A program made the position numbers and the translations under genes. From the NCBI RefSeq assembly GCF_017795745.1, contig NZ_CP059067.1, positions 558,001 through 622,000 of the forward strand: a stretch of 64,000 bases of DNA. The letters are read 5' to 3'. Under the pieces are notes generated by a model. It worked only from the letters and a program-made list of their open reading frames with translations, did no database searches and was not told where the DNA came from. Shown piece after piece: positions 1-64,000 of the stretch. This stretch comes from Rhizobacter sp. AJA081-3 (GTDB taxonomy: Bacteria > Pseudomonadota > Gammaproteobacteria > Burkholderiales > Burkholderiaceae_C). Position 1 is the first letter of the stretch. Every line of letters begins with the position of its first letter.

Positions 1-30
1 CGGCATGGCCGGTTCACTGCAGCGCAGCCG

Positions 31-59
31 GTGACATCTTGTTACGGCGCGGCTACAGT
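31..59 (+). promoter_or_regulatory. Candidate sigma-70 promoter of the riboswitch-protease transcript
   Basis: GTGACA at 31-36 (5/6 to TTGACA) and TACAGT at 54-59 are separated by exactly 17 bases. Transcription would start near 65-67, which is the 5' edge of the c-di-GMP aptamer. The position relative to the aptamer is what makes this more than a chance match. Seen in sequence; activity is inferred. Confidence 0.6.
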
Positions 60-61
60 CG

Positions 62-145
62 TCGTTTGTCGCAAACCTCGTGAAAGCGAGGGACGCAAAG
101 CCTCCGGCCTACAGCAGCAATGCCAGGGTAGCGGGGCTGCCGGAT
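62..145 (+). promoter_or_regulatory. Cyclic di-GMP-I (GEMM-I) riboswitch aptamer
   Basis: The GEMM-I core is present in order and spacing: GCAAACC (71-77), a CCTCG/CGAGG stem closed by a GAAA-type loop (76-91), GGGACGCAAAGCC (90-102), TCCGGCCTA (103-111) and GGTAGCGGGG (127-136) followed by CTGCC. These blocks match the family's conserved positions, including the tetraloop and its receptor helix. The aptamer lies in the leader of the secreted protease gene at 187. A hairpin (143-158) and an RBS-burying hairpin (161-181) follow, so control is probably at translation. Confidence 0.92.
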
Positions 146-160
146 CGCCTTCGCGATCTG

Positions 161-181
161 GCCTCGAACCCCCACCGAGGC
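161..181 (+). promoter_or_regulatory. RBS-sequestering hairpin (riboswitch expression platform)
   Basis: GCCTCG (161-166) pairs perfectly with CGAGGC (176-181) around a 9-base C-rich loop. The 3' arm contains GAGG (177-180), the only Shine-Dalgarno-like sequence, 6 bases before the ATG at 187. A second perfect hairpin, GATCGC/GCGATC, sits at 143-158 directly after the aptamer and could compete with the aptamer's 3' strand. No T-run follows either hairpin, so translational control fits better than termination. Confidence 0.65.
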
Positions 182-186
182 ATTCC

Positions 187-2115
187 ATGAAACACCGTTT
201 CCGACCGTGCGCGCTCGCGCTCGCCGCCGCAGCCTGCCTGGCCGCTCCCGCTCTGGCCTTCCAGCGTCCCGACACAGCCGATGTGTTGCGCGCAGCGATC
301 GCCGCGGCGCCTGTCACCGACCGCCTGATCGTCAAGTACCGCGATGCTGCCGCGGCGAACTCGCCGCGATCGCAGTTCGCGGCGCAAGTGGCGGCCAATC
401 GCCAAGGCGTCACGATCCGCCTGTTGCGACAGACCCTCTCCGGCGCGCATGTCTACAAGCTCGGCCGCTCGATGAGCCACGACGAGGCGGATGTGCTCGC
501 GGCGAGCCTGCGCGGCGGCGATGCCGCCGTCGAGTACGCCGAGCCCGACCGAATCCTGCAGCCGTTGATCGTGCCGGCCGATCCGATGTACACGAAACAA
601 TGGGCGCTGTCGGACGCGATCGGGGGCATCCGCGCACCGGCGGCCTGGGACAAGTCCAGCGGCGCCGGCATCGTCGTCGCAGTGGTCGACACCGGCGTGC
701 GGCCGCATGCGGACCTCGTCGCCAACCTGCTGCCGGGCTACGACTTCGTGGTCGACCCCTTCGTTTCGAACGACAACACGGCACGCGATGCCGATGCATC
801 CGACCCCGGCGATGCGGTCAGCGCGGGCCTTTGCGGGCCGGGCACGCCAGCGCGCAGCAGCTCGTGGCACGGCACCCACGTCGCGGGCATCGTCGGCGCG
901 GTCGCCGGCAACGGCACCGGCGTGGTCGGTGCCGCCTTCGGCGCCAAGGTCCAGTCGCTGCGCGCGCTCGGCCGCTGCGGCGGCTACACCTCCGACATCG
1001 CCGATGCGATCGTCTGGGCTGCGGGCGTGGCCGTCACCGGGCTGCCGGCCAATCCGACGCCGGCGCGCGTGATCAGCCTGTCGCTCGGTGGTACCGGCAG
1101 CTGCGACAGGACGTCGCAGGCCGCCATCACGCAGGCGCGGGCCAAGGGCGCCGTGGTGGTGGTGGCCGCGGGTAATGACAACGCCGACGCGAGCCGCACC
1201 ACGCCGGCCAACTGCAGCGGCGTCGTCGCCGTGGCGGCGACCAACGCGGCAGGCGGCAAGGCCTCGTACTCGAACACCGGTGCCAACGTCACGCTGGCCG
1301 CGCCGGGCGGCGACGCCGGTAGCGGCATCGTCTCGACGCTCAATGCCGGCACCACCACACCTGGCGCCGACGCCTATGCGGCCTACGCCGGCACGTCGAT
1401 GGCGACGCCCCACGTCAGCGCCGTGGCCGCGCTGATGCTGTCGGTGAACAAGAGCCTGACGCCGGATCAGGTGGGCACGATGCTGAAGGCCAGTGCGCGC
1501 GCCTTCCCGGCAGCGTGCAGCGGTTGCGGCAGCGGCATCGTCGATGCCCATGCGGCGGTGGCCCTGGCAATGGCGGCGGTGCCTGCACCGAAGCCGGCCC
1601 CCGCGCCGGCGCCGGCGCCCGCTCCGAAGCCCGCACCGACCCCTTCGCCCAAGCCCGCGCCGGCACCTGCCCCTGCGCCGGCCCCCAAGCCCGCTCCGGT
1701 TCCCGCACCGGCCCCTGCACCGAAGCCCGCACCCGCCCCTGCACCCGCGCCCTCGCCGGTGCCCACCGTGGTCGAGGCAGAGTCCAACGACACCTTCGCG
1801 AAAGCACAGGCCATCGCCGGTACGCCCACGGTGATCTCGGGCACGCTCGCCAGCACGGCCGACGTCGACTTCTATCGCATCACCATCGCGGCCGGTCGCC
1901 GCGTCGTGGCCACGCTGCCGGGCAACACCGCCGTCGGTTTCGGTCTCGGCGTCTACCTGTCGGCAACCCAGCCGCTCGGGCAGATCCAGGCGAGCCCGGG
2001 GCAGGCGCTGTCGTTCACCATCAGCAACAGCGGCACCACGGCCGTCACGGTGGCCTTGCGCGTCTCGCGCGCGTCTGGCGGCACCGCAAGCTACAAGCTC
2101 AGCCTCGCGCCTTGA
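187..2115 (+). CDS. Secreted S8 family (subtilisin-like) serine protease with PPC domain
   Basis: A 642-residue exported endopeptidase. The start at 187 is chosen because it gives a clean Sec signal peptide (about residues 1-24, ending ALA) and follows the GAGG site; the frame stays open upstream but runs through the riboswitch. After an N-terminal propeptide/inhibitor-like stretch comes the peptidase domain with the full triad: Asp168 (DTG), His228 (HGTHVAG) and Ser404 (GTSMATPH). A linker of Ala-Pro-Lys repeats (bases about 1579-1764) leads to a C-terminal pre-peptidase C-terminal (PPC) beta-domain beginning at ESNDT. Family knowledge: an extracellular protease. Regulation by c-di-GMP is inferred from the leader. 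Confidence 0.93.
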   Translation: MKHRFRPCALALAAAACLAAPALAFQRPDTADVLRAAIAAAPVTDRLIVKYRDAAAANSPRSQFAAQVAANRQGVTIRLLRQTLSGAHVYKLGRSMSHDEADVLAASLRGGDAAVEYAEPDRILQPLIVPADPMYTKQWALSDAIGGIRAPAAWDKSSGAGIVVAVVDTGVRPHADLVANLLPGYDFVVDPFVSNDNTARDADASDPGDAVSAGLCGPGTPARSSSWHGTHVAGIVGAVAGNGTGVVGAAFGAKVQSLRALGRCGGYTSDIADAIVWAAGVAVTGLPANPTPARVISLSLGGTGSCDRTSQAAITQARAKGAVVVVAAGNDNADASRTTPANCSGVVAVAATNAAGGKASYSNTGANVTLAAPGGDAGSGIVSTLNAGTTTPGADAYAAYAGTSMATPHVSAVAALMLSVNKSLTPDQVGTMLKASARAFPAACSGCGSGIVDAHAAVALAMAAVPAPKPAPAPAPAPAPKPAPTPSPKPAPAPAPAPAPKPAPVPAPAPAPKPAPAPAPAPSPVPTVVEAESNDTFAKAQAIAGTPTVISGTLASTADVDFYRITIAAGRRVVATLPGNTAVGFGLGVYLSATQPLGQIQASPGQALSFTISNSGTTAVTVALRVSRASGGTASYKLSLAP

Positions 2116-2142
2116 GTCGGCCCGGGCCTCGATAATCGGCGC

Positions 2143-2601
2143 ATGCCAGCCGATTTCGAGCCCCTGCACGACGCACGCGCCGATTGCGTGCTGTGCCGCC
2201 AGCACACCGGCGTGCCGCTGTGGCAGGACGCCGCCTGGCGCGTGATCCGTGCCGAGGATGGCGACTTCCCGGCGTACTACCGGGTCATCGCGCGCCACCA
2301 TGTGGGCGAGTTCTCGGCGCTGCTGGCGCCGGAGCGGCAGCGTTGCATGGATCTGGTCTGCGCCATCGAGCGGGTGCTGATCGACTGCCTGCAGCCGACG
2401 AAGGTCAACCTCGCCGCGCTGGGCAACATGGTGCCGCACCTGCACTGGCACGTGATCGCGCGCTTCGACTGGGACAGCCAGTTCCCCCAGGCCGTGTGGG
2501 GCCCGCGGCAACGCGAGGTGCCCGGCGGTGCGTTGGCGCGGCTGGGCATGCCCCTGGACGAACTCGATGCCATGGTCGTCGAGGCTCTCGCGTCGGCCTG
2601 A
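2143..2601 (+). CDS. HIT family protein (histidine triad nucleotide hydrolase-like)
   Basis: 152 residues with the histidine-triad signature near the C-terminal half (PHLHWHVIARF). Family members hydrolyse or transfer nucleotidyl groups; the substrate here is unknown. A Cys pair (CVLC) lies near the N-terminus. In related Burkholderiales a HIT gene precedes the DUF971/ubiE genes, as here. No Shine-Dalgarno is visible. GATAAT at 2131-2136 lies exactly six bases before the ATG, suggesting a leaderless transcript. Confidence 0.85.
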   Translation: MPADFEPLHDARADCVLCRQHTGVPLWQDAAWRVIRAEDGDFPAYYRVIARHHVGEFSALLAPERQRCMDLVCAIERVLIDCLQPTKVNLAALGNMVPHLHWHVIARFDWDSQFPQAVWGPRQREVPGGALARLGMPLDELDAMVVEALASA

Positions 2602-2773
2602 GCCGCCGTAGCGAGGCGCCTCTGAAAGTGCGCAGCGCAGGCGGCTCAGTTCAGGCCGACGCTGGCCAGCTTCGCAGGGCCCTCGCTTTGGCCTGACCGG
2701 CGTCAATGCCCCTGATCGCATCGCGACAGACGCTTCGCTACACTGCGGCCGGCTCACTCATCGAAGCGTTCCC

Positions 2774-3190
2774 ATGGCCGGCCTCAGCAATTCCACTCCT
2801 CAACCCACGGCCATCACCGTGCACCAGCAATCGCGTGTGCTCGAAGTCGGCTTTTCCGACGGACAGACCTTCCGCATCCCGTTCGAGCTGATGCGCATCT
2901 ACTCGCCCTCCGCCGAGGTGCAGGGCCACGGCCCCGGCCAGGAAGTGCTGCAGACCGGCAAGCGCGAGGTCGAGCTGACGGAGCTCGAGCCGGTGGGCAA
3001 CTACGCCGTCCAGCCGACCTTCAGCGACGGCCACAACAGCGGCATCTTCTCCTGGGACTACCTGTACTTCCTCGGCTCGCAGGAAGCGCAGCTGTGGGCA
3101 CAGTACGAGGAACGCCTGCAGGCAGCCGGCATGCAGCGCGATGCCGACATGCCGGCGGCCGCCGGCGCGGGCTGCGGCCACCACCACTGA
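2774..3190 (+). CDS. DUF971 (gamma-butyrobetaine hydroxylase-like N-terminal domain) protein
   Basis: A 138-residue protein consisting of a single DUF971 domain, recognisable from the [11 protein letters not shown]-type start and the [15 protein letters not shown] segment, which matches the N-terminal domain of gamma-butyrobetaine hydroxylases. The C-terminus ends in a Cys-Gly-His3 tail that could bind metal. The biochemical role of the stand-alone domain is not established; proteins of this family have been linked to iron-sulfur handling. It sits 10 bases upstream of ubiE and is probably co-transcribed with it. Confidence 0.85.
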
Positions 3191-3200
3191 GCGAGACGCC

Positions 3201-3932
3201 ATGAGCCAGACGCATTTCGGTTTCCAGACCGTCGACGAGGCCGCCAAGGCCCGGAAGGTCCGCGGCGTGTTCGACTCCGTCGCGTCGAAGTACGACGTGA
3301 TGAACGACCTGATGTCCATGGGCCTGCATCGCGCCTGGAAGGCCTACACCGTGTCGGTGGCCAACCTGCGCCCCGGCGACCGCGTACTCGACCTGGCAGG
3401 CGGCACCGGTGACCTGGCCCGCGCCTTCGCGAAGAAGGTCGGCGCGAGCGGCACCGTGGTGCACACCGACATCAACGAGGCCATGCTGCAGCGTGGCCGC
3501 GACCGCCTGCTCGACGAGGGGGTGGTGCTGCCCACGGTGATCTGCGACGCCGAGGTGCTGCCCTTTCCCACCGCCAGCTTCGACCTGGTCAGCGTGGCCT
3601 TCGGCCTGCGCAACATGACCCACAAGGACCGCGCGCTGGCCGAAATGAACCGCGTGCTCCGGCCGGGCGGCCGTCTGCTGGTGCTCGAGTTCTCGAAGAT
3701 CGCACCGCCGCTGGCCAAGGCCTACGACTGGTATTCGTTCAACATCCTGCCGCGCATCGGGCAGCTCGTGGCCGGCGATGCGGACAGTTATCGCTACCTG
3801 GCCGAATCGATCCGCATGCACCCGGGTCAGGCCGAACTCAAGGCGATGATGAAGAGCGCCGGCTTCGCCCACGTCGACGTGCACAACCTCAGCGCCGGCG
3901 TCGTCGCGCTGCACGTGGGCATCAAGTGCTGA
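3201..3932 (+). CDS. ubiE: UbiE: demethylmenaquinone / 2-polyprenyl-methoxybenzoquinol methyltransferase
   Basis: 243-residue class I SAM-dependent C-methyltransferase of ubiquinone synthesis. Start ATG 3201 gives the usual N-terminus. Motifs: [16 protein letters not shown], the SAM-binding [12 protein letters not shown], a NMTHKDRAL segment and the C-terminal [12 protein letters not shown]. It is followed with overlap by the Tim44-domain gene. A second, diverged copy lies at 26263-26997 next to a menA-like gene. This copy, in the conserved DUF971-ubiE-Tim44 order, is taken as the ubiquinone enzyme. Confidence 0.93.
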
Positions 3933-4606
3933 GAGGCGCGAACTCGCTGCGCCTGCCGTTCGCCGGCGTGCTGCTGCTGGCCGCCCTGTGGGTCTTGCCG
4001 CGCGAAGCCTCGGCGGCTGCGTTGACGGGCCTGAGCACCTCCCTCGGCCTGGCCGGCTCGCTGCTCGCCGTGCTGGCCTTGCAGGGCGGCTCGCCCGGCC
4101 ACGCCGCCGCGCTGCTCGGCACGGCCATGCTGCTGCTCCTGCTGCTGGTCGCGGCCAGGCGTTCGCACACGGGCTTCGCTCGGGTGCTGCCGCGCTGGCT
4201 TCAGCGTCGGGCCGGCCGGCCGATGCTCGCGCGAGCGGTGCGCAGTGAAGGCGAACGTCAGTTGCTCGGCATGGCGCGTGCGCAGTTCCTCGAACTGCAA
4301 TCGGCCTGGGACCGTGGCGACCTCGACGCCTTGCGCCAGCTCACCACCGAGTCGATGTTCGACGAACTGGCCGCCCAGCTGCCCCATCGCGGCGCCGAGC
4401 CGAACCGCACCGACGTGCTCTCGGTCGAGGCTCACCTGATCTCGCACGAGGCCGTCGGCCCGATGGAGCTGGCGAGCATCGAGTTCAGCGGCATGGTGCG
4501 AGAGTCCGCGGAACTCGGCGCGATGCCGTTCCGCGAGGTGTGGATGCTGGCCCGCCAGCAGCCCGAGAGCGGCTGGCGCCTGGCCCGGCAGCAGGCGCTG
4601 CTCTAG
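3926..4606 (+). CDS. Tim44-like domain protein
   Basis: 226 residues, GTG start at 3926 overlapping the last codons of ubiE by 7 bases. An N-terminal signal/anchor (ending around ASAAAL) and a second hydrophobic stretch rich in leucine precede a C-terminal Tim44-like domain (from about [18 protein letters not shown] to [10 protein letters not shown]). This domain binds membranes in other proteins. Its constant position between ubiE and ubiJB in Burkholderiales suggests a link to quinone synthesis, but this is context only. Confidence 0.75.
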
Positions 4607-4619
4607 GGCCGCCGGGGGT

Positions 4620-5900
<1,281 letters not shown>

Positions 5901-5920
5901 GCGAATGTTTCCTTCTTCTC

Positions 5921-6928
5921 TCAGGCCTTGAAATAGTTTCGATACCACTGCACGAAGCGGCCGACGCCTTCGGTCACCGGCGTGGCGGGGCGGAAGTCGG
6001 TCCACGACTCCAGCTCGGACACATCGGCCGAGGTGGCTGGCACGTCGCCGTCCTGCATCGGCAGGTATTCCTTCTGCGCGGTCTTGCCGAGCGCGCCTTC
6101 GATCGCCTCGATGAAGGCCATCAGCGGCACCGGGTCGTTGTTGCCGATGTTGAACACGCGGTAGGGCGCGTTGCTGCGCGCCGGATCGGGGGATGCGGCG
6201 TCGAAGCCGGAGTCCACCGTGGCCGGGCGGTCGAGCACGCGCACCACGCCGTTGGCGATGTCGTCGATGTAGGTGAAGTCGCGAACCATCTTGCCGTGGT
6301 TGAACACCTTGATCGGCTCGCCGGCGAGGATCGCCTTGGTGAACAGGAACAGCGCCATGTCGGGCCGGCCCCAGGGGCCGTACACCGTGAAGAAGCGCAG
6401 CCCGGTGGTGGGCAGGCGGAACAGGTGGCTGTAGGTGTGCGCCATCAGCTCGTTGGCCTTCTTGGTGGCGGCGTACAGGCTGACCGGGTGGTCGATGTTG
6501 TGGTGCTCCGAGAACGGCATCGCGGTGTTGCCGCCGTAGACGCTCGAACTCGACGCATAGGCCAGGTGCTGCACCGCGTTGTGGCGGCAGCCCTCGAGGA
6601 TGTTGGTGAAGCCGACGATGTTGCTGTCGATGTACGCGTGCGGGTTGACCAGCGAGTAGCGAACGCCGGCCTGTGCCGCCAGGTGCACCACGCGGTCGAA
6701 CTTCTCGTCGGCGAACAGCTTCGCGATGCCTTCGCGGTCGGCCACGTCCATCTTGACGAAGCGGAAGTTGGCATTCGGCGTCAACCGGGCGAGGCGGTCG
6801 AGCTTGAGCTGCACGTCGTAGTAGTCGTTCAGGTTGTCCAGGCCCACCACGCTGTCGCCACGTGCCAGCAGGATCTGCGACACGTGCATGCCGATGAAGC
6901 CGGCGGCGCCGGTGACGAGGACTTTCAT
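5921..6928 (-). CDS. NAD-dependent epimerase, UDP-glucuronate 4-epimerase type
   Basis: 335-residue short-chain dehydrogenase/reductase. ATG 6928 gives [13 protein letters not shown] as Rossmann start. Ser-Tyr-Lys catalytic residues are visible as SSSVYGG and [11 protein letters not shown]. The [13 protein letters not shown] stretch after the first fold is typical of UDP-glucuronate/galacturonate epimerases (CapI/WbpP-like). It is 20 bases upstream of the dehydrogenase, which makes UDP-uronates, so the two probably act in sequence. Substrate assignment is by similarity only. Confidence 0.87.
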
Positions 6929-7036
6929 GGTGGTGTCTGGTTTGCTGCGGGCCAAGGCCCTGAGGTCAATAGGGATTGTCCTTGAAGGCGGGCGATAAAC
7001 GCACCCGCCCGTTCAGGGGCATGTGTGGCGGCGCAA

Positions 7037-8485
7037 CTACTTCACGCGGCCGTAGGTGTCTTCGAAACGAACGATGTCGTCCTCGCCGAGATAGCTGCCG
7101 GACTGCACCTCGATGATCTCCAGCGGTACCTTGCCCGGATTGGACAGGCGGTGCTTCTCGCCCAGCGGGATGTAGGTGCTCTGGTTCTCCGACAGCAGGA
7201 TCACCCTGTCGCCGCAGGTGACCTCCGCGGTGCCGCTGACCACGATCCAGTGTTCCGCGCGATGGTGGTGCATCTGCAGGCTCAACGAGGCGCCCGGCTT
7301 GACCAGGATGCGCTTGACCTGGAACCGCTCGCCCGCGTCGATGCTGTCGTACCAGCCCCAGGGGCGGTGCACCTGGCGGTGCAGCGTCTGTTCGCTGCGG
7401 CCGGCGCGGTCGAGCTCGGCGACGATCTGCTTGACCTCCTGGCTGCGGCTGCGATCGGTCACGAGCACGGCGTCGGGCGTTTCGACCACGACCACGTTGT
7501 CCAGCCCGACCACGCCGACCAGGCGGCTGGCCGCGTGCACGAGCGAATTGCGGCTGTCGCGCAGCAGCACATCGCCGTGGCTGGCGTTGCCGGCATCGTC
7601 CTTCTCGCTGACCTGCCAGACGGCCTCCCAGGCGCCGAGGTCGTTCCATCCGGCCGCCAGCGGCACCATGCGCAGCGAGAAGGCGCCGGGTTCGGCGGCC
7701 ACCGGTTCCATCACCGCGTAGTCGATCGATTCGGACGGGATCGTGGCGAAGGCCTCGCGGCCGGGACGCACGAAGGCGGCGTCGAGGCTTCGCGCCTGCC
7801 ATGCTGCCCGCGTGGCCGCTGCAATGTCGGCGCGGCAGCGTTCGATCGCCGCCAGCCACACCGAGGCGCGCACCACGAACATGCCGCTGTTCCAGAAGTA
7901 CTGGCCCTCGGCCAGGTAACGCTTCGCGGTGGCGAGGTCGGGCTTCTCGACGAAGCGCTCCACCATCATGCTGCCGGCCGCGCCCGCTGCCTTGATGTAT
8001 CCGTAGCCGGTCTCGGGGCGGTCGGGTGCCACGCCGAGGATGACGATGGCGCCTTCGGCTGCCTGGCGCACGGCGCGTTGCAGCGCCGCGGTGAAGGCAG
8101 GCTCGTCAATCACCGTCTGGTCGGCCGGCGTGACGGCCAGCACCGGATCGGCGCCGGCCTCGACCGCCTGCAGGGCGGCCAGCGTCATGGCCGGCGCGGT
8201 GTTGCGTCCCATCGGCTCGAGCAGCAGAGTCGCTGCGCCGATCTGAATCTCGCGCAACTGCTCCAGCACCAGGAAACGGTGCTCCTCGTTGCCGACGACG
8301 CAGGTGGGTGCGACGCGGATGTCGGGTGCCGCCAGTGCCGCCAGGCGCTGCGCCGCCTGCTGGAACAGGCTGCGGTCGCCCTGCAGCACCAGGAACTGCT
8401 TGGGAAACTGCGCACGCGACAGCGGCCACAGCCGCGTGCCGCTGCCTCCGGCCATCACCACGGGTTGGAGGTCGATGGGCGTCAT
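7037..8485 (-). CDS. manC: Mannose-1-phosphate guanylyltransferase / mannose-6-phosphate isomerase (ManC type)
   Basis: 482 residues, full length for the bifunctional type II family. The N-terminal nucleotidyltransferase has GGSGTRLWPLSR and FPKQFL. The C-terminal cupin isomerase domain has HRPWGWYDSID, VKPGASLSLQMHHHRAEHW and the GEKHRL motif. It supplies GDP-mannose for exopolysaccharide or lipopolysaccharide. A 108-base gap separates it from the downstream epimerase; it contains a 6-bp GC hairpin (6987-7009) without a T-run. It is 7 bases downstream of galE. Confidence 0.93.
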   Translation of the reverse strand: MTPIDLQPVVMAGGSGTRLWPLSRAQFPKQFLVLQGDRSLFQQAAQRLAALAAPDIRVAPTCVVGNEEHRFLVLEQLREIQIGAATLLLEPMGRNTAPAMTLAALQAVEAGADPVLAVTPADQTVIDEPAFTAALQRAVRQAAEGAIVILGVAPDRPETGYGYIKAAGAAGSMMVERFVEKPDLATAKRYLAEGQYFWNSGMFVVRASVWLAAIERCRADIAAATRAAWQARSLDAAFVRPGREAFATIPSESIDYAVMEPVAAEPGAFSLRMVPLAAGWNDLGAWEAVWQVSEKDDAGNASHGDVLLRDSRNSLVHAASRLVGVVGLDNVVVVETPDAVLVTDRSRSQEVKQIVAELDRAGRSEQTLHRQVHRPWGWYDSIDAGERFQVKRILVKPGASLSLQMHHHRAEHWIVVSGTAEVTCGDRVILLSENQSTYIPLGEKHRLSNPGKVPLEIIEVQSGSYLGEDDIVRFEDTYGRVK

Positions 8486-8492
8486 GGGCGAT

Positions 8493-9542
8493 TCAGGAAA
8501 GGGACTGGCTCAACGGGGCGGCTTCGAAACCGTTCGGGTTCATCGACTGCCAGCGCCAGCTGTCGGCGCACATCGCGTCGAGGTCGCGCGTGGCGCGCCA
8601 GCCGAGCAGCCGCTGGGCCAGCGACGGGTCAGCGTAGCACGCGGCCACGTCGCCGGGGCGGCGCGGCATGATCGTGTAGGGGACACGGCGCCCGCTGGCG
8701 CGTTCGAAGGCCTGCACCACCTCGAGCACGCTGTGGCCGCGGCCGGTGCCCAGGTTGACGGTCAGCGAGGCGCCATCGCCGAGCAGCCGCTGCAGCGCGG
8801 CGACGTGGCCATCGGCGAGGTCGAGCACGTGGATGTAGTCGCGCACGCCGGTGCCGTCAGGCGTGTCGTAGTCATTGCCGTAGACGCTGAGCTTTTCGCG
8901 CAGGCCCACGGCGACCTGCGTGACATAGGGCATCAGGTTGTTCGGCACGCCCTGGGGCGCCTCGCCGATCAGGCCGCTCGCGTGCGCACCCACGGGGTTG
9001 AAGTAGCGCAGCAGCGCGATCGCCCAGCCCGGCTCGGATTGCCCCAGGTCGCGCAGGATGTTCTCGCCCATCAGCTTGGTGGCGCCGTAGGGGTTGGTCG
9101 TCGAAAGCGGCGAATCCTCGGTGATCGGCAGTCGCTCCGGCTGGCCGTACACCGTCGCGCTGGAGCTGAACACCAGGCGCCGGCAGCCATGACGCTGCAT
9201 CGTGCTGGCCAGAGTGAGCAGGCCGCCGATGTTGTTGCGGTAATAGGCCAGCGGCTTGGCGCTGCTCTCGCCCACCGACTTGAAGGCGGCGAAGTGCACC
9301 ACTGCATCGATGCGCTGGCGCTGGAAAAGCGACTCCAATGCGGCCTCGTCGCACACATCCATGCGCTCGAAGTCCGGCCGCTGGCCCGACAGGCGCTGGA
9401 GCCGGTTCAGCACCTCGGGCGAGCTGTTCGAGAAGTCGTCCAGCCCGAGCACGCGCAGCCCCGCGGCCTGCAGTGCGAGCCAGGTGTGCGATGCGATGTA
9501 GCCGGTGGCACCGGTGAGGGAGGATGGTGGGGCGTGGTTCAT
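8493..9542 (-). CDS. galE: UDP-glucose 4-epimerase GalE
   Basis: 349 residues, about the family length. Recognisable segments: LTGATGYIASH (dinucleotide site), NNIGGLLTLA, SSSATVYG, NPYGATKLMGE with the Tyr-Lys pair, YFNPVGAH and TGVRDYIHVLDLADGH. It interconverts UDP-glucose and UDP-galactose. Oddity: the first beta-strand before LTG reads APPSS instead of the usual hydrophobic ILV-type strand; see findings for a possible pair of compensating indels in C-runs. Start ATG 9542 is the only one that suits the fold. First gene of the precursor set. Confidence 0.9.
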   Translation of the reverse strand: MNHAPPSSLTGATGYIASHTWLALQAAGLRVLGLDDFSNSSPEVLNRLQRLSGQRPDFERMDVCDEAALESLFQRQRIDAVVHFAAFKSVGESSAKPLAYYRNNIGGLLTLASTMQRHGCRRLVFSSSATVYGQPERLPITEDSPLSTTNPYGATKLMGENILRDLGQSEPGWAIALLRYFNPVGAHASGLIGEAPQGVPNNLMPYVTQVAVGLREKLSVYGNDYDTPDGTGVRDYIHVLDLADGHVAALQRLLGDGASLTVNLGTGRGHSVLEVVQAFERASGRRVPYTIMPRRPGDVAACYADPSLAQRLLGWRATRDLDAMCADSWRWQSMNPNGFEAAPLSQSLS

Positions 9543-9634
9543 CGGTTCGGTGTCGGCGGATTCTGGGCCCGGCCACTTCGCGGGCCGCCCTTGAATCTGG
9601 GGGGACATTGTGACGCCGTGCCTACAATCCGTGA

Positions 9635-10186
9635 ATGCTGCACAGCTTGCAAGCGCTCGCATCGACGGCGGTCATCGAGCGCGCCATCCTCCTCGCCAAC
9701 CATCTGATCGCCAGCGAACCGGTCGCCGCCCAGCGCCTGCGTGAGCACAGCGGGCGCAGCGTGCTGCTGCACCTGGAGGGCTGGCCGTCGCTGCTGCCGG
9801 CCCTGCCGCCGCTGGCGCTGCGTTTCACCGCCGCCGGCCTGCTCGAGTGGTGCGGCGACGAAGTGCCCGAGGTGCCTGACCTGCGCGTCTCGGTGGACGC
9901 TTCGAACCCCGCCCTGGCACTGGTGCGCTCACTGGCCGGAGACAGGCCGCGCATCGAGGTCGCCGGCGACGCGCAGCTCGCCACCGACGTCAACTGGCTG
10001 TTCGACAACCTGCGCTGGGACTTCGAGGACGACCTCGCCCGCCTCGTCGGCGATGCGCCCGCGCGCGAGCTGTCGCGCTTCGGCCGCAGCGTGGCCGGCG
10101 CGATGCGCGAGGCGGTGCGCGCCATCGGCAGCGTGGCCTCGCGCCTGCGCGGGGGCGGCGAGGGCGGCGGACCGACTCCGCGATGA
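9635..10186 (+). CDS. ubiJ: UbiJ: ubiquinone biosynthesis accessory factor (SCP2 domain)
   Basis: 183 residues with an SCP2 lipid-binding domain in the first 100 residues ([11 protein letters not shown] region) and an Arg/Ala-rich C-terminal helix. In Escherichia coli UbiJ binds lipid intermediates in the soluble ubiquinone complex. The gene overlaps ubiB by ATGA (10183-10186), so translation is coupled. There is no Shine-Dalgarno. TACAAT at 9623-9628 sits exactly six bases before the ATG, which fits a leaderless message. Confidence 0.87.
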
Positions 10187-11733
10187 GGCACGTCGGCCGG
10201 CTGATCTTCATCTGCGTCACGGTTCTGCGTTACGGGCTGGACGAGCTGGCGCTGTCCAGCTTCCGCCAGCGCTGGGTACGCGCGCTGGTTCGCGTGCTGA
10301 CCATCGGCCGGCGCCTGGACCTGCCGCGCGGCGTGCGGCTGCGCCTGGGCCTGGAGCGGCTCGGGCCGATCTTCGTCAAGTTCGGCCAGGTGATGTCGAC
10401 GCGGCGCGACCTGCTGCCGCCCGACTACGCCGAGGAGCTCGCCAAGCTTCAGGACCGTGTGCCGCCATTTCCGGCGGCGCAGTCGCGCGCACTGATCGAG
10501 AAGGCCTTCGGCAAGCCGATCGACGAGATCTTCGCCAGCTTCGACGCCGAGCCGGTGGCCAGCGCCTCGATCGCGCAGGTGCATTTCGCCACGCTGAAGG
10601 ACGGCCGCGAGGTCGCGGTGAAGGTGCTGCGCCCGGGCATGCTCGACGTCATCGACGACGACCTCACGCTGATGCGCACCCTGGCCGTGTGGGTCGAGCG
10701 CCTGTCGGTCGACGGCAAGCGCCTGAAGCCGCGCGAGGTGGTGGCCGAGTTCGACAACTACCTGCACGACGAGCTCGACCTGGTGCGCGAGGCCTCCAAT
10801 GCCGCCCAGCTGCGCCGCAACATGGAGGATCTGCGCCTGGTCATGGTGCCCGAGATGATCTGGGACCTGTGCACCCAGGGCGTCATCGTCATGGAGCGCA
10901 TGAAGGGCCTGCCGATCAGCCAGGTCGACCGCCTGCGCGAGGCGGGCGTGGACATCAAGAAGCTGGCCCGCGACGGCGTGACGATCTTCTTCACGCAGGT
11001 CTTCCGCGACGGCTTCTTCCATGCCGACATGCACCCGGGCAACATCCAGGTCAGCGTGGCGCCGGCCACTTTCGGCCGCTACATCGCGCTGGACTTCGGC
11101 ATCGTCGGCACGCTGACCGAGTTCGACAAGGAATACCTGGCGCAGAACTTCATCGCCTTCTTCCGCCGCGACTACAAGCGCGTGGCCGAACTGCACGTCG
11201 AGAGCGGCTGGGTGCCGCCGGAGACGCGCGTCGATGCGCTCGAAGGCGCGATCCGCGCGGTCTGCGAGCCGCACTTCGACCGGCCGCTGAAGGACATCTC
11301 GCTCGGCCAGGTGCTGCTGCGCCTGTTCCAGACCTCGCGGCGCTTCAACGTCGAGATCCAGCCGCAGCTGGTGCTGCTGCAGAAGACGCTGCTCAACGTC
11401 GAGGGCCTGGGCCGCGAGCTCGACCCCGACCTCGACCTGTGGAACACCGCCAAGCCCTTCCTCGAGCGCTGGATGAACGACCAGATCGGCTGGCGCGGCC
11501 TGGCCGAGCGGCTGAAGAACGAGGCGCCACGCTACGTGCAGCTGCTGCCCGAACTGCCGCGCCTGGTGCACCAGGCACTGACGCGGCCGCGCGCGAGCGA
11601 CACCCGCGTGCTGGAGGCGCTGCTCGAGGAGCAGCGGCGCAGCAACCGCTGGCTGCTCGCCCTGACCGCCTCGTTGATCGGCTTCGCCGCCGGCGCGCTG
11701 CTGGTGCTCGTGCTCCTGCGCTGGCAGGCCTGA
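10183..11733 (+). CDS. ubiB: UbiB: ABC1-family kinase-like ubiquinone biosynthesis protein
   Basis: 516 residues. Family features: the [14 protein letters not shown] segment (the KxGQ motif), the ATP-binding VAVKVLRPG lysine, [11 protein letters not shown], the catalytic-loop [11 protein letters not shown] and the metal-binding LDFGIVG. Two transmembrane helices form the C-terminus (about residues 490-512). The family is an atypical ATPase thought to extract or present quinone precursors. It overlaps ubiJ and ends facing the convergent binding-protein gene. Confidence 0.95.
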
Positions 11734-11760
11734 GCAGCCGTTCTATCGGCCTCTCAGGCC
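11727..11760. terminator. Inverted repeat between convergent genes, possible bidirectional terminator
   Basis: GGCCTGAG (11727-11734) and CTCAGGCC (11753-11760) form a perfect 8-bp stem around an 18-base loop, starting within the ubiB stop codon region and lying before the stop of the opposite gene. No T-run is present on either side, so this is only a structural candidate. Confidence 0.35.
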
Positions 11761-11766
11761 CCTGCC

Positions 11767-12894
11767 TCAGCGGCCAGCCTTGAAGTTCGTGAAGGTGCGC
11801 GTCTGCACGCGGCGGATATCCTGCGGCAGGCTGTCGGGTGCCGTCATCCGCGCCAGCTCCTGCGGGCCCGGGAAGATCGACTTGTTCTCGGCCACGTCCT
11901 TCTTGACGAACTTGAGCGAGGCCCGGTTCGGGTTGGCATAGAACACCTTGTTCGTCAGCGACGCATGCACCTCGGGGCGCAGGATGTAGTTGATGAACAG
12001 ATGCGCATTCTTCGGGTGCGCCGCGTCGGCCGGAATGGCCATCGAGTCGAAGAACAGCGTGGCGCCGCTGGACGGCACCAGGGCCTGGATGTCGTTGCCG
12101 TTCTTGGCCTGCAGCGCCCGCGCGCGCGAGATGTTGATGTCGCCGGAGTAGCCCATCACCGCGCACAGCTGCCCGCCCGCCAGTTCCTCGATGTAGCCTG
12201 ACGACGAGAAGCGCGTCACGTAGGGCCGGACCTTCTTGAGCATCTCGCCGGCCGGCGGGTAGTCGGCCGCGTTGCGGCTGAAGCCGGGCTTGCCCACGTA
12301 CAGCAGGGCCACCGGCATCACCTCGGAGGCCGAGTCGAGAAAATTCACGCCGCAGCCCTTGAGCCTGGATGCGTACTTCGGATCGAACAGCAAAGACCAG
12401 GGGTTCTCCGGCATCGGCAGGTCGCCCAGCGCCTTCTTCACCTTGGCGGTGTTGATGCCCACGGTGACGAAGCCCCACATCCAGTTCACCAGGTGCTGGT
12501 TGCCCGGATCCAACTTGGCCATCTGCTCGAGGATGGCCGGATCGAGGTTGCCCCAGTTGCTCAACTGCGAGCGGTCCAGCGGCTGGAAGAGCTTGGCCTC
12601 GATCTGCTGCTTGGCGAAGTGCGCGCCCGGCACGACGATGTCGTAGCCGGTCTTGCCAGCGACCAGCTTGGCGTGGAGGATCTCGTTGTTGTCGTAGTTG
12701 TCGTAGTTGACCTTGATGCCGGTTTCCTTCTCGAAGTTCTTGATCGTGTCGTCGGCGATGTAGTCGGACCAGTTGTAGATGTTCAGGACCTTGGCTTCCG
12801 GGCCGGCGGCAAGAGCAGAGTCCGCCATGCCGGCGGTGACAATCGACGCGGCGAAGGCTGCGGCGGTGAGGAACTTGACGGTGCGGCGAATCAC
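11767..12894 (-). CDS. Polyamine-type ABC transporter substrate-binding protein (PotF/SpuD-like)
   Basis: 375 residues. GTG 12894 is preferred because AGGAG lies six bases upstream and the protein then begins with a signal peptide (cleavage near ALAA). Typical features are LNIYNWSDYI at the mature N-terminus, NFEKETGIKVNYD, and the YDIVVPG and MWGFVTVGINT segments of putrescine/spermidine binding proteins. No ABC ATPase or permease for polyamines lies nearby, so its partners are elsewhere. Ligand is not certain. Confidence 0.88.
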   Translation of the reverse strand: MIRRTVKFLTAAAFAASIVTAGMADSALAAGPEAKVLNIYNWSDYIADDTIKNFEKETGIKVNYDNYDNNEILHAKLVAGKTGYDIVVPGAHFAKQQIEAKLFQPLDRSQLSNWGNLDPAILEQMAKLDPGNQHLVNWMWGFVTVGINTAKVKKALGDLPMPENPWSLLFDPKYASRLKGCGVNFLDSASEVMPVALLYVGKPGFSRNAADYPPAGEMLKKVRPYVTRFSSSGYIEELAGGQLCAVMGYSGDINISRARALQAKNGNDIQALVPSSGATLFFDSMAIPADAAHPKNAHLFINYILRPEVHASLTNKVFYANPNRASLKFVKKDVAENKSIFPGPQELARMTAPDSLPQDIRRVQTRTFTNFKAGR

Positions 12895-13025
12895 ATCGAA
12901 CTCCTGTAGAGGTGGGACGCAAACGGATGGCGCGATTTTAGGTTGACCCGTGCCGGGACCCGTGCAGCCGCGCATCGACCGAGGCAGTGCATCCGATGGC
13001 CTGCGGCTGGCGCGTGACGGCGCCG

Positions 13026-13031
13026 TATAAT
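13026..13031 (+). promoter_or_regulatory. TATAAT -10 element upstream of the FmdB gene
   Basis: A perfect TATAAT lies 35 bases before the ATG at 13066, predicting a leader of about 28 bases. The -35 region at the expected distance is GC-rich and does not match TTGACA, so the element is called on the -10 alone. Confidence 0.45.
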
Positions 13032-13065
13032 TGGCGGTTTTCCTGCCGAAATCAAGGGTTTAGCC

Positions 13066-13401
13066 ATGCCGATCTACGCCTACCGCTGTGCAGCCTGCGG
13101 CCACGCGAAGGACGTTCTGCAGAAGATCTCCGACCCGGTGCTGACCGACTGCCCGGCCTGCGGTGCCGCGAGCTTCCAGAAGCAGCTCACCGCGGCCGGT
13201 TTCCAGCTCAAGGGCTCGGGCTGGTATGCGACCGACTTCAAGGGCGGCGGCGCGGCGGCCCAGCCCGCGGCCGATGCCGCGGCCAAGCCCGCGGACGCGG
13301 TCGCGCCCGCCAGCGCGCCGTCCACCGGCAGCGACAGCGCCGGCAGCGGCGGCTCGACCACCGCGTCCGGTGGTTGCGGCGCGTCCTGCGCCTGCCACTG
13401 A
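13066..13401 (+). CDS. FmdB family zinc-ribbon protein
   Basis: 111 residues. MPIYAYRCAACGHAKD and DCPACG give the paired CxxC zinc ribbon at the N-terminus. An Ala/Pro/Asp-rich linker leads to a Cys-rich tail (GGCGASCACH) often found in these proteins. Family members are called putative regulators but the function is unproven. The downstream DUF502 gene starts 22 bases later; an FmdB-DUF502-aspS order is common in Burkholderiales. Confidence 0.88.
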   Translation: MPIYAYRCAACGHAKDVLQKISDPVLTDCPACGAASFQKQLTAAGFQLKGSGWYATDFKGGGAAAQPAADAAAKPADAVAPASAPSTGSDSAGSGGSTTASGGCGASCACH

Positions 13402-13423
13402 GCGGCTCCAAACCGGAACCCCT

Positions 13424-14071
13424 GTGAAGAAATACCTGCTCGCCGGCCTGCTGGTCTGGCTGCCGCTGACGCTGACCGTCTGGGTGCTCACCTCGGTGCT
13501 CGGCGTGCTCGACGGCGTGTTCGGCTGGTTCATCTCGGCCACGCAGGCCGTGCTGCCGATGGCCGCCACCGCGCCGCTCGAGGCGCTGCGGCACATCCCG
13601 GGCCTCGGCGTGATCGTCACGCTGGTGGCGTTGCTGCTGACCGGCGTGTTCGCGACCAACATCGTCGGCCAGTGGTGGCTGAAGCAGGGCAGCCGGCTGC
13701 TCAACCGCATCCCGATCGTCAAGTCGATCTACAACTCGATCAAGCAGGTCTCCGACACGCTGTTCTCCAGCAGCGGCAACGCCTTCCGCGAGGCGGTGCT
13801 GGTGCAGTACCCGCGCGAGGGCTCGTGGACGATCGCCTTCGTCACCGGCCGGCCCGGCGGCGAGGCGGCACACCACCTGGTGGGCGACTACCTCAGCCTG
13901 TACGTGCCGACCACGCCGAACCCGACCTCGGGCTTCTTCCTGATGGTGCCGCGGCGCGACGTCATCGAGCTCGCCATGAGTGTCGACGAAGCCCTCAAGT
14001 ACGTCATCTCGATGGGCGTGGTGGCGCCGCCGATGGGCGCCGTCGCCGAGGTGATCCCGGCCCGAAATTGA
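13424..14071 (+). CDS. DUF502 family membrane protein
   Basis: 215 residues from GTG 13424. Two N-terminal transmembrane helices ([19 protein letters not shown] and, after a short loop, [21 protein letters not shown]) precede a soluble domain with [14 protein letters not shown] and [13 protein letters not shown], both characteristic of the family. The function is unknown. Longer in-frame starts would run through fmdB and are rejected. Confidence 0.87.
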
Positions 14072-14073
14072 TT

Positions 14074-14095
14074 GGGCACTGCGCGCGCAGTGCCC
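14074..14095. repeat. 22-bp perfect palindrome upstream of aspS
   Basis: GGGCACTGCGC followed directly by GCGCAGTGCCC, beginning two bases after the DUF502 stop. As RNA it would form a 9-bp stem with a 4-base loop. There is no T-run. It could be a transcript-end hairpin or a dimeric protein site. Confidence 0.6.
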
Positions 14096-14174
14096 CACCG
14101 CCCCACACGCCTGTCCCATTCAACGCGCGCGGCCCGAAGCGCCGCCCGCCCCGAACAGAATCCGGAGTCGAACC

Positions 14175-15965
14175 ATGAGAACCACCTATTGCGGCCTCGT
14201 CAGCGAGGCCTTGCTCGGCCAGACCATCACCCTGATGGGCTGGGCCCATCGCCGCCGCGACCATGGCGGCGTGATCTTCGTCGATCTGCGCGACCGCGAA
14301 GGCATCGTGCAGGTCGTCTGCGATCCCGATCGCGCCGACATGTTCAAGGTCGCCGAGGGCGTGCGCAACGAGTTCTGCCTGAAGATCGTCGGCAAGGTGC
14401 GCGAGCGGCCGGCCGGCACCACCAACGCCAACATCACCAGCGGCAAGATCGAGGTGCTGTGCCACGAGATCGAGGTGCTCAACCCCAGCGTCACGCCGCC
14501 GTTCCAGCTCGACGACGAGAACCTGTCGGAGACGACGCGCCTGACGCACCGAGTGCTCGACCTGCGCCGCCCGCCGATGCAGCGCAACATGATGCTGCGC
14601 TACCGCGTGGCGATGGAGGTGCGCAAGTTCCTCGACGTCAACGGCTTCATCGACATCGAGACGCCGATGCTCACCAAGAGCACGCCCGAGGGGGCGCGCG
14701 ACTACCTGGTGCCCAGCCGCGTGCACGACGGCATGTTCTTCGCGCTGCCGCAAAGCCCGCAGCTGTTCAAGCAGCTGCTGATGGTGGCCGGCTTCGACCG
14801 CTACTACCAGATCACCAAGTGCTTCCGCGACGAGGACCTGCGCGCCGACCGCCAGCCCGAGTTCACGCAGATCGACATCGAGACCAGCTTCCTCACCGAG
14901 GAGGAGATCCGCACGATGTTCGAGGGCATGATCCGCAGCACCTTCGAGCACGCGATCGGCGTGAAGCTGCAGGACTTCCCGGTCATGAAGTACTCGGACG
15001 CGATGCGCCTGTACGGCTCGGACAAGCCCGACCTGCGCGTCAAGCTCGAGTTCACAGAGCTGACCGACTCCATGAAGGATGTCGACTTCAAGGTCTTCTC
15101 CGGCCCCGCCAACGCCGAGGACGGCCGCGTGGTCGCGCTGCGCATTCCCGGCGGCGGCGAGATGAGCCGCGGCGAGATCGACGGCTACACCGAGTTCGTG
15201 AAGATCTACGGCGCCAAGGGCCTGGCCTGGGTGAAGGTCAACGACGTGGCCAAGGGCCGCGAGGGCCTGCAGAGCCCGATCGTCAAGAACCTGCACGACA
15301 AGGCGATCGCCGAGATCCTCGCGCGCACCGGCGCCGCCTCGGGCGACCTGATCTTCTTCGGCGCCGACAAGGCCAAGGTGGTCAACGACGCCATCGGCGC
15401 GCTGCGCGTGAAGGTCGGGCACAGCGAGTTCGGCAAGTCGCGCGGCCTCGTGCAGGGGCAGTGGGAGCCGCTGTGGGTGGTCGACTTCCCGATGTTCGAG
15501 TACGACGACGACGCACAGCGCTGGAACGCGGTGCATCACCCGTTCACCAGCCCGAAGGACGGCCATGAAGACTGGCTCGAGACCGACCCGGGCCGCTGCA
15601 TCGCCAAGGCCTACGACGTGGTGCTCAACGGCATCGAGCTCGGTGGCGGCTCGGTGCGTATCCACCGCGAAGAGGTGCAGAGCAAGGTATTCCGCGCGCT
15701 GAAGATCAACGCCGAGGAGGCGCAGCTCAAGTTCGGCTTCCTGCTCGACGCGCTGAAGTACGGCGCGCCGCCGCACGGCGGCATCGCCATCGGCCTGGAC
15801 CGCTTCGTGATGCTGATGACCGGCGCCGAGAGCCTGCGCGATGTCATCGCCTTCCCGAAGACGCAGCGTGCGCAGGACCTGCTCACCAACGCGCCCAGCC
15901 CGGTCGACGAGAAGCAGTTGCGCGAGCTGCACATCCGGCTGCGCAACGTGCAGACGGCCACTTGA
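14175..15965 (+). CDS. aspS: Aspartyl-tRNA synthetase
   Basis: 596 residues, normal for the bacterial type with GAD insertion. The N-terminal OB fold ([19 protein letters not shown]) recognises the anticodon. Class II motifs follow: motif 1 region [16 protein letters not shown], motif 2 [16 protein letters not shown] and motif 3 [11 protein letters not shown]. Whether it also charges tRNA-Asn cannot be read from the sequence. A rho-independent terminator follows 20 bases after its stop. Confidence 0.97.
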
Positions 15966-15985
15966 AGCGGCTGATGCAGAATTCC

Positions 15986-16012
15986 GGGGCGCGTCTGATC
16001 GCGCCCTTTTTT
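15986..16012 (+). terminator. Rho-independent terminator of aspS
   Basis: GGGCGCG (15987-15993) pairs with CGCGCCC (16000-16006) around a TCTGAT loop, followed directly by six T residues (16007-16012). This is the clearest intrinsic terminator in the window. The nudB start lies only 8 bases beyond, so that gene depends on readthrough or on an internal promoter. Confidence 0.88.
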
Positions 16013-16020
16013 CATTGCGC

Positions 16021-16485
16021 GTGGACAAGCCGTTCAAGATCCCCGAGTCGGTGCTGGTCGTGATCCACACGCCCGAGCGCGAGGTGCTGCTCATCGAACG
16101 CGCCGATGCGCCGGGCACCTGGCAGAGCGTCACCGGTTCGAAGGACACCGACGACGAGCCCTTCGAAGCGACGGCGATCCGCGAGGTGGCCGAGGAGACC
16201 GGCATCGTCGTCGGCTCGCCCGCCGTGCCGCGCGAGGCACTGATCGACTGGGGCTTGCGCAATGTCTACGAGATCTACCCCGTCTGGAGGCATCGTTATG
16301 CGCCGGGCGTGATCCACAACACCGAGCATGTGTTCGGCCTGACCGTGCCGCGCGGCACGCCCGTCACGCTGGCGCCGCGCGAGCACCTCGCCTGGCGCTG
16401 GCTGCCGTGGCGCGAGGCGGCCGACAGCTGCTTCTCGTTCAGCAACGCCGAAGCCATCCTGCAACTGCCGAACTTCCTGCGATGA
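16021..16485 (+). CDS. nudB: NudB: dihydroneopterin triphosphate diphosphatase (Nudix)
   Basis: 154 residues from GTG 16021; a longer frame exists but would cross the aspS stop region and the terminator. The protein opens with PFKIPESVLVVIHTP, typical of NudB. The Nudix box is complete in order: GSKDTDDEPFEATAIREVAEETG. It removes pyrophosphate from dihydroneopterin triphosphate in folate synthesis. No Shine-Dalgarno is visible. It overlaps the next gene by ATGA. Confidence 0.87.
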   Translation: MDKPFKIPESVLVVIHTPEREVLLIERADAPGTWQSVTGSKDTDDEPFEATAIREVAEETGIVVGSPAVPREALIDWGLRNVYEIYPVWRHRYAPGVIHNTEHVFGLTVPRGTPVTLAPREHLAWRWLPWREAADSCFSFSNAEAILQLPNFLR

Positions 16486-17273
16486 GACACCACGCGCCGA
16501 CCACGCTGGGCCATGGCGACATGCTGCGCGTGGCCACCTACAACATCCACAAGGGCGTGCGCGGCGTCGGCCCGCGCAAGCGGCTGGAGATCCACAACCT
16601 GGGGCTGGGCATCGAGGCGCTGGACTCCGACCTGGTGTTCCTGCAGGAAGTGCGCAGCTTCCACCACGGCGAGGCGCGGCGCTTCGCGCGCACCTCGTTC
16701 GGCTGGCCGCGCGAGGGCCAGGCCGACTTCCTGGCGCCCGAAGGCTACGAGGTGGCCTACCGCACCAACGCGGTCACCCGCGAAGGCGAGCACGGCAACG
16801 CGCTGCTGTCGCGCTGGCCGCTGGGCGACATCGGCCACCACGACGTGTCGGACCACCGCTTCGAACAGCGCGGCCTGCTGCACGTGCCGGTGCACTGGAA
16901 TGGCGCGGTGCTGCATGCCGTTGTCGCACATCTCGGGTTGATGCACGCCAGCCGCGCGTGCGCGGTGGAGCGGCTGGCCGCCTTCATCGAGGCCCATGTG
17001 CCGAAAGACGAACTGCTCGTTGTCGCCGGCGACTTCAACGACTGGGGGCAGAAGCTCGATGCGCCCATGCGCGAGTGCGGCATGCAACGGGCCTTGCCGG
17101 AGGGTGTGAGCAGCGCGCGGCAAAACACCTTCCCGTCACGCGTGCCGGTGTTCTCGCTGGACCGCATCTACACGCGCGGCCTGCGCTGCGTGTCGACCTC
17201 GGTGCCGCGCGGATCGGCCTGGGCGCGCATGTCGGATCACCTGCCGCTGGTCGCCGAGCTCGTGCACGAATGA
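16482..17273 (+). CDS. Endonuclease/exonuclease/phosphatase family protein
   Basis: 263 residues, ATG overlapping the nudB stop. The EEP fold is complete: ATYNIHKG, FLQEVR (metal-binding Glu), GNALLSRWPLG, VVAGDFNDW (Asp/Asn) and the terminal SDHLPLVAEL. Substrate unknown; the fold covers DNA repair nucleases and phospholipid phosphatases. It is coupled to a cardiolipin synthase gene on its 3' side, so a lipid-related role is possible, but that is context only. Confidence 0.87.
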   Translation: MRHHAPTTLGHGDMLRVATYNIHKGVRGVGPRKRLEIHNLGLGIEALDSDLVFLQEVRSFHHGEARRFARTSFGWPREGQADFLAPEGYEVAYRTNAVTREGEHGNALLSRWPLGDIGHHDVSDHRFEQRGLLHVPVHWNGAVLHAVVAHLGLMHASRACAVERLAAFIEAHVPKDELLVVAGDFNDWGQKLDAPMRECGMQRALPEGVSSARQNTFPSRVPVFSLDRIYTRGLRCVSTSVPRGSAWARMSDHLPLVAELVHE

Positions 17274-18487
17274 CGCAGGCCGATCCGCGCGCCGAGCACG
17301 AACTGCTGCTGCTCAAGGGCGGCACGGAGCTGTTCCCGGCCATGGTCGAGGCCATCGACGCCGCGCGCTTCGAGGTGATGCTGGAGACCTACATCTTCGA
17401 CTTCAGCCGCTCGGCACTCAGCATTGCGCAGGCGCTGGAAGCCGCCGCGAAGCGCGGCGCCACGGTGCGCGTGGTGGTCGACGGCCTGGGCACCGGCGAC
17501 GTGCCCGAAGAATGGTGCCTGCGCTGGGCCGCAGCCGGCGTGCGCTGGCGCATCTTCAACCCGGCACGGGGCTGGCGCCTGCTGGTGCCGCGGCGCTGGC
17601 GTCGCATGCACCGCAAGCTCTGCGTGGTCGACGGCGAGGTGGCCTTCTGCGGCGGCATCAACCTGCTCGACGACCACCACGATCCCAACCACGGCGAGCT
17701 CGAGCAGCCGCGCCTGGATTTCGCGGTGCGCGTGCGCGGGCCGCTGGTTGGCGACGTTCACGACACGATGACGCGGCTGTGGTGGCGGCTGCAGGCGGCG
17801 CGCAAGGTCGGCAAGGGCGACCCCGAGGGCGCGCTGGCCGCTGTGCGCGCCGCCGCGCGAGCCGGCGTCGAAGATCCCCCGTACCCGAGCCGCCTGCTCG
17901 GCGGCGCGAGGGCGGCGCTGGTGCTGCGCGACAACTTCCGCTTTCGCCGGCGCATCGAGAGCAACTACCGCGTGGCGATCGCGCAGGCGCGGCGCGAGAT
18001 CGTCATCGCCAACGCCTACTTCATCCCCGGCGTGCAGCTGCAGCGCGCGCTGCTGCGCGCTGCGCGGCGCGGGGTGAAGATCACGCTGCTGCTGCAGGGC
18101 CGATACGAGTACTTCATGCAGTTCCACGCCAGCCGCGCGGTCTACGGCCTGCTGCTGGACGCCGGCATCGAGATCATCGAGTACGAGGCGAGCTTCCTGC
18201 ACGCCAAGGTGGCGGTGATGGACGCACCGCAGGGCGCGCTGTCCACGGTGGGGTCGTCCAACCTCGACCCTTTCAGCCTGCTGCTGGCCCGCGAGGCCAA
18301 CGTGTTCGTTCGCGACGATGACTTCGCCGCCGAGATGATGGGCCACCTGCGCCACGCCATCGCGCACCAGGGGCGCCGGGTCGAGCCCGACGCACACGCG
18401 GCGCGGCCCTGGTCCACGCGTGCACTCAACTGGGTCGCCTACGGCCTGATGCGCTTCGCGCTGATGGTGACGGGCCTGAAATACTGA
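17270..18487 (+). CDS. clsB: Cardiolipin synthase ClsB (phospholipase D family)
   Basis: 405 residues, ATG 17270 overlapping the preceding stop. Two HKD motifs: MHRKLCVVDGEVAFCGGINL near the middle and LHAKVAVMDAPQ with VGSSNLDP in the C-terminal half. There is no N-terminal transmembrane pair, which fits ClsB rather than ClsA. It condenses phospholipids to cardiolipin at the membrane. A single hydrophobic segment (ALNWVAYGLMRFALMV) closes the protein. Confidence 0.9.
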   Translation: MTQADPRAEHELLLLKGGTELFPAMVEAIDAARFEVMLETYIFDFSRSALSIAQALEAAAKRGATVRVVVDGLGTGDVPEEWCLRWAAAGVRWRIFNPARGWRLLVPRRWRRMHRKLCVVDGEVAFCGGINLLDDHHDPNHGELEQPRLDFAVRVRGPLVGDVHDTMTRLWWRLQAARKVGKGDPEGALAAVRAAARAGVEDPPYPSRLLGGARAALVLRDNFRFRRRIESNYRVAIAQARREIVIANAYFIPGVQLQRALLRAARRGVKITLLLQGRYEYFMQFHASRAVYGLLLDAGIEIIEYEASFLHAKVAVMDAPQGALSTVGSSNLDPFSLLLAREANVFVRDDDFAAEMMGHLRHAIAHQGRRVEPDAHAARPWSTRALNWVAYGLMRFALMVTGLKY

Positions 18488-18497
18488 AGCCTTGGCA

Positions 18498-19526
18498 ATG
18501 ACCGCCGATCTGGTCGTGCAACGCCCCGAGGGCCTGTACTGCCCGCCGGGAGGCTTCTTCATCGACCCGTGGCGTCCCGTCGATCGCGCCGTGATCACCC
18601 ATGCGCATGCCGACCATGCGCGACGCGGCCATGGCCACTACCTGGCCGCCGCGCCGGCCGAGGGCGTGCTGCGCGCGCGGCTGGGCGAGATCACGCTGCA
18701 GCCGCTGGCCTACGGTGAGGTCGTCGAGCACCACGGCGTGCGCATCAGCCTGCACCCGGCCGGCCACGTTCTCGGCTCGGCGCAGGTGCGGCTCGAGCAT
18801 GGCGGCCAGGTCTGGGTGGCTTCGGGCGACTACTTCGTCAGCGGCGCCGGCGACGACAACCGCACCTGCGCGCCCTTCGAGCCGGTGCGCTGCGACTGCT
18901 TCATCACCGAGTCGACCTTCGGCCTGCCGGTGTACCGCTGGGCGCCGCAGCGCGAGGTGTTCGCGGCCATCGACGACTGGTGGCGAGCCAACGCCGCGCA
19001 GGGCCGCGCCAGCGTGCTGCTGGGCTACAGCTTCGGCAAGGCGCAGCGCATCCTGGCCGGCGTGGATGCATCGATCGGGCCGATCCTCGTGCACGGCGCC
19101 GTGGAGCCGCTCAACGAGGCCTACCGCGCAGCCGGCGTGCCGCTGCCGGCCACGCAGCTCGCCACCGCGGTGAGCGACAAGGCCGTGCTGCCGCGCGCAC
19201 TGGTAGTGGCGCCGCCCTCTGTGCTGGGTTCGGCATGGATGAAGCGCTTCGGCGACTGCGCCGATGCCTTCGCCAGCGGCTGGATGCAGCTGCGCGGCGC
19301 CCGCCGCCGCCAGGGCGTGGACCGCGGCTTCGTGCTCTCCGACCACGCCGACTGGCCGGGCCTGCAGCGTGCCATCGCGGCCACCGGCGCGTCGCGCGTC
19401 ATCGTCACCCACGGCTACGAGGCGGTGATGGTGCGCTGGCTGGCCGAGCAGGGCCTGGAGGCGGGATCGTTCCGCACCGAGTACGGCAGCGACGACCCTG
19501 GCGACGACGGCGAGGTGGCTGCATGA
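18498..19526 (+). CDS. Ligase-associated DNA damage response exonuclease (metallo-beta-lactamase/beta-CASP)
   Basis: 342 residues; ATG 18498 is preferred over a TTG six bases earlier. Metal site: ITHAHADHARRGH, then HPAGHVLGSAQ, SGDYFVSG and the late LSDHADWPG. The protein belongs to the mRNA 3'-processing exonuclease-like branch that accompanies an ATP-dependent DNA ligase and a DEXH helicase in many proteobacteria. The ligase follows immediately (ATGA overlap at 19523). The helicase of the set lies at 37993-40464. Confidence 0.9.
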   Translation: MTADLVVQRPEGLYCPPGGFFIDPWRPVDRAVITHAHADHARRGHGHYLAAAPAEGVLRARLGEITLQPLAYGEVVEHHGVRISLHPAGHVLGSAQVRLEHGGQVWVASGDYFVSGAGDDNRTCAPFEPVRCDCFITESTFGLPVYRWAPQREVFAAIDDWWRANAAQGRASVLLGYSFGKAQRILAGVDASIGPILVHGAVEPLNEAYRAAGVPLPATQLATAVSDKAVLPRALVVAPPSVLGSAWMKRFGDCADAFASGWMQLRGARRRQGVDRGFVLSDHADWPGLQRAIAATGASRVIVTHGYEAVMVRWLAEQGLEAGSFRTEYGSDDPGDDGEVAA

Positions 19527-21247
19527 ACCGCTTTGCGCGCCTGTTCGCCGAACTCGACGCGAGCACCGCGACGAACGCGAAGCTTGCGGCCTTGCAGAGC
19601 TACTTCGCCGAGGCCGCGCCGGCCGATGCGGCCTGGGCGGTGTACTTCCTCGCCGGTGGCAAGCCGCGCCAGGTGCTGCCCACCGCGGCGCTGCGTGCGA
19701 TGGCCGTGCAACGCGCCGGCATCCCCGAGTGGCTGTTCGAGGAGTGTTACCAGGCGGTCGGTGACCTCGCCGAGACCATTGCCAATGTGCTGCCGCCGCC
19801 CGCCACGCTCGGCGACGTCGGCCTGGCCGAGTGGGTGCAGCAGCGCCTGCTGCCGCTGCGTGGCGCCGAGCCGGCCGAGCAGGCGGCGCGCATCGCGCAA
19901 TGGTTCGGCGAACTCGACGCCGCCGGGCGCTTTCTGCTCGTCAAGCTGATCGGCGGCGGCTTTCGCGTCGGCGTGAGCAAGTTGCTGGTGCAGCGCGCGC
20001 TGGCCGCGCACGCGGGGCTGGATGCCAAGCTCGTCGCGCAACGCATGATGGGCTACACCGATGCAAAGGCGGCGCCAGATGCGGCGTCCTACGCGCGGCT
20101 GCTGGCGCCGGCCGGCGAGGGCCGCATCGAGGCCGGCCAGCCCTATCCCTTCTTCCTCGCCCACGCGCTGGATGTGCTGCCAGCCGACTTCGAAGCGCGA
20201 CTCGGCCCGAGCAGCGACTGGCTGGTCGAGTGGAAGTACGACGGCATCCGTGCGCAGCTGGTGCGCCGCGAGGGGCAGGTGTGGATCTGGTCGCGCGGCG
20301 AGGAGCTGGTGACCGAGCGCTTCCCCGAGATCGTGCAGGCCGCGCAGGCGCTGCCCGACGGCACCGTGCTCGATGGCGAGATCGTCGTCTGGAAGGACGC
20401 GCGGCTGGCGCCCTTCAACCTGCTGCAGCAGCGCATCGGCCGCAAGACGCTGACGAAGAAGGTGCTCGCCGAGGCACCGGTGGCCTTCATCGCCTACGAC
20501 CTGCTCGAGTCGCAGGGAGAAGACCGCCGCGATTGCCCGCAGCACGATCGCCGTGCCCTGCTCGAAGCGGCGCTGCAGGGCACGCCGCTGCAGCTCTCGC
20601 CGCTCGCCCATGCGACCGACTGGGCCGCCTTCGCCGCGCTGCGCCGCGAGTCGCGCGAGCGCGGTGTCGAGGGCTTCATGCTCAAGCACCGGCAGGCGCG
20701 TTACGGCAGCGGCCGCACCAAGGTCGATGGCACCTGGTGGAAGTGGAAGATCGAGCCGCTGTCGATCGACGCCGTGCTCGTCTACGCGCAGGCCGGCCAC
20801 GGCCGCCGCGCCAGCGTCTACACCGACTACACCTTCGCGGTGTGGAACCGCACACCGCGCGACGCCGCCGAGGCGCAGGTGGTGCTCGATGCCATCGAGC
20901 GGCGCGAGCCGGCGCAGCCCGGCGCGCTGCAGCTGGTCACCTTCGCGAAGGCCTACTCGGGCCTGAGCGACGCCGAGTTCGCCGAAGTCGACCGGGTGAT
21001 CCGCCAGACCACGATCGAGAAGTTCGGCCCGGTGCGCAGCGTGCGGCCCTCGCTGGTGTTCGAGCTCGGCTTCGAGGGCATCAACCGCAGCCCGCGCCAC
21101 AAGAGCGGCATCGCGGTGCGCTTCCCGCGCATGCTGCGCATCCGCAGCGACAAGGCGCTGCACGAGGCCGACACCTTGGGTCACCTGGAGGCCCTGCTGT
21201 TCAGCGCCGGGGCGGGTACGATGGCGGCCAGGGAGCAAACACCATGA
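19523..21247 (+). CDS. ATP-dependent DNA ligase (ligase-associated repair module)
   Basis: 574 residues from ATG 19523. An N-terminal alpha-helical DNA-binding domain (about 1-190) is followed by the nucleotidyltransferase core: motif I EWKYDGIRAQ with adenylated Lys238, motif III-type LDGEIVVWK, GFMLKHRQARYGSGRT, and motif V WWKWKIEP. A C-terminal OB fold ends near HKSGIAVRFPRMLRIR. This is the single-chain ligase of the exonuclease/helicase module, not LigD or the NAD-dependent replicative ligase. Its stop overlaps the next start. Confidence 0.93.
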   Translation: MNRFARLFAELDASTATNAKLAALQSYFAEAAPADAAWAVYFLAGGKPRQVLPTAALRAMAVQRAGIPEWLFEECYQAVGDLAETIANVLPPPATLGDVGLAEWVQQRLLPLRGAEPAEQAARIAQWFGELDAAGRFLLVKLIGGGFRVGVSKLLVQRALAAHAGLDAKLVAQRMMGYTDAKAAPDAASYARLLAPAGEGRIEAGQPYPFFLAHALDVLPADFEARLGPSSDWLVEWKYDGIRAQLVRREGQVWIWSRGEELVTERFPEIVQAAQALPDGTVLDGEIVVWKDARLAPFNLLQQRIGRKTLTKKVLAEAPVAFIAYDLLESQGEDRRDCPQHDRRALLEAALQGTPLQLSPLAHATDWAAFAALRRESRERGVEGFMLKHRQARYGSGRTKVDGTWWKWKIEPLSIDAVLVYAQAGHGRRASVYTDYTFAVWNRTPRDAAEAQVVLDAIERREPAQPGALQLVTFAKAYSGLSDAEFAEVDRVIRQTTIEKFGPVRSVRPSLVFELGFEGINRSPRHKSGIAVRFPRMLRIRSDKALHEADTLGHLEALLFSAGAGTMAAREQTP

Positions 21248-21990
21248 CGCGATCCATCCTGGCCCTGCTGGCCGCACTCACGCTTGCCGCCTGCGGCAGC
21301 GTCGAGGAGAGTGACCCGAAGCCACGGCTGGAGGCGCTCAGCACGCCCGGGACGGACTTCGGCAGGACGCTCGTCGGCACGCGCAAGCAGCTCGACTTCC
21401 TGGTGCGCAACAGCGACGCAGGCTTCGCGAAGGTGAAGCCGCTGGACGTGACGGGACTGGCGGTCAATGGCGGCACCTTGACCTCCACGAGTACCTGCCC
21501 CACCGTGCCCTTCACGCTGGCCGAAGGCGAGAGCTGCTATCTCTCCGTGTACTGGCAGCCCGGTGCCGCCGGCGCCTTGACCGGCGAAATCCGCATGACG
21601 AGCAATGCGAAGGAAAGTCCCCAGGTGCTGGCCATCACCGGGGCTGCACAAAACCCGCTCGACCCCGCGCTCGGCGCGATCGCGTTCGTGGGCACGCCGG
21701 TTCTCGAGTTCGGCGAAGTGCCGCGCGGCGCATCGCAATCGCTGCCCTTCATCGTGCGGAACATCGGCAATGCCGCCGACACGCTGAACATCTCCGCGCC
21801 CGCGGCAAGCGGCTGGAGCGCGAGCCACGACTGCCCCGATTCTCTGGCGGTGAACAGCCAGTGCACCATCACAGTCACCTTCGCACCGACCGAGGCCGGC
21901 CTGTCCGTGCCCTCGGCGCTGCTCGTGACCGACCCGTACAACGCCAGCTACGGCGGCCTCTCTCTCAGCCTGCGCGGCACCGGCCGCTAG
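21244..21990 (+). CDS. Lipoprotein with two Ig-like (ASH/choice-of-anchor D) repeats
   Basis: 248 residues. A lipobox (LTLAACG) marks a lipoprotein signal peptide. Two repeats of about 100 residues each follow the pattern FG-x-V/L-x-G-x(5)-L/F-x-VRN (DFGRTLVGTRKQLDFLVRN and EFGEVPRGASQSLPFIVRN) and end in GE/GL-type strands, as in choice-of-anchor D or ASH beta-sandwich modules. The ATGA overlap with the ligase is surprising for a surface protein and may be only positional. Function not recognised. Confidence 0.75.
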   Translation: MTRSILALLAALTLAACGSVEESDPKPRLEALSTPGTDFGRTLVGTRKQLDFLVRNSDAGFAKVKPLDVTGLAVNGGTLTSTSTCPTVPFTLAEGESCYLSVYWQPGAAGALTGEIRMTSNAKESPQVLAITGAAQNPLDPALGAIAFVGTPVLEFGEVPRGASQSLPFIVRNIGNAADTLNISAPAASGWSASHDCPDSLAVNSQCTITVTFAPTEAGLSVPSALLVTDPYNASYGGLSLSLRGTGR

Positions 21991-22068
21991 GGTCAATCGC
22001 CGCAGGGCCCATACTGCGGCTCCTCCACCTCTATCGAGGCCCTTGACGCGGGTTTCGCACCCGCGCCC

Positions 22069-22776
22069 ATGCCCGGCTACCAGACCAAGCAAGAGCACAT
22101 CGCCGTGCGCGGTGTCGATGACATCGTCATCCGCTCGCTGCTCGACCGCCAGCAGTTCAGCGACCCGCTCGGCGACGCGCTGGAGCAGGGCATCTCGTCG
22201 GCCGCCTGGCCGCTCTTCGGGCTGTTGTGGCCCTCGGGCGCGCAGCTCGCTGCGCGCATCGCTCTGCACCCGGTGACCGAAGGTGAACGCATCCTCGAAC
22301 TCGGCTGCGGCCTCGCGCTGGCCAGCCTGGTGGGGCATCGCCGCGGCGCCGACATGACAGCCAGTGACTGCCATCCGCTGGCCGAGGGTTTCCTGCGCGA
22401 GAACCTGCGCCTGAACGAGCTCGGGCCGATGAAGTACCGCCACGGCCACTGGGGCGGCCATGCCGCCGCGCCGGCACGCGGCGAGGTGCCGGCTTCCGAG
22501 ATGCTCAGTGGCCGCTTCGAGCTGATCATCGGCAGCGACCTGCTCTACGAACGCGACGACGACGGCACGCTGTCGGGCACCATCGCGCGCCATGCTGCGC
22601 CGGGCGGCGAGGTGTGGATCGTCGACCCCGACCGCGGCAACCGCGCCGCCTTCCACAAGCAGATGATCGCCGCCGGCTTCAGTGGCCGCGAAGAGCGGCT
22701 CGACCGCGCGGCCGCCGGCTTCCAGCTCGCCTACAAGGGCCGCCTGCTGGTCTACACCGCGCCGGCCGCGCACTGA
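22069..22776 (+). CDS. Class I SAM-dependent methyltransferase (METTL21/nicotinamide N-methyltransferase-like)
   Basis: 235 residues. SAM motif I ILELGCGLALAS, motif II area TASDCHPLAEGFLRENL, and FELIIGSDLLYERDD, which resembles the DLLY motif of METTL21-type protein-lysine methyltransferases. WPSGAQLA ahead of motif I also fits that group. The target is unknown. The 3' end overlaps the convergent asparaginase gene by 25 bases (22752-22776). Confidence 0.78.
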   Translation: MPGYQTKQEHIAVRGVDDIVIRSLLDRQQFSDPLGDALEQGISSAAWPLFGLLWPSGAQLAARIALHPVTEGERILELGCGLALASLVGHRRGADMTASDCHPLAEGFLRENLRLNELGPMKYRHGHWGGHAAAPARGEVPASEMLSGRFELIIGSDLLYERDDDGTLSGTIARHAAPGGEVWIVDPDRGNRAAFHKQMIAAGFSGREERLDRAAAGFQLAYKGRLLVYTAPAAH

Positions 22777-23810
22777 TTGCCGAGTGCGCTGCGCAGCGCA
22801 GCGCTGGCGCGCAATCGACCGACCTCGATGCCGTTCCAGTTGCGCAGCATCGGCTCGCTGAGCGAGCGCAGCAGCGCGGGCTCGTCGCCTTGCAGCGGCA
22901 CCAGCGCCTCGATCACCGCAGCCATCACCACCTCGGCAGCGCGCGCGTTGTTGCCGTCGTCGATCTTGATCGCCACGCCCAGGCCCTGCGCGGGCAGCGC
23001 AGCGCAGTACACGCCCTCGGCGCCGACCTTGCAGAACACACGTTCGCCCAGCCGCTCCATCACGCGCGTGTCGAAGCGGCCCGTGCCGGCGACCATGAAG
23101 GGCGCCTTCGCCACCGCTTCGCGCAGCCGCTTCGCCGCCTGCGCGTGCTCGCTGGCCAGGCCTCGGCCGGTGGCCACGCGGGCGAAGCCGAGCGCCAGGT
23201 GGCGCAGCGGGATCGCGTAGGTCGGGATCGAGCAGCCGTCAGTGCCGTGCGGCGCGGTCGAGAGATCGAAGTCCGTCGCCGCCTGCAATGCGGCTGTCAC
23301 CTCGCGCATCACGGCATGTTCCGGCTTCACGTAGCCGCGCGCGAAGCCGCGCAGGCCGGCGGCGCCGTGGCGCGCGCAGGCCAGGCACAGGAAGCCGGCA
23401 TGCTTGCCCGAGCAGTTGTTGTGCAACGCGCCGGGCTGCTCGCCACGCGCCGCCAGCGCGCGCGTGGCCACGTCGTAGCCGGGCCAGTGCGCGCCGCATT
23501 CCAGCGCGTCGGCGTCCAGGCCGGCCTTGGCCAGCATGCCGGCGGCAGTGTGCACATGCTCGGGTTCGCCGTTGTGCGAGGCGCAGGCGAGGGCGAGCTC
23601 TTCAGCCGTCAGCGCCAACGTGTCGGCGGCGCCGCTGGCCACCAGCGGCAGCGCCTGCAGCACCTTCACCGCCGAGCGCGGGAACACCGGCCGCTCGATG
23701 TCGCCCAGCGACAGCACGCTGCGCCCGTCCGCATCCACCACCGCCAGCGCGCCGCGATGCACCGACTCGAGCGCCGTGCCGCGCAGCACCTCCACCATGA
23801 TCGGGTTCAT
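22752..23810 (-). CDS. L-asparaginase II family protein (Rhizobium etli type)
   Basis: 352 residues. Family markers are FPRSAVKVLQALPL, CASHNGEPEHV, NNCSGKHAGFL and GTDGCSIPTYAIPL, which belong to the thermolabile asparaginase family unrelated to E. coli AnsA/AnsB. It should hydrolyse asparagine to aspartate and ammonia in the cytoplasm. Start ATG 23810 overlaps the upstream COQ10-like gene (ATGA); ATG 23798 is an alternative four codons in. It converges on a methyltransferase gene with a 25-base overlap. Confidence 0.87.
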   Translation of the reverse strand: MNPIMVEVLRGTALESVHRGALAVVDADGRSVLSLGDIERPVFPRSAVKVLQALPLVASGAADTLALTAEELALACASHNGEPEHVHTAAGMLAKAGLDADALECGAHWPGYDVATRALAARGEQPGALHNNCSGKHAGFLCLACARHGAAGLRGFARGYVKPEHAVMREVTAALQAATDFDLSTAPHGTDGCSIPTYAIPLRHLALGFARVATGRGLASEHAQAAKRLREAVAKAPFMVAGTGRFDTRVMERLGERVFCKVGAEGVYCAALPAQGLGVAIKIDDGNNARAAEVVMAAVIEALVPLQGDEPALLRSLSEPMLRNWNGIEVGRLRASAALRSALGNQCAAGAV

Positions 23811-24265
23811 CGTTCCTCGGTCTGTTTCCGTGGGCCTGGAGTGGATGATGCCAGCGCTCGCTGCACGAAGGCGTCGACCATGCTGTTGGCCATGCGGTCG
23901 AACACCGGGCCGGCGGCTCGCGTCACCCAGGCACTGTCGAACTCGTAGTCGAGCGTGAAGGCGACCTTGCAGGCGTCGGCGCCGAGCGCGCCGAGCCGCC
24001 ACTCGCCCTCGAAGCGGCGAAACGGCCCGTGCTCGAGGTGGATGGCCATGTACTCCGGCCGGCGCTTCGGGTTGCGCGTGCGCATCTCGAAGATCTTGCC
24101 GGCCCAGCGCACGCGCAGGTCGGCCGACACCAGGGCGTCGTCGCGGCTGACGATGGTCGCGCCCGTGCACCAGGGCAGGAACTGCGGGTAGTGCTCGGCG
24201 GCCTCGATGAGGTCGAAGAGGTGTTCGGCGCTGCGGTCCACCAGCGCGCTGTGGCGCACGATCAT
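23807..24265 (-). CDS. COQ10/RatA-like START-domain protein
   Basis: 152 residues with the polyketide-cyclase/START fold: VDRSAEHLFDLIEAAEHYPQFLPWC at the N-terminus and FDRMANSMVDAFVQRA at the C-terminal helix, typical of COQ10 and RatA. Eukaryotic COQ10 binds ubiquinone; RatA has been described as a ribosome-associated toxin. Because a menA-like and a second ubiE gene lie in the same row, a quinone-binding role is the more likely reading. In most Burkholderiales a RatA-like gene sits next to smpB, which is not seen here. Confidence 0.78.
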   Translation of the reverse strand: MIVRHSALVDRSAEHLFDLIEAAEHYPQFLPWCTGATIVSRDDALVSADLRVRWAGKIFEMRTRNPKRRPEYMAIHLEHGPFRRFEGEWRLGALGADACKVAFTLDYEFDSAWVTRAAGPVFDRMANSMVDAFVQRALASSTPGPRKQTEER

Positions 24266-24274
24266 CGGTTTCGC

Positions 24275-25273
24275 CTACATCCGGGCGACGCGGCCTTCGC
24301 GGACCAGCGGCTCGTACAGCGCGACGTCGGCCTCGATGCGCTCGCGCAGCGCCTGTGGCGTCGACGGCGTGATCTCGAAGCCGGCCTGCTCCGCGCGGGC
24401 GCGCACTTCGTTCGTGCCGAGCGCGCCGAGGATGTCCTGCCGCAGCTGTTCGATCACCGGCGCGGGCGTACCGGCCAGGCTCACCAGCGCGGCCCAGGGA
24501 TGCATCTCGACGGGCGGACCGCCGGCTTCGGCCAGGGTCGGAATGTCGGGGTGGCTGGCCAGGCGCTGCCGCGCGGCCACTGCGAGTGGCCGTAGCTTGC
24601 CGCTGGCCACCAGGCCCGCCACGGTGTTCATGCCGATGGTGGTGAAGTCCACCTCGCCTGAGGCCACGCCGGACAGCAGCGTGCCGGCGTCCTTGAAGGG
24701 GATGTGCAGCATCTGCACGCCGGCGGCCCGCGCCAAGCTCTCGACCGCCACGTGGCTCGCATGCCCGTTGCCCAGCGTCGCGTAGCTCACGGCGCCCGGC
24801 TTGCGCCGTGCCGCGTCGAGCATCTCGGCGACGCTGCGAAAGCGGTTGCCGCCGCCGACGAAGATCAGGAAGGTGGCGCGAAACAGCAGTGTCAGCGGCA
24901 CCAGGTCGCGCCGCGGGTCGTAGGGCAGGGTGGCGTGCAGCAGCGGGTTGACGGCCAGCGTGGCGGTGTCGGCGAGGTACATCGTGTGCCCGTCGGCCGG
25001 TGTGCGCCGCACGTCGCCGAAGGCGACGATGCCCGAGGCGCCGGGCTTGTTGTCCACCAGCACCGGCTGGCGCCATCGCTGCGACAGCCGCTGCGCCACG
25101 CTGCGCGCCACCACGTCGGGCCCGACACCCACCGAGTAGGGAACGACGATGCGAACTGCGTGTGCCGGAAAACCCGCCGGACGCGCCGCGCGGGCCAACG
25201 GCACGGCCATGCCGCCCAGCGCGCCGGCCAGGGCCCGCCAGCAGTCTCGCCGCGTGACGGACAGCCCGGCCAT
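24275..25273 (-). CDS. Tripartite tricarboxylate transporter (Bug/TctC family) substrate-binding protein
   Basis: 332 residues with a Tat-like or Sec signal (TRRDCWRALAGALGG then ARAARPAG). Bug-family motifs: IVVPYSVGVGPDVVAR, VVDNKPGASGIVA as VLVDNKPGASG, and HIPFKDAG. Such binding proteins are numerous in Burkholderiales and capture small carboxylates. No TctA/TctB permease is nearby. Its start overlaps the stop of the menA-like gene by one base (TGATG), so it is translated from the quinone-gene message. Confidence 0.88.
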   Translation of the reverse strand: MAGLSVTRRDCWRALAGALGGMAVPLARAARPAGFPAHAVRIVVPYSVGVGPDVVARSVAQRLSQRWRQPVLVDNKPGASGIVAFGDVRRTPADGHTMYLADTATLAVNPLLHATLPYDPRRDLVPLTLLFRATFLIFVGGGNRFRSVAEMLDAARRKPGAVSYATLGNGHASHVAVESLARAAGVQMLHIPFKDAGTLLSGVASGEVDFTTIGMNTVAGLVASGKLRPLAVAARQRLASHPDIPTLAEAGGPPVEMHPWAALVSLAGTPAPVIEQLRQDILGALGTNEVRARAEQAGFEITPSTPQALRERIEADVALYEPLVREGRVARM

Positions 25274-26214
25274 CACCCCGACACGCGGCCGAACAGCGCA
25301 CCCGCGGACAGCAAGGCCGCGAACCACAGTTCGAGCCGGAACGTGCTGAACAGCACCTCGTTGAACGCCGTGCCGCGCGGGCAGCTGACGAAGTCGTGGC
25401 GCAGGCGCCAGGCCGCCGGCAGCAGCAGCAGCGGCAGCACGAGGCCGGGCGAATGGCCCCAGGCCAGCATCGGTGCGAGCAGCGCGAAGGGCAGGAACAG
25501 CAAGGCCGTGAACAGGCGCCGCGAGCCTGATTCGCCGAAGGTCACGGCGAAGGTGCGGCGGCCGACGATCCGGTCGTGCGCGATGTCGCGGTGGTTGTTG
25601 ACCGCCAGCGCCGCGGCGGCCAGCGAGCCGATGGCCACCGAGGCCAGAGCGCTGACGATGCCGACGTGGCCGGTGAGCACCCAGTCGGTGCCCATCACGG
25701 CGACCAGGCCGAAGAACACGAACACGGTGAATTCGCCGAAGGGCGTGTAGGCGATCGGCCGCGGCCCGCCCATGTAGGCCAGCGCCGCCAGCAGCGAACT
25801 CACGCCGATCGCCAGCACCGGCCAGCCGCGATAGGCCACCAGCGCCAGGCCCAGGCCGGTGGCCACCAGCGCGACGACCACGATGCCGGCGCGCACGTGT
25901 CGCACGCTCAGCCAGCCGTTGGCGGTGGCCCGCGGCAGGCCGGTGCGCGTGCCGCTGCGCTCGCCGCCGCGCACGGTGTAGCCCACGTCGTTCTGCATGT
26001 TGGTGATGACCTGCATCAGCAGCGCGGCGCCGAGCACCAGCAGCGTGGCCAGCAGGTCGATCGCGCCCTGGCGGGCGAAACCCAGCGTGCCGCCGACCAG
26101 CACCGGGCTGATCGCCACCAGCAGGCTGCGCGGCCGCACCGCGACGGCCCAGGCACGCAGGGACCCGGCACGCACCGGATGGATGTCGTCGGCAGCAGCT
26201 CGTTTGACGGTCAT
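25273..26214 (-). CDS. menA: MenA-like 1,4-dihydroxy-2-naphthoate polyprenyltransferase (UbiA superfamily)
   Basis: 313-residue membrane protein with about eight hydrophobic helices. The first Asp-rich motif appears as NMQNDVGYTVRGGERSGTRTG, matching the MenA form ND-x(6)-G-x(3)-R. The second is NNHRDIAHDRIVGRRTFAV. Family knowledge: prenylates dihydroxynaphthoate in menaquinone synthesis. The gene downstream of menG in the same row supports that. No other men or mqn genes are in the window. Prenylation of another aromatic remains possible. Confidence 0.83.
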   Translation of the reverse strand: MTVKRAAADDIHPVRAGSLRAWAVAVRPRSLLVAISPVLVGGTLGFARQGAIDLLATLLVLGAALLMQVITNMQNDVGYTVRGGERSGTRTGLPRATANGWLSVRHVRAGIVVVALVATGLGLALVAYRGWPVLAIGVSSLLAALAYMGGPRPIAYTPFGEFTVFVFFGLVAVMGTDWVLTGHVGIVSALASVAIGSLAAAALAVNNHRDIAHDRIVGRRTFAVTFGESGSRRLFTALLFLPFALLAPMLAWGHSPGLVLPLLLLPAAWRLRHDFVSCPRGTAFNEVLFSTFRLELWFAALLSAGALFGRVSG

Positions 26215-26262
26215 GGCGTCTTGATTGTCGGAAGGGAAGATGCAAGCGCAGCTTGCGCAATG

Positions 26263-26997
26263 TCAAGCCGGCGGGCGCGTGCCGGCATGGATGCAGGCGA
26301 TGCCGAAACTGAGGTCGCGCCAGTGCACGTCGGCGAAGCCGGCGTCCTGAATGTGGCGCGCGAAGGCGCCCTGGTCAGGAAAGCGCCGGATCGATTCGAC
26401 GAGGTAGTCGTAGGCCTGCGGCGAGCGGGCGATCCAGGCGCCCAGGCGCGGGATCACGGTGAAGGAAAACAGGTCGTAGAACGGCCGCAGCCCCGGCCGC
26501 GGCGTCGAGAATTCGAGGCAAAGGAAGCGACCACCCGGCTTGAGCACGCGCCGCGCCTCGGCGAGCGCCGCATCGAGGTGAGTGACGTTGCGGATGCCGA
26601 AGGCGATGGTGAGCGTGTCGACCGAGGCATCCGCCAGCGGCAGCCGCTCGGCCGCGCCGAGTTGCCAATCGACGTGGGCCAGGCCGCGGGCCCGGCCGGC
26701 GGCCATCATGGCCTCGCTCGGGTCGATCACCGTCACCTGCCGGTCCGGCCCGGCCAGGCGTGCCGCCACGTCGCCGGTGCCGCCGGCGAGGTCGACGATG
26801 CACTGCCCCGCGCGCGGCGCGGCCAGCGCCACCAGGCGGCGCTTCCACAGGCGGTGGATGCCCAGGCTCATCAGGTCGTTCATCAGGTCGTAACGCGGTG
26901 CGACCGATTCGAAAACATTGCGGATGCGGCGCTCGCGTTCGCCCGATGCGACGAAGGCGTTTCCAAAGCTGCGTGAAAGGGGATCGGTGTCGGGCAT
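26263..26997 (-). CDS. menG: Second UbiE/MenG family quinone C-methyltransferase
   Basis: 244 residues, clearly paralogous to the protein at 3201-3932: [56 protein letters not shown] and a C-terminal DLSFGIACIHAGT. It differs in many core positions (for example the SAM-loop residues after GGTGD). Position 48 bases upstream of the menA-like gene suggests it methylates demethylmenaquinone while the other copy serves ubiquinone. The divergent promoter region carries an FNR-type site. Confidence 0.83.
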   Translation of the reverse strand: MPDTDPLSRSFGNAFVASGERERRIRNVFESVAPRYDLMNDLMSLGIHRLWKRRLVALAAPRAGQCIVDLAGGTGDVAARLAGPDRQVTVIDPSEAMMAAGRARGLAHVDWQLGAAERLPLADASVDTLTIAFGIRNVTHLDAALAEARRVLKPGGRFLCLEFSTPRPGLRPFYDLFSFTVIPRLGAWIARSPQAYDYLVESIRRFPDQGAFARHIQDAGFADVHWRDLSFGIACIHAGTRPPA

Positions 26998-27080
26998 GTC
27001 GCTCCAGTCTGGCGCGGCCGACGTGCCTGTCCGGTCCGCGATGCGTCACGAGAGACTGACGGTTATCGTGTCACGATTCG

Positions 27081-27094
27081 TTGACGGCAGTCAA
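27081..27094. promoter_or_regulatory. FNR/ANR-type binding site between menG and hemN-like genes
   Basis: TTGAC-GGCA-GTCAA is a perfect inverted repeat, extended to CGTTGAC/GTCAACG at 27079-27096, and differs from the FNR consensus TTGAT-N4-ATCAA by one symmetric base per half. TAAGGT at 27117-27122 is a weak -10 whose predicted start (27129) places the site centre at -41.5, the class II activator position. hemN genes are classical FNR/ANR targets. Binding is inferred. Confidence 0.65.
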
Positions 27095-27167
27095 CGATGG
27101 GCCCCCTGCCGCCGCCTAAGGTAATGTCGACACAGCCTCTTCGGCATGTGTCCGGGAGGAGCCGAAA

Positions 27168-28403
27168 ATGAGAATCTCTCTGAAGCCGTTCTGGCGACGC
27201 GAGGCGGGTTCCGCGGCAGATGGCGAGTCGGCGCTGGTTGGCGCGGGCGCCGTGCGATGGCTGCGCTCGGCGCGCCCTGCCGATGCACCGGTCGACGCCG
27301 CGGCGCAGTGGCCCGATACCGAACCCCATGCCGACACCGAGAACGCCCAGGCGAACTACCAGTCCGCGCTGCAGGCGCTGGCACAGCGGCCGGGCGGGCC
27401 GGTCGCGCTGTCGATCCGGCTGCCGTTCTGTGCCGCCCGCTGCCTGTTCTGCGATCGCGACATCCTGGCCGCGCAGCCGATCGACGTGATCGGCAGCTAC
27501 GCCGAGGCGCTGGCCGACGAGGCGGCCCTGCTGGCGCAGCACATCGGCCGCGATCGCGACGTGCTGCAACTGCACCTGGGCGGCGGCACCGCCAACGAAC
27601 TGAGCGATTCGCAGCTGGCCGCCCTGGTGGAGGCCTTGCAGTCGGCCTGGCGGCTGCCGTCGGATGCGGAGATGTCGGTCGAGTGCGACCCGCGCCGCGT
27701 GACCCGGCAGCACCTCGAGATGCTGCGCGGCCTCGGCTTCCGCCACGTCAGCTTCGGCGTGGCCGACTTCGACATCACGGTGCAGCAGGCCATCGGCCGG
27801 CGCAACTCGCAGGCGCTCATCGACGACGTGTGCATGACGGCGCGCGAGGCTGGCTTCGAGCGCATCCAGCTCGAGCTGATCGTCGGGCTGCCGCACCAGA
27901 GCGCATCGAGCTGGCGATCCACGCTCGACCGCCTGATCGCCATGGCGCCCGACCGCGTCGCACTGTCGTGCTATCAGCACCGGCCCGATCAGGCGCCTGC
28001 ACAGCATGCGATCGACAGCGCCGCGCTGCCCGACAGCGCCTTGTGCAGCGAACTGCGTTCGATGACTTCGTCGGCCATGTTGTCGGCCGGCTATGCCCCG
28101 ATCGGCGCCAGCCAGTTCGTGCTCGACGACGACGAACTCGCCCTGGCCCGGCCGGAAGGCCGGCTGCGCCGCAACCTGATCGGCTACACGGCCACGCCAG
28201 CAACGCCGCTGCTCGGCCTGGGCGCCGGTGCCGTCGGCGAGGTCGACGGCAGCATGTTCTGGAACCACCCGGCGCTGCCGGATTGGCATGCCGCCTTGCG
28301 TGAGAAGCAGTTGCCCGTGGCGCGCGCGGCTGGCGTGCGCCGAGGTCTCCCGCCTGATCGGCGAAGCGGCCGCGGGCAAGCCGCGCTGGCTGTCCTGAGC
28401 TGA
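27168..28403 (+). CDS. HemN-like radical SAM protein (oxygen-independent coproporphyrinogen oxidase family)
   Basis: 411 residues behind a strong GGAGGAG site. Radical SAM cluster Cys88, Cys92 and Cys95 (LPFCAARCLFCDRD). The fourth Cys that follows in true HemN (CxxxCxxCxC) is Arg97 here. Further HemN-like segments: LHLGGGTANELSD, VECDPRRVTRQHLEML, FGVADFDITVQQAIGR and the ELIVGLPHQ segment. The last about 24 codons look frameshifted at a GC-dinucleotide run near 28319-28328 (see findings). It may act in anaerobic haem synthesis, but the missing Cys makes another role possible. FNR-type site upstream. Confidence 0.78.
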   Translation: MRISLKPFWRREAGSAADGESALVGAGAVRWLRSARPADAPVDAAAQWPDTEPHADTENAQANYQSALQALAQRPGGPVALSIRLPFCAARCLFCDRDILAAQPIDVIGSYAEALADEAALLAQHIGRDRDVLQLHLGGGTANELSDSQLAALVEALQSAWRLPSDAEMSVECDPRRVTRQHLEMLRGLGFRHVSFGVADFDITVQQAIGRRNSQALIDDVCMTAREAGFERIQLELIVGLPHQSASSWRSTLDRLIAMAPDRVALSCYQHRPDQAPAQHAIDSAALPDSALCSELRSMTSSAMLSAGYAPIGASQFVLDDDELALARPEGRLRRNLIGYTATPATPLLGLGAGAVGEVDGSMFWNHPALPDWHAALREKQLPVARAAGVRRGLPPDRRSGRGQAALAVLS

Positions 28404-28416
28404 AGCGCGCCGCCGG

Positions 28417-28743
28417 CTACGAAGGCGTCTTGAGCACCCAGGTGAGGACGGCCTTCAGGTCGGCGTCGTTCAGCCGGGCCGCCGGAGTGGGCGGCATCGG
28501 CACCTCGCCCCACACGCCCTTGCCGCCCTTGCGGATGCGTTCGGAGAGCATCGCCACGGCCTGGGGCTGACCCTTGTACTTGATCGCGATGTCGCGGTAG
28601 GCGGGGCCGATGACCTTCCTGGTCGCGGCATGGCAGGCGGCGCAGCCGGCCTGGATGGCGATCTTCTCGGAGGCCTGCGTGGCGCTGCTCGCGACCAGGG
28701 CGAGCAGGGTGGCCGCCAGGGCCGCAGAGTACGGGTACTTCAT
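28417..28743 (-). CDS. Class I c-type cytochrome (c551/c552-like)
   Basis: 108 residues; ATG 28743 with GGGAG six bases upstream. Signal peptide ending near TQASEK. Haem site CAACH is close to the mature N-terminus. The probable axial Met is in VPMPPTPAARL, which with the GPAYRDIAIKY stretch is typical of cytochrome c551/c552. It should be a periplasmic electron carrier. It is convergent with the hemN-like gene, 13 bases away. Confidence 0.9.
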   Translation of the reverse strand: MKYPYSAALAATLLALVASSATQASEKIAIQAGCAACHAATRKVIGPAYRDIAIKYKGQPQAVAMLSERIRKGGKGVWGEVPMPPTPAARLNDADLKAVLTWVLKTPS

Positions 28744-28827
28744 CGACAACTCCCGAGGTCTGACCCGGAAAAGTCTAGGCCGCGGGCGCCTGGCCTCTCT
28801 TGCGCGCGCGCAAGCAGCCGGCCAGGC

Positions 28828-29895
28828 TCAGCGCCCGAGCAGCCCCTTGATGACGCCGCCCACGCCTTCGACCACGCCGCCCAGGCTCACGCCCAGCGTC
28901 TCGGCCAGCCCGCCGGCCAGCTTGGTGGCGAGGTTGTCGTTGATCGAGAAGGCCGGGTCGTCGATGCGCCCGTCGAGCGTGAAGCCCACCTCGATGCGTC
29001 CGTCGCGCTTCATTGCCGCCAGCACGGCCTGGCGCGGCACGCCGCCGAAGGTGCCGAGCAGGCCGTCGCCGCTGGCCAGTTCCAGCCCGCTGAGCGTGAC
29101 GCGGCCGGGCGCGTGCAGCCGTTTCGCCTTCACGGTGGCATCGAGCGAGAGGTCGAGCGAACCCCGCTTCACGCCGCCTTCGTTCACCTTCAGCAGGTAG
29201 GGCTGCAGCGCGACCAGGTCGACACCCTGCACGGAGGCCTTCAGCTTCGCGTCGAGCGAGGCGACGGTGAATTCGCCGCGGATGCTGATGCGGCCGTTGC
29301 GCTGCGGGCCCTTCAGCGTGGCCTGCAGGTCGATGTCGGTGGCTTCGTCGAATGCCGGGAAGGCCAGCGGCCCGACCGAGGCGTCGAGCGATTCGAAGCG
29401 CATCTTGTGCGTGCCCTGGCGCACGCTGGCATCGTGGAAGTCGATTGCCACATCGCGAAGCACCACCTGCGCGATGCGAACGTGCGGTGCACTGCCGGTC
29501 TCGGCCCCGGGGGCTGCGGGCTTGTCCAGCAGCGCCGGCAACACGCGCAGCTTGCCGTGGCGGCTGCGCTGCATCGACAGGTAGCCGTCTTCCACCTCGA
29601 TGCGGCCCACGTGCCAGCCGCGCGACCACAGGTTGGCCAGGCCCGGCCGCAGGCTCACGCGGCGGGCCACCAGCTCGTCGGTCGAAGGCCAGGCACCGGG
29701 CGCGGCGCGGATGCGCAGGTCGCTGATCTCCAGGCCTGTCAGGCCCAGGCGCACGGCACCGATGCTGGCCCGCGGGCCGAGTGCCTCGCGCAGGCTGGCT
29801 TCGATCTGTCCCGAGGCCTTGCGCAGGCCGAGCACCGCGCCGAATGCGACGAGGGCCAGCAATCCGGCGAGGAGGATGAGGCGGTTGCGGTTCAC
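28828..29895 (-). CDS. DUF748/AsmA-like envelope protein
   Basis: 355 residues from GTG 29895, chosen because it starts an N-terminal transmembrane anchor (LILLAGLLALVAFGAVLGL). The rest is a beta-rich periplasmic region of the AsmA/DUF748 kind (IRIAQVVLRDVAIDFHD, GRISIRGEFTVASLDAKLK, DLVALQPYLLKVNEG). The C-terminus is glycine-rich (GVVEGVGGVIKGLLGR). The family is linked to outer-membrane lipid homeostasis; the exact role is unknown. Longer in-frame starts have no family similarity. Confidence 0.75.
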   Translation of the reverse strand: MNRNRLILLAGLLALVAFGAVLGLRKASGQIEASLREALGPRASIGAVRLGLTGLEISDLRIRAAPGAWPSTDELVARRVSLRPGLANLWSRGWHVGRIEVEDGYLSMQRSRHGKLRVLPALLDKPAAPGAETGSAPHVRIAQVVLRDVAIDFHDASVRQGTHKMRFESLDASVGPLAFPAFDEATDIDLQATLKGPQRNGRISIRGEFTVASLDAKLKASVQGVDLVALQPYLLKVNEGGVKRGSLDLSLDATVKAKRLHAPGRVTLSGLELASGDGLLGTFGGVPRQAVLAAMKRDGRIEVGFTLDGRIDDPAFSINDNLATKLAGGLAETLGVSLGGVVEGVGGVIKGLLGR

Positions 29896-29989
29896 CCGGT
29901 CGATTGTCGCGGCTGCCCTCCGGTCGACGCTCGCGTGGGGTGTCTCCGCCGTGACGGCATTCACGCCGGGCTCATCGACAATCCGCGGC

Positions 29990-30868
29990 ATGCCGCTGTC
30001 CGCCCTCGCGCTCGTGCTGGCCGCGGCGCTGCTGCATGCGCTGTGGAACATCGTCGCCAAACACTCCGGCGGCGACCAGCGCTTCGCCTTCATCGCCGCC
30101 GTGCAGCTCAGCGTGATCTGGGCGCCGCTGGGCCTGTGGATGGGCTGGGGCGTGGTGACGCTGTGGGGCTGGCGCGAATGGGCGGCGGTGCTGGCCAGCG
30201 CCATCGTGCACCTGCTGTACTTCACCACGCTGCTGCGCGGCTACCGGTTGGCGGATCTCACCGTGGTCTACCCCGTCGCGCGCGGCACCGGCCCGCTGCT
30301 CAGCGCCACCGGCGCGGTGTTGCTGCTCGGTGAGCGCCTGTCGCCGCTCGGCATGGTGGGCGTGGCCGGCGTGGTGGCGGGCGTGTTCCTGATCGCCGGC
30401 GGCCCCGCGCTGTGGAGCCAGGTGCACGACCCGGCGCAGCGCGAGCGCGTGCGGAGGGGCATCCGCTACGGCGCGCTGACCGGCGCGCTGATTGCCGGCT
30501 ACACGCTGATCGATGGTTACGCGGTGATGGTGCTGATGGTGTCGCCCATCCTCGTCGACTGGTTCGGCAACCTGCTGCGCATTCCCTTCCTGTTGCCTGG
30601 CGCGCTGCGCGACCGCGCTGGGCTTCGCGAGGCCTGGCGCACGCAGTGGAAACATGCGCTGGTGGTGGCGGTGTTCGGACCCATCGGCTACGTGCTGGTG
30701 CTCTACGCGATGCGCCTGGCGCCGCTGTCGCACGTGGCGCCGGCGCGCGAGGTGTCGATGCTGTTCGCAGCGCTGATCGGCGGGCGCTTGCTCGGCGAGC
30801 GCGACCGCGGCCTGCGCGTGGCCGGCGCGCTGTGCATCGTCGCCGGGGTGGTGTCGCTGGCGGCGTGA
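29990..30868 (+). CDS. EamA/DMT family transporter
   Basis: 292 residues with about ten transmembrane helices arranged as two EamA repeats (ALLHALWNIVAKHSGG in the first; YGALTGALIAGYTLIDGYAV in the second). Each repeat ends in the usual PLLSATGAVLLLGERL and SMLFAALIGGRLLGER motifs. Substrate not predictable. GACAAT lies seven bases before the ATG with no Shine-Dalgarno, again suggesting a leaderless message. Confidence 0.85.
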   Translation: MPLSALALVLAAALLHALWNIVAKHSGGDQRFAFIAAVQLSVIWAPLGLWMGWGVVTLWGWREWAAVLASAIVHLLYFTTLLRGYRLADLTVVYPVARGTGPLLSATGAVLLLGERLSPLGMVGVAGVVAGVFLIAGGPALWSQVHDPAQRERVRRGIRYGALTGALIAGYTLIDGYAVMVLMVSPILVDWFGNLLRIPFLLPGALRDRAGLREAWRTQWKHALVVAVFGPIGYVLVLYAMRLAPLSHVAPAREVSMLFAALIGGRLLGERDRGLRVAGALCIVAGVVSLAA

Positions 30869-30880
30869 TAGCGTGCCGCG

Positions 30881-31732
30881 ATGCAGTACCCCCTGATTGC
30901 CGGCATCGACTTCACCAGCCGCCCCACGCGGCGCAAAGCCATCACCGTGGCGCTGGGCGAACGCGCCGGCGCCGCGGTGAAACTCGTGCGGGTCGAGGAG
31001 CACGACAGTTTCGAGACCTTCGCCGCCTGGCTGCGCACGCCGGGGCCCTGGCTCGGCGCATTCGACTTTCCCTTCGGCCTGCCGCGCGAACTGGTGATCA
31101 CGCTGGGCTGGCCGACCGACTGGCTGCCGCTGATGCGCCACTACGCGGCGCTGTCGCGCGAGCAGATCCGTGCCACCTTCGCCGCCTTCTGCGATGCGCG
31201 GCCGGTGGGCGGCAAGTTCGCGCACCGCGCCTGCGACATCCCCGCCGGCTCGTCGCCGTCGATGAAGTGGGTGAACCCGCCGGTGGCCTACATGCTGCAC
31301 GCTGGCGCACCGCTGCTGATCGACTCTGGCGTCGATCTGCCCGGCCTGCACGCGGGCGATGCGAGCCGCGTGGCGCTGGAGGCCTACCCCGGCCTGCTGG
31401 CCCGCGAGCTGATCGGCCAGCGCTCCTACAAGAGCGACGAGAAGGCCAAGCAGACGCCCGAGCGGCTGATCGCCCGCAAGGACCTGCTCGAAGCGCTGGA
31501 GCAAGGCCGCACGCGTCTCGGCTTGAGGCTGCGCCTCACGCACGCGCAGCGCGACGCGCTGGTGGCCGATGCCTCGGGCGACAGGCTCGACGCGGTGCTG
31601 TGCCTCGTGCAGGCGGGCTGGGCCGCCGGCGAGCCGGACTATGGCCTGCCGGCGACGATCGACCCGCTCGAAGGCTGGATCGTCAGCGCAGCCAGCCCGC
31701 CGCCCAGCCCAGCGCCAGTTCGAGGTTCCTGA
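30881..31732 (+). CDS. DUF429 domain protein (predicted RNase H-like nuclease)
   Basis: 283 residues. The N-terminus AGIDFTSRPTRRK carries the Asp of the RNase H-like fold. Later GAFDFPFGLPREL, ALEAYPGLLAREL and the terminal DRLDAVLCLVQAG match DUF429. Function not established. It follows the EamA gene by 12 bases. Its 3' end overlaps the convergent hydrogenase protease gene by 50 bases (31683-31732), an unusually long overlap. Confidence 0.8.
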   Translation: MQYPLIAGIDFTSRPTRRKAITVALGERAGAAVKLVRVEEHDSFETFAAWLRTPGPWLGAFDFPFGLPRELVITLGWPTDWLPLMRHYAALSREQIRATFAAFCDARPVGGKFAHRACDIPAGSSPSMKWVNPPVAYMLHAGAPLLIDSGVDLPGLHAGDASRVALEAYPGLLARELIGQRSYKSDEKAKQTPERLIARKDLLEALEQGRTRLGLRLRLTHAQRDALVADASGDRLDAVLCLVQAGWAAGEPDYGLPATIDPLEGWIVSAASPPPSPAPVRGS

Positions 31733-32132
31733 GCGCCGCCTCTCCCGGCGGCTCGCCGAGCTCGAAGCGCTCGCCGCGGATGGCCAGCAGCGTGCAGGGC
31801 GGTGGGTCGCTCGCATGGAGCTCCACATAGACCTGCAGCAGTGCCGCCGGCGACATGGCGTGCGTGGTGAAGCTGCGGTCGCGCAGTGCTTGCACGGGCG
31901 CGGCCTCGAAGGGCGCGGCGCAGTTCAGGCTCGCGTCGACGAAGAGCACGCGCTCGCGGCCGACCAGGTCGAGTGCATGTTCGACCTGCAGCTGGTAGTC
32001 GTCGAGGAAGTCGATGCGTGCGAGCTCGGCCGGCGCCAGCCGCTCGCGCAGCCGTTCGATGAACAGCGGCCCGAGCGCGTCGTCGCCGCGGCTGGCATTG
32101 CCCCAGCCGAAGACGAGCAAGGGAGCCGTCAC
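31683..32132 (-). CDS. hoxW: HoxW: hydrogenase maturation endopeptidase
   Basis: 149 residues, GTG 32132 overlapping the hoxH stop. The HycI/HoxW family signature is LVFGWGNASRGDDALG, with DDYQLQVEHALDL and VLFVDAS following; Asp in the first and the Asp/His positions bind nickel during processing. It clips the C-terminal peptide of the large subunit after nickel insertion. Placement directly after hoxH matches the NAD-reducing hydrogenase operons of other betaproteobacteria. Overlaps the DUF429 gene tail to tail. Confidence 0.9.
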   Translation of the reverse strand: MTAPLLVFGWGNASRGDDALGPLFIERLRERLAPAELARIDFLDDYQLQVEHALDLVGRERVLFVDASLNCAAPFEAAPVQALRDRSFTTHAMSPAALLQVYVELHASDPPPCTLLAIRGERFELGEPPGEAALRNLELALGWAAGWLR

Positions 32133-33643
32133 GCCGGCAGGCCAACGGGCGCGGCCAGATCGCGCTGCAGCGAACCGTCGTGCGACTTGAGCACGTGGTC
32201 GAGCACTGTGCCGTCGGCGTCGAGCAAGGACACATCCAGCGGCATCTGGCCCAGCGCGTGCGTGGCGCACGACAGGCACGGATCGTAGGCGCGGATCGCC
32301 ACCTCGATGCGGTTGAGCAGGCCCTCGGTGAGCTCCTGCCCGTCGAGGTACTCGCGCGCCACCGAGCGCACGGCCTCGTTCATCGCCTGGTTGTTGTGCG
32401 TGGTCGAGACGATCAGGTTGCACATCGTGACCAGGTCGTCGTCGCCGACGCGGTAGTGGTGGATCAGCGTGCCGCGCGGCGCCTCGATGATGCCCACGCC
32501 TTCGCCCACTCTCTGCCCCGTCGACATCAACTCGCCGGCAAGGATGTCGGGGTCGGCGAGCAACTGCTCGATCACCTCGGCGGCGTGCAGTGCCTCGATC
32601 ATGCGCGCCCAGTGGTAGGCCAGCGTGGCGTGCACCGGCACGCCGTGGCCCCGGGCGATGAAGGCCTGCCGCTGCGCTTCGGCCAGGGGCGTGGGGATGA
32701 AGTCGCAGTTCTGCACCCGCGCCAGCGGGCCGACGCGGTACCAGCCGGCTTCGCGGCCGAGCGACTTCAGGTGCGGGAACTTCATGTAGGTCCAGGGCCG
32801 CACCTCTTCGGCGATCAGATCGAGGTAGCGCTGGTCGCTCGCGCCGTCGAGCAGGATGTTTCCCGCCGCATCGCGCGCGCGCAGCCCGCCGTCGTAGAGG
32901 TCCATCGCGCCGTCGGCGCGCACCAGCGACAGCATGTTGGAGCGGAAGCTGCCGAAGCCGTCGTACAGGACGGCGTTGCTCTCGTGCAGTTGCCGCGCGA
33001 TCGTCACGGCGTCCTGCGCCCAGGCGAGGGTCTGGCCGATGTCGCGCTGCAGCCCGTCGCGGTCGGCGCGGCTGACATGCTTGTTCATGCCGCCGGGCAC
33101 CGAGCCCGTGCCGTGCACGCGCTTGCCGGCCGTGACGCGGATCACCTCCTGGCCGAACTTGCGCAGCATCACGCCCTTCTTCGCGATGTCCGGGTGCTTC
33201 TCGATCACGCCGACGATGTTGCGCTTCTGGACCTCCGAGTCGAAGCCGAACAGCAGGTCGGGCGAAGAGAGGTGGAAGAAGTGCAGCGCATGCGACTGCA
33301 GGATCTGGCCGTAGTGCATGAGGCGCCGGATCTTCTCGGCGCTCGGCGTCACCGGGTGCGCGCCGAGCACGCGGTCCATCGCCTTGCTCGCCGCCAGGTG
33401 GTGCGACACCGGGCAGATGCCGCACAGCCGCTGCACCATCACCGGCACCTCCCAGTAGGGCCGGCCCTCGATGAACTTCTCGAAGCCGCGGAACTCGACG
33501 ATGTGCAGCCGCACCTGCTGCACGCGGTTCGCCTCGTCGAGCAGGATCGTCACCTTGCCGTGACCCTCCACGCGCGACACCGGGTCGATGGCGACGCGGC
33601 GCAGTCCTTCAGGCGTGGCAGCGGTTTCGAGGTCGAAGGCCAT
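32129..33643 (-). CDS. hoxH: HoxH: NAD-reducing [NiFe] hydrogenase large subunit
   Basis: 504 residues. Nickel ligands lie in the two conserved pairs: RLCGICPVSHH near the N-terminus (after DPVSRVEGHGK) and DPCLSCATHALG near the C-terminus. About 37 residues follow the second pair, the extension removed by HoxW, somewhat longer than usual. The protein binds the NiFe(CN)2CO site and splits or forms H2. It belongs to group 3d, cytoplasmic bidirectional enzymes. hyp assembly genes are not in the window. Confidence 0.96.
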   Translation of the reverse strand: MAFDLETAATPEGLRRVAIDPVSRVEGHGKVTILLDEANRVQQVRLHIVEFRGFEKFIEGRPYWEVPVMVQRLCGICPVSHHLAASKAMDRVLGAHPVTPSAEKIRRLMHYGQILQSHALHFFHLSSPDLLFGFDSEVQKRNIVGVIEKHPDIAKKGVMLRKFGQEVIRVTAGKRVHGTGSVPGGMNKHVSRADRDGLQRDIGQTLAWAQDAVTIARQLHESNAVLYDGFGSFRSNMLSLVRADGAMDLYDGGLRARDAAGNILLDGASDQRYLDLIAEEVRPWTYMKFPHLKSLGREAGWYRVGPLARVQNCDFIPTPLAEAQRQAFIARGHGVPVHATLAYHWARMIEALHAAEVIEQLLADPDILAGELMSTGQRVGEGVGIIEAPRGTLIHHYRVGDDDLVTMCNLIVSTTHNNQAMNEAVRSVAREYLDGQELTEGLLNRIEVAIRAYDPCLSCATHALGQMPLDVSLLDADGTVLDHVLKSHDGSLQRDLAAPVGLPA

Positions 33644-33646
33644 GGT

Positions 33647-34198
33647 TCAGTCGTAGTGGATCAGGCCATGCCCGAGGTGCGGCGTGCGGCCGGCCATCAG
33701 GTCGGTGAGGAAGCTCCAGAACGCGTCCGCCGAGGGCGGGCAGCCGGGCAGGAAGTAGTCGACGTGCACCACCTCGTGGATCGGGTGCACGTGGTTGAGC
33801 AGCAGCGGCAGCTCCGGGTCGTTGGGCACGCCCTGCGGGTACACGTCGGTGAGCAGCCGGCCGAGATCGAGATGGTTGCGCTGCGCCGGCAGGCCGCCGT
33901 TGATCGCGCAGGCGCCCACCGCCACCAGCGTCTTGCAGTGCGCGCGGAACTCGCGCAGCACCTGCACGTTCTCGGCATTGCACAGCCCGCCCTCGATGAG
34001 GCCGAGGTCGCAGTGGCCCACGGTCTTGATGTCGGTGAGCGGCGAGCGGTCGAACTCGATGTGCTCGATCAGCTCGAGCAGCCGCTCGTCGATGTCGAGA
34101 AACGACATGTGGCAGCCGAAGCAGCCGGCCAGCGACACCGTGGCCACCTTCAGCTTGCGCGGGCCATGGGCCGGGTAGGGCGTGAGCGTCGTGGTCAC
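33647..34198 (-). CDS. hoxY: HoxY: NAD-reducing hydrogenase small subunit
   Basis: 183 residues from GTG 34198, overlapping the hoxU stop (GTGA). The proximal 4Fe-4S ligands are visible as SLAGCFGCHMSF, GHCDLGLIEGGLCN, GACAINGGLP and FLPGCPPSADA. It lacks the signal peptide and the extra clusters of membrane-bound hydrogenases, as expected for the soluble group 3d type. It passes electrons between the HoxH site and the diaphorase HoxFU. Confidence 0.94.
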   Translation of the reverse strand: MTTTLTPYPAHGPRKLKVATVSLAGCFGCHMSFLDIDERLLELIEHIEFDRSPLTDIKTVGHCDLGLIEGGLCNAENVQVLREFRAHCKTLVAVGACAINGGLPAQRNHLDLGRLLTDVYPQGVPNDPELPLLLNHVHPIHEVVHVDYFLPGCPPSADAFWSFLTDLMAGRTPHLGHGLIHYD

Positions 34199-34902
34199 GA
34201 GGCCTCCTGGCGGCCGGGCTCGGCCACGCTGTCCTGGTCGTAGCGGCGCTCGCCGATCGGGATCACGAAGCCGCGCCGCTTGGGCAGGATCACGCCGACC
34301 GGGCAGATGCCCGCGGCGCGGTCGGTCAGGGCCATGTCGGTGTCGCCGAGCTGGCCGCTGTCGCTGTTGACCACCAGGTGCGTGCCGATGCCGTGGCCGG
34401 CGATGGCGAACACGTTCTTGCCGTCGATCTCGTGGCTGGCGCGCACGCACAGCTCGCACAGGATGCAGCGATTGAAGTCGAGCAGGATGTCGGGGTGGCT
34501 CGCGTCCACCGGCCGGTCGGGATAGAACTCCTCGAAGTGCGGCCCTTCCATGCCCATCTGGTAGGCGGTGGCCTGCAGCAGGCAGTTGCCGCTCTTCTCG
34601 CACGAGGGGCAGAAGTGGTTGCCTTCGATGAACAGCATCTGCAGCAGCGTCTTGCGCTGCGCGTCGAGCTCCTCGGTGTGGTTCTCCACCGCCAGGCCCT
34701 CGCTGGCCTGCACGGCGCATGCCGCGGCCATGCGGCCGTTCACACGGACGGTGCAGATGCGGCAGGAGCCGTGGGCGCGGAAGTCCGGGTGCCAGCACAG
34801 GTGCGGGATGTAGTGGCCCGCGCGGCGCGCTGCCTGCAGCAACGTGTCGCCGGGCACGAAGGGCACGTCCTCGCCGTCGAGCGTGAAGCAGGGCTCGCTC
34901 AT
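34195..34902 (-). CDS. hoxU: HoxU: hydrogenase diaphorase ferredoxin-like subunit
   Basis: 235 residues. Order of iron-sulfur motifs: 2Fe-2S (HLCWHPDFRAHGSCRICTV ... ACAVQ), the NuoG-type His-Cys motif (GNHFCPSCEKSGNC), and a 4Fe-4S set (NRCILCELCVR ... GICPVG). It is homologous to the N-terminal part of complex I NuoG. It overlaps hoxF upstream by 4 bases and hoxY downstream by 4, so the four genes are translated as a unit. Confidence 0.94.
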   Translation of the reverse strand: MSEPCFTLDGEDVPFVPGDTLLQAARRAGHYIPHLCWHPDFRAHGSCRICTVRVNGRMAAACAVQASEGLAVENHTEELDAQRKTLLQMLFIEGNHFCPSCEKSGNCLLQATAYQMGMEGPHFEEFYPDRPVDASHPDILLDFNRCILCELCVRASHEIDGKNVFAIAGHGIGTHLVVNSDSGQLGDTDMALTDRAAGICPVGVILPKRRGFVIPIGERRYDQDSVAEPGRQEAS

Positions 34903-36656
34903 TCGGCCGTCTCCAGGTGCGAGGCCGGGTCGTCGCGCCCGGTGATCTGCCGAGCCACCGAGAGCTCGGCATCGAGGTCGAAGGCGGGCTCGAAGTACAG
35001 CGACTTCAGGTGCCGCTCATAGGCCGGGCGGAACTTGGCAATGGTGTCGCGCAGCGGGTTGCAGGCCGTCGCACCCAGCCCGCAGTGCGTGGCGCCGTGC
35101 ATCAGCTTGTCGAGCTCGTAGAGCACGTCGACGTCGTGGCGCGAGCCATGGCCCTGCGCGAGCTTGTCCATGCGCTTGACGACCAGCGCCGTGCCCACGC
35201 GGCAGGGCGTGCAGAAGCCGCAGCTCTCGTGGGCGAAGAAGTGCGCGAAGTTGCGCGCCACCTCGAACATGTCGCGCGAGCGGTCGAACACCATGAAGGC
35301 GCCGGCGGTGGGCACGTCCTCGAAGGCGATGCGCCGGCCGAACTCGAAGGCCGACAGGCACACGCCCGAGGGCCCGCCGACCTGCACGGCCTGCGTGTCG
35401 CGCGCGCCGCAGTCCTCGAGGATGCGGCCGATGCGCGTGCCGAAGGGGTACTCGTACAGGCCCGGCCGCTCGCAGTCGCCCGACACCGAATGGATTTTCG
35501 TGCCGGTGGACTTGGGCGTGCCGATCGCCGCCCACCAGTCGCCGCCCTGCACCGCGATGTGCGCCGCGGCGCAGAAGGTCTCGACGTTGTTCACCGTGGT
35601 CGGCCGGCCCATGTAGCCCTGCTGCACCGGGAAGGGCGGGCGGATGCGTGGCGTGCCGCGCTTGCCTTCGAGCGACTCGATCAGCGAGGACTCCTCACCG
35701 CACACGTAGGCACCTGCGCCGAGGTGGATGTCGATGTCGAAGTCGAAGCCGTCATGGCCCTGGATGGCCGTGCCCAGCAGATGCGCATCGCGGCGCCGCT
35801 GCAGCGTCTCGCGCAGCGGCTCCAGCAGGTAGCGGTACTCGCCGCGCAGGTAGACCAGGCCCTGCTTCGCGCCGATGGCGGCAGCAGCGATCGTCATGCC
35901 TTCGAACACCAGGTCGGCGTGGCGGCTCAGCAGCACGCGGTCCTTGAAGGTGCCGGGCTCGCCCTCGTCGGCATTGCACACGACCACCCGTTCGCTGCCC
36001 GCCGCCTCGCGGCACAGCGCCCACTTGGTGCCGGTGGTGAAGCCCGCGCCGCCGCGGCCGCGCAGGTTGGAACGTTTCATCTCCTCGAGCATGGCCGCGG
36101 GGCCGCGCGCCAGCGCGGCGGCCAGCGCCTGCCCGGCGGCAATCGGCTGGCCCAGCAGCACGTCGGCGCGGCGCACGTTGTCGTCGATGCGGAACCATTC
36201 GGCCGGCCACGACGAGGCCGGCGTATCCGATTCGATGAGCTCGGCGATGCGGGCCACACGTTGCGCATCGAGGCGAGTGATCACGAGCTGGTGGTTGATG
36301 AGCAGCGCCGGGCCCTGGTCGCACAGGCCGGTGCAGGACGTGGCCGCCACGCTGACGCGGCCGTCGGTTCGCATCTCGCCGGGCTTGACGCGCAAGCGCT
36401 CGCACAACTGGGCCATCAGCGCTTCGCTGCCGAGCAGGCGGTCGGTGATGTTGTCGCTGAACAGCACCCGCCAGCGCCCCACGGGCTGCAGGTGGAAGAA
36501 GCGATAGAAGCTGGCCACCCCCTCGACCTGCGCCAGCGTCAGCCCGAGCTCGCGCGCCAGGTCGGCCAGCAGCGGGCGCGGCAGCCAGCCGTGCTGCTCC
36601 TGCGCTTCGCGCAGCAGCTGGACCAGCGAGTTCCGGTGACGGGGGAAGTGCAGCAT
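34899..36656 (-). CDS. hoxF: HoxF: hydrogenase diaphorase, NAD- and FMN-binding subunit
   Basis: 585 residues; ATG 36656 begins a NuoE-like domain, followed by a NuoF-like domain. NuoF part: RGRGGAGFTTGTKW (NADH/FMN), GAGAYVCGEESSLIESLEGKR, and the 4Fe-4S ligands ESCGFCTPC ... HCGLGATAC. In the NuoE part only the second Cys pair of the 2Fe-2S site remains (SCTGLCDQG); the first pair is absent. No clear Shine-Dalgarno precedes the start, so a start a few codons upstream cannot be excluded. First gene of hoxFUYHW; hoxI is missing. Confidence 0.94.
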   Translation of the reverse strand: MLHFPRHRNSLVQLLREAQEQHGWLPRPLLADLARELGLTLAQVEGVASFYRFFHLQPVGRWRVLFSDNITDRLLGSEALMAQLCERLRVKPGEMRTDGRVSVAATSCTGLCDQGPALLINHQLVITRLDAQRVARIAELIESDTPASSWPAEWFRIDDNVRRADVLLGQPIAAGQALAAALARGPAAMLEEMKRSNLRGRGGAGFTTGTKWALCREAAGSERVVVCNADEGEPGTFKDRVLLSRHADLVFEGMTIAAAAIGAKQGLVYLRGEYRYLLEPLRETLQRRRDAHLLGTAIQGHDGFDFDIDIHLGAGAYVCGEESSLIESLEGKRGTPRIRPPFPVQQGYMGRPTTVNNVETFCAAAHIAVQGGDWWAAIGTPKSTGTKIHSVSGDCERPGLYEYPFGTRIGRILEDCGARDTQAVQVGGPSGVCLSAFEFGRRIAFEDVPTAGAFMVFDRSRDMFEVARNFAHFFAHESCGFCTPCRVGTALVVKRMDKLAQGHGSRHDVDVLYELDKLMHGATHCGLGATACNPLRDTIAKFRPAYERHLKSLYFEPAFDLDAELSVARQITGRDDPASHLETAE

Positions 36657-36694
36657 GGGCACGACGATGGTGTGGCCGGTGCGTTGGATCAGAC

Positions 36695-36710
36695 TTGATT
36701 TGCGGCAAAT
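36695..36710. promoter_or_regulatory. Inverted repeat / possible FNR-like half-conserved site between hoxF and the diguanylate cyclase gene
   Basis: TTGAT-TTGC-GGCAA (36695-36708) keeps one perfect FNR half-site and three of five bases in the other. It overlaps a perfect 13-bp palindrome, ATTTGC-G-GCAAAT (36698-36710). It lies 39 bases upstream of the hoxF start. The spacing leaves very little leader for a class II arrangement, so the regulator is uncertain. Confidence 0.3.
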
Positions 36711-36792
36711 TCGCAAGGCTCGGCTCAAGTCGCCGCCCCGATGGCCGAAACTTGACGAATCGGCGGCGCTTCCCCAGCCGCATTCGAGTGTC

Positions 36793-37932
36793 GTGACCGA
36801 TCCAGCCGCCATTCCCCCAGCAAGGCTCAGCCCGTCGGTCGAGGCCCCTGCATCGCGCGTGCTCAGCGGCCATCTCCGGCGGGCGATGCGCACGCAGGTC
36901 ATGGTGATTGCGTTCTACCTGGTCGACGCACTCCTGATGGCCGGCTATGCCGCGCACGGAGCGCTTCCTCCCGTCGCCCCGCTGGCCTTCGGCGCTGCGG
37001 GCATCGGATTGACGGGCTTGTTTGCCATCATGGTGCGCATGGGCCTTCACCGGCGAATGGGTGGCGCGCTCTTCACGACCCTCCAGTTGCTGAGCGCGTG
37101 CAGCCTGATGCTCGTCACGGCGGCCGCGCTGCCGCAGATCGGCGTGCTGCTGTTGCTGACCCTGATCATCGCCCTGGCCACGGCCGCGCTGCAATTGCCG
37201 CTCCGGCACGTGTTGGTGGTGACAGGCCTCATTGCGGCCTTCTCGCTGGCCCTGCTGTTGTTCAACGGCGTCCGGTTCGGCCTGCCACTGGACGATGGGT
37301 GGTTGCGTCTGCTCACTGGCCTGTGGTTCGCCGTGGTGCTGGCCAAGATCGTGGCCATCAACCTGATCGGTGCAGAGATGCGCAAGGCCCTCTCGGCGAG
37401 CAACTCCCGGCTCGAGGCCGCACTGGCCCAGGTGCGCGAACTGTCGGAGCGGGACGAACTGACCGGCCTGCAGAACCGGCGCAGCATCCTGGCGCATCTG
37501 GCAGAAGAGAGGGCGCGGTTTTCGCGCGGTGGCCTGGCATTCGGGGTGGCGATTCTCGACATCGATCACTTCAAGCGGGTCAACGACCGGCATGGCCATG
37601 CCATGGGCGATGAGGTGCTGCGTGCGTTTGCGAAGATCGTGACCGACAAGCTGCGCAGTACCGATCGCATCGCGCGGTATGGCGGCGAGGAGTTTCTGCT
37701 GCTGCTGACCAACAGCCCCGAAGCCCATTCGGTGCAGCTCGCCGTGGAGCGTCTGCGGTGCGCCGTGGAGGAATTCCCCTGGTCCGAGCTCGCTGCGGAG
37801 CTCAAGCTCACGTGTTCGATCGGGGTGACGATGAGCTGTGCGGGGGAAGGTGTGGCCGAGATGCTCGAGCGTGCCGATGCGGCGCTGTACCGCGCCAAGT
37901 CGGACGGGCGCAACACCGTGCGCCTTGGATGA
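36793..37932 (+). CDS. Membrane-bound diguanylate cyclase (GGDEF)
   Basis: 379 residues from GTG 36793 (a downstream Met at MRTQVM is an alternative start). About six hydrophobic helices occupy residues 30-190. A short coiled stretch (LEAALAQVREL) leads to a GGDEF domain with RDELTGLQNRRS, DIDHFKRVND and the active-site GGEEF (residues 297-301). An RSTD inhibitory site precedes GGEEF by five residues, so product inhibition is expected. It makes c-di-GMP, the ligand of the riboswitch at 62-145, although no direct link is shown. Divergent from hoxF. Confidence 0.9.
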   Translation: MTDPAAIPPARLSPSVEAPASRVLSGHLRRAMRTQVMVIAFYLVDALLMAGYAAHGALPPVAPLAFGAAGIGLTGLFAIMVRMGLHRRMGGALFTTLQLLSACSLMLVTAAALPQIGVLLLLTLIIALATAALQLPLRHVLVVTGLIAAFSLALLLFNGVRFGLPLDDGWLRLLTGLWFAVVLAKIVAINLIGAEMRKALSASNSRLEAALAQVRELSERDELTGLQNRRSILAHLAEERARFSRGGLAFGVAILDIDHFKRVNDRHGHAMGDEVLRAFAKIVTDKLRSTDRIARYGGEEFLLLLTNSPEAHSVQLAVERLRCAVEEFPWSELAAELKLTCSIGVTMSCAGEGVAEMLERADAALYRAKSDGRNTVRLG

Positions 37933-37992
37933 GGACGCCGAGCCAGTCCATGCCTTGAGTCGCCGGCGCAGCCTTGCTGCACACTCGCATTG

Positions 37993-40464
37993 ATGCGAGA
38001 ACCGCCGCCCCCTGCGCCTGACGACGAGCCCGCACGGCGCTGGTTCGCCTCGCGAGGCTGGCAGCCCTTCGACTTCCAGCGCGAGGTGTGGGCGGCGATG
38101 GTGGCGGGCCGCAGTGGCTTGCTGCATGCCACCACCGGATCGGGCAAGACCTACGCCGTGGCGCTCGGCGCGCTGCAGCGCGGCCTGGCCCTGGCGCAGC
38201 CCGCACGTGGCGCACCGCCGCTGCAAGTGCTGTGGCTGACGCCGATGCGCGCGCTCGCCGCCGACACCACCCGCGCGCTCACGATGCCGCTGGCCGATCT
38301 CGCGCCAGAGTGGACGCTCGGCCAGCGCAGCGGCGACACGCCGGCGGCCGAGCGGGCGCGGCAGGACAAGCGTTTCCCGACGGTGCTGGTCACCACGCCC
38401 GAGTCGCTCAGCCTGATGCTCACGCGCGAGAACGCGGCGCAGGACCTCGGCGCGGTGCACACCGTGGTCGTCGACGAATGGCACGAACTGATGGGCAACA
38501 AGCGCGGCGTGCAGGTGCAGCTCGCAATTGCCCGGCTGGCGCGCTGGAACCCGGATCTCGTCGTCTGGGGCCTGTCGGCCACGCTGGGCAACCTGGACGA
38601 GGCGATGCGCGTGCTGGTCGGCGCGCGCGAGGCCACGCTGGTGCAGGGCCGCATCGATAAGACGCTCGTGATCGACACCTTGCTGCCCGCGAACCCGGGG
38701 CGCTTCTCCTGGGGCGGGCACCTGGGTGCGCAGATGCAGCTGCCGGTGGTGGCCGAGATCGAGCGCAGCAGCACCACGCTGGTCTTCACCAACACACGCT
38801 CGCAGGCGGAGATCTGGTACCAGCTGCTGATCCAGGAGCGGCCGGAGTGGGCGGGCCTCGTCGCCTTGCACCACGGTTCGCTCGACAAGGAGGTGCGCGA
38901 GTGGGTCGAGCTGGGCCTGAAGGAAGGCCGGCTCAAGGCGGTGGTCGCCACCTCGTCGCTGGACCTGGGCGTGGATTTCCTGCCGGTGGAGCGTGTGCTG
39001 CAGATCGGCTCGCCCAAGGGCATCGCGCGGCTGCTGCAGCGCGCCGGCCGCAGCGGCCACGCGCCGGGGCGGCCGAGCCGCGTCACCATCGTGCCGACCA
39101 ACACGCTGGAGCTGGTGGAGGCGGCTGCCGCACGCCGTGCCGCGAAGGCCGGGCGCATCGAGCAGCGTGCCTCGCCCGACAAGCCGCTGGACGTGCTGGT
39201 GCAGCACCTCGTCACCGTGGCGCTGGGCGGCGGGTTCGAGCCGGAGTCGCTTTACGCCGAGGTGCGCGGCGCGCACGCCTTCCGCGAGCTGACGCGCGCC
39301 GAGTTCCAGTGGGCGCTGGACTTCGTCGAGAAGGGCGGCGCGAGCCTGGCCGTCTACCCGGAGTACCACCGCGTGGCGCTCGTCGATGGCCTGTACCGCG
39401 TGCCCGACCGCGGCATCGCCAAGCGCCACCGGCTGCAGGTCGGCACCATCGTCGGCGACGCGTCGATGCAGGTGAAATACCTCAGCGGCGGCAAGATCGG
39501 CACCATCGAGGAGAGTTTCATCGCGCGGCTGCGCCCGGGAGACTGCTTCGTGTTCGCCGGCCGCGTGCTCGAGTTCATCCGCACGCAGGACATGGCGGCC
39601 TACGTGAAAAAGGCGACGAAGAGCCGCGGCATCGTGCCGTCGTGGGCCGGCGGGCGCATGCCGCTGTCCACCGAACTGGCCGATGCGGTGGTGGAGCTGC
39701 TCGCCGAGGCCGCGCAGGGCGACTGGGTGCGCGACGCCGACGAACCCGAGATGCAGGCCGCGGCGCCCATGCTCGCCACGCAGATGAAGCTGTCGCGCCT
39801 GCCGACGCCCAGGACCCTGCTGATCGAGCGCTATCGCTCGCGCGAGGGCGAGCACCTGTACCTGTACCCCTTCGCCGGGCGCAACGTGCACCTGGGCCTG
39901 GCCAGCCTGCTGGCCTGGCGGCTGGCGAAACACGCGCCTAACACCTTCAGCATGAGCGTCAACGACCACGGCTTCGAGTTGCTGAGCGCCGAGCCGGTGG
40001 ACGTGGCCTCCCTGCTCGACCAGCAGGTCTTCAGCGCCGAGCACCTGCTCGAAGACGTGCTGGCCAGCCTGAACTCCGGCGAGCTGGCCCAGCGGCGCTT
40101 TCGCGAGATCGCCCGCGTGTCCGGGCTGATCTTCACCGGCTACCCGGGTGCGGCCAAGAGCACGCGGCAGCTACAGGCCTCCAGCGGGCTGTTCTACGAG
40201 GTGTTCCGCAAGTACGACGCCGGCAACCTGCTGCTCACGCAGGCACAGGCCGAGGTGCTCAGCCAGGAGCTGGACATCCTGCGCCTGGCCGCCACCTTGA
40301 AGCGTTTGAGCGCGCGCCGCATCGAGTTCGTCGAGCTGAAAGCGCCCAGCCCGTTCAGCCTGCCGCTGATGGTGGAGCGCTTCCGTGAGAAGCTCAGCAA
40401 CGAGAAGCTGGCCGACCGGCTGGAGCGCATCGTGCGAGATGCGGAGAGAATGGCCGACCGATGA
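37993..40464 (+). CDS. Ligase-associated DNA damage response DEXH-box helicase (Lhr-like)
   Basis: 823 residues from ATG 37993 (a TTG codon precedes it directly). Helicase motifs: [10 protein letters not shown] (I), VDEWHELM (II), GLSATLGN (III), the second RecA domain with [12 protein letters not shown] and [13 protein letters not shown] (VI). A winged-helix and Lhr-like C-terminal half follows. It is the third member of the exonuclease-ligase-helicase set; the other two are at 18498-21247. The pdeM endonuclease that often accompanies it is absent here. The downstream gene overlaps by ATGA. Confidence 0.92.
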
Positions 40465-40859
40465 GCAAGTTCACACGTTTCTTCAAGTTCGCCAACGCCG
40501 CGCGCCTGGCCACCTACCTGATCGCGCTGTGGAAGCTGTTCAAGCACCCGCAGACACCGCGCGCGGCGAAGGTCGTGGCCATCGCCGTGCTGGCCTACGC
40601 GGTCAGCCCGATCGACCTGATCCCGGATTTCATCCCGGTGCTGGGTCAGCTCGACGACCTGATCCTGCTGCCCTTGGGCGTGGCGCTGGCGGTCAAGCTC
40701 ACGCCACCGGCGCTGTGGGAGGCGCGGCTGCGCGAGGCCGAAGCTTCGGCGGAGAAGCTGCCGCGCATGTGGTGGGGTGCGGCGCTGATCGTGTTGCTGT
40801 GGGTGGTGCTGTTCGGCCTGCTCGTCTGGTGGCTGGTGAGGCTGTTCGCTGCCGCATGA
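40461..40859 (+). CDS. DUF1232 (YkvA family) membrane protein
   Basis: 132 residues. The DUF1232 signature is [25 protein letters not shown]; a single C-terminal transmembrane helix ([18 protein letters not shown]) ends the protein. Function unknown. ATGA overlaps link it to the helicase in front and to the nuclease behind (40856), so the three are translated together. Confidence 0.88.
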
Positions 40860-41329
40860 GGGGCGGAGTGTGGTTGCTGGGGCTGGCGCTGTCCGGCGCC
40901 GCCCAGGCCATGAGCGGCATCGTCACGCATGTGACCGATGGCGACACGATCTGGGTGAGGCCCGACGAGCCGAACCGCAAGCCGGTGAAGCTGCGCCTGG
41001 TGGGCATCGACGCGCCCGAGCGCTGCCAGGCCTGGGGGGCGCAGGCCACCGCCGCGCTCACGTCGCAGGTGCTGCACCGCCACGTGGAGGTGCCCACGCG
41101 CGGTGTCGATGCGCACGGCCGCCTGCTCGGCGGCCTGATGCTCGACGGGCGCGACGTGAGCGCCTGGATGGTGTCGCGAGGGCATGCCTGGAGCGCGCGT
41201 TACCACCGCCACCCTGGCCCCTACGCGCAGGAGCAGCAGGTCGCGCAGACGGGACGCGCCGGGCTCTTCGCAGACCCGGCGGCGATCGAACCCTGGGTGT
41301 TCCGCAAGCGACACGGCCCCTGCCCGTGA
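40856..41329 (+). CDS. Secreted thermonuclease family (SNase-like) nuclease
   Basis: 157 residues from ATG 40856, with a signal peptide (LLGLALSGAAQA). SNase catalytic features are kept: THVTDGDTIWV (Ca-binding Asp), RLVGIDAPE (Arg, Asp, Glu) and DAHGRLLGG (Arg). It should degrade nucleic acid outside the cytoplasm. It is tightly coupled to a cytoplasmic helicase gene, which is functionally puzzling. Confidence 0.88.
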   Translation: MRGGVWLLGLALSGAAQAMSGIVTHVTDGDTIWVRPDEPNRKPVKLRLVGIDAPERCQAWGAQATAALTSQVLHRHVEVPTRGVDAHGRLLGGLMLDGRDVSAWMVSRGHAWSARYHRHPGPYAQEQQVAQTGRAGLFADPAAIEPWVFRKRHGPCP

Positions 41330-41348
41330 AGGCGGGCGGGCGCGCCGC

Positions 41349-42269
41349 TCAGCCCGGCTGGCGCATCAGCGTGCTCTTGCCGAACAGGCTCTCGATCAGG
41401 TCCACCGCGAGCGTGGCGGTCTTGTTGCGCACGTCCAGCGCCGGGTTCAGCTCCATCACGTCGAGCGAGGCGAGCCGGCCGGTGTCGGCGATCATCTCCA
41501 TGCACAGCTGCGCCTCGCGGTAGGTCGGGCCGCCGGGCACGGTGGTGCCCACGCCCGGCGCGATGTCGGGGTCGAGGAAGTCGACGTCGAAGCTGACGTG
41601 CAGGTGCGTGTTGGCGTCCAGCGTGGCCAGCGCCAGCTCCATGGTGTGGCGCATGCCCATCTCGTCGATGTAGCGCATGTCGAACACCTCCAGGCCGACC
41701 TGGTGCACGAAGCGCTTCTCGCCCTGGTCGACGCTGCGGATGCCGATCTGGCGCACGACTTTCGCGCTGATCGCCGGCACCGTGCCGCCGATCTCGATCA
41801 GTTCCTGCGGGCCATGGCCGCACAGGCAGGCCACCGGCATGCCGTGGATGTTGCCGCTGGGCGTGAGCTGGTTGGTGTTGAAGTCGGCATGCGCATCGAG
41901 CCAGAGCACGCGCAGCTTCTTGCCGGCCTCGCGGCAGTGCCGCGCCACCGCGCTGATCGAGCCGATGCCCAGGCAGTGGTCGCCGCCGAGCAGGATCGGC
42001 AGCCGGCCGCCGTTCAATTCGGCGTAAACCGCCTCGTGCACCGCCTGGTTCCAGGCGACCACCTCGGCCAGGTGGCGGTAGCCGCCCACCGGCGGCAGCC
42101 AGGGGTTGGCCGGCCCGGCGAGGTTGCCGCGGTCGAGCACCTCCAGGCCGTGGGCTTCGAGCACCGGCACGATCTGCGCGACGCGCAAGGCCTCCGGGCC
42201 CATGCTCGCGCCGCGGCTGCCCGCGCCGATGTCGGTGGGCGCGCCGATCAGGCTGACCTGCTTGTTCAT
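41349..42269 (-). CDS. rocF: Arginase
   Basis: 306 residues. Manganese-binding motifs of the ureohydrolase family: GGDHCLGIG, WLDAHADFNT and SFDVDFLDPDIAPG; the ending ELNPALD ... ATLAVDLIESLFG is typical of arginase proper. It hydrolyses arginine to ornithine and urea. It converges on the nuclease gene with a 19-base gap and lies 13 bases downstream of the LOG-family gene. Confidence 0.93.
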   Translation of the reverse strand: MNKQVSLIGAPTDIGAGSRGASMGPEALRVAQIVPVLEAHGLEVLDRGNLAGPANPWLPPVGGYRHLAEVVAWNQAVHEAVYAELNGGRLPILLGGDHCLGIGSISAVARHCREAGKKLRVLWLDAHADFNTNQLTPSGNIHGMPVACLCGHGPQELIEIGGTVPAISAKVVRQIGIRSVDQGEKRFVHQVGLEVFDMRYIDEMGMRHTMELALATLDANTHLHVSFDVDFLDPDIAPGVGTTVPGGPTYREAQLCMEMIADTGRLASLDVMELNPALDVRNKTATLAVDLIESLFGKSTLMRQPG

Positions 42270-42282
42270 GGTGTCGTGGGGC

Positions 42283-43185
42283 TCAGGTGTCGTCGGCGAA
42301 CTCGCCGGTGGTGGTTTCGGGCAGGTCGAAGCCGTATTCCTCGGCCAGTACCGCCCAGGCCTCTTCGGCGGTCTCGACGAAGCGGAACAGGCTCACGTCG
42401 CCGGGGCTGATCATGCCGGTCTCGATGAGCCAGTCGAAGTCGATCAGTCGCGTCCAGAACTCGCGGCCGAACAGCAGGATCGGCCGCTTGCGCGACTTGC
42501 CCGTCTGCGTCAGCGTCATCGTCTCGAACAGCTCGTCGAGCGTGCCGAAGCCGCCGGGAAAGCACACCAGCGCGATCGAGCGCATCACGAAGTGCATCTT
42601 GCGCAGCGCGAAGTAGTGGAACTGGAAGCACAGCTCCGGCGTGATGTACGGGTTCGGCGCCTGCTCGTGCGGCAGCACGATGTTCAGGCCGATGCTCTTG
42701 CCGCCCACCTCGTGCGCGCCGCGGTTGCCTGCCTCCATGATGCCGGGGCCGCCGCCGGTGACCACGTAGACCGGCGACTCCAGCTCGCGCGACTTGCGCG
42801 TGACGATGCCGGCGAAGCGCTGCGCCTCGTCGTAGTAGCGCGACATGCTCACGCCCATCTCGGCGCGCCTGACGGCCGCGGCGTCGCCCTCGGCGCGCGC
42901 CGCCTCCAGCCGCAGCATGGCGACTTCCGGCGGCAGGATGCGCGCGCTGCCGAAGATGACGATGGTCGAGCGGATGCCGTGCTCGGCCTGCACCATCTCC
43001 GGCTTGAGCAGCTCGAGCTGCATGCGCACCGGGCGCAGCTCCTCGCGCAGCAGGAACTCGGTGTCGGTGAAGGCCAGGCGGTAGGCGCTTTCGGGGCCGG
43101 CGTAGAGCGACGGCGAAACGACGGCTTCGGCGTCTTCTTCGGCGCTCGGGAAGTTGCGTGCCGTCAGGTCCTGTTTCTTGTCCAT
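42283..43185 (-). CDS. LOG family protein (TIGR00730-like)
   Basis: 300 residues, start ATG 43185 (MDKKQDL). The LOG signature is complete: VTGGGPGIMEAGNRGA and PGGFGTLDELFE. Family members release the base from nucleoside 5'-monophosphates (cytokinin activation, purine recycling). This is the longer form with about 80 extra N-terminal residues. Physiological substrate not predictable. Confidence 0.87.
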   Translation of the reverse strand: MDKKQDLTARNFPSAEEDAEAVVSPSLYAGPESAYRLAFTDTEFLLREELRPVRMQLELLKPEMVQAEHGIRSTIVIFGSARILPPEVAMLRLEAARAEGDAAAVRRAEMGVSMSRYYDEAQRFAGIVTRKSRELESPVYVVTGGGPGIMEAGNRGAHEVGGKSIGLNIVLPHEQAPNPYITPELCFQFHYFALRKMHFVMRSIALVCFPGGFGTLDELFETMTLTQTGKSRKRPILLFGREFWTRLIDFDWLIETGMISPGDVSLFRFVETAEEAWAVLAEEYGFDLPETTTGEFADDT

Positions 43186-43207
43186 GGCGCGGAGGATAAC
43201 CGCGGCG

Positions 43208-44254
43208 TCAGTGGCGCAGCAGCAGGGCGCCCAGCACCAGGGCGGCCATCCAGGCCGTCTCTGCGGCAAGCAGCAGCACCGGCCGCCAGCCGGCGCGGGC
43301 GAGCTGCATGAACGAGGTCTTCATGCCCAGGGCGGCGATCGCCGCCACCAGACAGCCGCGCGAAAGCTCACCGAGGGCCTGCTGCACCGGTGCGGCGATC
43401 ACGCCGGCCGAGTTGACCGCCACCATGGCGACGAACAGCCACAGGAACCAGGGCACCAGCGGCTGCTTCGTCGTGGCATGGCCCTGCGCTGCGGCGGCCT
43501 GATCGCGGCGGGCCTTGAAGGCCGCCGACACCACCACCACCACCACCGCCAGCATCGCCACACGGAACAGCTTGACGATGGTGGCGTAGTCGCCCGCCTC
43601 GGTGCCCAGCGTGTATCCCGCGCCCACCACCTGCGCGACGTCGTGGATGGTGCCGCCGAGGAACAGGCCGGCCTGCTGCGGCGTCAGGTCGAGGAGCCGC
43701 GCGATCAGTGGGTAGACCACCATCGCCGCCGTCGACAGCGCGGTCACGGCCACGACGGTGAACAGCGTGAAACGCTCGCCGTCCTTCTCGCGCGGCAGCA
43801 CCGCCGAGATCGCCAGCGCCGCCGAGGCGCCGCAGATCGCCACCGCGCCGCCGCACAGGATGCCCTGGCTGCGAGTCATGCCCAGGCGCCGGCCGAGCGC
43901 GTGGCCCACGAAGAGGGTGCTGGCCACCGCCGCGACGACGATCAGCGCCGTGCTCCAGCCCAGGCCCGCGATCTGCATCGCGGTGATGCGTGCACCGAGC
44001 AGGCCCACGCCCAGGCGCAGCACGGTGCGGGCGCAGAACTCGATGCCCGGCCGGGTGCGCGGTTCGTGGCTGAGGTAGTGGAAGGCGATGCCGAAGAACA
44101 GTGCGTAGAGCAGTTGCGGGCCGCCGTGCAGCACCGACACCAGGGTGGCGGCCATCGCAAGCACGCCGGCCAGCGCTGCGCCGGGAGCGAGGGCGTACAG
44201 CCGCAGGATCAGCCGTTGCACAGCGGCCGGCGCGTTCGCGGCCTGATCACTCAT
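43208..44254 (-). CDS. YeiH/UPF0324 family putative sulfate or sulfite exporter
   Basis: 348 residues with about ten transmembrane helices. Family segments: LGVGLLGARIT, GMTRSQGILCGGAVAICGASAALA and GGTIHDVAQVVGAG. Members of this family are proposed exporters of sulfite or sulfate in sulfonate-degrading bacteria. Here the gene overlaps the GntR regulator that faces the sulfolactate genes, which would create sulfite, so sulfite/sulfate export is a sound inference. Confidence 0.85.
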   Translation of the reverse strand: MSDQAANAPAAVQRLILRLYALAPGAALAGVLAMAATLVSVLHGGPQLLYALFFGIAFHYLSHEPRTRPGIEFCARTVLRLGVGLLGARITAMQIAGLGWSTALIVVAAVASTLFVGHALGRRLGMTRSQGILCGGAVAICGASAALAISAVLPREKDGERFTLFTVVAVTALSTAAMVVYPLIARLLDLTPQQAGLFLGGTIHDVAQVVGAGYTLGTEAGDYATIVKLFRVAMLAVVVVVVSAAFKARRDQAAAAQGHATTKQPLVPWFLWLFVAMVAVNSAGVIAAPVQQALGELSRGCLVAAIAALGMKTSFMQLARAGWRPVLLLAAETAWMAALVLGALLLRH

Positions 44255-45020
44255 GCCGGCTCGTCGGCCGCGACAGCAGGTGCACGTAGTCGTGGTGGCG
44301 GGTGTCGATGGTGGAGACGCGGTACTCCACCGGCCGGTCGCCGAAGGTCAGCGCGGTTCGCCGCACCTGCATCACCGGCGTGCCCAGCGGAATGCCCAGC
44401 ACGCGCGCGGCGGCGCGGTCGGCCGCCACTGCGCGGGCGCGCTCCAGCGCCCGCACCACGGTGATGCCGAAGTCTGACTGGTAGAGCTGGTAGATCGTCG
44501 CCTCGCGTTCGGCGAAGCGTTTCTCGCTGAGGCCCTTGAACAGTGCGGCGGGCAGCATCAGCCGGTCGTGCACGACCGCCTTGCCCTGCAGGCGCAGCCG
44601 GTTCTCCACCTGCACGACCGGGTCGCCCACACGCAGGCCGAGCGCCTGGGCGGCGTCTTCCTCGCATCGCTGGCGCTCGTACGAGACCAGGTCGACCTCG
44701 GGCGCCTCGCGCAGGCCGTCGGCGCGCTCGACGTGGAAGTACTGGAACAGGAAGCGGTCGGGGTTGTGCGTCGCAACGAATGTGCCGCGGCCCTGGCGGC
44801 GCACCAGCAGGTGCTCGGCGACCAACTCGTCGACCGCCTTGCGCAGCGTGCCGATCGACACGCCCAGCGAAGCCGCCAGCTCCGTCTCACTGGGCAGCGC
44901 CTGGCCCGGCGGCGCCTGCCCCGACTCGATGGCGCGCAGCAGCGCGCGCTTGACGACGCGGTACAGGGGCATGCCGGCGGCTTCGGGGGCGATGGCGCGG
45001 AAGGCGTGGCGGGCGGGCAT
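44247..45020 (-). CDS. GntR family (HutC/UTRA) regulator of the sulfolactate genes
   Basis: 257 residues from ATG 45020. N-terminal winged helix with PSETELAASLGVSIGTLRKAVDELV and RRQGRGTF, then a UTRA ligand-binding domain (VVQVENRLRLQGKAVVHDRL, YQSDFGITVVRA). It is divergent from suyA, and a perfect inverted repeat lies between them at 45059-45072. It probably senses sulfolactate or a related C3 sulfonate. It overlaps the exporter gene by 8 bases. The position is that of suyR in known clusters. Confidence 0.87.
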   Translation of the reverse strand: MPARHAFRAIAPEAAGMPLYRVVKRALLRAIESGQAPPGQALPSETELAASLGVSIGTLRKAVDELVAEHLLVRRQGRGTFVATHNPDRFLFQYFHVERADGLREAPEVDLVSYERQRCEEDAAQALGLRVGDPVVQVENRLRLQGKAVVHDRLMLPAALFKGLSEKRFAEREATIYQLYQSDFGITVVRALERARAVAADRAAARVLGIPLGTPVMQVRRTALTFGDRPVEYRVSTIDTRHHDYVHLLSRPTSRHE

Positions 45021-45058
45021 GGCGGCGCAGTCTAGCGACGCGCTCGCCACTCAAGCAA

Positions 45059-45072
45059 GTCATCTGTATGAC
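45059..45072. promoter_or_regulatory. Candidate operator of the GntR regulator
   Basis: GTCAT-CTGT-ATGAC, a perfect 5-4-5 inverted repeat, lies in the 118-base divergent region. TTGACG (45077-45082) follows as a possible -35 of the suyA promoter, with CAGGAT 17 bases further on as a weak -10. The operator would sit just upstream of this -35. Confidence 0.5.
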
Positions 45073-45138
45073 CTGTTTGACGACGGGTTATCGGCAGCGC
45101 AGGATGCCGCCCTGCGGTTCGACATCCCGGAGACATCG

Positions 45139-45420
45139 ATGATTCATTTCGTATTGCACGACGCCAGCGACACCGTCGCCGTCGTGGTGGTGGAGGGCGT
45201 GAAGGCCGGCATGGCGCTGACCGGCTGGATCATGGACGAGGACCGCATGGTCGACATCGTCGCCCGGCAGGACATCCCGATCGGCCACAAGGTGGCGCTC
45301 AAGGCGATGAAGCCCGGCGACACCGTCATCAAGTACGGCATCGACATGGGCAAGGTGGTCGCCCCGATCGAGGCCGGCGAGCACGCGCACGTGCAGAACA
45401 TCAAGACCAAGCGTTGGTAA
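45139..45420 (+). CDS. suyA: SuyA: (2R)-sulfolactate sulfo-lyase small subunit
   Basis: 93 residues forming one SAF domain of the UxaA/altronate dehydratase family ([40 protein letters not shown]). With the large subunit downstream it would cleave (R)-sulfolactate to pyruvate and sulfite. Small size, the adjoining large subunit and the two sulfolactate-type dehydrogenases support SuyA over altronate dehydratase, in which both parts are usually fused. Longer starts overlap the regulator gene and are rejected. Confidence 0.85.
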
Positions 45421-45436
45421 GCCGAGGACCCCGACC

Positions 45437-46612
45437 ATGAGCATCATCACCAAGGACACCACCTTCCTCGGCTACCGCCGCGAGAACGGCCGCGTCGGCG
45501 TTCGCAACCACGTCATCATCCTGCCGCTGGACGACCTGTCGAACGCGGCCGCCGAGGCCGTCGCCCACAACATCAAGGGCGCGATGGCGATCCCGCACCC
45601 CTACGGCCGGCTGCAGTTCGGCGCCGACCTGGAGCTGCACTTCCGTACGCTGATCGGCACCGGCTGCAACCCGAACGTCGCGGCGGTCGTCGTCATCGGC
45701 ATCGAGGACGGCTGGACGAAGAAGGTCGTCGACGGCATCGCCGCGACCGGCAAGCCGGTGGCCGGCTTCGGCATCGAGGGCCATGGCGACCACGACACCA
45801 TCTTGCGCGCCAGCAAGGCGGCGCGCGAGTACGTGCAGTGGGCCAGCGAGAAGCAGCGCGAGGCCTGCGCGATCCACGAGCTGTGGGTCTCCACCAAGTG
45901 CGGCGAGAGCGACACCACCAGCGGTTGCGGCGCCAACCCGACCGTGGGCAACGCCTTCGACAAGCTGCACCCGCTGGGCACCACCCTGTGCTTCGGCGAA
46001 ACGACCGAGCTGACCGGCGGCGAGCAGATCGTCGCGGCGCGCTGCAAGACGCCCGAGGTGCGCGAGAAGTTCATGTTCATGTTCAACCGCTACCAGGACG
46101 TGATCAACCGCCACAAGACCACCGACCTCAGCGAAAGCCAGCCGACCAAGGGCAACATCGCCGGCGGCCTGACGACGATCGAGGAGAAGGCGCTGGGCAA
46201 CATCCAGAAGATCGGCAAGAAGTGCACCGTCGACGGCGTGATCGACAAGGCCGAGATGCCCGCCCACCCGGGCCTGTGGTTCATGGATTCGTCCAGCGCG
46301 GCGGCCGAGATGGTGACGCTGTGCGCGGCCTCCGGGTACGCGGTGCACTTCTTCCCCACCGGCCAGGGCAACGTGATCGGCAACCCGATCCTGCCGGTCA
46401 TCAAGATCTGCGCGAACCCGCGCACCGTGCGCCTGATGAGCGAGCACGTCGACGTCGACACTTCGGGCCTGCTGCAGCGCGAGATCACGCTCGACCAGGC
46501 CGGCGACCGGCTGCTCGAGAACATGCTGCGCACGGCCAACGGGCGCCTGACCGCCGCCGAGGCGCTGGGCCACCGCGAGTTCGTGCTGACGCGGCTGTTC
46601 GAGAGCGCCTGA
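45437..46612 (+). CDS. suyB: SuyB: (2R)-sulfolactate sulfo-lyase large subunit
   Basis: 391 residues of the UxaA/GarD dehydratase C-terminal family: [45 protein letters not shown] and [12 protein letters not shown]. Cys residues in the KCGESD and GCGANP segments likely hold the iron-sulfur cluster of the family. It begins 16 bases after suyA. Together they form the desulfonating enzyme. Altronate/galactarate dehydratase is the alternative, judged less likely from the neighbours. Confidence 0.87.
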
Positions 46613-46613
46613 C

Positions 46614-47540
46614 ATGGCGCGGGTGGTGATCTCGGAGTTCATGGACGCGGCCGCCGTGGCGCAGCTCGCGGCCAGGCACGACGTGCTCTACGACGCGGCG
46701 CTGGTCGACGATGCGCCGCGCCTGCTCGCCGAAGCGGCGAAGGCCGACGCGATCGTCGTGCGCAACCGCACCCAGGTTCGCGGCGCGCTGCTCGAGGCGC
46801 TGCGGCGCTGCAAGGTGGTCGGCCGGCTCGGCGTGGGGCTGGACAACATCGACGTGGCCGGCTGCGAATCGCGCGGCATTCTCGTGGTCCCGGCCACCGG
46901 CGCGAACGCGCTGTCGGTTGCCGAGTACGTGGTCGGCACGGCGATGCTGCTGCTGCGCGGGGCTTACCAGTCCAGCGCGGCGGTGTCCGCCGGGCAGTGG
47001 CCGCGCACGGCGCTGTCCAATGGCCGCGAGATCGCCGGCAAGACGCTGGGCCTGATCGGCTTCGGCTCGATCGGCCAGCTCACCGCGACGCGCGCGCGGG
47101 CGCTGGGCATGACGGTGATCGCCTTCGACGCGATGATGGACGAAGACCACCCCGCCTTCGCCGCGGTCGGTGTGCGCTGCACCGGCCTGGACGAGGTGAT
47201 TCGCAGCGCCGACGTGCTCAGCCTGCACGTACCGCTGGTGGAGTCGACGCGCGGGCTGTTCGACGCCGCGCGCATCGCCTCGATGAAGCCGGGCGCCGTG
47301 CTCATCAACACCGCCCGCGGCGGCATCCTCGACGAGGCGGCCGTCGCCGCGGCGCTGAAGAGTGGTCAGCTCGGCGGCGCGGCGATCGACGTGTTCGGCA
47401 CCGAGCCGTTGCCGGCCGCGCCGCATTTCGAGGCTTGCCCGAACCTGGTGTTGACGCCGCACGTGGCCGGCCTCACGGCCGAGGCGAACGAGCGGGTGTC
47501 CTCGCTGATCGCACAGAAAGTGCTGGAGGCGCTGGCATGA
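46614..47540 (+). CDS. slcC: SlcC: (S)-sulfolactate dehydrogenase (D-2-hydroxyacid dehydrogenase family)
   Basis: 308 residues. NAD-binding GLIGFGSIGQLTA, substrate Arg in NTARGGILDE, Glu in DVFGTEPLP and the catalytic His in LTPHVAGLT. In Chromohalobacter salexigens SlcC oxidises (S)-sulfolactate to sulfopyruvate, and this gene lies in the same company (suyAB, comC). The start is one base after the suyB stop and the 3' end overlaps comC by ATGA. Confidence 0.85.
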   Translation: MARVVISEFMDAAAVAQLAARHDVLYDAALVDDAPRLLAEAAKADAIVVRNRTQVRGALLEALRRCKVVGRLGVGLDNIDVAGCESRGILVVPATGANALSVAEYVVGTAMLLLRGAYQSSAAVSAGQWPRTALSNGREIAGKTLGLIGFGSIGQLTATRARALGMTVIAFDAMMDEDHPAFAAVGVRCTGLDEVIRSADVLSLHVPLVESTRGLFDAARIASMKPGAVLINTARGGILDEAAVAAALKSGQLGGAAIDVFGTEPLPAAPHFEACPNLVLTPHVAGLTAEANERVSSLIAQKVLEALA

Positions 47541-48535
47541 AGCTCGCCATCGGACAGCTGCAGGCGCTGGTGGCCGGTGCACTGCTGCGCGCCGGCGCCA
47601 ACGCCACGATGGCCGAGTGCACCGCGCGTGCGCTGGTGCTCGCGGAAGCGCAGGGGCTGGTCTCTCACGGGCTGAGCCGCGTCCCGCAGTACAGCGGGCA
47701 CCTGAGGACCGGCCGCGTCAACGGTGCGGCGCTGCCCGGCGTGCTGCGCCGCAAGGGCGGGGCGCTGCTGGTCGACGCCCAGGAGGGCCTGGCCTTCCCG
47801 GCCTGCGAGCTGGCGGTGCGCGAGGCCATCGCGGCAGCGCGCGAGCATGGCGTGGCCTTCGCCGGTGTGACGAACAGCCACCACTGCGGCGTGGTCGTCG
47901 ATCACCTGCGCCTGGCGGCCGCAGCCGGGATGGTCGGGCTGGGTTTTGCGAACTCGCCCTCGGCGATGCCGGCGGCCGGCGGCCGGCATCCGATCTTCGG
48001 CACCAACCCGGTGGCGGCGGTGTTCCCGCGCCGCGGTGCGGACCCGCTGATGATCGACCTGAGCCTGTCGGAGGTGGCGCGCGGCAAGCTGATGGTCGCC
48101 GCCAAGGAAGGCAAGTCCATCCCGGCCGGCTGGGCGCTCGACAAGGACGGCCAGCCCACCACCGACCCGAAGGCCGGCATGGAGGGCTCGATGCTGCCGA
48201 TCGGCGCCGTCTCCTCGCCCAAGGGCGCGATGCTCGCGCTGGTGGTCGAGCTGCTGGTCACCGCGCTGATCGGCGCGAACTTCGGCTTCGAGGCTTCGAG
48301 CTTCTTCGTCGACGAGGGCAACCGGCCGCGCATCGGCCAGGCCTTCATCCTCGTCGACCCGGGCGCGTTGGCCGGGGCGGACAGCTACCTCGACCGCATC
48401 GAGGTGCTGATCGCCGAGATGCTGCGCGACGAAGGCGTGCGACTGCCCGGCGCGCGCCGCGAGGTGCTGCGTCGGCGTGCCGAGGCCGAGGGCATCGAGG
48501 TGGCCGACAACATGCTCGCCGTGCTGCGCGGCTGA
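47537..48535 (+). CDS. comC: ComC: (R)-sulfolactate dehydrogenase (malate/lactate dehydrogenase family 2)
   Basis: 332 residues of the LDH2/MDHG2 family, unrelated to SlcC: QGLVSHGLSRVPQY, TNSHHCGVVVDHLRLAA (catalytic His), FGTNPVAAVFP and a DLSLSEVARGKLMVAAKEGK segment. ComC uses sulfopyruvate and (R)-sulfolactate. Paired with SlcC it gives an effective sulfolactate racemase feeding SuyAB, which takes only the R form. Function assigned from family and operon. Confidence 0.86.
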   Translation: MKLAIGQLQALVAGALLRAGANATMAECTARALVLAEAQGLVSHGLSRVPQYSGHLRTGRVNGAALPGVLRRKGGALLVDAQEGLAFPACELAVREAIAAAREHGVAFAGVTNSHHCGVVVDHLRLAAAAGMVGLGFANSPSAMPAAGGRHPIFGTNPVAAVFPRRGADPLMIDLSLSEVARGKLMVAAKEGKSIPAGWALDKDGQPTTDPKAGMEGSMLPIGAVSSPKGAMLALVVELLVTALIGANFGFEASSFFVDEGNRPRIGQAFILVDPGALAGADSYLDRIEVLIAEMLRDEGVRLPGARREVLRRRAEAEGIEVADNMLAVLRG

Positions 48536-48645
48536 ACCAGTCGAACAAGGCATGAACGCAAAGACGATTCCCGCATAAGCACCATCGTTGCGACAGCCGC
48601 CCGCCAGAGGCAGCATGCGCGACTTCCCACGGAGACAAACCGACC

Positions 48646-49614
48646 ATGCAACGACGCGATCTGCTCAAGGCACTGCCCCTGCTGCTGCCTTCCTCCCTGG
48701 CCTGGGCCCAGGCCGACTATCCGAAGGCCGGCGGCACGATCCGCTACGTCGTGCCCTTCCCGCCGGGCGGCTTGACGGACGTGATGGCGCGCCTGGTCGG
48801 GCAGCAGCTCGGCACGCGCTGGGGCGTCAACGTGGTGATCGACAACAAGCCCGGCAACGGCGGGCAGATCGGTGCGGCCGAGGTGGCCAAGTCTGCGGGC
48901 GATGGCCAGACGCTGCTGGCCATCACGCTGACACACGCCGCCAACGTGACGCTGTTCAAGGGCAAGGCCAGCTTCGATTTCCAGAAGGAGCTGCGGCCGG
49001 TGGCGCTGCTGGCCGGCTCGCCGATCCTGGTGGTCGTGCCCGCGGCCAGCCCCATCAAGGACTTCGCCGGGCTGATTGCCGCGGCGCGCGGCGGCAAGCT
49101 CAACGCCGGCTCCAGCGGCAACGGCACGCCGCCGCACCTGACGCTGGCGCTGTTCAACGACCTGATGAAGACCGAGGTGCAGCACGTGCCCTACAAGGGC
49201 GGCGCACCGTCGATGACCGACCTGATCGGCGGCCAGCTCGACCTGGTGTTTTCCAACATGCCCGAAAGCATCGCCCACGTGAAGAGCGGCAAGCTGCGTG
49301 CGCTGGCTATCGCCAGCAGCGACCGCCACCCACTGGTGCCCGACGTGCCGACCACCGCCGAGGCTGGCCTGCCGCAGCTCGCGGTGGAGAACTGGACGGC
49401 GATCATGGTGCCGGCGGCCACGCCCGAGGCGGCGGTGGCCAAACTCGGCGCCGAGGTGCTGAAGATCATGGCCGCGCCGGAGATCGAGGAGCGCGCGCGC
49501 ACGCAGGGTTTCCGCGTCGACGCGCGCGGGCCGCAGGCCTTCGGGGCTTATCTGAACAGCGAGGTCGAACGCTGGGCCAAGGTGATCGCCGCGGCGAAGA
49601 TTTCGGCGGACTGA
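48646..49614 (+). CDS. slcH: SlcH-like tripartite tricarboxylate transporter substrate-binding protein
   Basis: 322 residues; twin-Arg-like short signal (MQRRDLLKALPLLLPSSLAWA) and mature Bug-family domain: VPFPPGGLTDVMAR, VIDNKPGNGGQIG and VPYKGGAPSMTDLIGGQ. It follows comC after 110 bases and carries a GGAGAC site. Sulfolactate clusters of the Chromohalobacter type use SlcHFG for uptake; the membrane parts SlcF and SlcG are not in this window. Ligand by context only. Confidence 0.78.
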   Translation: MQRRDLLKALPLLLPSSLAWAQADYPKAGGTIRYVVPFPPGGLTDVMARLVGQQLGTRWGVNVVIDNKPGNGGQIGAAEVAKSAGDGQTLLAITLTHAANVTLFKGKASFDFQKELRPVALLAGSPILVVVPAASPIKDFAGLIAAARGGKLNAGSSGNGTPPHLTLALFNDLMKTEVQHVPYKGGAPSMTDLIGGQLDLVFSNMPESIAHVKSGKLRALAIASSDRHPLVPDVPTTAEAGLPQLAVENWTAIMVPAATPEAAVAKLGAEVLKIMAAPEIEERARTQGFRVDARGPQAFGAYLNSEVERWAKVIAAAKISAD

Positions 49615-49664
49615 GCCGACGGGCTGTCATCATCGCTGTCGATCCGGTCGACAGTGAGGCGGCG

Positions 49665-50768
49665 ATGGCGTGTGGCGGGGAATCACGACGCGGCGTGCGG
49701 CGGCGCCGGTTGCTGCAAGGTGTGGCGACGTTGGCTGCGGCCCCGCTGGCGGCCTGCGGCTCCGGTGGCAGCGACGCCGCCCCCGGTGCCACGCGCAGCT
49801 GGCAGATGGGCTTCTCTCCCAACCCGCCGCGCCCCACCGTCCAGAGCGTGCTGCAGGGCATCGACCTGTGGAGCCGCCGCGCCGAGCTGGCCATCATCCA
49901 CGAAGAAGTGCCGTGGACCGACCTGCTGGCCGGCAAGTCGCCCGATGCCATCCTGGACGACGACAAGGTGGCGCTGGTGCAGTACCTGCGCAGCAAGGGC
50001 CTGCAGCTCGTCTTCATGGGCGACCTGAACGACGGACTGGCGCGCGAGAGCGAGGCGCCGAAGCTGCGCGCCGCAGGCCGCAGCATCACCGAGCCTGCCG
50101 TGCAGCAGCTCTATCGCGACTACCTGCTCGCCGTCGACCGCAAGTTGCGGCCCGCCGTGCTGGGTCTGGTCGCCGAGAGCAACCTGATCCGCGTGGCCGC
50201 GCCCGCGCTCTACCCGGCCATCGTGAAGACCGCCAACGACACGGCCGCCGCCCTGCGCTCGGCCGGCAGCACGACGACGCTGCTGGCCAGCGTGCAGGTG
50301 GAGACGGCCTGGGGCCGCCTCGGTGGCGCCGCCGGTTTCATCGGCATCGCCGCCGATCTGGCCGACTTCCCGTTCACGCAGACGCTCGGCCTCTCGTCCT
50401 ACCCGTACTTCGGCTGGACACAACCGGAGGACATCCCGACCGACTACTACAGCCGCCTCGTCGCCGGCCGCGACCTGCCGGTCATGGTCACCGAGGGCGG
50501 CTGGGCCAGCGCCTCGGGCGGCAGCATCGTCAGCTCGCCGCAGCTGCAGGCGCGCTACATCACGCGCCAGGCGGCCTTGCTCGACGCGGTGAAGGCGAGG
50601 GCGCTGCTGCAGCTGCAGTTCGCCGATGTGGACCTGGCCAGCGTGCCGCCGCCGGTGCCGGCCAACCTGCCGCTGTTCGCCAGCATCGGCCTGGCCGACA
50701 GCGACTTCGTGCCCAAGCCGGCGCTGGCCGCCTGGGACGCGCTGTTCGCGCGGCGCTACGCGCCCTGA
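49665..50768 (+). CDS. Exported lipoprotein resembling a clan-A glycoside hydrolase
   Basis: 367 residues from ATG 49665. The signal has a twin-arginine-like RRRRLLQGVA and a lipobox (PLAACGSGG). The mature part looks like a (beta/alpha)8 barrel: GLQLVFMGDLNDG, LGLVAESNLIRVAA and LPVMVTEGGWASASGG, where the Glu in AESN and in TEGGW could be the acid/base and nucleophile of GH53/GH clan A enzymes. No confident family. A longer open frame covering the slcH region exists upstream but is spurious. It overlaps moeB tail to tail by 13 bases. Confidence 0.65.
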   Translation: MACGGESRRGVRRRRLLQGVATLAAAPLAACGSGGSDAAPGATRSWQMGFSPNPPRPTVQSVLQGIDLWSRRAELAIIHEEVPWTDLLAGKSPDAILDDDKVALVQYLRSKGLQLVFMGDLNDGLARESEAPKLRAAGRSITEPAVQQLYRDYLLAVDRKLRPAVLGLVAESNLIRVAAPALYPAIVKTANDTAAALRSAGSTTTLLASVQVETAWGRLGGAAGFIGIAADLADFPFTQTLGLSSYPYFGWTQPEDIPTDYYSRLVAGRDLPVMVTEGGWASASGGSIVSSPQLQARYITRQAALLDAVKARALLQLQFADVDLASVPPPVPANLPLFASIGLADSDFVPKPALAAWDALFARRYAP

Positions 50769-51541
50769 CGCAGCGCCGCACACACCGGGCACTTCGGTGC
50801 CCGGGCGACGCGGATCTCGTTCCACTCCATCGATCGTGCGTCGAGCATCTGCAGCCGCCCGGCCAGCGAGCTGCCCACGCCGGCGAGCAGCTTGAGCGCC
50901 TCGGCCGCCTGCATGGTGCCGATGATGCCCACCAGTGGCGCGAACACGCCCATGGTGGCGCAGCGCACTTCCTCGAAGGTGGCTTCGGGCGGGAAGATGC
51001 AGGCGTAGCAAGGGTTGTTGTCGGCACGCGTGTCGTAGACCGAGATCTGGCCGTCGAAGCCGATCGCCGCGCCCGACACCAGCGGCTTGCGGTGCGCTAC
51101 GCAGGCGGCGTTCACCGCATGGCGGGTGCTGAAGTTGTCGCTGCAGTCGAGCACCACGTCGGCGGCAGCCACCAGCGCATCGAGCCGCTGCGCGTCGGCA
51201 CGCTCCTGCAGGCCGACGACACGTACCTCCGGGTTGATGGCGGCGATGGCCCGCGCCGCGGAGCCGACCTTGGGCTGGCCGACCCGCTCCAGGGTGTGGG
51301 CGATCTGCCGCTGCAGGTTGGTCACGTCGACGGTGTCGTGATCGACCAGTGTGATCGTTCCGACGCCGGCCGTGCCCAGGTACAGCGCGACCGGCGAACC
51401 CAGCCCCCCCGCGCCGATCACCAGGGCGTGGGCTTCGAGCAGCTTCTGCTGGCCCTCGACGCCGATCTCATCGAGCAGGATGTGGCGCGAGTAGCGCAGC
51501 AGCTGCTCATCGCTCAGGCCGTCGTGCTTGCCGTCGTTCAT
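50756..51541 (-). CDS. moeB: MoeB/ThiF family sulfur-carrier adenylyltransferase
   Basis: 261 residues from ATG 51541. ATP site VIGAGGLGSPVALYLG, DCSDNFSTRHAVNAAC, and two zinc CxxC pairs (CYACIFPP and CPVCAALR). It activates the C-terminal glycine of MoaD or ThiS for sulfur transfer. Common order in Burkholderiales places it directly downstream of ctpA, as here (67 bases). MoeB versus ThiF cannot be fully resolved by sequence alone. Confidence 0.88.
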   Translation of the reverse strand: MNDGKHDGLSDEQLLRYSRHILLDEIGVEGQQKLLEAHALVIGAGGLGSPVALYLGTAGVGTITLVDHDTVDVTNLQRQIAHTLERVGQPKVGSAARAIAAINPEVRVVGLQERADAQRLDALVAAADVVLDCSDNFSTRHAVNAACVAHRKPLVSGAAIGFDGQISVYDTRADNNPCYACIFPPEATFEEVRCATMGVFAPLVGIIGTMQAAEALKLLAGVGSSLAGRLQMLDARSMEWNEIRVARAPKCPVCAALRQGA

Positions 51542-51608
51542 GCGCGCGAGCATACCCACAAGCGGCGACGCCCGCGCGGGGCGGGCGTCGTACGCGGAGC
51601 GGTCTGTG

Positions 51609-53054
51609 TCAGTTGGTCATGCTGGCTTCGGCCTTGCGCTCGACGATGGTCTTGCTGACCAGCACCGGCTTGCCCTTCAGGCGGTTCAGCGCCTGGGCCA
51701 GCTGGAAATCTTCCGCCGAGCCGAATTCGGGCAGCGGCTTGGCCGTGGCGGCCTTCTTCTGCGCCTCGTCTTCCAGCTTCTTGCGCGCTTCCTCGCGGGC
51801 CTTCTCGCGCGCCTCGTCCTTCATTTCGGCGCCCTGGCCGCTGGCGATGTGCTTCTCCAGGTCGGCTTCGCGCACGCGCAGGGCGGCGAACACGTTGCCT
51901 TCGGCGGTCTCGTCGAGCATCACGTCGGGCACGATGCCCTTGGCCTGGATCGACGCGCCGCTGGGCGTGTAGTAGCGCGCGGTGGTGATCTTCAGCGCGG
52001 TGTCGGGGCCGAGCTGGCGAACCGTCTGCACCGAGCCCTTGCCGAAGGTCTGCGCCCCCATCACGATGGCACGCTTGTGGTCCTGCAGCGCTCCGGCGAC
52101 GATCTCGCTGGCCGAGGCCGAGCCTTCGTTGACCAGCACCACCAGCGGCACCTTCTTCACGCCTTCGGGCAGCTTGCGCAGCGGGTCGCTGCCGCCGCGA
52201 CGCAGGTAGTACTCGGGCGCCGCCTTGAAGGTGGCCTTGGAGTCGGCGATCTGGCCGTTGGTGGTCACCACCACGGCGTCGCTGGGCAGGAAGGCCGCCG
52301 AGATGGCCACCGCACCCTCGAGCAGGCCGCCCGGGTCGTTGCGCAGGTCGAGCACCAGGCCCTTGAGGTTCGGGTCCTGCTTGTAGATCTCTTCGAGTTT
52401 GCGGGCGAAGTCGTCGACGGTGCGGTCCTGGAACTGGCTCACGCGCAGCCAGGCGTAGCCGGGCTCGACGACCTTGGAGCGCACGCTCTGCACGCGGATC
52501 TCTTCGCGCACGATGGTCACGGGGAAGCTGCGCGTCTCGGTCTTGCGGAACACCGTGAGCACCACCTTGGTGTTGGGCTCGCCGCGCATCTTCTTGACGG
52601 CCTGGTCCATCGTCAGGCCCTTGACGACGGTGTCGTCGATCTTGGTGATCAGGTCACCGCTCTTCAGGCCGGCGCGGAAGGCGGGCGAGCCCTCGATCGG
52701 CGAGACCACCTTGACCAGGCCGTCTTCCATGCCGATCTCGATGCCCACGCCGACGAAGCGGCCGCTGGTGCCTTCGCGGAATTCCTTGAAGGTCTTCTTG
52801 TCGAAGAACTGCGAGTGCGGATCGAGCCCCGAGACCATGCCCGAGATGGCGTCGTTGATGAGCTTCTTCTCGTCGACCGGCTCGACGTAGTCGCTCTTGA
52901 CCATGCCGAACACGGCGGCGAGTTGCTGCAGCTCCTCCAGCGGCAGCTGCGAGACCGAGCTGCTGCGGGCGATCGCCTGGAACTGCATGGTGGTCAGCGC
53001 CCCGGCGACAGCGCCCAGAGCCAGCCAGCCCGCAACCTTGAGTTTGATTCCCAT
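51609..53054 (-). CDS. ctpA: C-terminal processing protease (S41, CtpA/Prc type)
   Basis: 481 residues. N-terminal signal/anchor (VAGWLALGAVAGALTT), then a PDZ domain (SPAFRAGLKSGDLITKIDD). The S41 core has LDLRNDPGG, the nucleophile Ser in GSASASEIVAGAL and the general base Lys in TFGKGSVQT. A charged coiled region (Glu/Lys/Ala-rich) follows near residue 400. It trims periplasmic proteins from their C-termini. TATACT on this strand (53107-53112) is a likely -10. Confidence 0.94.
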   Translation of the reverse strand: MGIKLKVAGWLALGAVAGALTTMQFQAIARSSSVSQLPLEELQQLAAVFGMVKSDYVEPVDEKKLINDAISGMVSGLDPHSQFFDKKTFKEFREGTSGRFVGVGIEIGMEDGLVKVVSPIEGSPAFRAGLKSGDLITKIDDTVVKGLTMDQAVKKMRGEPNTKVVLTVFRKTETRSFPVTIVREEIRVQSVRSKVVEPGYAWLRVSQFQDRTVDDFARKLEEIYKQDPNLKGLVLDLRNDPGGLLEGAVAISAAFLPSDAVVVTTNGQIADSKATFKAAPEYYLRRGGSDPLRKLPEGVKKVPLVVLVNEGSASASEIVAGALQDHKRAIVMGAQTFGKGSVQTVRQLGPDTALKITTARYYTPSGASIQAKGIVPDVMLDETAEGNVFAALRVREADLEKHIASGQGAEMKDEAREKAREEARKKLEDEAQKKAATAKPLPEFGSAEDFQLAQALNRLKGKPVLVSKTIVERKAEASMTN

Positions 53055-53106
53055 CGACTACCCCTTCAGACCCGCTTCAGTGCTGCGAAAACACGCACGC
53101 GAAATC

Positions 53107-53112
53107 AGTATA
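53107..53112 (-). promoter_or_regulatory. Candidate -10 element of ctpA
   Basis: TATACT on the minus strand, 53 bases before the ctpA ATG. The -35 at the usual distance is not recognisable. Called on one hexamer only. Confidence 0.4.
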
Positions 53113-53198
53113 TGACGCGTGCCCCGCTTAGGACCGGGGGCTGCCGGGAAAGTTGCACGCGGCGGCGGGCTTTCGCGCAACGCCTGGAAACAGGCCGT

Positions 53199-54299
53199 TC
53201 AGGCCGCGCTTCGCTCGAAAGTCACCACGTGATCCACCTCGGCACGGATGCCGATCCACTCGCCGATCTGGTGGTCGTGGTGCGATGGCACGTGGGCCAT
53301 CAGCTTCTCGCCGCTGGCCAGGCGCAACGTGTAAAGAAACTCGGCGCCGCGAAAAGTCTTGCTTTCGATGCGGGCGCGCACCGGGGCGAGGTCGTCGTGC
53401 ACGATGTCGTCGGCGCGCAGCAGCACTTCGCACTTCCCGTCGGGGTAGGCCTCGGGCAGCGGGCACTCGGCCACGTCGGTCAGGTCGCCCAGCGGGGTGC
53501 GCACGATGCAGTTGCAGTGGCCGTCGACCGGATCGTCGCCCTGCGAGACGATCTGCGCCGTCGTGAACACGCCGTGGCCGATGAAATCGGCGACGAAACG
53601 TGTCGCCGGGCGGTGGTACAGGGCGTAAGGGTCGTCCCACTGCTCGAGGCGGCCGCGGTTCATGACGCCGATCAGCTCGCCCACCGCGAAGGCTTCCATC
53701 TGGTCGTGGGTGACGAACAGCGCCGTGGTGCCGGCCTGCTTGAGGATCGCGCGAAGTTCCTGGGCGAGCCGCTCGCGCAGGTCGACGTCGAGGCTGGAGA
53801 AGGGCTCGTCCAGCAGCAGCAGCCGCGGGTTCGGTGCCAGGGCACGGGCCAGCGCGATGCGCTGCTGCTGGCCGCCCGACAGCTGGTGCGGCGCCCGCTT
53901 GGCGGCATGCGCCAGCCCGACGAGATCGAGAACCTCCTGCGTGCGCTGGCGCCGCTGCGCGCCGCTCAGGTGGCGGATGCCGAAGTCGACGTTGGCCTCC
54001 ACGCTCAGGTGCGGGAACAGCGCGTAGTCCTGGAACACCATGCCGATGCGCCGCGCCTCGGGCGAGAGGTGCTGCCCGGTGGCAGCGTCGGCCAGCACCT
54101 CGCCGTCGATGCGGATGCGGCCGGCGGCCAGCCGCTCCAGGCCGGCCACTGCACGCAGCAGCGAGGTCTTGCCGCAGCCCGAGGGGCCGATCAGCACGCC
54201 GATCTCACCGCGGCGCAGCCCCAGCGTGACGGCATCGACCGCGGCGCGGGCTGTTTGGCCCGGATAGCTGACCGAGGCGTGTTCGATGGCGAGGAACAT
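53199..54299 (-). CDS. Iron(III)-type ABC transporter ATP-binding protein (FbpC-like)
   Basis: 366 residues. Walker A GPSGCGKTS, signature LSGGQQQR, Walker B LLLLDEPFSSLD, and the switch His in FVTHDQMEA. About 130 residues after the ATPase form a TOBE-like regulatory domain (DIVHDDLAPVRARIESK). It pairs with the divergent permease gene across a Fur box. An iron-binding protein (FbpA) is not encoded here. Confidence 0.88.
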   Translation of the reverse strand: MFLAIEHASVSYPGQTARAAVDAVTLGLRRGEIGVLIGPSGCGKTSLLRAVAGLERLAAGRIRIDGEVLADAATGQHLSPEARRIGMVFQDYALFPHLSVEANVDFGIRHLSGAQRRQRTQEVLDLVGLAHAAKRAPHQLSGGQQQRIALARALAPNPRLLLLDEPFSSLDVDLRERLAQELRAILKQAGTTALFVTHDQMEAFAVGELIGVMNRGRLEQWDDPYALYHRPATRFVADFIGHGVFTTAQIVSQGDDPVDGHCNCIVRTPLGDLTDVAECPLPEAYPDGKCEVLLRADDIVHDDLAPVRARIESKTFRGAEFLYTLRLASGEKLMAHVPSHHDHQIGEWIGIRAEVDHVVTFERSAA

Positions 54300-54327
54300 G
54301 ACCCTATGATATCGACCTTCTCGACAG

Positions 54328-54346
54328 AACGAGAATCGTTCGCATC
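54328..54346. promoter_or_regulatory. Fur box between the iron ABC ATPase and permease genes
   Basis: AACGAGAATCGTTCGCATC matches the Fur pattern ATGAGAAT-N-ATTCTCAT in all but three positions and keeps its dyad symmetry. It lies 29 bases from the ATPase start and about 53 from the permease start, a location able to silence both under iron-replete conditions. Confidence 0.7.
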
Positions 54347-54398
54347 AGACTTGCGCCGCGTCAAGTCGCACTGCGTGCCACCCCCGCGATCCTTGCGC

Positions 54399-56015
54399 AT
54401 GTCCCGACTGCTGACCTTCGCCTGCCTGCTGCTTGCCGTGCCCGTGCTGGGTGTGCTGGGGTCCTGGATCGGCCTGGACGCCGCCAGCCTGCAGGTGCTG
54501 CGCCACCAGTTCGACACCGTGCTGCCGGAGTACGCACTGAACTCGCTGCTGCTCGCGCTGACGGTGGCCATCGGCGTGGCCCTGCTCGGGGGGGCCACGG
54601 CCGCGCTGGTGGCCTTGTTCGACTTCCCGCTGCGCCGCGTCTTCGAGTGGGCGCTGCTGCTGCCGCTGGCCATGCCAGCCTATGTGCTGGCCTATGCGGC
54701 CACCGACTTCCTGCAGTTCAGCGGGCCGCTGCAGAACGGGCTGCGGGCCTGGACCGGTGCCACCGGCGCGCTGTGGCCCGACGTGCGCAGCTTGTGGGGT
54801 GCGGCCGCCCTGTTCGTGCTGTGCCTGTACCCGTACGTCTACCTCCTGACCCGTGCCGCGCTGAGCGAACGCGCGGTGCCGCTGATGGAAGCCGCCCGGC
54901 TGCTCGGCGCCGGCACCGCCCGGCGCGTGCGCGAGGTGGCGCTGCCGCTGGCCCGCCCGGCCCTGGCCGCCGGCGTGGCGCTGGCGCTCATGGAGACGCT
55001 GGCCGACTATGGTGTTGGTGCCTACTTCGGTTTGTCGACCTTCACCACCGGCATCTACAAGGCCTGGCTGGTGATGTACGACCGCGACGCCGCGGCGCAA
55101 CTGGCTTCGTTGCTGCTGGTGCTGGTGGCCTTGCTGCTGTGGGTCGAGCAGCGCGCCCAGAAGCGGCTGCGCTTCTCCGCCACGCGCAGCGGCGCGGTGC
55201 ATGCCGCCGAGGCGCGGGCCATCCCGTTGACCGGCACGCGCGCGGCACTGGCCGTGCTCGTGTGCGCGCTGCCGGTGCTGCTCGGCTTCGTGCTGCCGGT
55301 GCTGGTGCTGCTGCGACTGGTCTGGATCGAAGCGGCACATGGCGAGGTCGGCCTGCCGCTGGCGCGCTTCGCGCAGTGGGCCTGGGTCAGCTTCAAGCTC
55401 GCGGGTCTGGCCGCAGTGCTGGCCACGTCTGTCGCGCTGCTGCTCGGCTTTTCCTTGCGCCTGCGCGAGAGCGTCGCGTTGCGTCTTTCGGCCCGCGTGG
55501 TCTCGCTCGGGTATGCGGTACCGGGCGCGGTGATCGCGGTGGGCATCCTGCTTCCGGTGGGTTGGCTGCAGGAGCGCTTCCCTCAACTCGGCAGTGCCGC
55601 GCTGGTCACCGGCACGCTGTTCGGGCTCATGTACGCCTACCTCGTGCGCTTCTCGGCAGTGGCGCTGCAGTCGATCGAGGCGGGTTATGCGCGCGTGCCG
55701 TCGTCCATCGACGAGACTGCGCACTTGCTCGGCGCATCGCGGCGGCGCATGTTCTTCGAGTTGCATGCGCCGCTGCTGCGCCGGGCCGGCCTGGCGGCCC
55801 TGCTGCTGGTGTTCGTCGACGTGATGAAGGAACTGCCGGCCACGCTGGTGCTGCGGCCGTTCAACAGCGACACACTGGCAGTGGTCGCCTACCAATTGGC
55901 CCGGGACGAACGGCTGGGCGAGGCGGCGCTGCCGTCGCTTGCGATCGTGCTGGTCGGGCTGCTGCCGGTGCTGCTGCTGTCGCGCTCGATGCGGCCGGAC
56001 GCGGCTCAGCGGTGA
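54399..56015 (+). CDS. Iron(III)-type ABC transporter permease (FbpB-like, duplicated)
   Basis: 538 residues from ATG 54399, with about twelve transmembrane helices in two homologous halves. Each half has an EAA loop: MEAARLLGAGTARRVREVALPLARPA and IDETAHLLGASRRRMFFELHAPLLRR. The fused two-domain permease is typical of Fbp/Sfu/Hit iron transporters. Upstream in-frame starts run antisense through ctpA and are rejected. Convergent with the LysR gene, 13 bases apart. Confidence 0.9.
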   Translation: MSRLLTFACLLLAVPVLGVLGSWIGLDAASLQVLRHQFDTVLPEYALNSLLLALTVAIGVALLGGATAALVALFDFPLRRVFEWALLLPLAMPAYVLAYAATDFLQFSGPLQNGLRAWTGATGALWPDVRSLWGAAALFVLCLYPYVYLLTRAALSERAVPLMEAARLLGAGTARRVREVALPLARPALAAGVALALMETLADYGVGAYFGLSTFTTGIYKAWLVMYDRDAAAQLASLLLVLVALLLWVEQRAQKRLRFSATRSGAVHAAEARAIPLTGTRAALAVLVCALPVLLGFVLPVLVLLRLVWIEAAHGEVGLPLARFAQWAWVSFKLAGLAAVLATSVALLLGFSLRLRESVALRLSARVVSLGYAVPGAVIAVGILLPVGWLQERFPQLGSAALVTGTLFGLMYAYLVRFSAVALQSIEAGYARVPSSIDETAHLLGASRRRMFFELHAPLLRRAGLAALLLVFVDVMKELPATLVLRPFNSDTLAVVAYQLARDERLGEAALPSLAIVLVGLLPVLLLSRSMRPDAAQR

Positions 56016-56028
56016 AAGCGCCGCTGCG

Positions 56029-56964
56029 TCACGGCTCGGCGCGGTCACGCTCGGCGCTTGCCTGCATCCAGCCGGAGAAGGCCTGCACGTCGGCCCGCTG
56101 GGCCGCGAAGCGCGCGGTGACGAGGAAGTAGCCGCGCGGCGACGCGAAACGCTTTTCGAACAGGGCGACCAGGCGCCCCTGGCGCAGATGGCGACGCACC
56201 AGTGGGCTGACGCCCAGTGCCACGCCCTGGCCTTCGAGTGCGGCATTGATGAGCTGGTCGTACTGATTGAACTGCACCGAGCCGGCGGCCTGCAGGCCGT
56301 GCAGCTTCATGGTTTCCAGCCATACCGGCCAGGCGCCGGTGGGCCAGACCTTCTCTGCCATCTGGTAGTGCAGCAGTACATGGTGGCGAAGGTCGGCGGG
56401 TTCGGCCAGCGGCTTGCCTGGCACATCGAGCAGCGCCGGGCTGCACACCGGCATGACCTCCTCGCCGAACAATTGCTGCGAGCCGTTGGGCGCGATCTGC
56501 GCCGGGCAGTAGCGCACGGCGAGTTCGACGCGCTCGCGATCGAGGTCGATCAGCCGGTTGTTGGCGTCGATGCGGATCTCGATGTCTGGATGCTGGGCCC
56601 GGAAGTCGCCCAGCCGCGGCACCAGCCACAGTGAGGCGAAACCGATGCTGCATGACACCGTCAAGGCGCGAGTCTGGTTCTGCGCGCGGATGCGATCGGC
56701 CGTGTCGGTCAGCTGCCGCAGCGCCTCTGTTGCCGTGCGATAGAGCTGCTGCCCGGCCTCGGTGAGGCGGATCTCGCGATGCCGGCGCTCGAACAGCGGC
56801 ACCCCCAGGTGCTCCTCCAGCGCCTGTACCTGGCGGCTGACCGCCGACTGGGTGAGGAAGAGCTCGGCCGCAGCGCGCGTGAAGCTGAGCTGCCGCGCTG
56901 CGGCCTCGAATCCGCGCAGCAGGTCCAACGACGGCAGGGAGCGCACCATGGTGTCGATTTGCAT
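56029..56964 (-). CDS. LysR family transcriptional regulator (GcvA-like)
   Basis: 311 residues from ATG 56964 (ATG 56949 is also possible). Winged helix: LRGFEAAARQLSFTRAAAELFLTQSAVSRQVQALEEHLG. The effector domain has DIEIRIDANNRLIDLDRERVELAVRY, a pattern of the GcvA/AmpR-like group. It is divergent from the DUF2917 gene (139 bases), the usual target arrangement. Effector unknown. Confidence 0.9.
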   Translation of the reverse strand: MQIDTMVRSLPSLDLLRGFEAAARQLSFTRAAAELFLTQSAVSRQVQALEEHLGVPLFERRHREIRLTEAGQQLYRTATEALRQLTDTADRIRAQNQTRALTVSCSIGFASLWLVPRLGDFRAQHPDIEIRIDANNRLIDLDRERVELAVRYCPAQIAPNGSQQLFGEEVMPVCSPALLDVPGKPLAEPADLRHHVLLHYQMAEKVWPTGAWPVWLETMKLHGLQAAGSVQFNQYDQLINAALEGQGVALGVSPLVRRHLRQGRLVALFEKRFASPRGYFLVTARFAAQRADVQAFSGWMQASAERDRAEP

Positions 56965-57103
56965 GCCTAGAGCGCATGCCAAGAATGCGGAGATCTCGTT
57001 TGAGGACTGAGAACCAGGCGACGATCATTCTCGCACCGAATCCACTTCCTGGGCATCGATCGTCGACACCCAGCATGCGTGGAAGACATGCGAGGAGCGC
57101 ATC

Positions 57104-57409
57104 ATGACCATTCGCCGAATCGACAGCTCGGCCGGCCTCGTCAGCCTGTCCAAGAGAGACGTGTTGTCCTTGGCCGGCCGACCGGGAACACGCATCGAAA
57201 GCCGCCAGGGCGGCCTGTGGGTCACTCAGGACGGCGATCCTCGCGACGTCGTGCTGGCCTGCGGCGAGGCCTGCGTCCTGGACCGCGACGGGCCGGTGCT
57301 GGTGCAGGCGCTGGAGCCGGCCCTGGTGATGGTGGAACGGCCTGCGAAGCAGGCCGCCAGGGCCCCGGGGCTATGGCAGCGCCTGACCCAGGCGGCGTTC
57401 AGCGCTTGA
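57104..57409 (+). CDS. DUF2917 domain protein
   Basis: 101 residues. RDVLSLAGRPGTRIESRQGGLWVTQDGDPRDVVLACGEACVL is the DUF2917 core, a small cupin-like beta domain. Preceded by a GAGGAG site. Genes of this family commonly sit divergent to a GcvA-like LysR regulator, as here, so they probably form a regulated pair. Function unknown. Confidence 0.82.
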   Translation: MTIRRIDSSAGLVSLSKRDVLSLAGRPGTRIESRQGGLWVTQDGDPRDVVLACGEACVLDRDGPVLVQALEPALVMVERPAKQAARAPGLWQRLTQAAFSA

Positions 57410-57656
57410 GTCGGTAGAACTCGTCGATGAGATCGCCGGGCAATGTATCCATCGGCGCTTCGCTGATGCGCACGCCGCCGAGCAGTTCGAGCGACGAGGC
57501 CAGCCAGCCGTTGTCGCGCGGGTCGACGGCATCCTTGGACGCAGGCGGGTTGCTGACCGCCTGACGCGGATCGACGTACTCGCCCATCGGCGCGTTCGCG
57601 GTGACGCGCCACACCAGCTTCGCGGGCTGCTGCTTGTTCGCCGAAAGTCGAGCCAT
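57399..57656 (-). CDS. Small hypothetical protein
   Basis: 85 residues from ATG 57656 (a GTG six codons earlier is an alternative). No known domain seen. Features: MARLSANKQQPAKLVWRV at the N-terminus, a middle NGWLASSLELLGGVRIS and an acidic then basic end (LIDEFYRLKR). Codon third positions are G/C-rich as in real genes of this window. It overlaps the DUF2917 stop by 11 bases. Confidence 0.6.
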   Translation of the reverse strand: MARLSANKQQPAKLVWRVTANAPMGEYVDPRQAVSNPPASKDAVDPRDNGWLASSLELLGGVRISEAPMDTLPGDLIDEFYRLKR

Positions 57657-57954
57657 GAGGATTCGCCTGTTCACGCCGGGCGGCCGAATGGGCCTGCCAC
57701 TCGTTCATCGTAACGGACGGCGCCCGGCGCCGCCACGACGACCCCTAGGTTGAAGTGGAGGCAGCGAGGCGAGCGCCGGCGGGATTGCCGTCCGCGGCAC
57801 CGCAGCATGCGGCGAACGCGGTGAAGGCGCTTCTCGCCCGCGAGGAGTCGCCCGGTGACGTAATCTTCGGCCGCACGGGTCGACCAAAAGGTCCCGTTGA
57901 AATGGATTGACCCGCGGCCCACCTTCAAGGGTCGCAGTCAACGAACCGAAGCCC
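57657..57954. other. Intergenic region without a supported gene
   Basis: About 300 bases between the small hypothetical gene and msrB. A minus-strand open frame of 85 codons (57671-57928) exists but is Arg-rich and unlike a protein. TAATCT near 57862 could be a -10 for msrB. No repeat or RNA was recognised. Confidence 0.5.
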
Positions 57955-58401
57955 ATGAAGACCTACACCAAGTCCCCCGAAGCGATCGCCCGGCTCACCA
58001 CCGAGCAGTTCCACGTCACGCAGCGCAGCGGCACCGAGCGTCCGGGGACCGGCGAGTACCTGCACAACCACGAGCCCGGCATCTATGTGGACATCGTTTC
58101 CGGCGAGCCGCTGTTCGCGTCGTCCGACAAGTTCGAGTCGGGCTGCGGCTGGCCGAGCTTCACCAAGCCGATCGTGCCCGCGCACGTGAACGAACTGCGC
58201 GATGCCAGCCACGGCATGGTGCGCACCGAGGTCCGCTCCGTCCATGGCGACAGCCACCTGGGACATGTCTTTCCCGACGGTCCGCATGATCGGGGCGGGC
58301 TGCGCTACTGCATCAATTCCGCCTCGCTGCGTTTCGTGCACCGCGACGACATGCAGGCCGAGGGTTATGGCGAATTCCTTAACCAAGTCGAGGAGATCTG
58401 A
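57955..58401 (+). CDS. msrB: Peptide-methionine (R)-S-oxide reductase MsrB
   Basis: 148 residues from ATG 57955. MsrB core: [40 protein letters not shown] and the catalytic Cys in [12 protein letters not shown]. The two CxxC zinc pairs found in many MsrB are missing, so this is the zinc-free type. It repairs methionine-R-sulfoxide. The msrA gene follows by 1 base. Confidence 0.94.
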
Positions 58402-58402
58402 G

Positions 58403-58909
58403 ATGGCGACCGAGCGCGCAGTTCTGGCGGGCGGATGTTTCTGGGGCATGCAGGACCTGATCCGCAAGATGCCCGGCGTGGTGTCCACGCGCGTGGGCTA
58501 CTCCGGCGGCGACGTGCCGAATGCGACCTATCGGAACCACGGCACCCATGCCGAGGCGATCGAGATCGTCTTCGACCCGTCCGTGATGAGCTACCGGCGA
58601 CTGCTCGAGTTCTTCTTCCAGATCCACGACCCGACCACGCCGAACCGGCAGGGCAACGACCGCGGCATGGCCTACCGCTCGGCGATCTATTTCGTGACGG
58701 AAGCCCAGCGTCTCGAGGCGATCGACACGATCAAGGATGTCGAGGCTTCGGGTCTGTGGCCGGGCAAGGTGGTCACGGAAGTCGCGCCGGTGGGTGCGTT
58801 CTGGCAGGCCGAGCCCGAACACCAGGACTACCTGGAGCGCAACCCGGGTGGATACACCTGCCACTTTGCGCGGCCGAACTGGGTCTTGCCCCGGCGCGCC
58901 GCAGCCTGA
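58403..58909 (+). CDS. msrA: Peptide-methionine (S)-S-oxide reductase MsrA
   Basis: 168 residues from ATG 58403. Catalytic Cys in [10 protein letters not shown]; further [25 protein letters not shown] and [12 protein letters not shown]. It repairs methionine-S-sulfoxide, complementing MsrB from the same message. The short form has no extra resolving-Cys tail beyond a Cys near the end (YTCHFARP). Confidence 0.95.
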
Positions 58910-59165
58910 GCGGGAGCGGCAAACCGTTCGGCGCATGTCGCTCGCGCACGGGCTCGAGCGCAGTGGACGTGACGCCCCGTCCGGAGACGGCGCCAGCCGA
59001 CGCATCGGCGAGCAAAGTGCACGCCGACACCTGTCGAAACTGCTGGCTGGCCTGCAGCGGGCTGGACTTGCGCAGCAGGCCACATCCGAATGGCCTGCAA
59101 GCCGCACGAGGACTCGTGAACCGGAGATGCGTCGAGACACATCGGGATGTCGCTGGACGCTGCGT
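58910..59165. other. Intergenic region between msrA and tRNA-Arg, no gene seen
   Basis: 256 bases with mixed composition and no credible coding frame, terminator or repeat of the tRNA end. The tRNA 3' end shows no duplicated copy here, so nothing marks an integrated element. Confidence 0.5.
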
Positions 59166-59240
59166 TGGTCCCGCCGACAGGAATCGAACCTGTATTTGCC
59201 GCTTAGGAGGCGGCCGTTCTATCCATTGAACTACGGCGAG
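59166..59240 (-). tRNA. tRNA-Arg (anticodon CCT)
   Basis: Minus-strand cloverleaf with encoded CCA. Acceptor stem CTCGCCG/CGGCGGG (one T-G wobble), D arm GTTCAATGGATAGAAC, anticodon arm GCCGC-CTCCTAA-GCGGC giving anticodon CCT, T arm ACAGG-TTCGATT-CCTGT, discriminator A. It reads AGG, a rare codon in this GC-rich genome. Confidence 0.95.
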
Positions 59241-59270
59241 CGGGAGCGGCGGGATTCTCTCACTGCCCGA

Positions 59271-62200
59271 TCAGTTCCAGCGCCAGGTCCAGATCACGTC
59301 GAGCGAACTGTCCTCGCCCGACTGAGCGCGCAGGGTGAAACGCTGGGCGATGCGGTAGATCAGCTGCCAGCTGCCGGCGGTGGCGTTCAGGCTGCGCTCG
59401 TAGCCGACATACCAGCGGCGCGACAGCTGCTTGCCCAGCGAGATCACGGTTTCGCGCACCTCGCCGTCGCTCTGCCGCACCGACACCTCGTCCAGGCCGA
59501 TCGCCCGCGTGAGCTGGTCGGTCGGGCCTTCGCCATCGCCTGTCAGCAGCGCCAGCGCGGCGCGCTGCAGCAGCGCCGTGTCAGTGCGGCCCAGGCCATC
59601 GCTGGCGCGGCCGAGCACCAGCCATGAGAGCTTGTCGAGGTCCGACAGCTCGGGCTCGGAGAACAGCCGCACACGCGGGTTCACCGCCGTGCCGGTGATG
59701 GCCACGCCCACCCGCACGTCGAGGTTGGGGCGGGTGGCCTCGATGTCCAGCCGCGGGTTCTCGGCCGCCCCGTTGAAGACCAGGTTGCCACGGTCGATCT
59801 CCAGCTTCTGGCCGTAGGCGGCATAGGTGCCGCCGGCCGTGCGCACGGTGCCATTGACGGCCAGCCTGCCGCCCGGCGCCGTCAGGCGCAGTTCGCCGCG
59901 CAGGCCGGTGTCCAGGCCGCGGCCTTTCACTCGCAGCTGCTCGCCGAGGTCCAGGCGCACGTCCATGTCGATGGTCGGTGCGCGCGCGTTCGACGCGGCC
60001 GGCTTCGGCTCCGCCATCTGCGGGTCGGCCGCCCGGGCCGGGCGGCGGCTCACGGTGACGTCGTCCGACAGCCCGGGAGCGTCGCTGCGCGTGAAGTCGA
60101 TCAGGCCTTCGTCGACGGCCAGTCTCCCGCCGAGGGTGAACTTGTCGCGCTCGATCTGCAGCGTCGAGTTGCCGCTGACGACGATGCGGCGGTCGACCCG
60201 GCCGAGCAGCTGGAAGCGCTTCGCCTCGAGCTGCAGCCTGGCCAGCGGCGAGGCGCCGAAACTCGCGTCGCCGCCGAGCTCGAGCGTGCCTGCGCCGCCG
60301 CGCGCGGTGAAGCGTTCGATGCGCGCGGTGGCGCCCTGAAGCACGATCGCCACCTCGCCGTCGGTGACGTTCACGCCCTGCAGGAAGTTGCGAACGCTCA
60401 GGCGCGTGCCGCGCACGGCCCCGGTGTACTCCGGCGCGCCGAACTTGCCGCCGATGCCCGCACTCGCGCTCAGTGCACCGCCGATGCGCCAACCGGCGGG
60501 CACCCAGGTGCCCCAGGTGCCCAGGTTGGCGACCTGCAGCTCCAGCACGCCGGACACCGGCGTGTCGGGCGAGGGCCAGGTGGACTGCGGCGAGGTGCGC
60601 GCGACGAAGGCGCCGGCGGCCACGCCGACGGTCGAGCCGGCCAGGCCCTGGGTGAAGCTCCACACGCCGTCGGCCACGTTCAGCCCCAGCCGCAGGTCGG
60701 TCAGGCCGAGCGCCTGGGTGCCGGTTTCATCGGTCACGCTGAGGTCGCCGCGGCTGCGTTCGACGACGATGTCCGCCGCGAAGGTCGGGGCGCTGCGCAG
60801 CTCGAGCCGGCCCGTCACCGCCAGGTCACCGCCCCAGCCGAAGTCGGGTTGCAGGCGGGCCAGCAGCGGCGCGATCGTCAACGGCTCCATCTCGGCCTTG
60901 GCGTCGATGCGCGCCGGTGTGCCGCCCTGCGCGGCCTGCCAGGCCAGGCGATCCCAGCGCAGCGCGGCGCCGAACAGCTCGGCACGCCCCGCCTGCAGCA
61001 ACAGTTGCTGCGGGCCGGCGTCCAGGCCCAGCACCTGCACGGCGACATCGCGCGTGCGCAGCCAGGCTGCCGTGGCCGCCGTGCCGCCGGCCGGGCGTGC
61101 CTCGAGTTGCTGCAGCGTGCCGCGCCAGCCGTCGATCGCGCCGGCGCTACCGGCCACGAAGCCGCCTTGCATCTGCAGCGAGGCCAGCGTGCCGTTCTTC
61201 GTGTCGATGCTCGTCGGGGCTGTCGGCAGGGCTTCCGTCCATCCCGGAGGGCGCGCGTTCGAACTGGCGCTGAGCTCCAGGCGGTGCGCCCGGCCGCTGC
61301 CTTGCGCACGCAGCTCCGCGTTCTCGAAGCGGGCCGCCCCGAGCACGAGGCCAGCCAGGTCGAACTCGGCGTCGACCGGCGCGTCCAGTGTGGTGCCGGC
61401 CTGCCAGCGCGCGCTGCCGCTCTTCAACGCGAGCGAGCCGGCCTGCAGCTCGGTGGCTTGCGCCTTGCCGGTCGAACTGATCGCCGGCCAGCGGCCGCTG
61501 GCTTGCAGCTCGGCCGTGAGCGCGCCGCCGAGCGGCTTGCCGGCCGTGTCCGCGCCGGCCAGGCGCGCCAGCGGCGCGAGCTTGGCCAGCGTGGGCGCCT
61601 GCAGCGTCAGTTGCCAGCGATCGTCTGCACCACCGGCGGCCAGGCCGATGCGGCCCTCGGCGTCGAGGCGGTTGCCGTCCAGTTCGGCCTGCGCGGTGGC
61701 CTGCAAGGCGCCGGCGGCGGCGCCGCGCAGCGACAACTGGCCGCGCAAGGGCACGCCGGCGAGCACGCTGTCGGTCAGCACGGCCGTGGCCTGGCCACGC
61801 AGCGTGGCCAGCCGGTCGAGCGCTCGGCCCGGGCCGGCCGGCGGCAGCGTCAGGTCGAACTCGCTGTTTGCGTTCAGGCGATGCGGCCCGCGCCGCCAGG
61901 GCGAGTCTTCGCGGCCCGGCCACCAGACGGCCGGGTCGAAGGCCGCCAGCGTGGCCTGGCCCTTGAGCTGCCAGGCCGTGCCCGGCGCCGCGCGGCTTGC
62001 GCTGGCCTTCACCGAGGCGCGGGCACCGCCCGCCTCGGCCTGTGCGTCACGCAGCGTGATGCGGTCGGCCCCGGCCTCGCGGCGCCAGTCGCCATCGAGC
62101 CGCAGGCGAACCGCGCGGGCGGTGCCGCGGTCGAGCACCTTGCCGTTCAGTTCGCCGCGTGCGGCCAGCGTCTGCACGGCCGCGGCGGGCGCGCTGCCGT

Positions 62201-63419
62201 CGAGCGTGAGCGGCCCGTCGAGCAGCATGGCCGGGGCGCGCGCATCCAGGCGCTGCGGCTGCAGGGCCTTCAACGTGGCCTCGAGTCGCCAGCCCTCGCG
62301 AGACCAGTGCCCCTGGCCCTGCAGCCGGCCGGCCGGCTCGCGCGGCGTGCCGAGTTCGGCTTCGAAGGTGCGCACTTCCAGCCGCGTCGGGTCGTCGGGC
62401 CGCGCGCGCAGCTCGATCCCCAGGCTCTGCGCGGGCAGCCGGCCCTCGTTCCAGCGGCCTGGAGCGGCGTTGTCCAGCCGTGCCGTCACCTGCGCAGGCT
62501 CGCTCGCAGAGCGTGTCTTGGCGACCGCGCTGCCGCTGATCGCCGTCACGGGCGCGGCCGGGTGGAAGGCGGAGAGGTCCAGCCCCTTCGCCTTCGCATC
62601 CAGATCGCCCAGCGGCCAGGCCTCGAACGGGCGCAAGGCGGCGCTGAGGTCGAGCGACTGGGCCGGCAGCGGCTTGCCACCCGGCGCGACCGTGGGCTGT
62701 GCCCGCACGGTGGCGATCAGTGCCGGCGCCGCCATCGAACCGGCCAACGAAGCCTGGGCCGACCATTGCAACTCTGCCGGGGTACCGTCCTGCGCCAGCG
62801 ACAGGGTGGCCTGCAGCGGCAGTGGTGCGGCACTGCCCAGCGTCGCGCTGCCCTGGGCGCGCAGCCGATCGAAGCCGAGCGAGAGGCCGTCGAGACGATG
62901 CAGCGAGCCGCCCTCGGCACCGAGGTGGATGCGGGCGCGCAGCTCGCGCAGCGGCGTGGCGCCCAGCGGCACGGCGCGCAGCGTCTGCACTTCGACCGAC
63001 TTCACCTGCAGCTCGAACGGAAGCGCCAGCGACTCGGGCGCCGGGCTCGGCGTCGAGGCCGGGGTGCCGGGCTTCAGGTCGACGGCATCCGCGGCCAGAC
63101 GTTCGATCACGACGTGCGGCCGCCAGCTCCCGTCGAAGCTGATGCGCAGCCCACGCCACGACGCGCCTTCGATCGTCAGCAGGCCGCCACGCGGCAGGCT
63201 GATCGTGAGGCGCTGCACGTCCAGGTCGCCACCGAGCAGCGAACCGCGCACGCCGCTGGCCTGCAGGCCCGGCGCGCGAGCCAGCGACCAGGCGGCACCC
63301 GCCTCGGTGCGCAGCAGCCACAGCGCCGCCGCGACCGCGCAGGAGGCGACCGCCAGCACGATCAAGGCCGACCATCCCCAGCGGGCCCAGGCGGGCGAGC
63401 GAGCTTGTCTCGGCTCCAT
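59271..63419 (-). CDS. tamB: TamB: translocation and assembly module inner-membrane protein
   Basis: 1382 residues from ATG 63419. An N-terminal signal anchor (SALIVLAVASCAVAAALWLL) is followed by a very long periplasmic beta-rich region of AsmA/TamB type and a C-terminal DUF490 domain (LDVRVGVAITGTAVNPRVRLFSEPELSD, TDQLTRAIGLDEVSVRQS). It spans the periplasm and works with TamA in outer-membrane protein or phospholipid transfer. The tamA stop is 4 bases upstream. Confidence 0.93.
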   Translation of the reverse strand: MEPRQARSPAWARWGWSALIVLAVASCAVAAALWLLRTEAGAAWSLARAPGLQASGVRGSLLGGDLDVQRLTISLPRGGLLTIEGASWRGLRISFDGSWRPHVVIERLAADAVDLKPGTPASTPSPAPESLALPFELQVKSVEVQTLRAVPLGATPLRELRARIHLGAEGGSLHRLDGLSLGFDRLRAQGSATLGSAAPLPLQATLSLAQDGTPAELQWSAQASLAGSMAAPALIATVRAQPTVAPGGKPLPAQSLDLSAALRPFEAWPLGDLDAKAKGLDLSAFHPAAPVTAISGSAVAKTRSASEPAQVTARLDNAAPGRWNEGRLPAQSLGIELRARPDDPTRLEVRTFEAELGTPREPAGRLQGQGHWSREGWRLEATLKALQPQRLDARAPAMLLDGPLTLDGSAPAAAVQTLAARGELNGKVLDRGTARAVRLRLDGDWRREAGADRITLRDAQAEAGGARASVKASASRAAPGTAWQLKGQATLAAFDPAVWWPGREDSPWRRGPHRLNANSEFDLTLPPAGPGRALDRLATLRGQATAVLTDSVLAGVPLRGQLSLRGAAAGALQATAQAELDGNRLDAEGRIGLAAGGADDRWQLTLQAPTLAKLAPLARLAGADTAGKPLGGALTAELQASGRWPAISSTGKAQATELQAGSLALKSGSARWQAGTTLDAPVDAEFDLAGLVLGAARFENAELRAQGSGRAHRLELSASSNARPPGWTEALPTAPTSIDTKNGTLASLQMQGGFVAGSAGAIDGWRGTLQQLEARPAGGTAATAAWLRTRDVAVQVLGLDAGPQQLLLQAGRAELFGAALRWDRLAWQAAQGGTPARIDAKAEMEPLTIAPLLARLQPDFGWGGDLAVTGRLELRSAPTFAADIVVERSRGDLSVTDETGTQALGLTDLRLGLNVADGVWSFTQGLAGSTVGVAAGAFVARTSPQSTWPSPDTPVSGVLELQVANLGTWGTWVPAGWRIGGALSASAGIGGKFGAPEYTGAVRGTRLSVRNFLQGVNVTDGEVAIVLQGATARIERFTARGGAGTLELGGDASFGASPLARLQLEAKRFQLLGRVDRRIVVSGNSTLQIERDKFTLGGRLAVDEGLIDFTRSDAPGLSDDVTVSRRPARAADPQMAEPKPAASNARAPTIDMDVRLDLGEQLRVKGRGLDTGLRGELRLTAPGGRLAVNGTVRTAGGTYAAYGQKLEIDRGNLVFNGAAENPRLDIEATRPNLDVRVGVAITGTAVNPRVRLFSEPELSDLDKLSWLVLGRASDGLGRTDTALLQRAALALLTGDGEGPTDQLTRAIGLDEVSVRQSDGEVRETVISLGKQLSRRWYVGYERSLNATAGSWQLIYRIAQRFTLRAQSGEDSSLDVIWTWRWN

Positions 63420-63423
63420 GGGG

Positions 63424-64000
63424 CTAGAACGCAATGCCCACGCTCAGGTGCATGCGCAATGCCTTCGCCTCTTCGCCATAGGCCAGGTCCACGCGCAGCG
63501 GCCCCACCGGGCTGCGCCAGCGCAGGCCCACGCCGTAGCCGTAGACAGGCTTCAGGTCGGTCCAGCGCTGGGCTGCGTTGCCGGCATCGACGAACACTGC
63601 CCACCAGACGGCAGGCATCTTCGACGAGATGGGCCGGGCGATCTCGGCGCTGCCGGTGAACATGGTGCGTCCGCTGGCGACGGCGCCGTCGACCAGCGGG
63701 CCGAGCGTGCGGTAGGCGTAGCCGCGCACCGAGTCGTCGCCGCCCGCACGGAACAGCAGCGTGTCGGGAATGCCGACGGTGTCGCGCGCGAACACCTGGC
63801 CGGCCTCGACGCGCGCGCTGGCGTACCACGACGCGCCGAGCGGCTGGTACAGCGTGTAGCGCGCATAACCGCGGGCGAAAGGCCCGTTCTCCTCGGTCGA
63901 GTTGAGCGCGCGGCCGAGTGCGGTCTGCAGCGACAGCGTGTAGCCGTGGGTCGGCAGCAGTGCGCTGTCCACATCGCGGAACACCCAGTGGTAGTTGGCC
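63424..64000 (-). CDS. tamA: TamA: BamA-family outer-membrane protein (3' part, runs off the window)
   Basis: Only the last about 191 residues are inside the window. They form the C-terminal part of an Omp85 beta-barrel: RAGGDDSVRGYAYRTLGP is the lid-loop (VRGY) motif of the BamA/TamA family, followed by VDAGNAAQRW and YGYGVGLRWRSPVGPLRVDLAYG. The last residue is Phe (SVGIAF), the usual outer-membrane assembly signal. Start lies beyond position 64000. Pairing with tamB supports TamA. Confidence 0.92.
   Translation of the reverse strand, partial: ANYHWVFRDVDSALLPTHGYTLSLQTALGRALNSTEENGPFARGYARYTLYQPLGASWYASARVEAGQVFARDTVGIPDTLLFRAGGDDSVRGYAYRTLGPLVDGAVASGRTMFTGSAEIARPISSKMPAVWWAVFVDAGNAAQRWTDLKPVYGYGVGLRWRSPVGPLRVDLAYGEEAKALRMHLSVGIAF

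Follow-up and report, generated by a model that had tools for sequence, protein, structure and literature searches.

A C20 variant of the GEMM-I riboswitch ahead of a secreted S8 protease gene in Burkholderiales

The riboswitch leader and the genes around it

The stretch of DNA analysed here (64,000 nucleotides from Rhizobacter sp. AJA081-3; hereafter the window) opens with a structured leader and a gene for a secreted S8 subtilase, both on the forward strand. The gene (positions 187–2115, 642 aa) matches PF00082 with an E-value of 9.1e-55, which bears out the subtilisin named in the original prediction for this locus, and it begins with what we judged by eye to be a signal peptide. A longer reading of the gene from GTG at position 31 was ruled out because the base pairs of the aptamer covary and a signal-peptide-like start lies at 187.

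Ahead of the gene, cmscan identified a GEMM-I (c-di-GMP-I) aptamer at 60–144 (+), matching Rfam family RF01051 over the full length of the model with 71.3 bits (gathering threshold 35) and an E-value of 5.5e-12. The residues contacting c-di-GMP are given in PMC4744006 as G20, A47 and C92 (Vc2 numbering), and the first of these is equated with G11 of Cd1 in PMC9262584. Two of the contacts are retained in the window, as A97 (+) and C140. The A47 column is invariant in alignments A1 (22 leaders) and A2 (18 leaders), C92 is invariant across our leader alignments, and both are unchanged, together with the GAAA loop, in 22 of 22 leaders of A1. Across a set of 32 leaders, P2 and P3 are paired in 97.9% and 99.1% of cells, respectively, with two-sided changes in P2. 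The remaining contact is altered: model position 11 in the cmscan alignment, equivalent to Vc2 G20, is C at position 70 (+; hereafter C20), contradicting the claim that all conserved blocks of GEMM-I are present. This base is neither the G that marks the c-di-GMP-selective Vc2 type nor the A that is carried by natural GEMM-Ib switches and marks that cGAMP type. A covariance search with RF01051, proposed as the check on a predicted c-di-GMP riboswitch, thus gave a significant match and the family assignment stood; with C in place of the G20 contact, ordinary c-di-GMP sensing does not follow from it, and for the same reason we file the aptamer, on sequence grounds, as a variant of RF01051 and not as an ordinary Vc2-type sensor.

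The promoter that had been read by eye (GTGACA-N17-TACAGT) is also there, i.e., a promoter-like −35 element (GTGACA, 31–36) and −10 element (TACAGT, 54–59) 17 nt apart on the forward strand. TACAGT is found 10–15 nt 5′ of base 20 in 12 of 87 GEMM-I matches, the window included, with 0.5 expected from simple shuffles. The transcript would probably start near 65–67; if this promoter is the right one, transcription would cover about four bases ahead of C20, leaving the window with no 5′ strand for P1. Absence of P1 is not claimed here as a hallmark of the lineage, given that a crude helix count did not separate these leaders from other GEMM-I. The Shine-Dalgarno (SD) sequence GAGG (177–180, +) lies 6 nt before the ATG at 187 and is the sole good one that we saw by eye ahead of it, part of a GAGGC that is invariant in 22 of 22 A1 leaders and located, as predicted, within the 3′ arm of a GCCTCG/CGAGGC hairpin.

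The GGDEF cyclase reported 36 kb away in the window was confirmed (ORF 36655–37932), but a nearer GGDEF gene had been missed: it lies immediately 5′ of the riboswitch on the same strand (G000:C1:557375-557842; to about position 1382 in L001), ends about 60 nt before the window start and reads Asp at the Hypr position. We rejected it as a conserved neighbour, as an upstream motif search detected it at three loci from two genomes (L001, L048 and L100) and at none of the other 40 loci, some of which have little upstream DNA. The genome also holds a second GEMM-I (L045, G000:C1:322751-322841), which is followed by a short ORF encoding about 80 aa.

Cytosine at base 20 and the S8 protease lineage

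Searching with RF01051 in 149 genomes (the host's own and those of relatives, 51 of which had a match) gave 87 matches. All listed matches were read at base 20, with G in 80, C in four and A in three; two of the four C20 aptamers are those of the window and its genus mate. Adding 86 sequences from a scan of 399 family genomes with model R1 (25 loci plus 60 stretches holding 61 matches, the best-scoring of a longer list) raised the set to 173 GEMM-I sequences, with G in 154, C in 14 and A in five after the readings were reconciled by hand. Since R1 was built from C20 leaders, C20 is over-represented in its share, and the 87 RF01051 matches give the fairer figure for its frequency. A C20 pattern scan of the GTDB species collection found at least 31 loci, which is a lower bound (the pattern fixes other bases too) and gives no denominator. 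Another subtype, with GCACACC and UCGCAAAG, makes up 52 of the 173 matches (18 unparsed); by our own Vc2 mapping it has C at base 24 with U at base 43 instead of A with A, so that both sides of the internal loop of P2 are changed. L071 and L210 are C20 aptamers of this subtype, the former with a chemotaxis receptor gene downstream.

An S8 match (tblastn, with the window protease as query) lies downstream of 23 of the 31 C20 loci, including L117, where the match was weak and S8 was confirmed by Pfam. Eight loci had no S8 match, and the seven of these scanned with Pfam (all but L112) precede genes for a ComP-like pilin, PilM, a SPOR protein, an M23 peptidase and two Ig-like proteins, with one lacking any match. 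The leader before the ComP-like minor pilin, in Aquabacterium (L104, 4861–4993, −; 96.7 bits), is a C20 leader with a similar platform. Within 2600 nt downstream, we found an S8 match, not necessarily in the first gene, for at least 43 of the 173 GEMM-I matches (12 C20 and 31 G20, with '?' rows assigned to G by eye), a lower bound because many loci end sooner. An S8 orthologue search (E up to 1e-100) yielded 90 matches in 65 of the 399 family genomes; in the family scan, 18 of these orthologues had the leader in front (12 C20, 6 G20), and the model found none before the remaining 72 at E up to 0.1. That the same leader precedes S8 genes of many relatives supports its reading as a translational switch, and would link secreted proteolysis to dinucleotide signalling in Burkholderiales. 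Among the titles and abstract openings searched (most subscription papers lie outside that search), we found no published report of a GEMM-I before an S8 protease or of a natural C20. G20 GEMM-I also stand before more distant S8 proteases (L004, L009, L015, L016, L137, L140 and others; about 31–35% identity in these six), and the association with S8 may have had more than one origin.

We placed these proteases in a tree of S8 domains with 103 rows, namely the 90 S8 matches and 13 pattern-scan rows picked for C20 (from the 31 C20 loci, L109, L113, L117 and the eight non-S8 loci were excluded, and seven more were treated as the same contigs as family-scan loci). All 31 leader-bearing proteins fell on one side of a single branch, with an SH-aLRT support of 89 (below the starred level of 95) from a quick method with a midpoint root. 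C20 (25 rows) needs four changes in this tree, at least three of them forced by well supported branches, and G20 (6 rows) appears in three places among the C20 rows. The 25:6 ratio is biased because the 13 pattern-scan rows were chosen as C20; the family scan alone has 12 C20 and 6 G20. The same platform is common to C20 and G20 leaders, and C20 is kept in several genera of the one S8 lineage. Read from these sequences, base 20 has flipped repeatedly between C and G within one regulon as A47, C92 and the remainder of the aptamer stayed, a pattern that speaks against decay and makes one ligand at altered affinity likelier than a change of ligand. Matched C20 and G20 sisters with the same gene and platform are thereby material for studying how a binding pocket is tuned for affinity or specificity in nature.

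The expression platform and its predicted sign of control

Both hairpins described in the original prediction are present in the sequence, GATCGC/GCGATC at 143–148/153–158 and GCCTCG/CGAGGC at 161–166/176–181, although the extent of the former had been understated. A stem search from C92 and covariation in 32 leaders indicate that it can run from C92 (140) to 161 (+) with nine pairs (140–148 with 153–161, one of them G-U), the outer two being C92 (140) with G161 and C93 (141) with G160; we call this hairpin 1. Hairpin 2 (161–181, +), also supported by covariation, hides the SD in the minimum-energy fold. G161 is thus contested, as it pairs either with C140, i.e., C92, in hairpin 1 or with C181, immediately 3′ of the SD, in hairpin 2. 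A platform that uses the ligand-contact base itself as a switch strand would be a simple translational design.

In the 32 leaders (26 C20 and 6 G20, in an alignment fitted to the model and with some rows closely related), 97.7% of cells are paired, compared with 89.1% in shuffles, and 14 pairs show a two-sided change, a count that none of 500 shuffles reached. Such changes occur in six of the eight counted pairs of hairpin 1 and two of the five counted pairs of hairpin 2; the two outer C-G pairs of hairpin 1 are invariant, so that the contested pairs themselves carry no covariation evidence. Hairpin 2 is paired in 98.1% of cells, putting the SD within a conserved helix. A model-free MAFFT alignment of 18 leaders also had two-sided changes in four pairs of hairpin 1 and one of hairpin 2. 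When gapless stems were extended from C92, the best one terminated on the second G of GGCCT, adjoining the anti-SD, in all 32 leaders; stems of at least six pairs from C92 exist in 24 of these 32, compared with 5 of 82 other GEMM-I leaders. The window leader (66–210) is more stable than its shuffles (z = −2.24; 3 of 200 equally low). L101, whose platform does not align, was kept in A1 and excluded from the folding tests and from alignments A2 and A4; L092, L094 and L114 were excluded from A2, and L117 and L104 from the leader sets. Taken together, the Rfam match, the covarying hairpins and the SD in hairpin 2 give good support to a compact switch that controls a secreted subtilisin at the level of translation.

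We considered two other exchanges. In one, P2 (CCTCG/CGAGG in the window) would trade strands with the SD hairpin; this was ruled out because the P2 sequence differs in relatives. The other, in which the 3′ strand of P3 (GGGGC) pairs with the anti-SD, was seen in the SD-open folds of L098, L106, L113 and L115 and is absent in the window; on these folds it is a minor possibility.

Folding gave a consistent picture of how C92 affects the SD. With the aptamer folded, the mean cost of opening the SD in 32 leaders is 4.4 kcal/mol when C92 is free and 8.6 kcal/mol when it is held, the cost rising in all 32 (mean rise 4.2 kcal/mol) and going from 4.1 to 9.5 kcal/mol in the window leader. When positions were held one by one, the mean rise was 4.2 kcal/mol for C92, 2.4 for C93 and 2.2 for G91, and about 0.5 or less for the remaining eight of the C92-2 to C92+8 range (more than 1 in up to 6 of 32 leaders); holding base 20 changed the cost by zero. 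The C92-GG pair has a mean probability of 0.40 in the free ensemble (0.77 in the window), and the open state of L222 forms without it. These values come from a folding model without tertiary contacts or coaxial stacking, in which holding C92 probes competition and not binding. Within this model, an exchange of the SD helix with an aptamer-dependent helix is favoured in 32 of 32 leaders and, because the effect of holding is local to C92 and its neighbours, ligand binding should favour a closed SD. None of 33 leaders had an open SD in its minimum-energy fold; opening it without ligand still costs about 4–5 kcal/mol, meaning that both states may be poorly translated.

The model thus predicts a translational OFF switch. 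Without ligand, G91, C92 and C93 (139–141) could pair with G160, G161 and C162, whereby hairpin 1 would invade the anti-SD strand and the SD hairpin would open more easily. With ligand bound, C92 would be taken by the ligand guanine and hairpin 1 would retract, leaving G161 to pair with C181 and hairpin 2 to hide the SD. A high signal would then mean less protease. The sign of control, said in the original prediction to be unreadable by eye, is in this sense predictable by folding, with OFF as the likelier sign.

Candidate ligands, alternative readings and known systems

We lean, with moderate confidence, towards a translational OFF switch on a secreted S8 protease, formed by a GEMM-I riboswitch that belongs to a separate lineage within Burkholderiales; its ligand would most likely be c-di-GMP, bound less tightly with C20. 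Genes for methyl-accepting chemotaxis proteins (MCPs), ComP-like pilins, PilM and SPOR proteins are usual kinds of c-di-GMP targets, and C20 aptamers also precede genes of all four kinds. PF00990 is matched 43 times in the genome, some matches being fragments of one domain; from these, 30 GGDEF loci were obtained, 29 of them readable at the Hypr position, with Asp in 28 and Asn in one. Ser at this position is the Hypr mark in GGDEF enzymes according to PMC6456294, and because no Hypr-type Ser occurs at the 29 readable sites, c-di-GMP is the likeliest ligand, probably at weaker affinity. Published mutants bear on how much weaker. PMC4744006 cites a G20 mutation of Vc2 as lowering c-di-GMP binding 30,000-fold, and describes the equivalent change in Vc1 as not fully eliminating binding, and PMC9049102 gives 0.011 nM versus 4900 nM for the double mutant G20A/C92U. 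For Cd1, binding is described in PMC9262584 as not lost in G11C and G11A, the G11 contact itself being neither confirmed nor excluded by its authors.

A bolder proposal, which we hold only tentatively, is that C20 GEMM-I form a naturally retuned subclass, in which the second base of the dinucleotide would be read by a different pairing (e.g., C-G Watson-Crick or protonated Hoogsteen), with a new ligand or an affinity far from that of Vc2, and in which base 20 flipped between C and G several times in one protease regulon. If true, the subclass would be a natural experiment in riboswitch retuning at a site tied to which cyclic dinucleotide GEMM-I reads. An outright change of specificity, with the C20 pocket reading another guanine-containing dinucleotide (e.g., cGAMP or linear pGpG) and not mainly c-di-GMP, seems unlikely to us. 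It would fit the account in PMC9262584 of base 20 as a factor in selecting between cyclic dinucleotides, the listing of a G20A GEMM-I as a c-AMP-GMP sensor (PMC11352751) and the selection of cGAMP by GEMM-Ib switches on the same scaffold (PMC6456294), as well as the persistence of C20 across several genera within a single S8 lineage and the invariance of C92, the reader of one guanine. However, the alternation of G20 and C20 within the same regulon fits a single ligand better, C20 also precedes unrelated genes of the usual c-di-GMP kinds, and the GGDEF sites read hold no Hypr Ser.

We think it more doubtful still that the switch is ON, i.e., that the ligand folds the aptamer and the leader is then better translated. 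Both ON and OFF switches occur in class I (PMC6366702), and coaxial stacking of the two hairpins, which the folding model leaves out, could reverse the balance; against this, holding C92 made the SD costlier to open in every one of the 32 leaders. Least credible to us is an aptamer that no longer binds, with the leader serving only as a structured, weak ribosome-binding site. A key contact base is indeed lost, and the SD is mostly sequestered whether or not C92 is held, but such a leader would sit poorly with A47, C92 and the GAAA loop being invariant in all 22 aligned leaders, with the near-complete pairing of P2 and P3 and the two-sided changes in P2, or with the exchange of G20 and C20 within the lineage.

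Compared with RF01051 switches of the Vc2/Cd1 type, the favoured OFF switch of the window shares P2 with its GAAA loop, P3, A47, C92 and the GCAAA and CGCAAAG blocks. It differs from them in having C at position 20, in a platform that contests C92 itself through a hairpin next to the anti-SD and, if the promoter is read correctly, probably in lacking the 5′ strand of P1. The GEMM-Ib (cGAMP) switches of Geobacter likewise carry a natural substitution of base 20 on the same scaffold, which is A20 there; by contrast, we found C20, in another lineage and with no Hypr cyclase among the sites read. For a protease controlled by a class I switch there is a precedent in C. difficile, where PMC6366702 describes zmpI as repressed by c-di-GMP. 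Its product, zmpI/PPEP-1, is likewise a secreted protease, albeit a zinc metalloprotease of a Gram-positive host and not an S8 protease. The class I switches of C. difficile act by transcription termination (PMC6366702), whereas the platform in the window looks translational.
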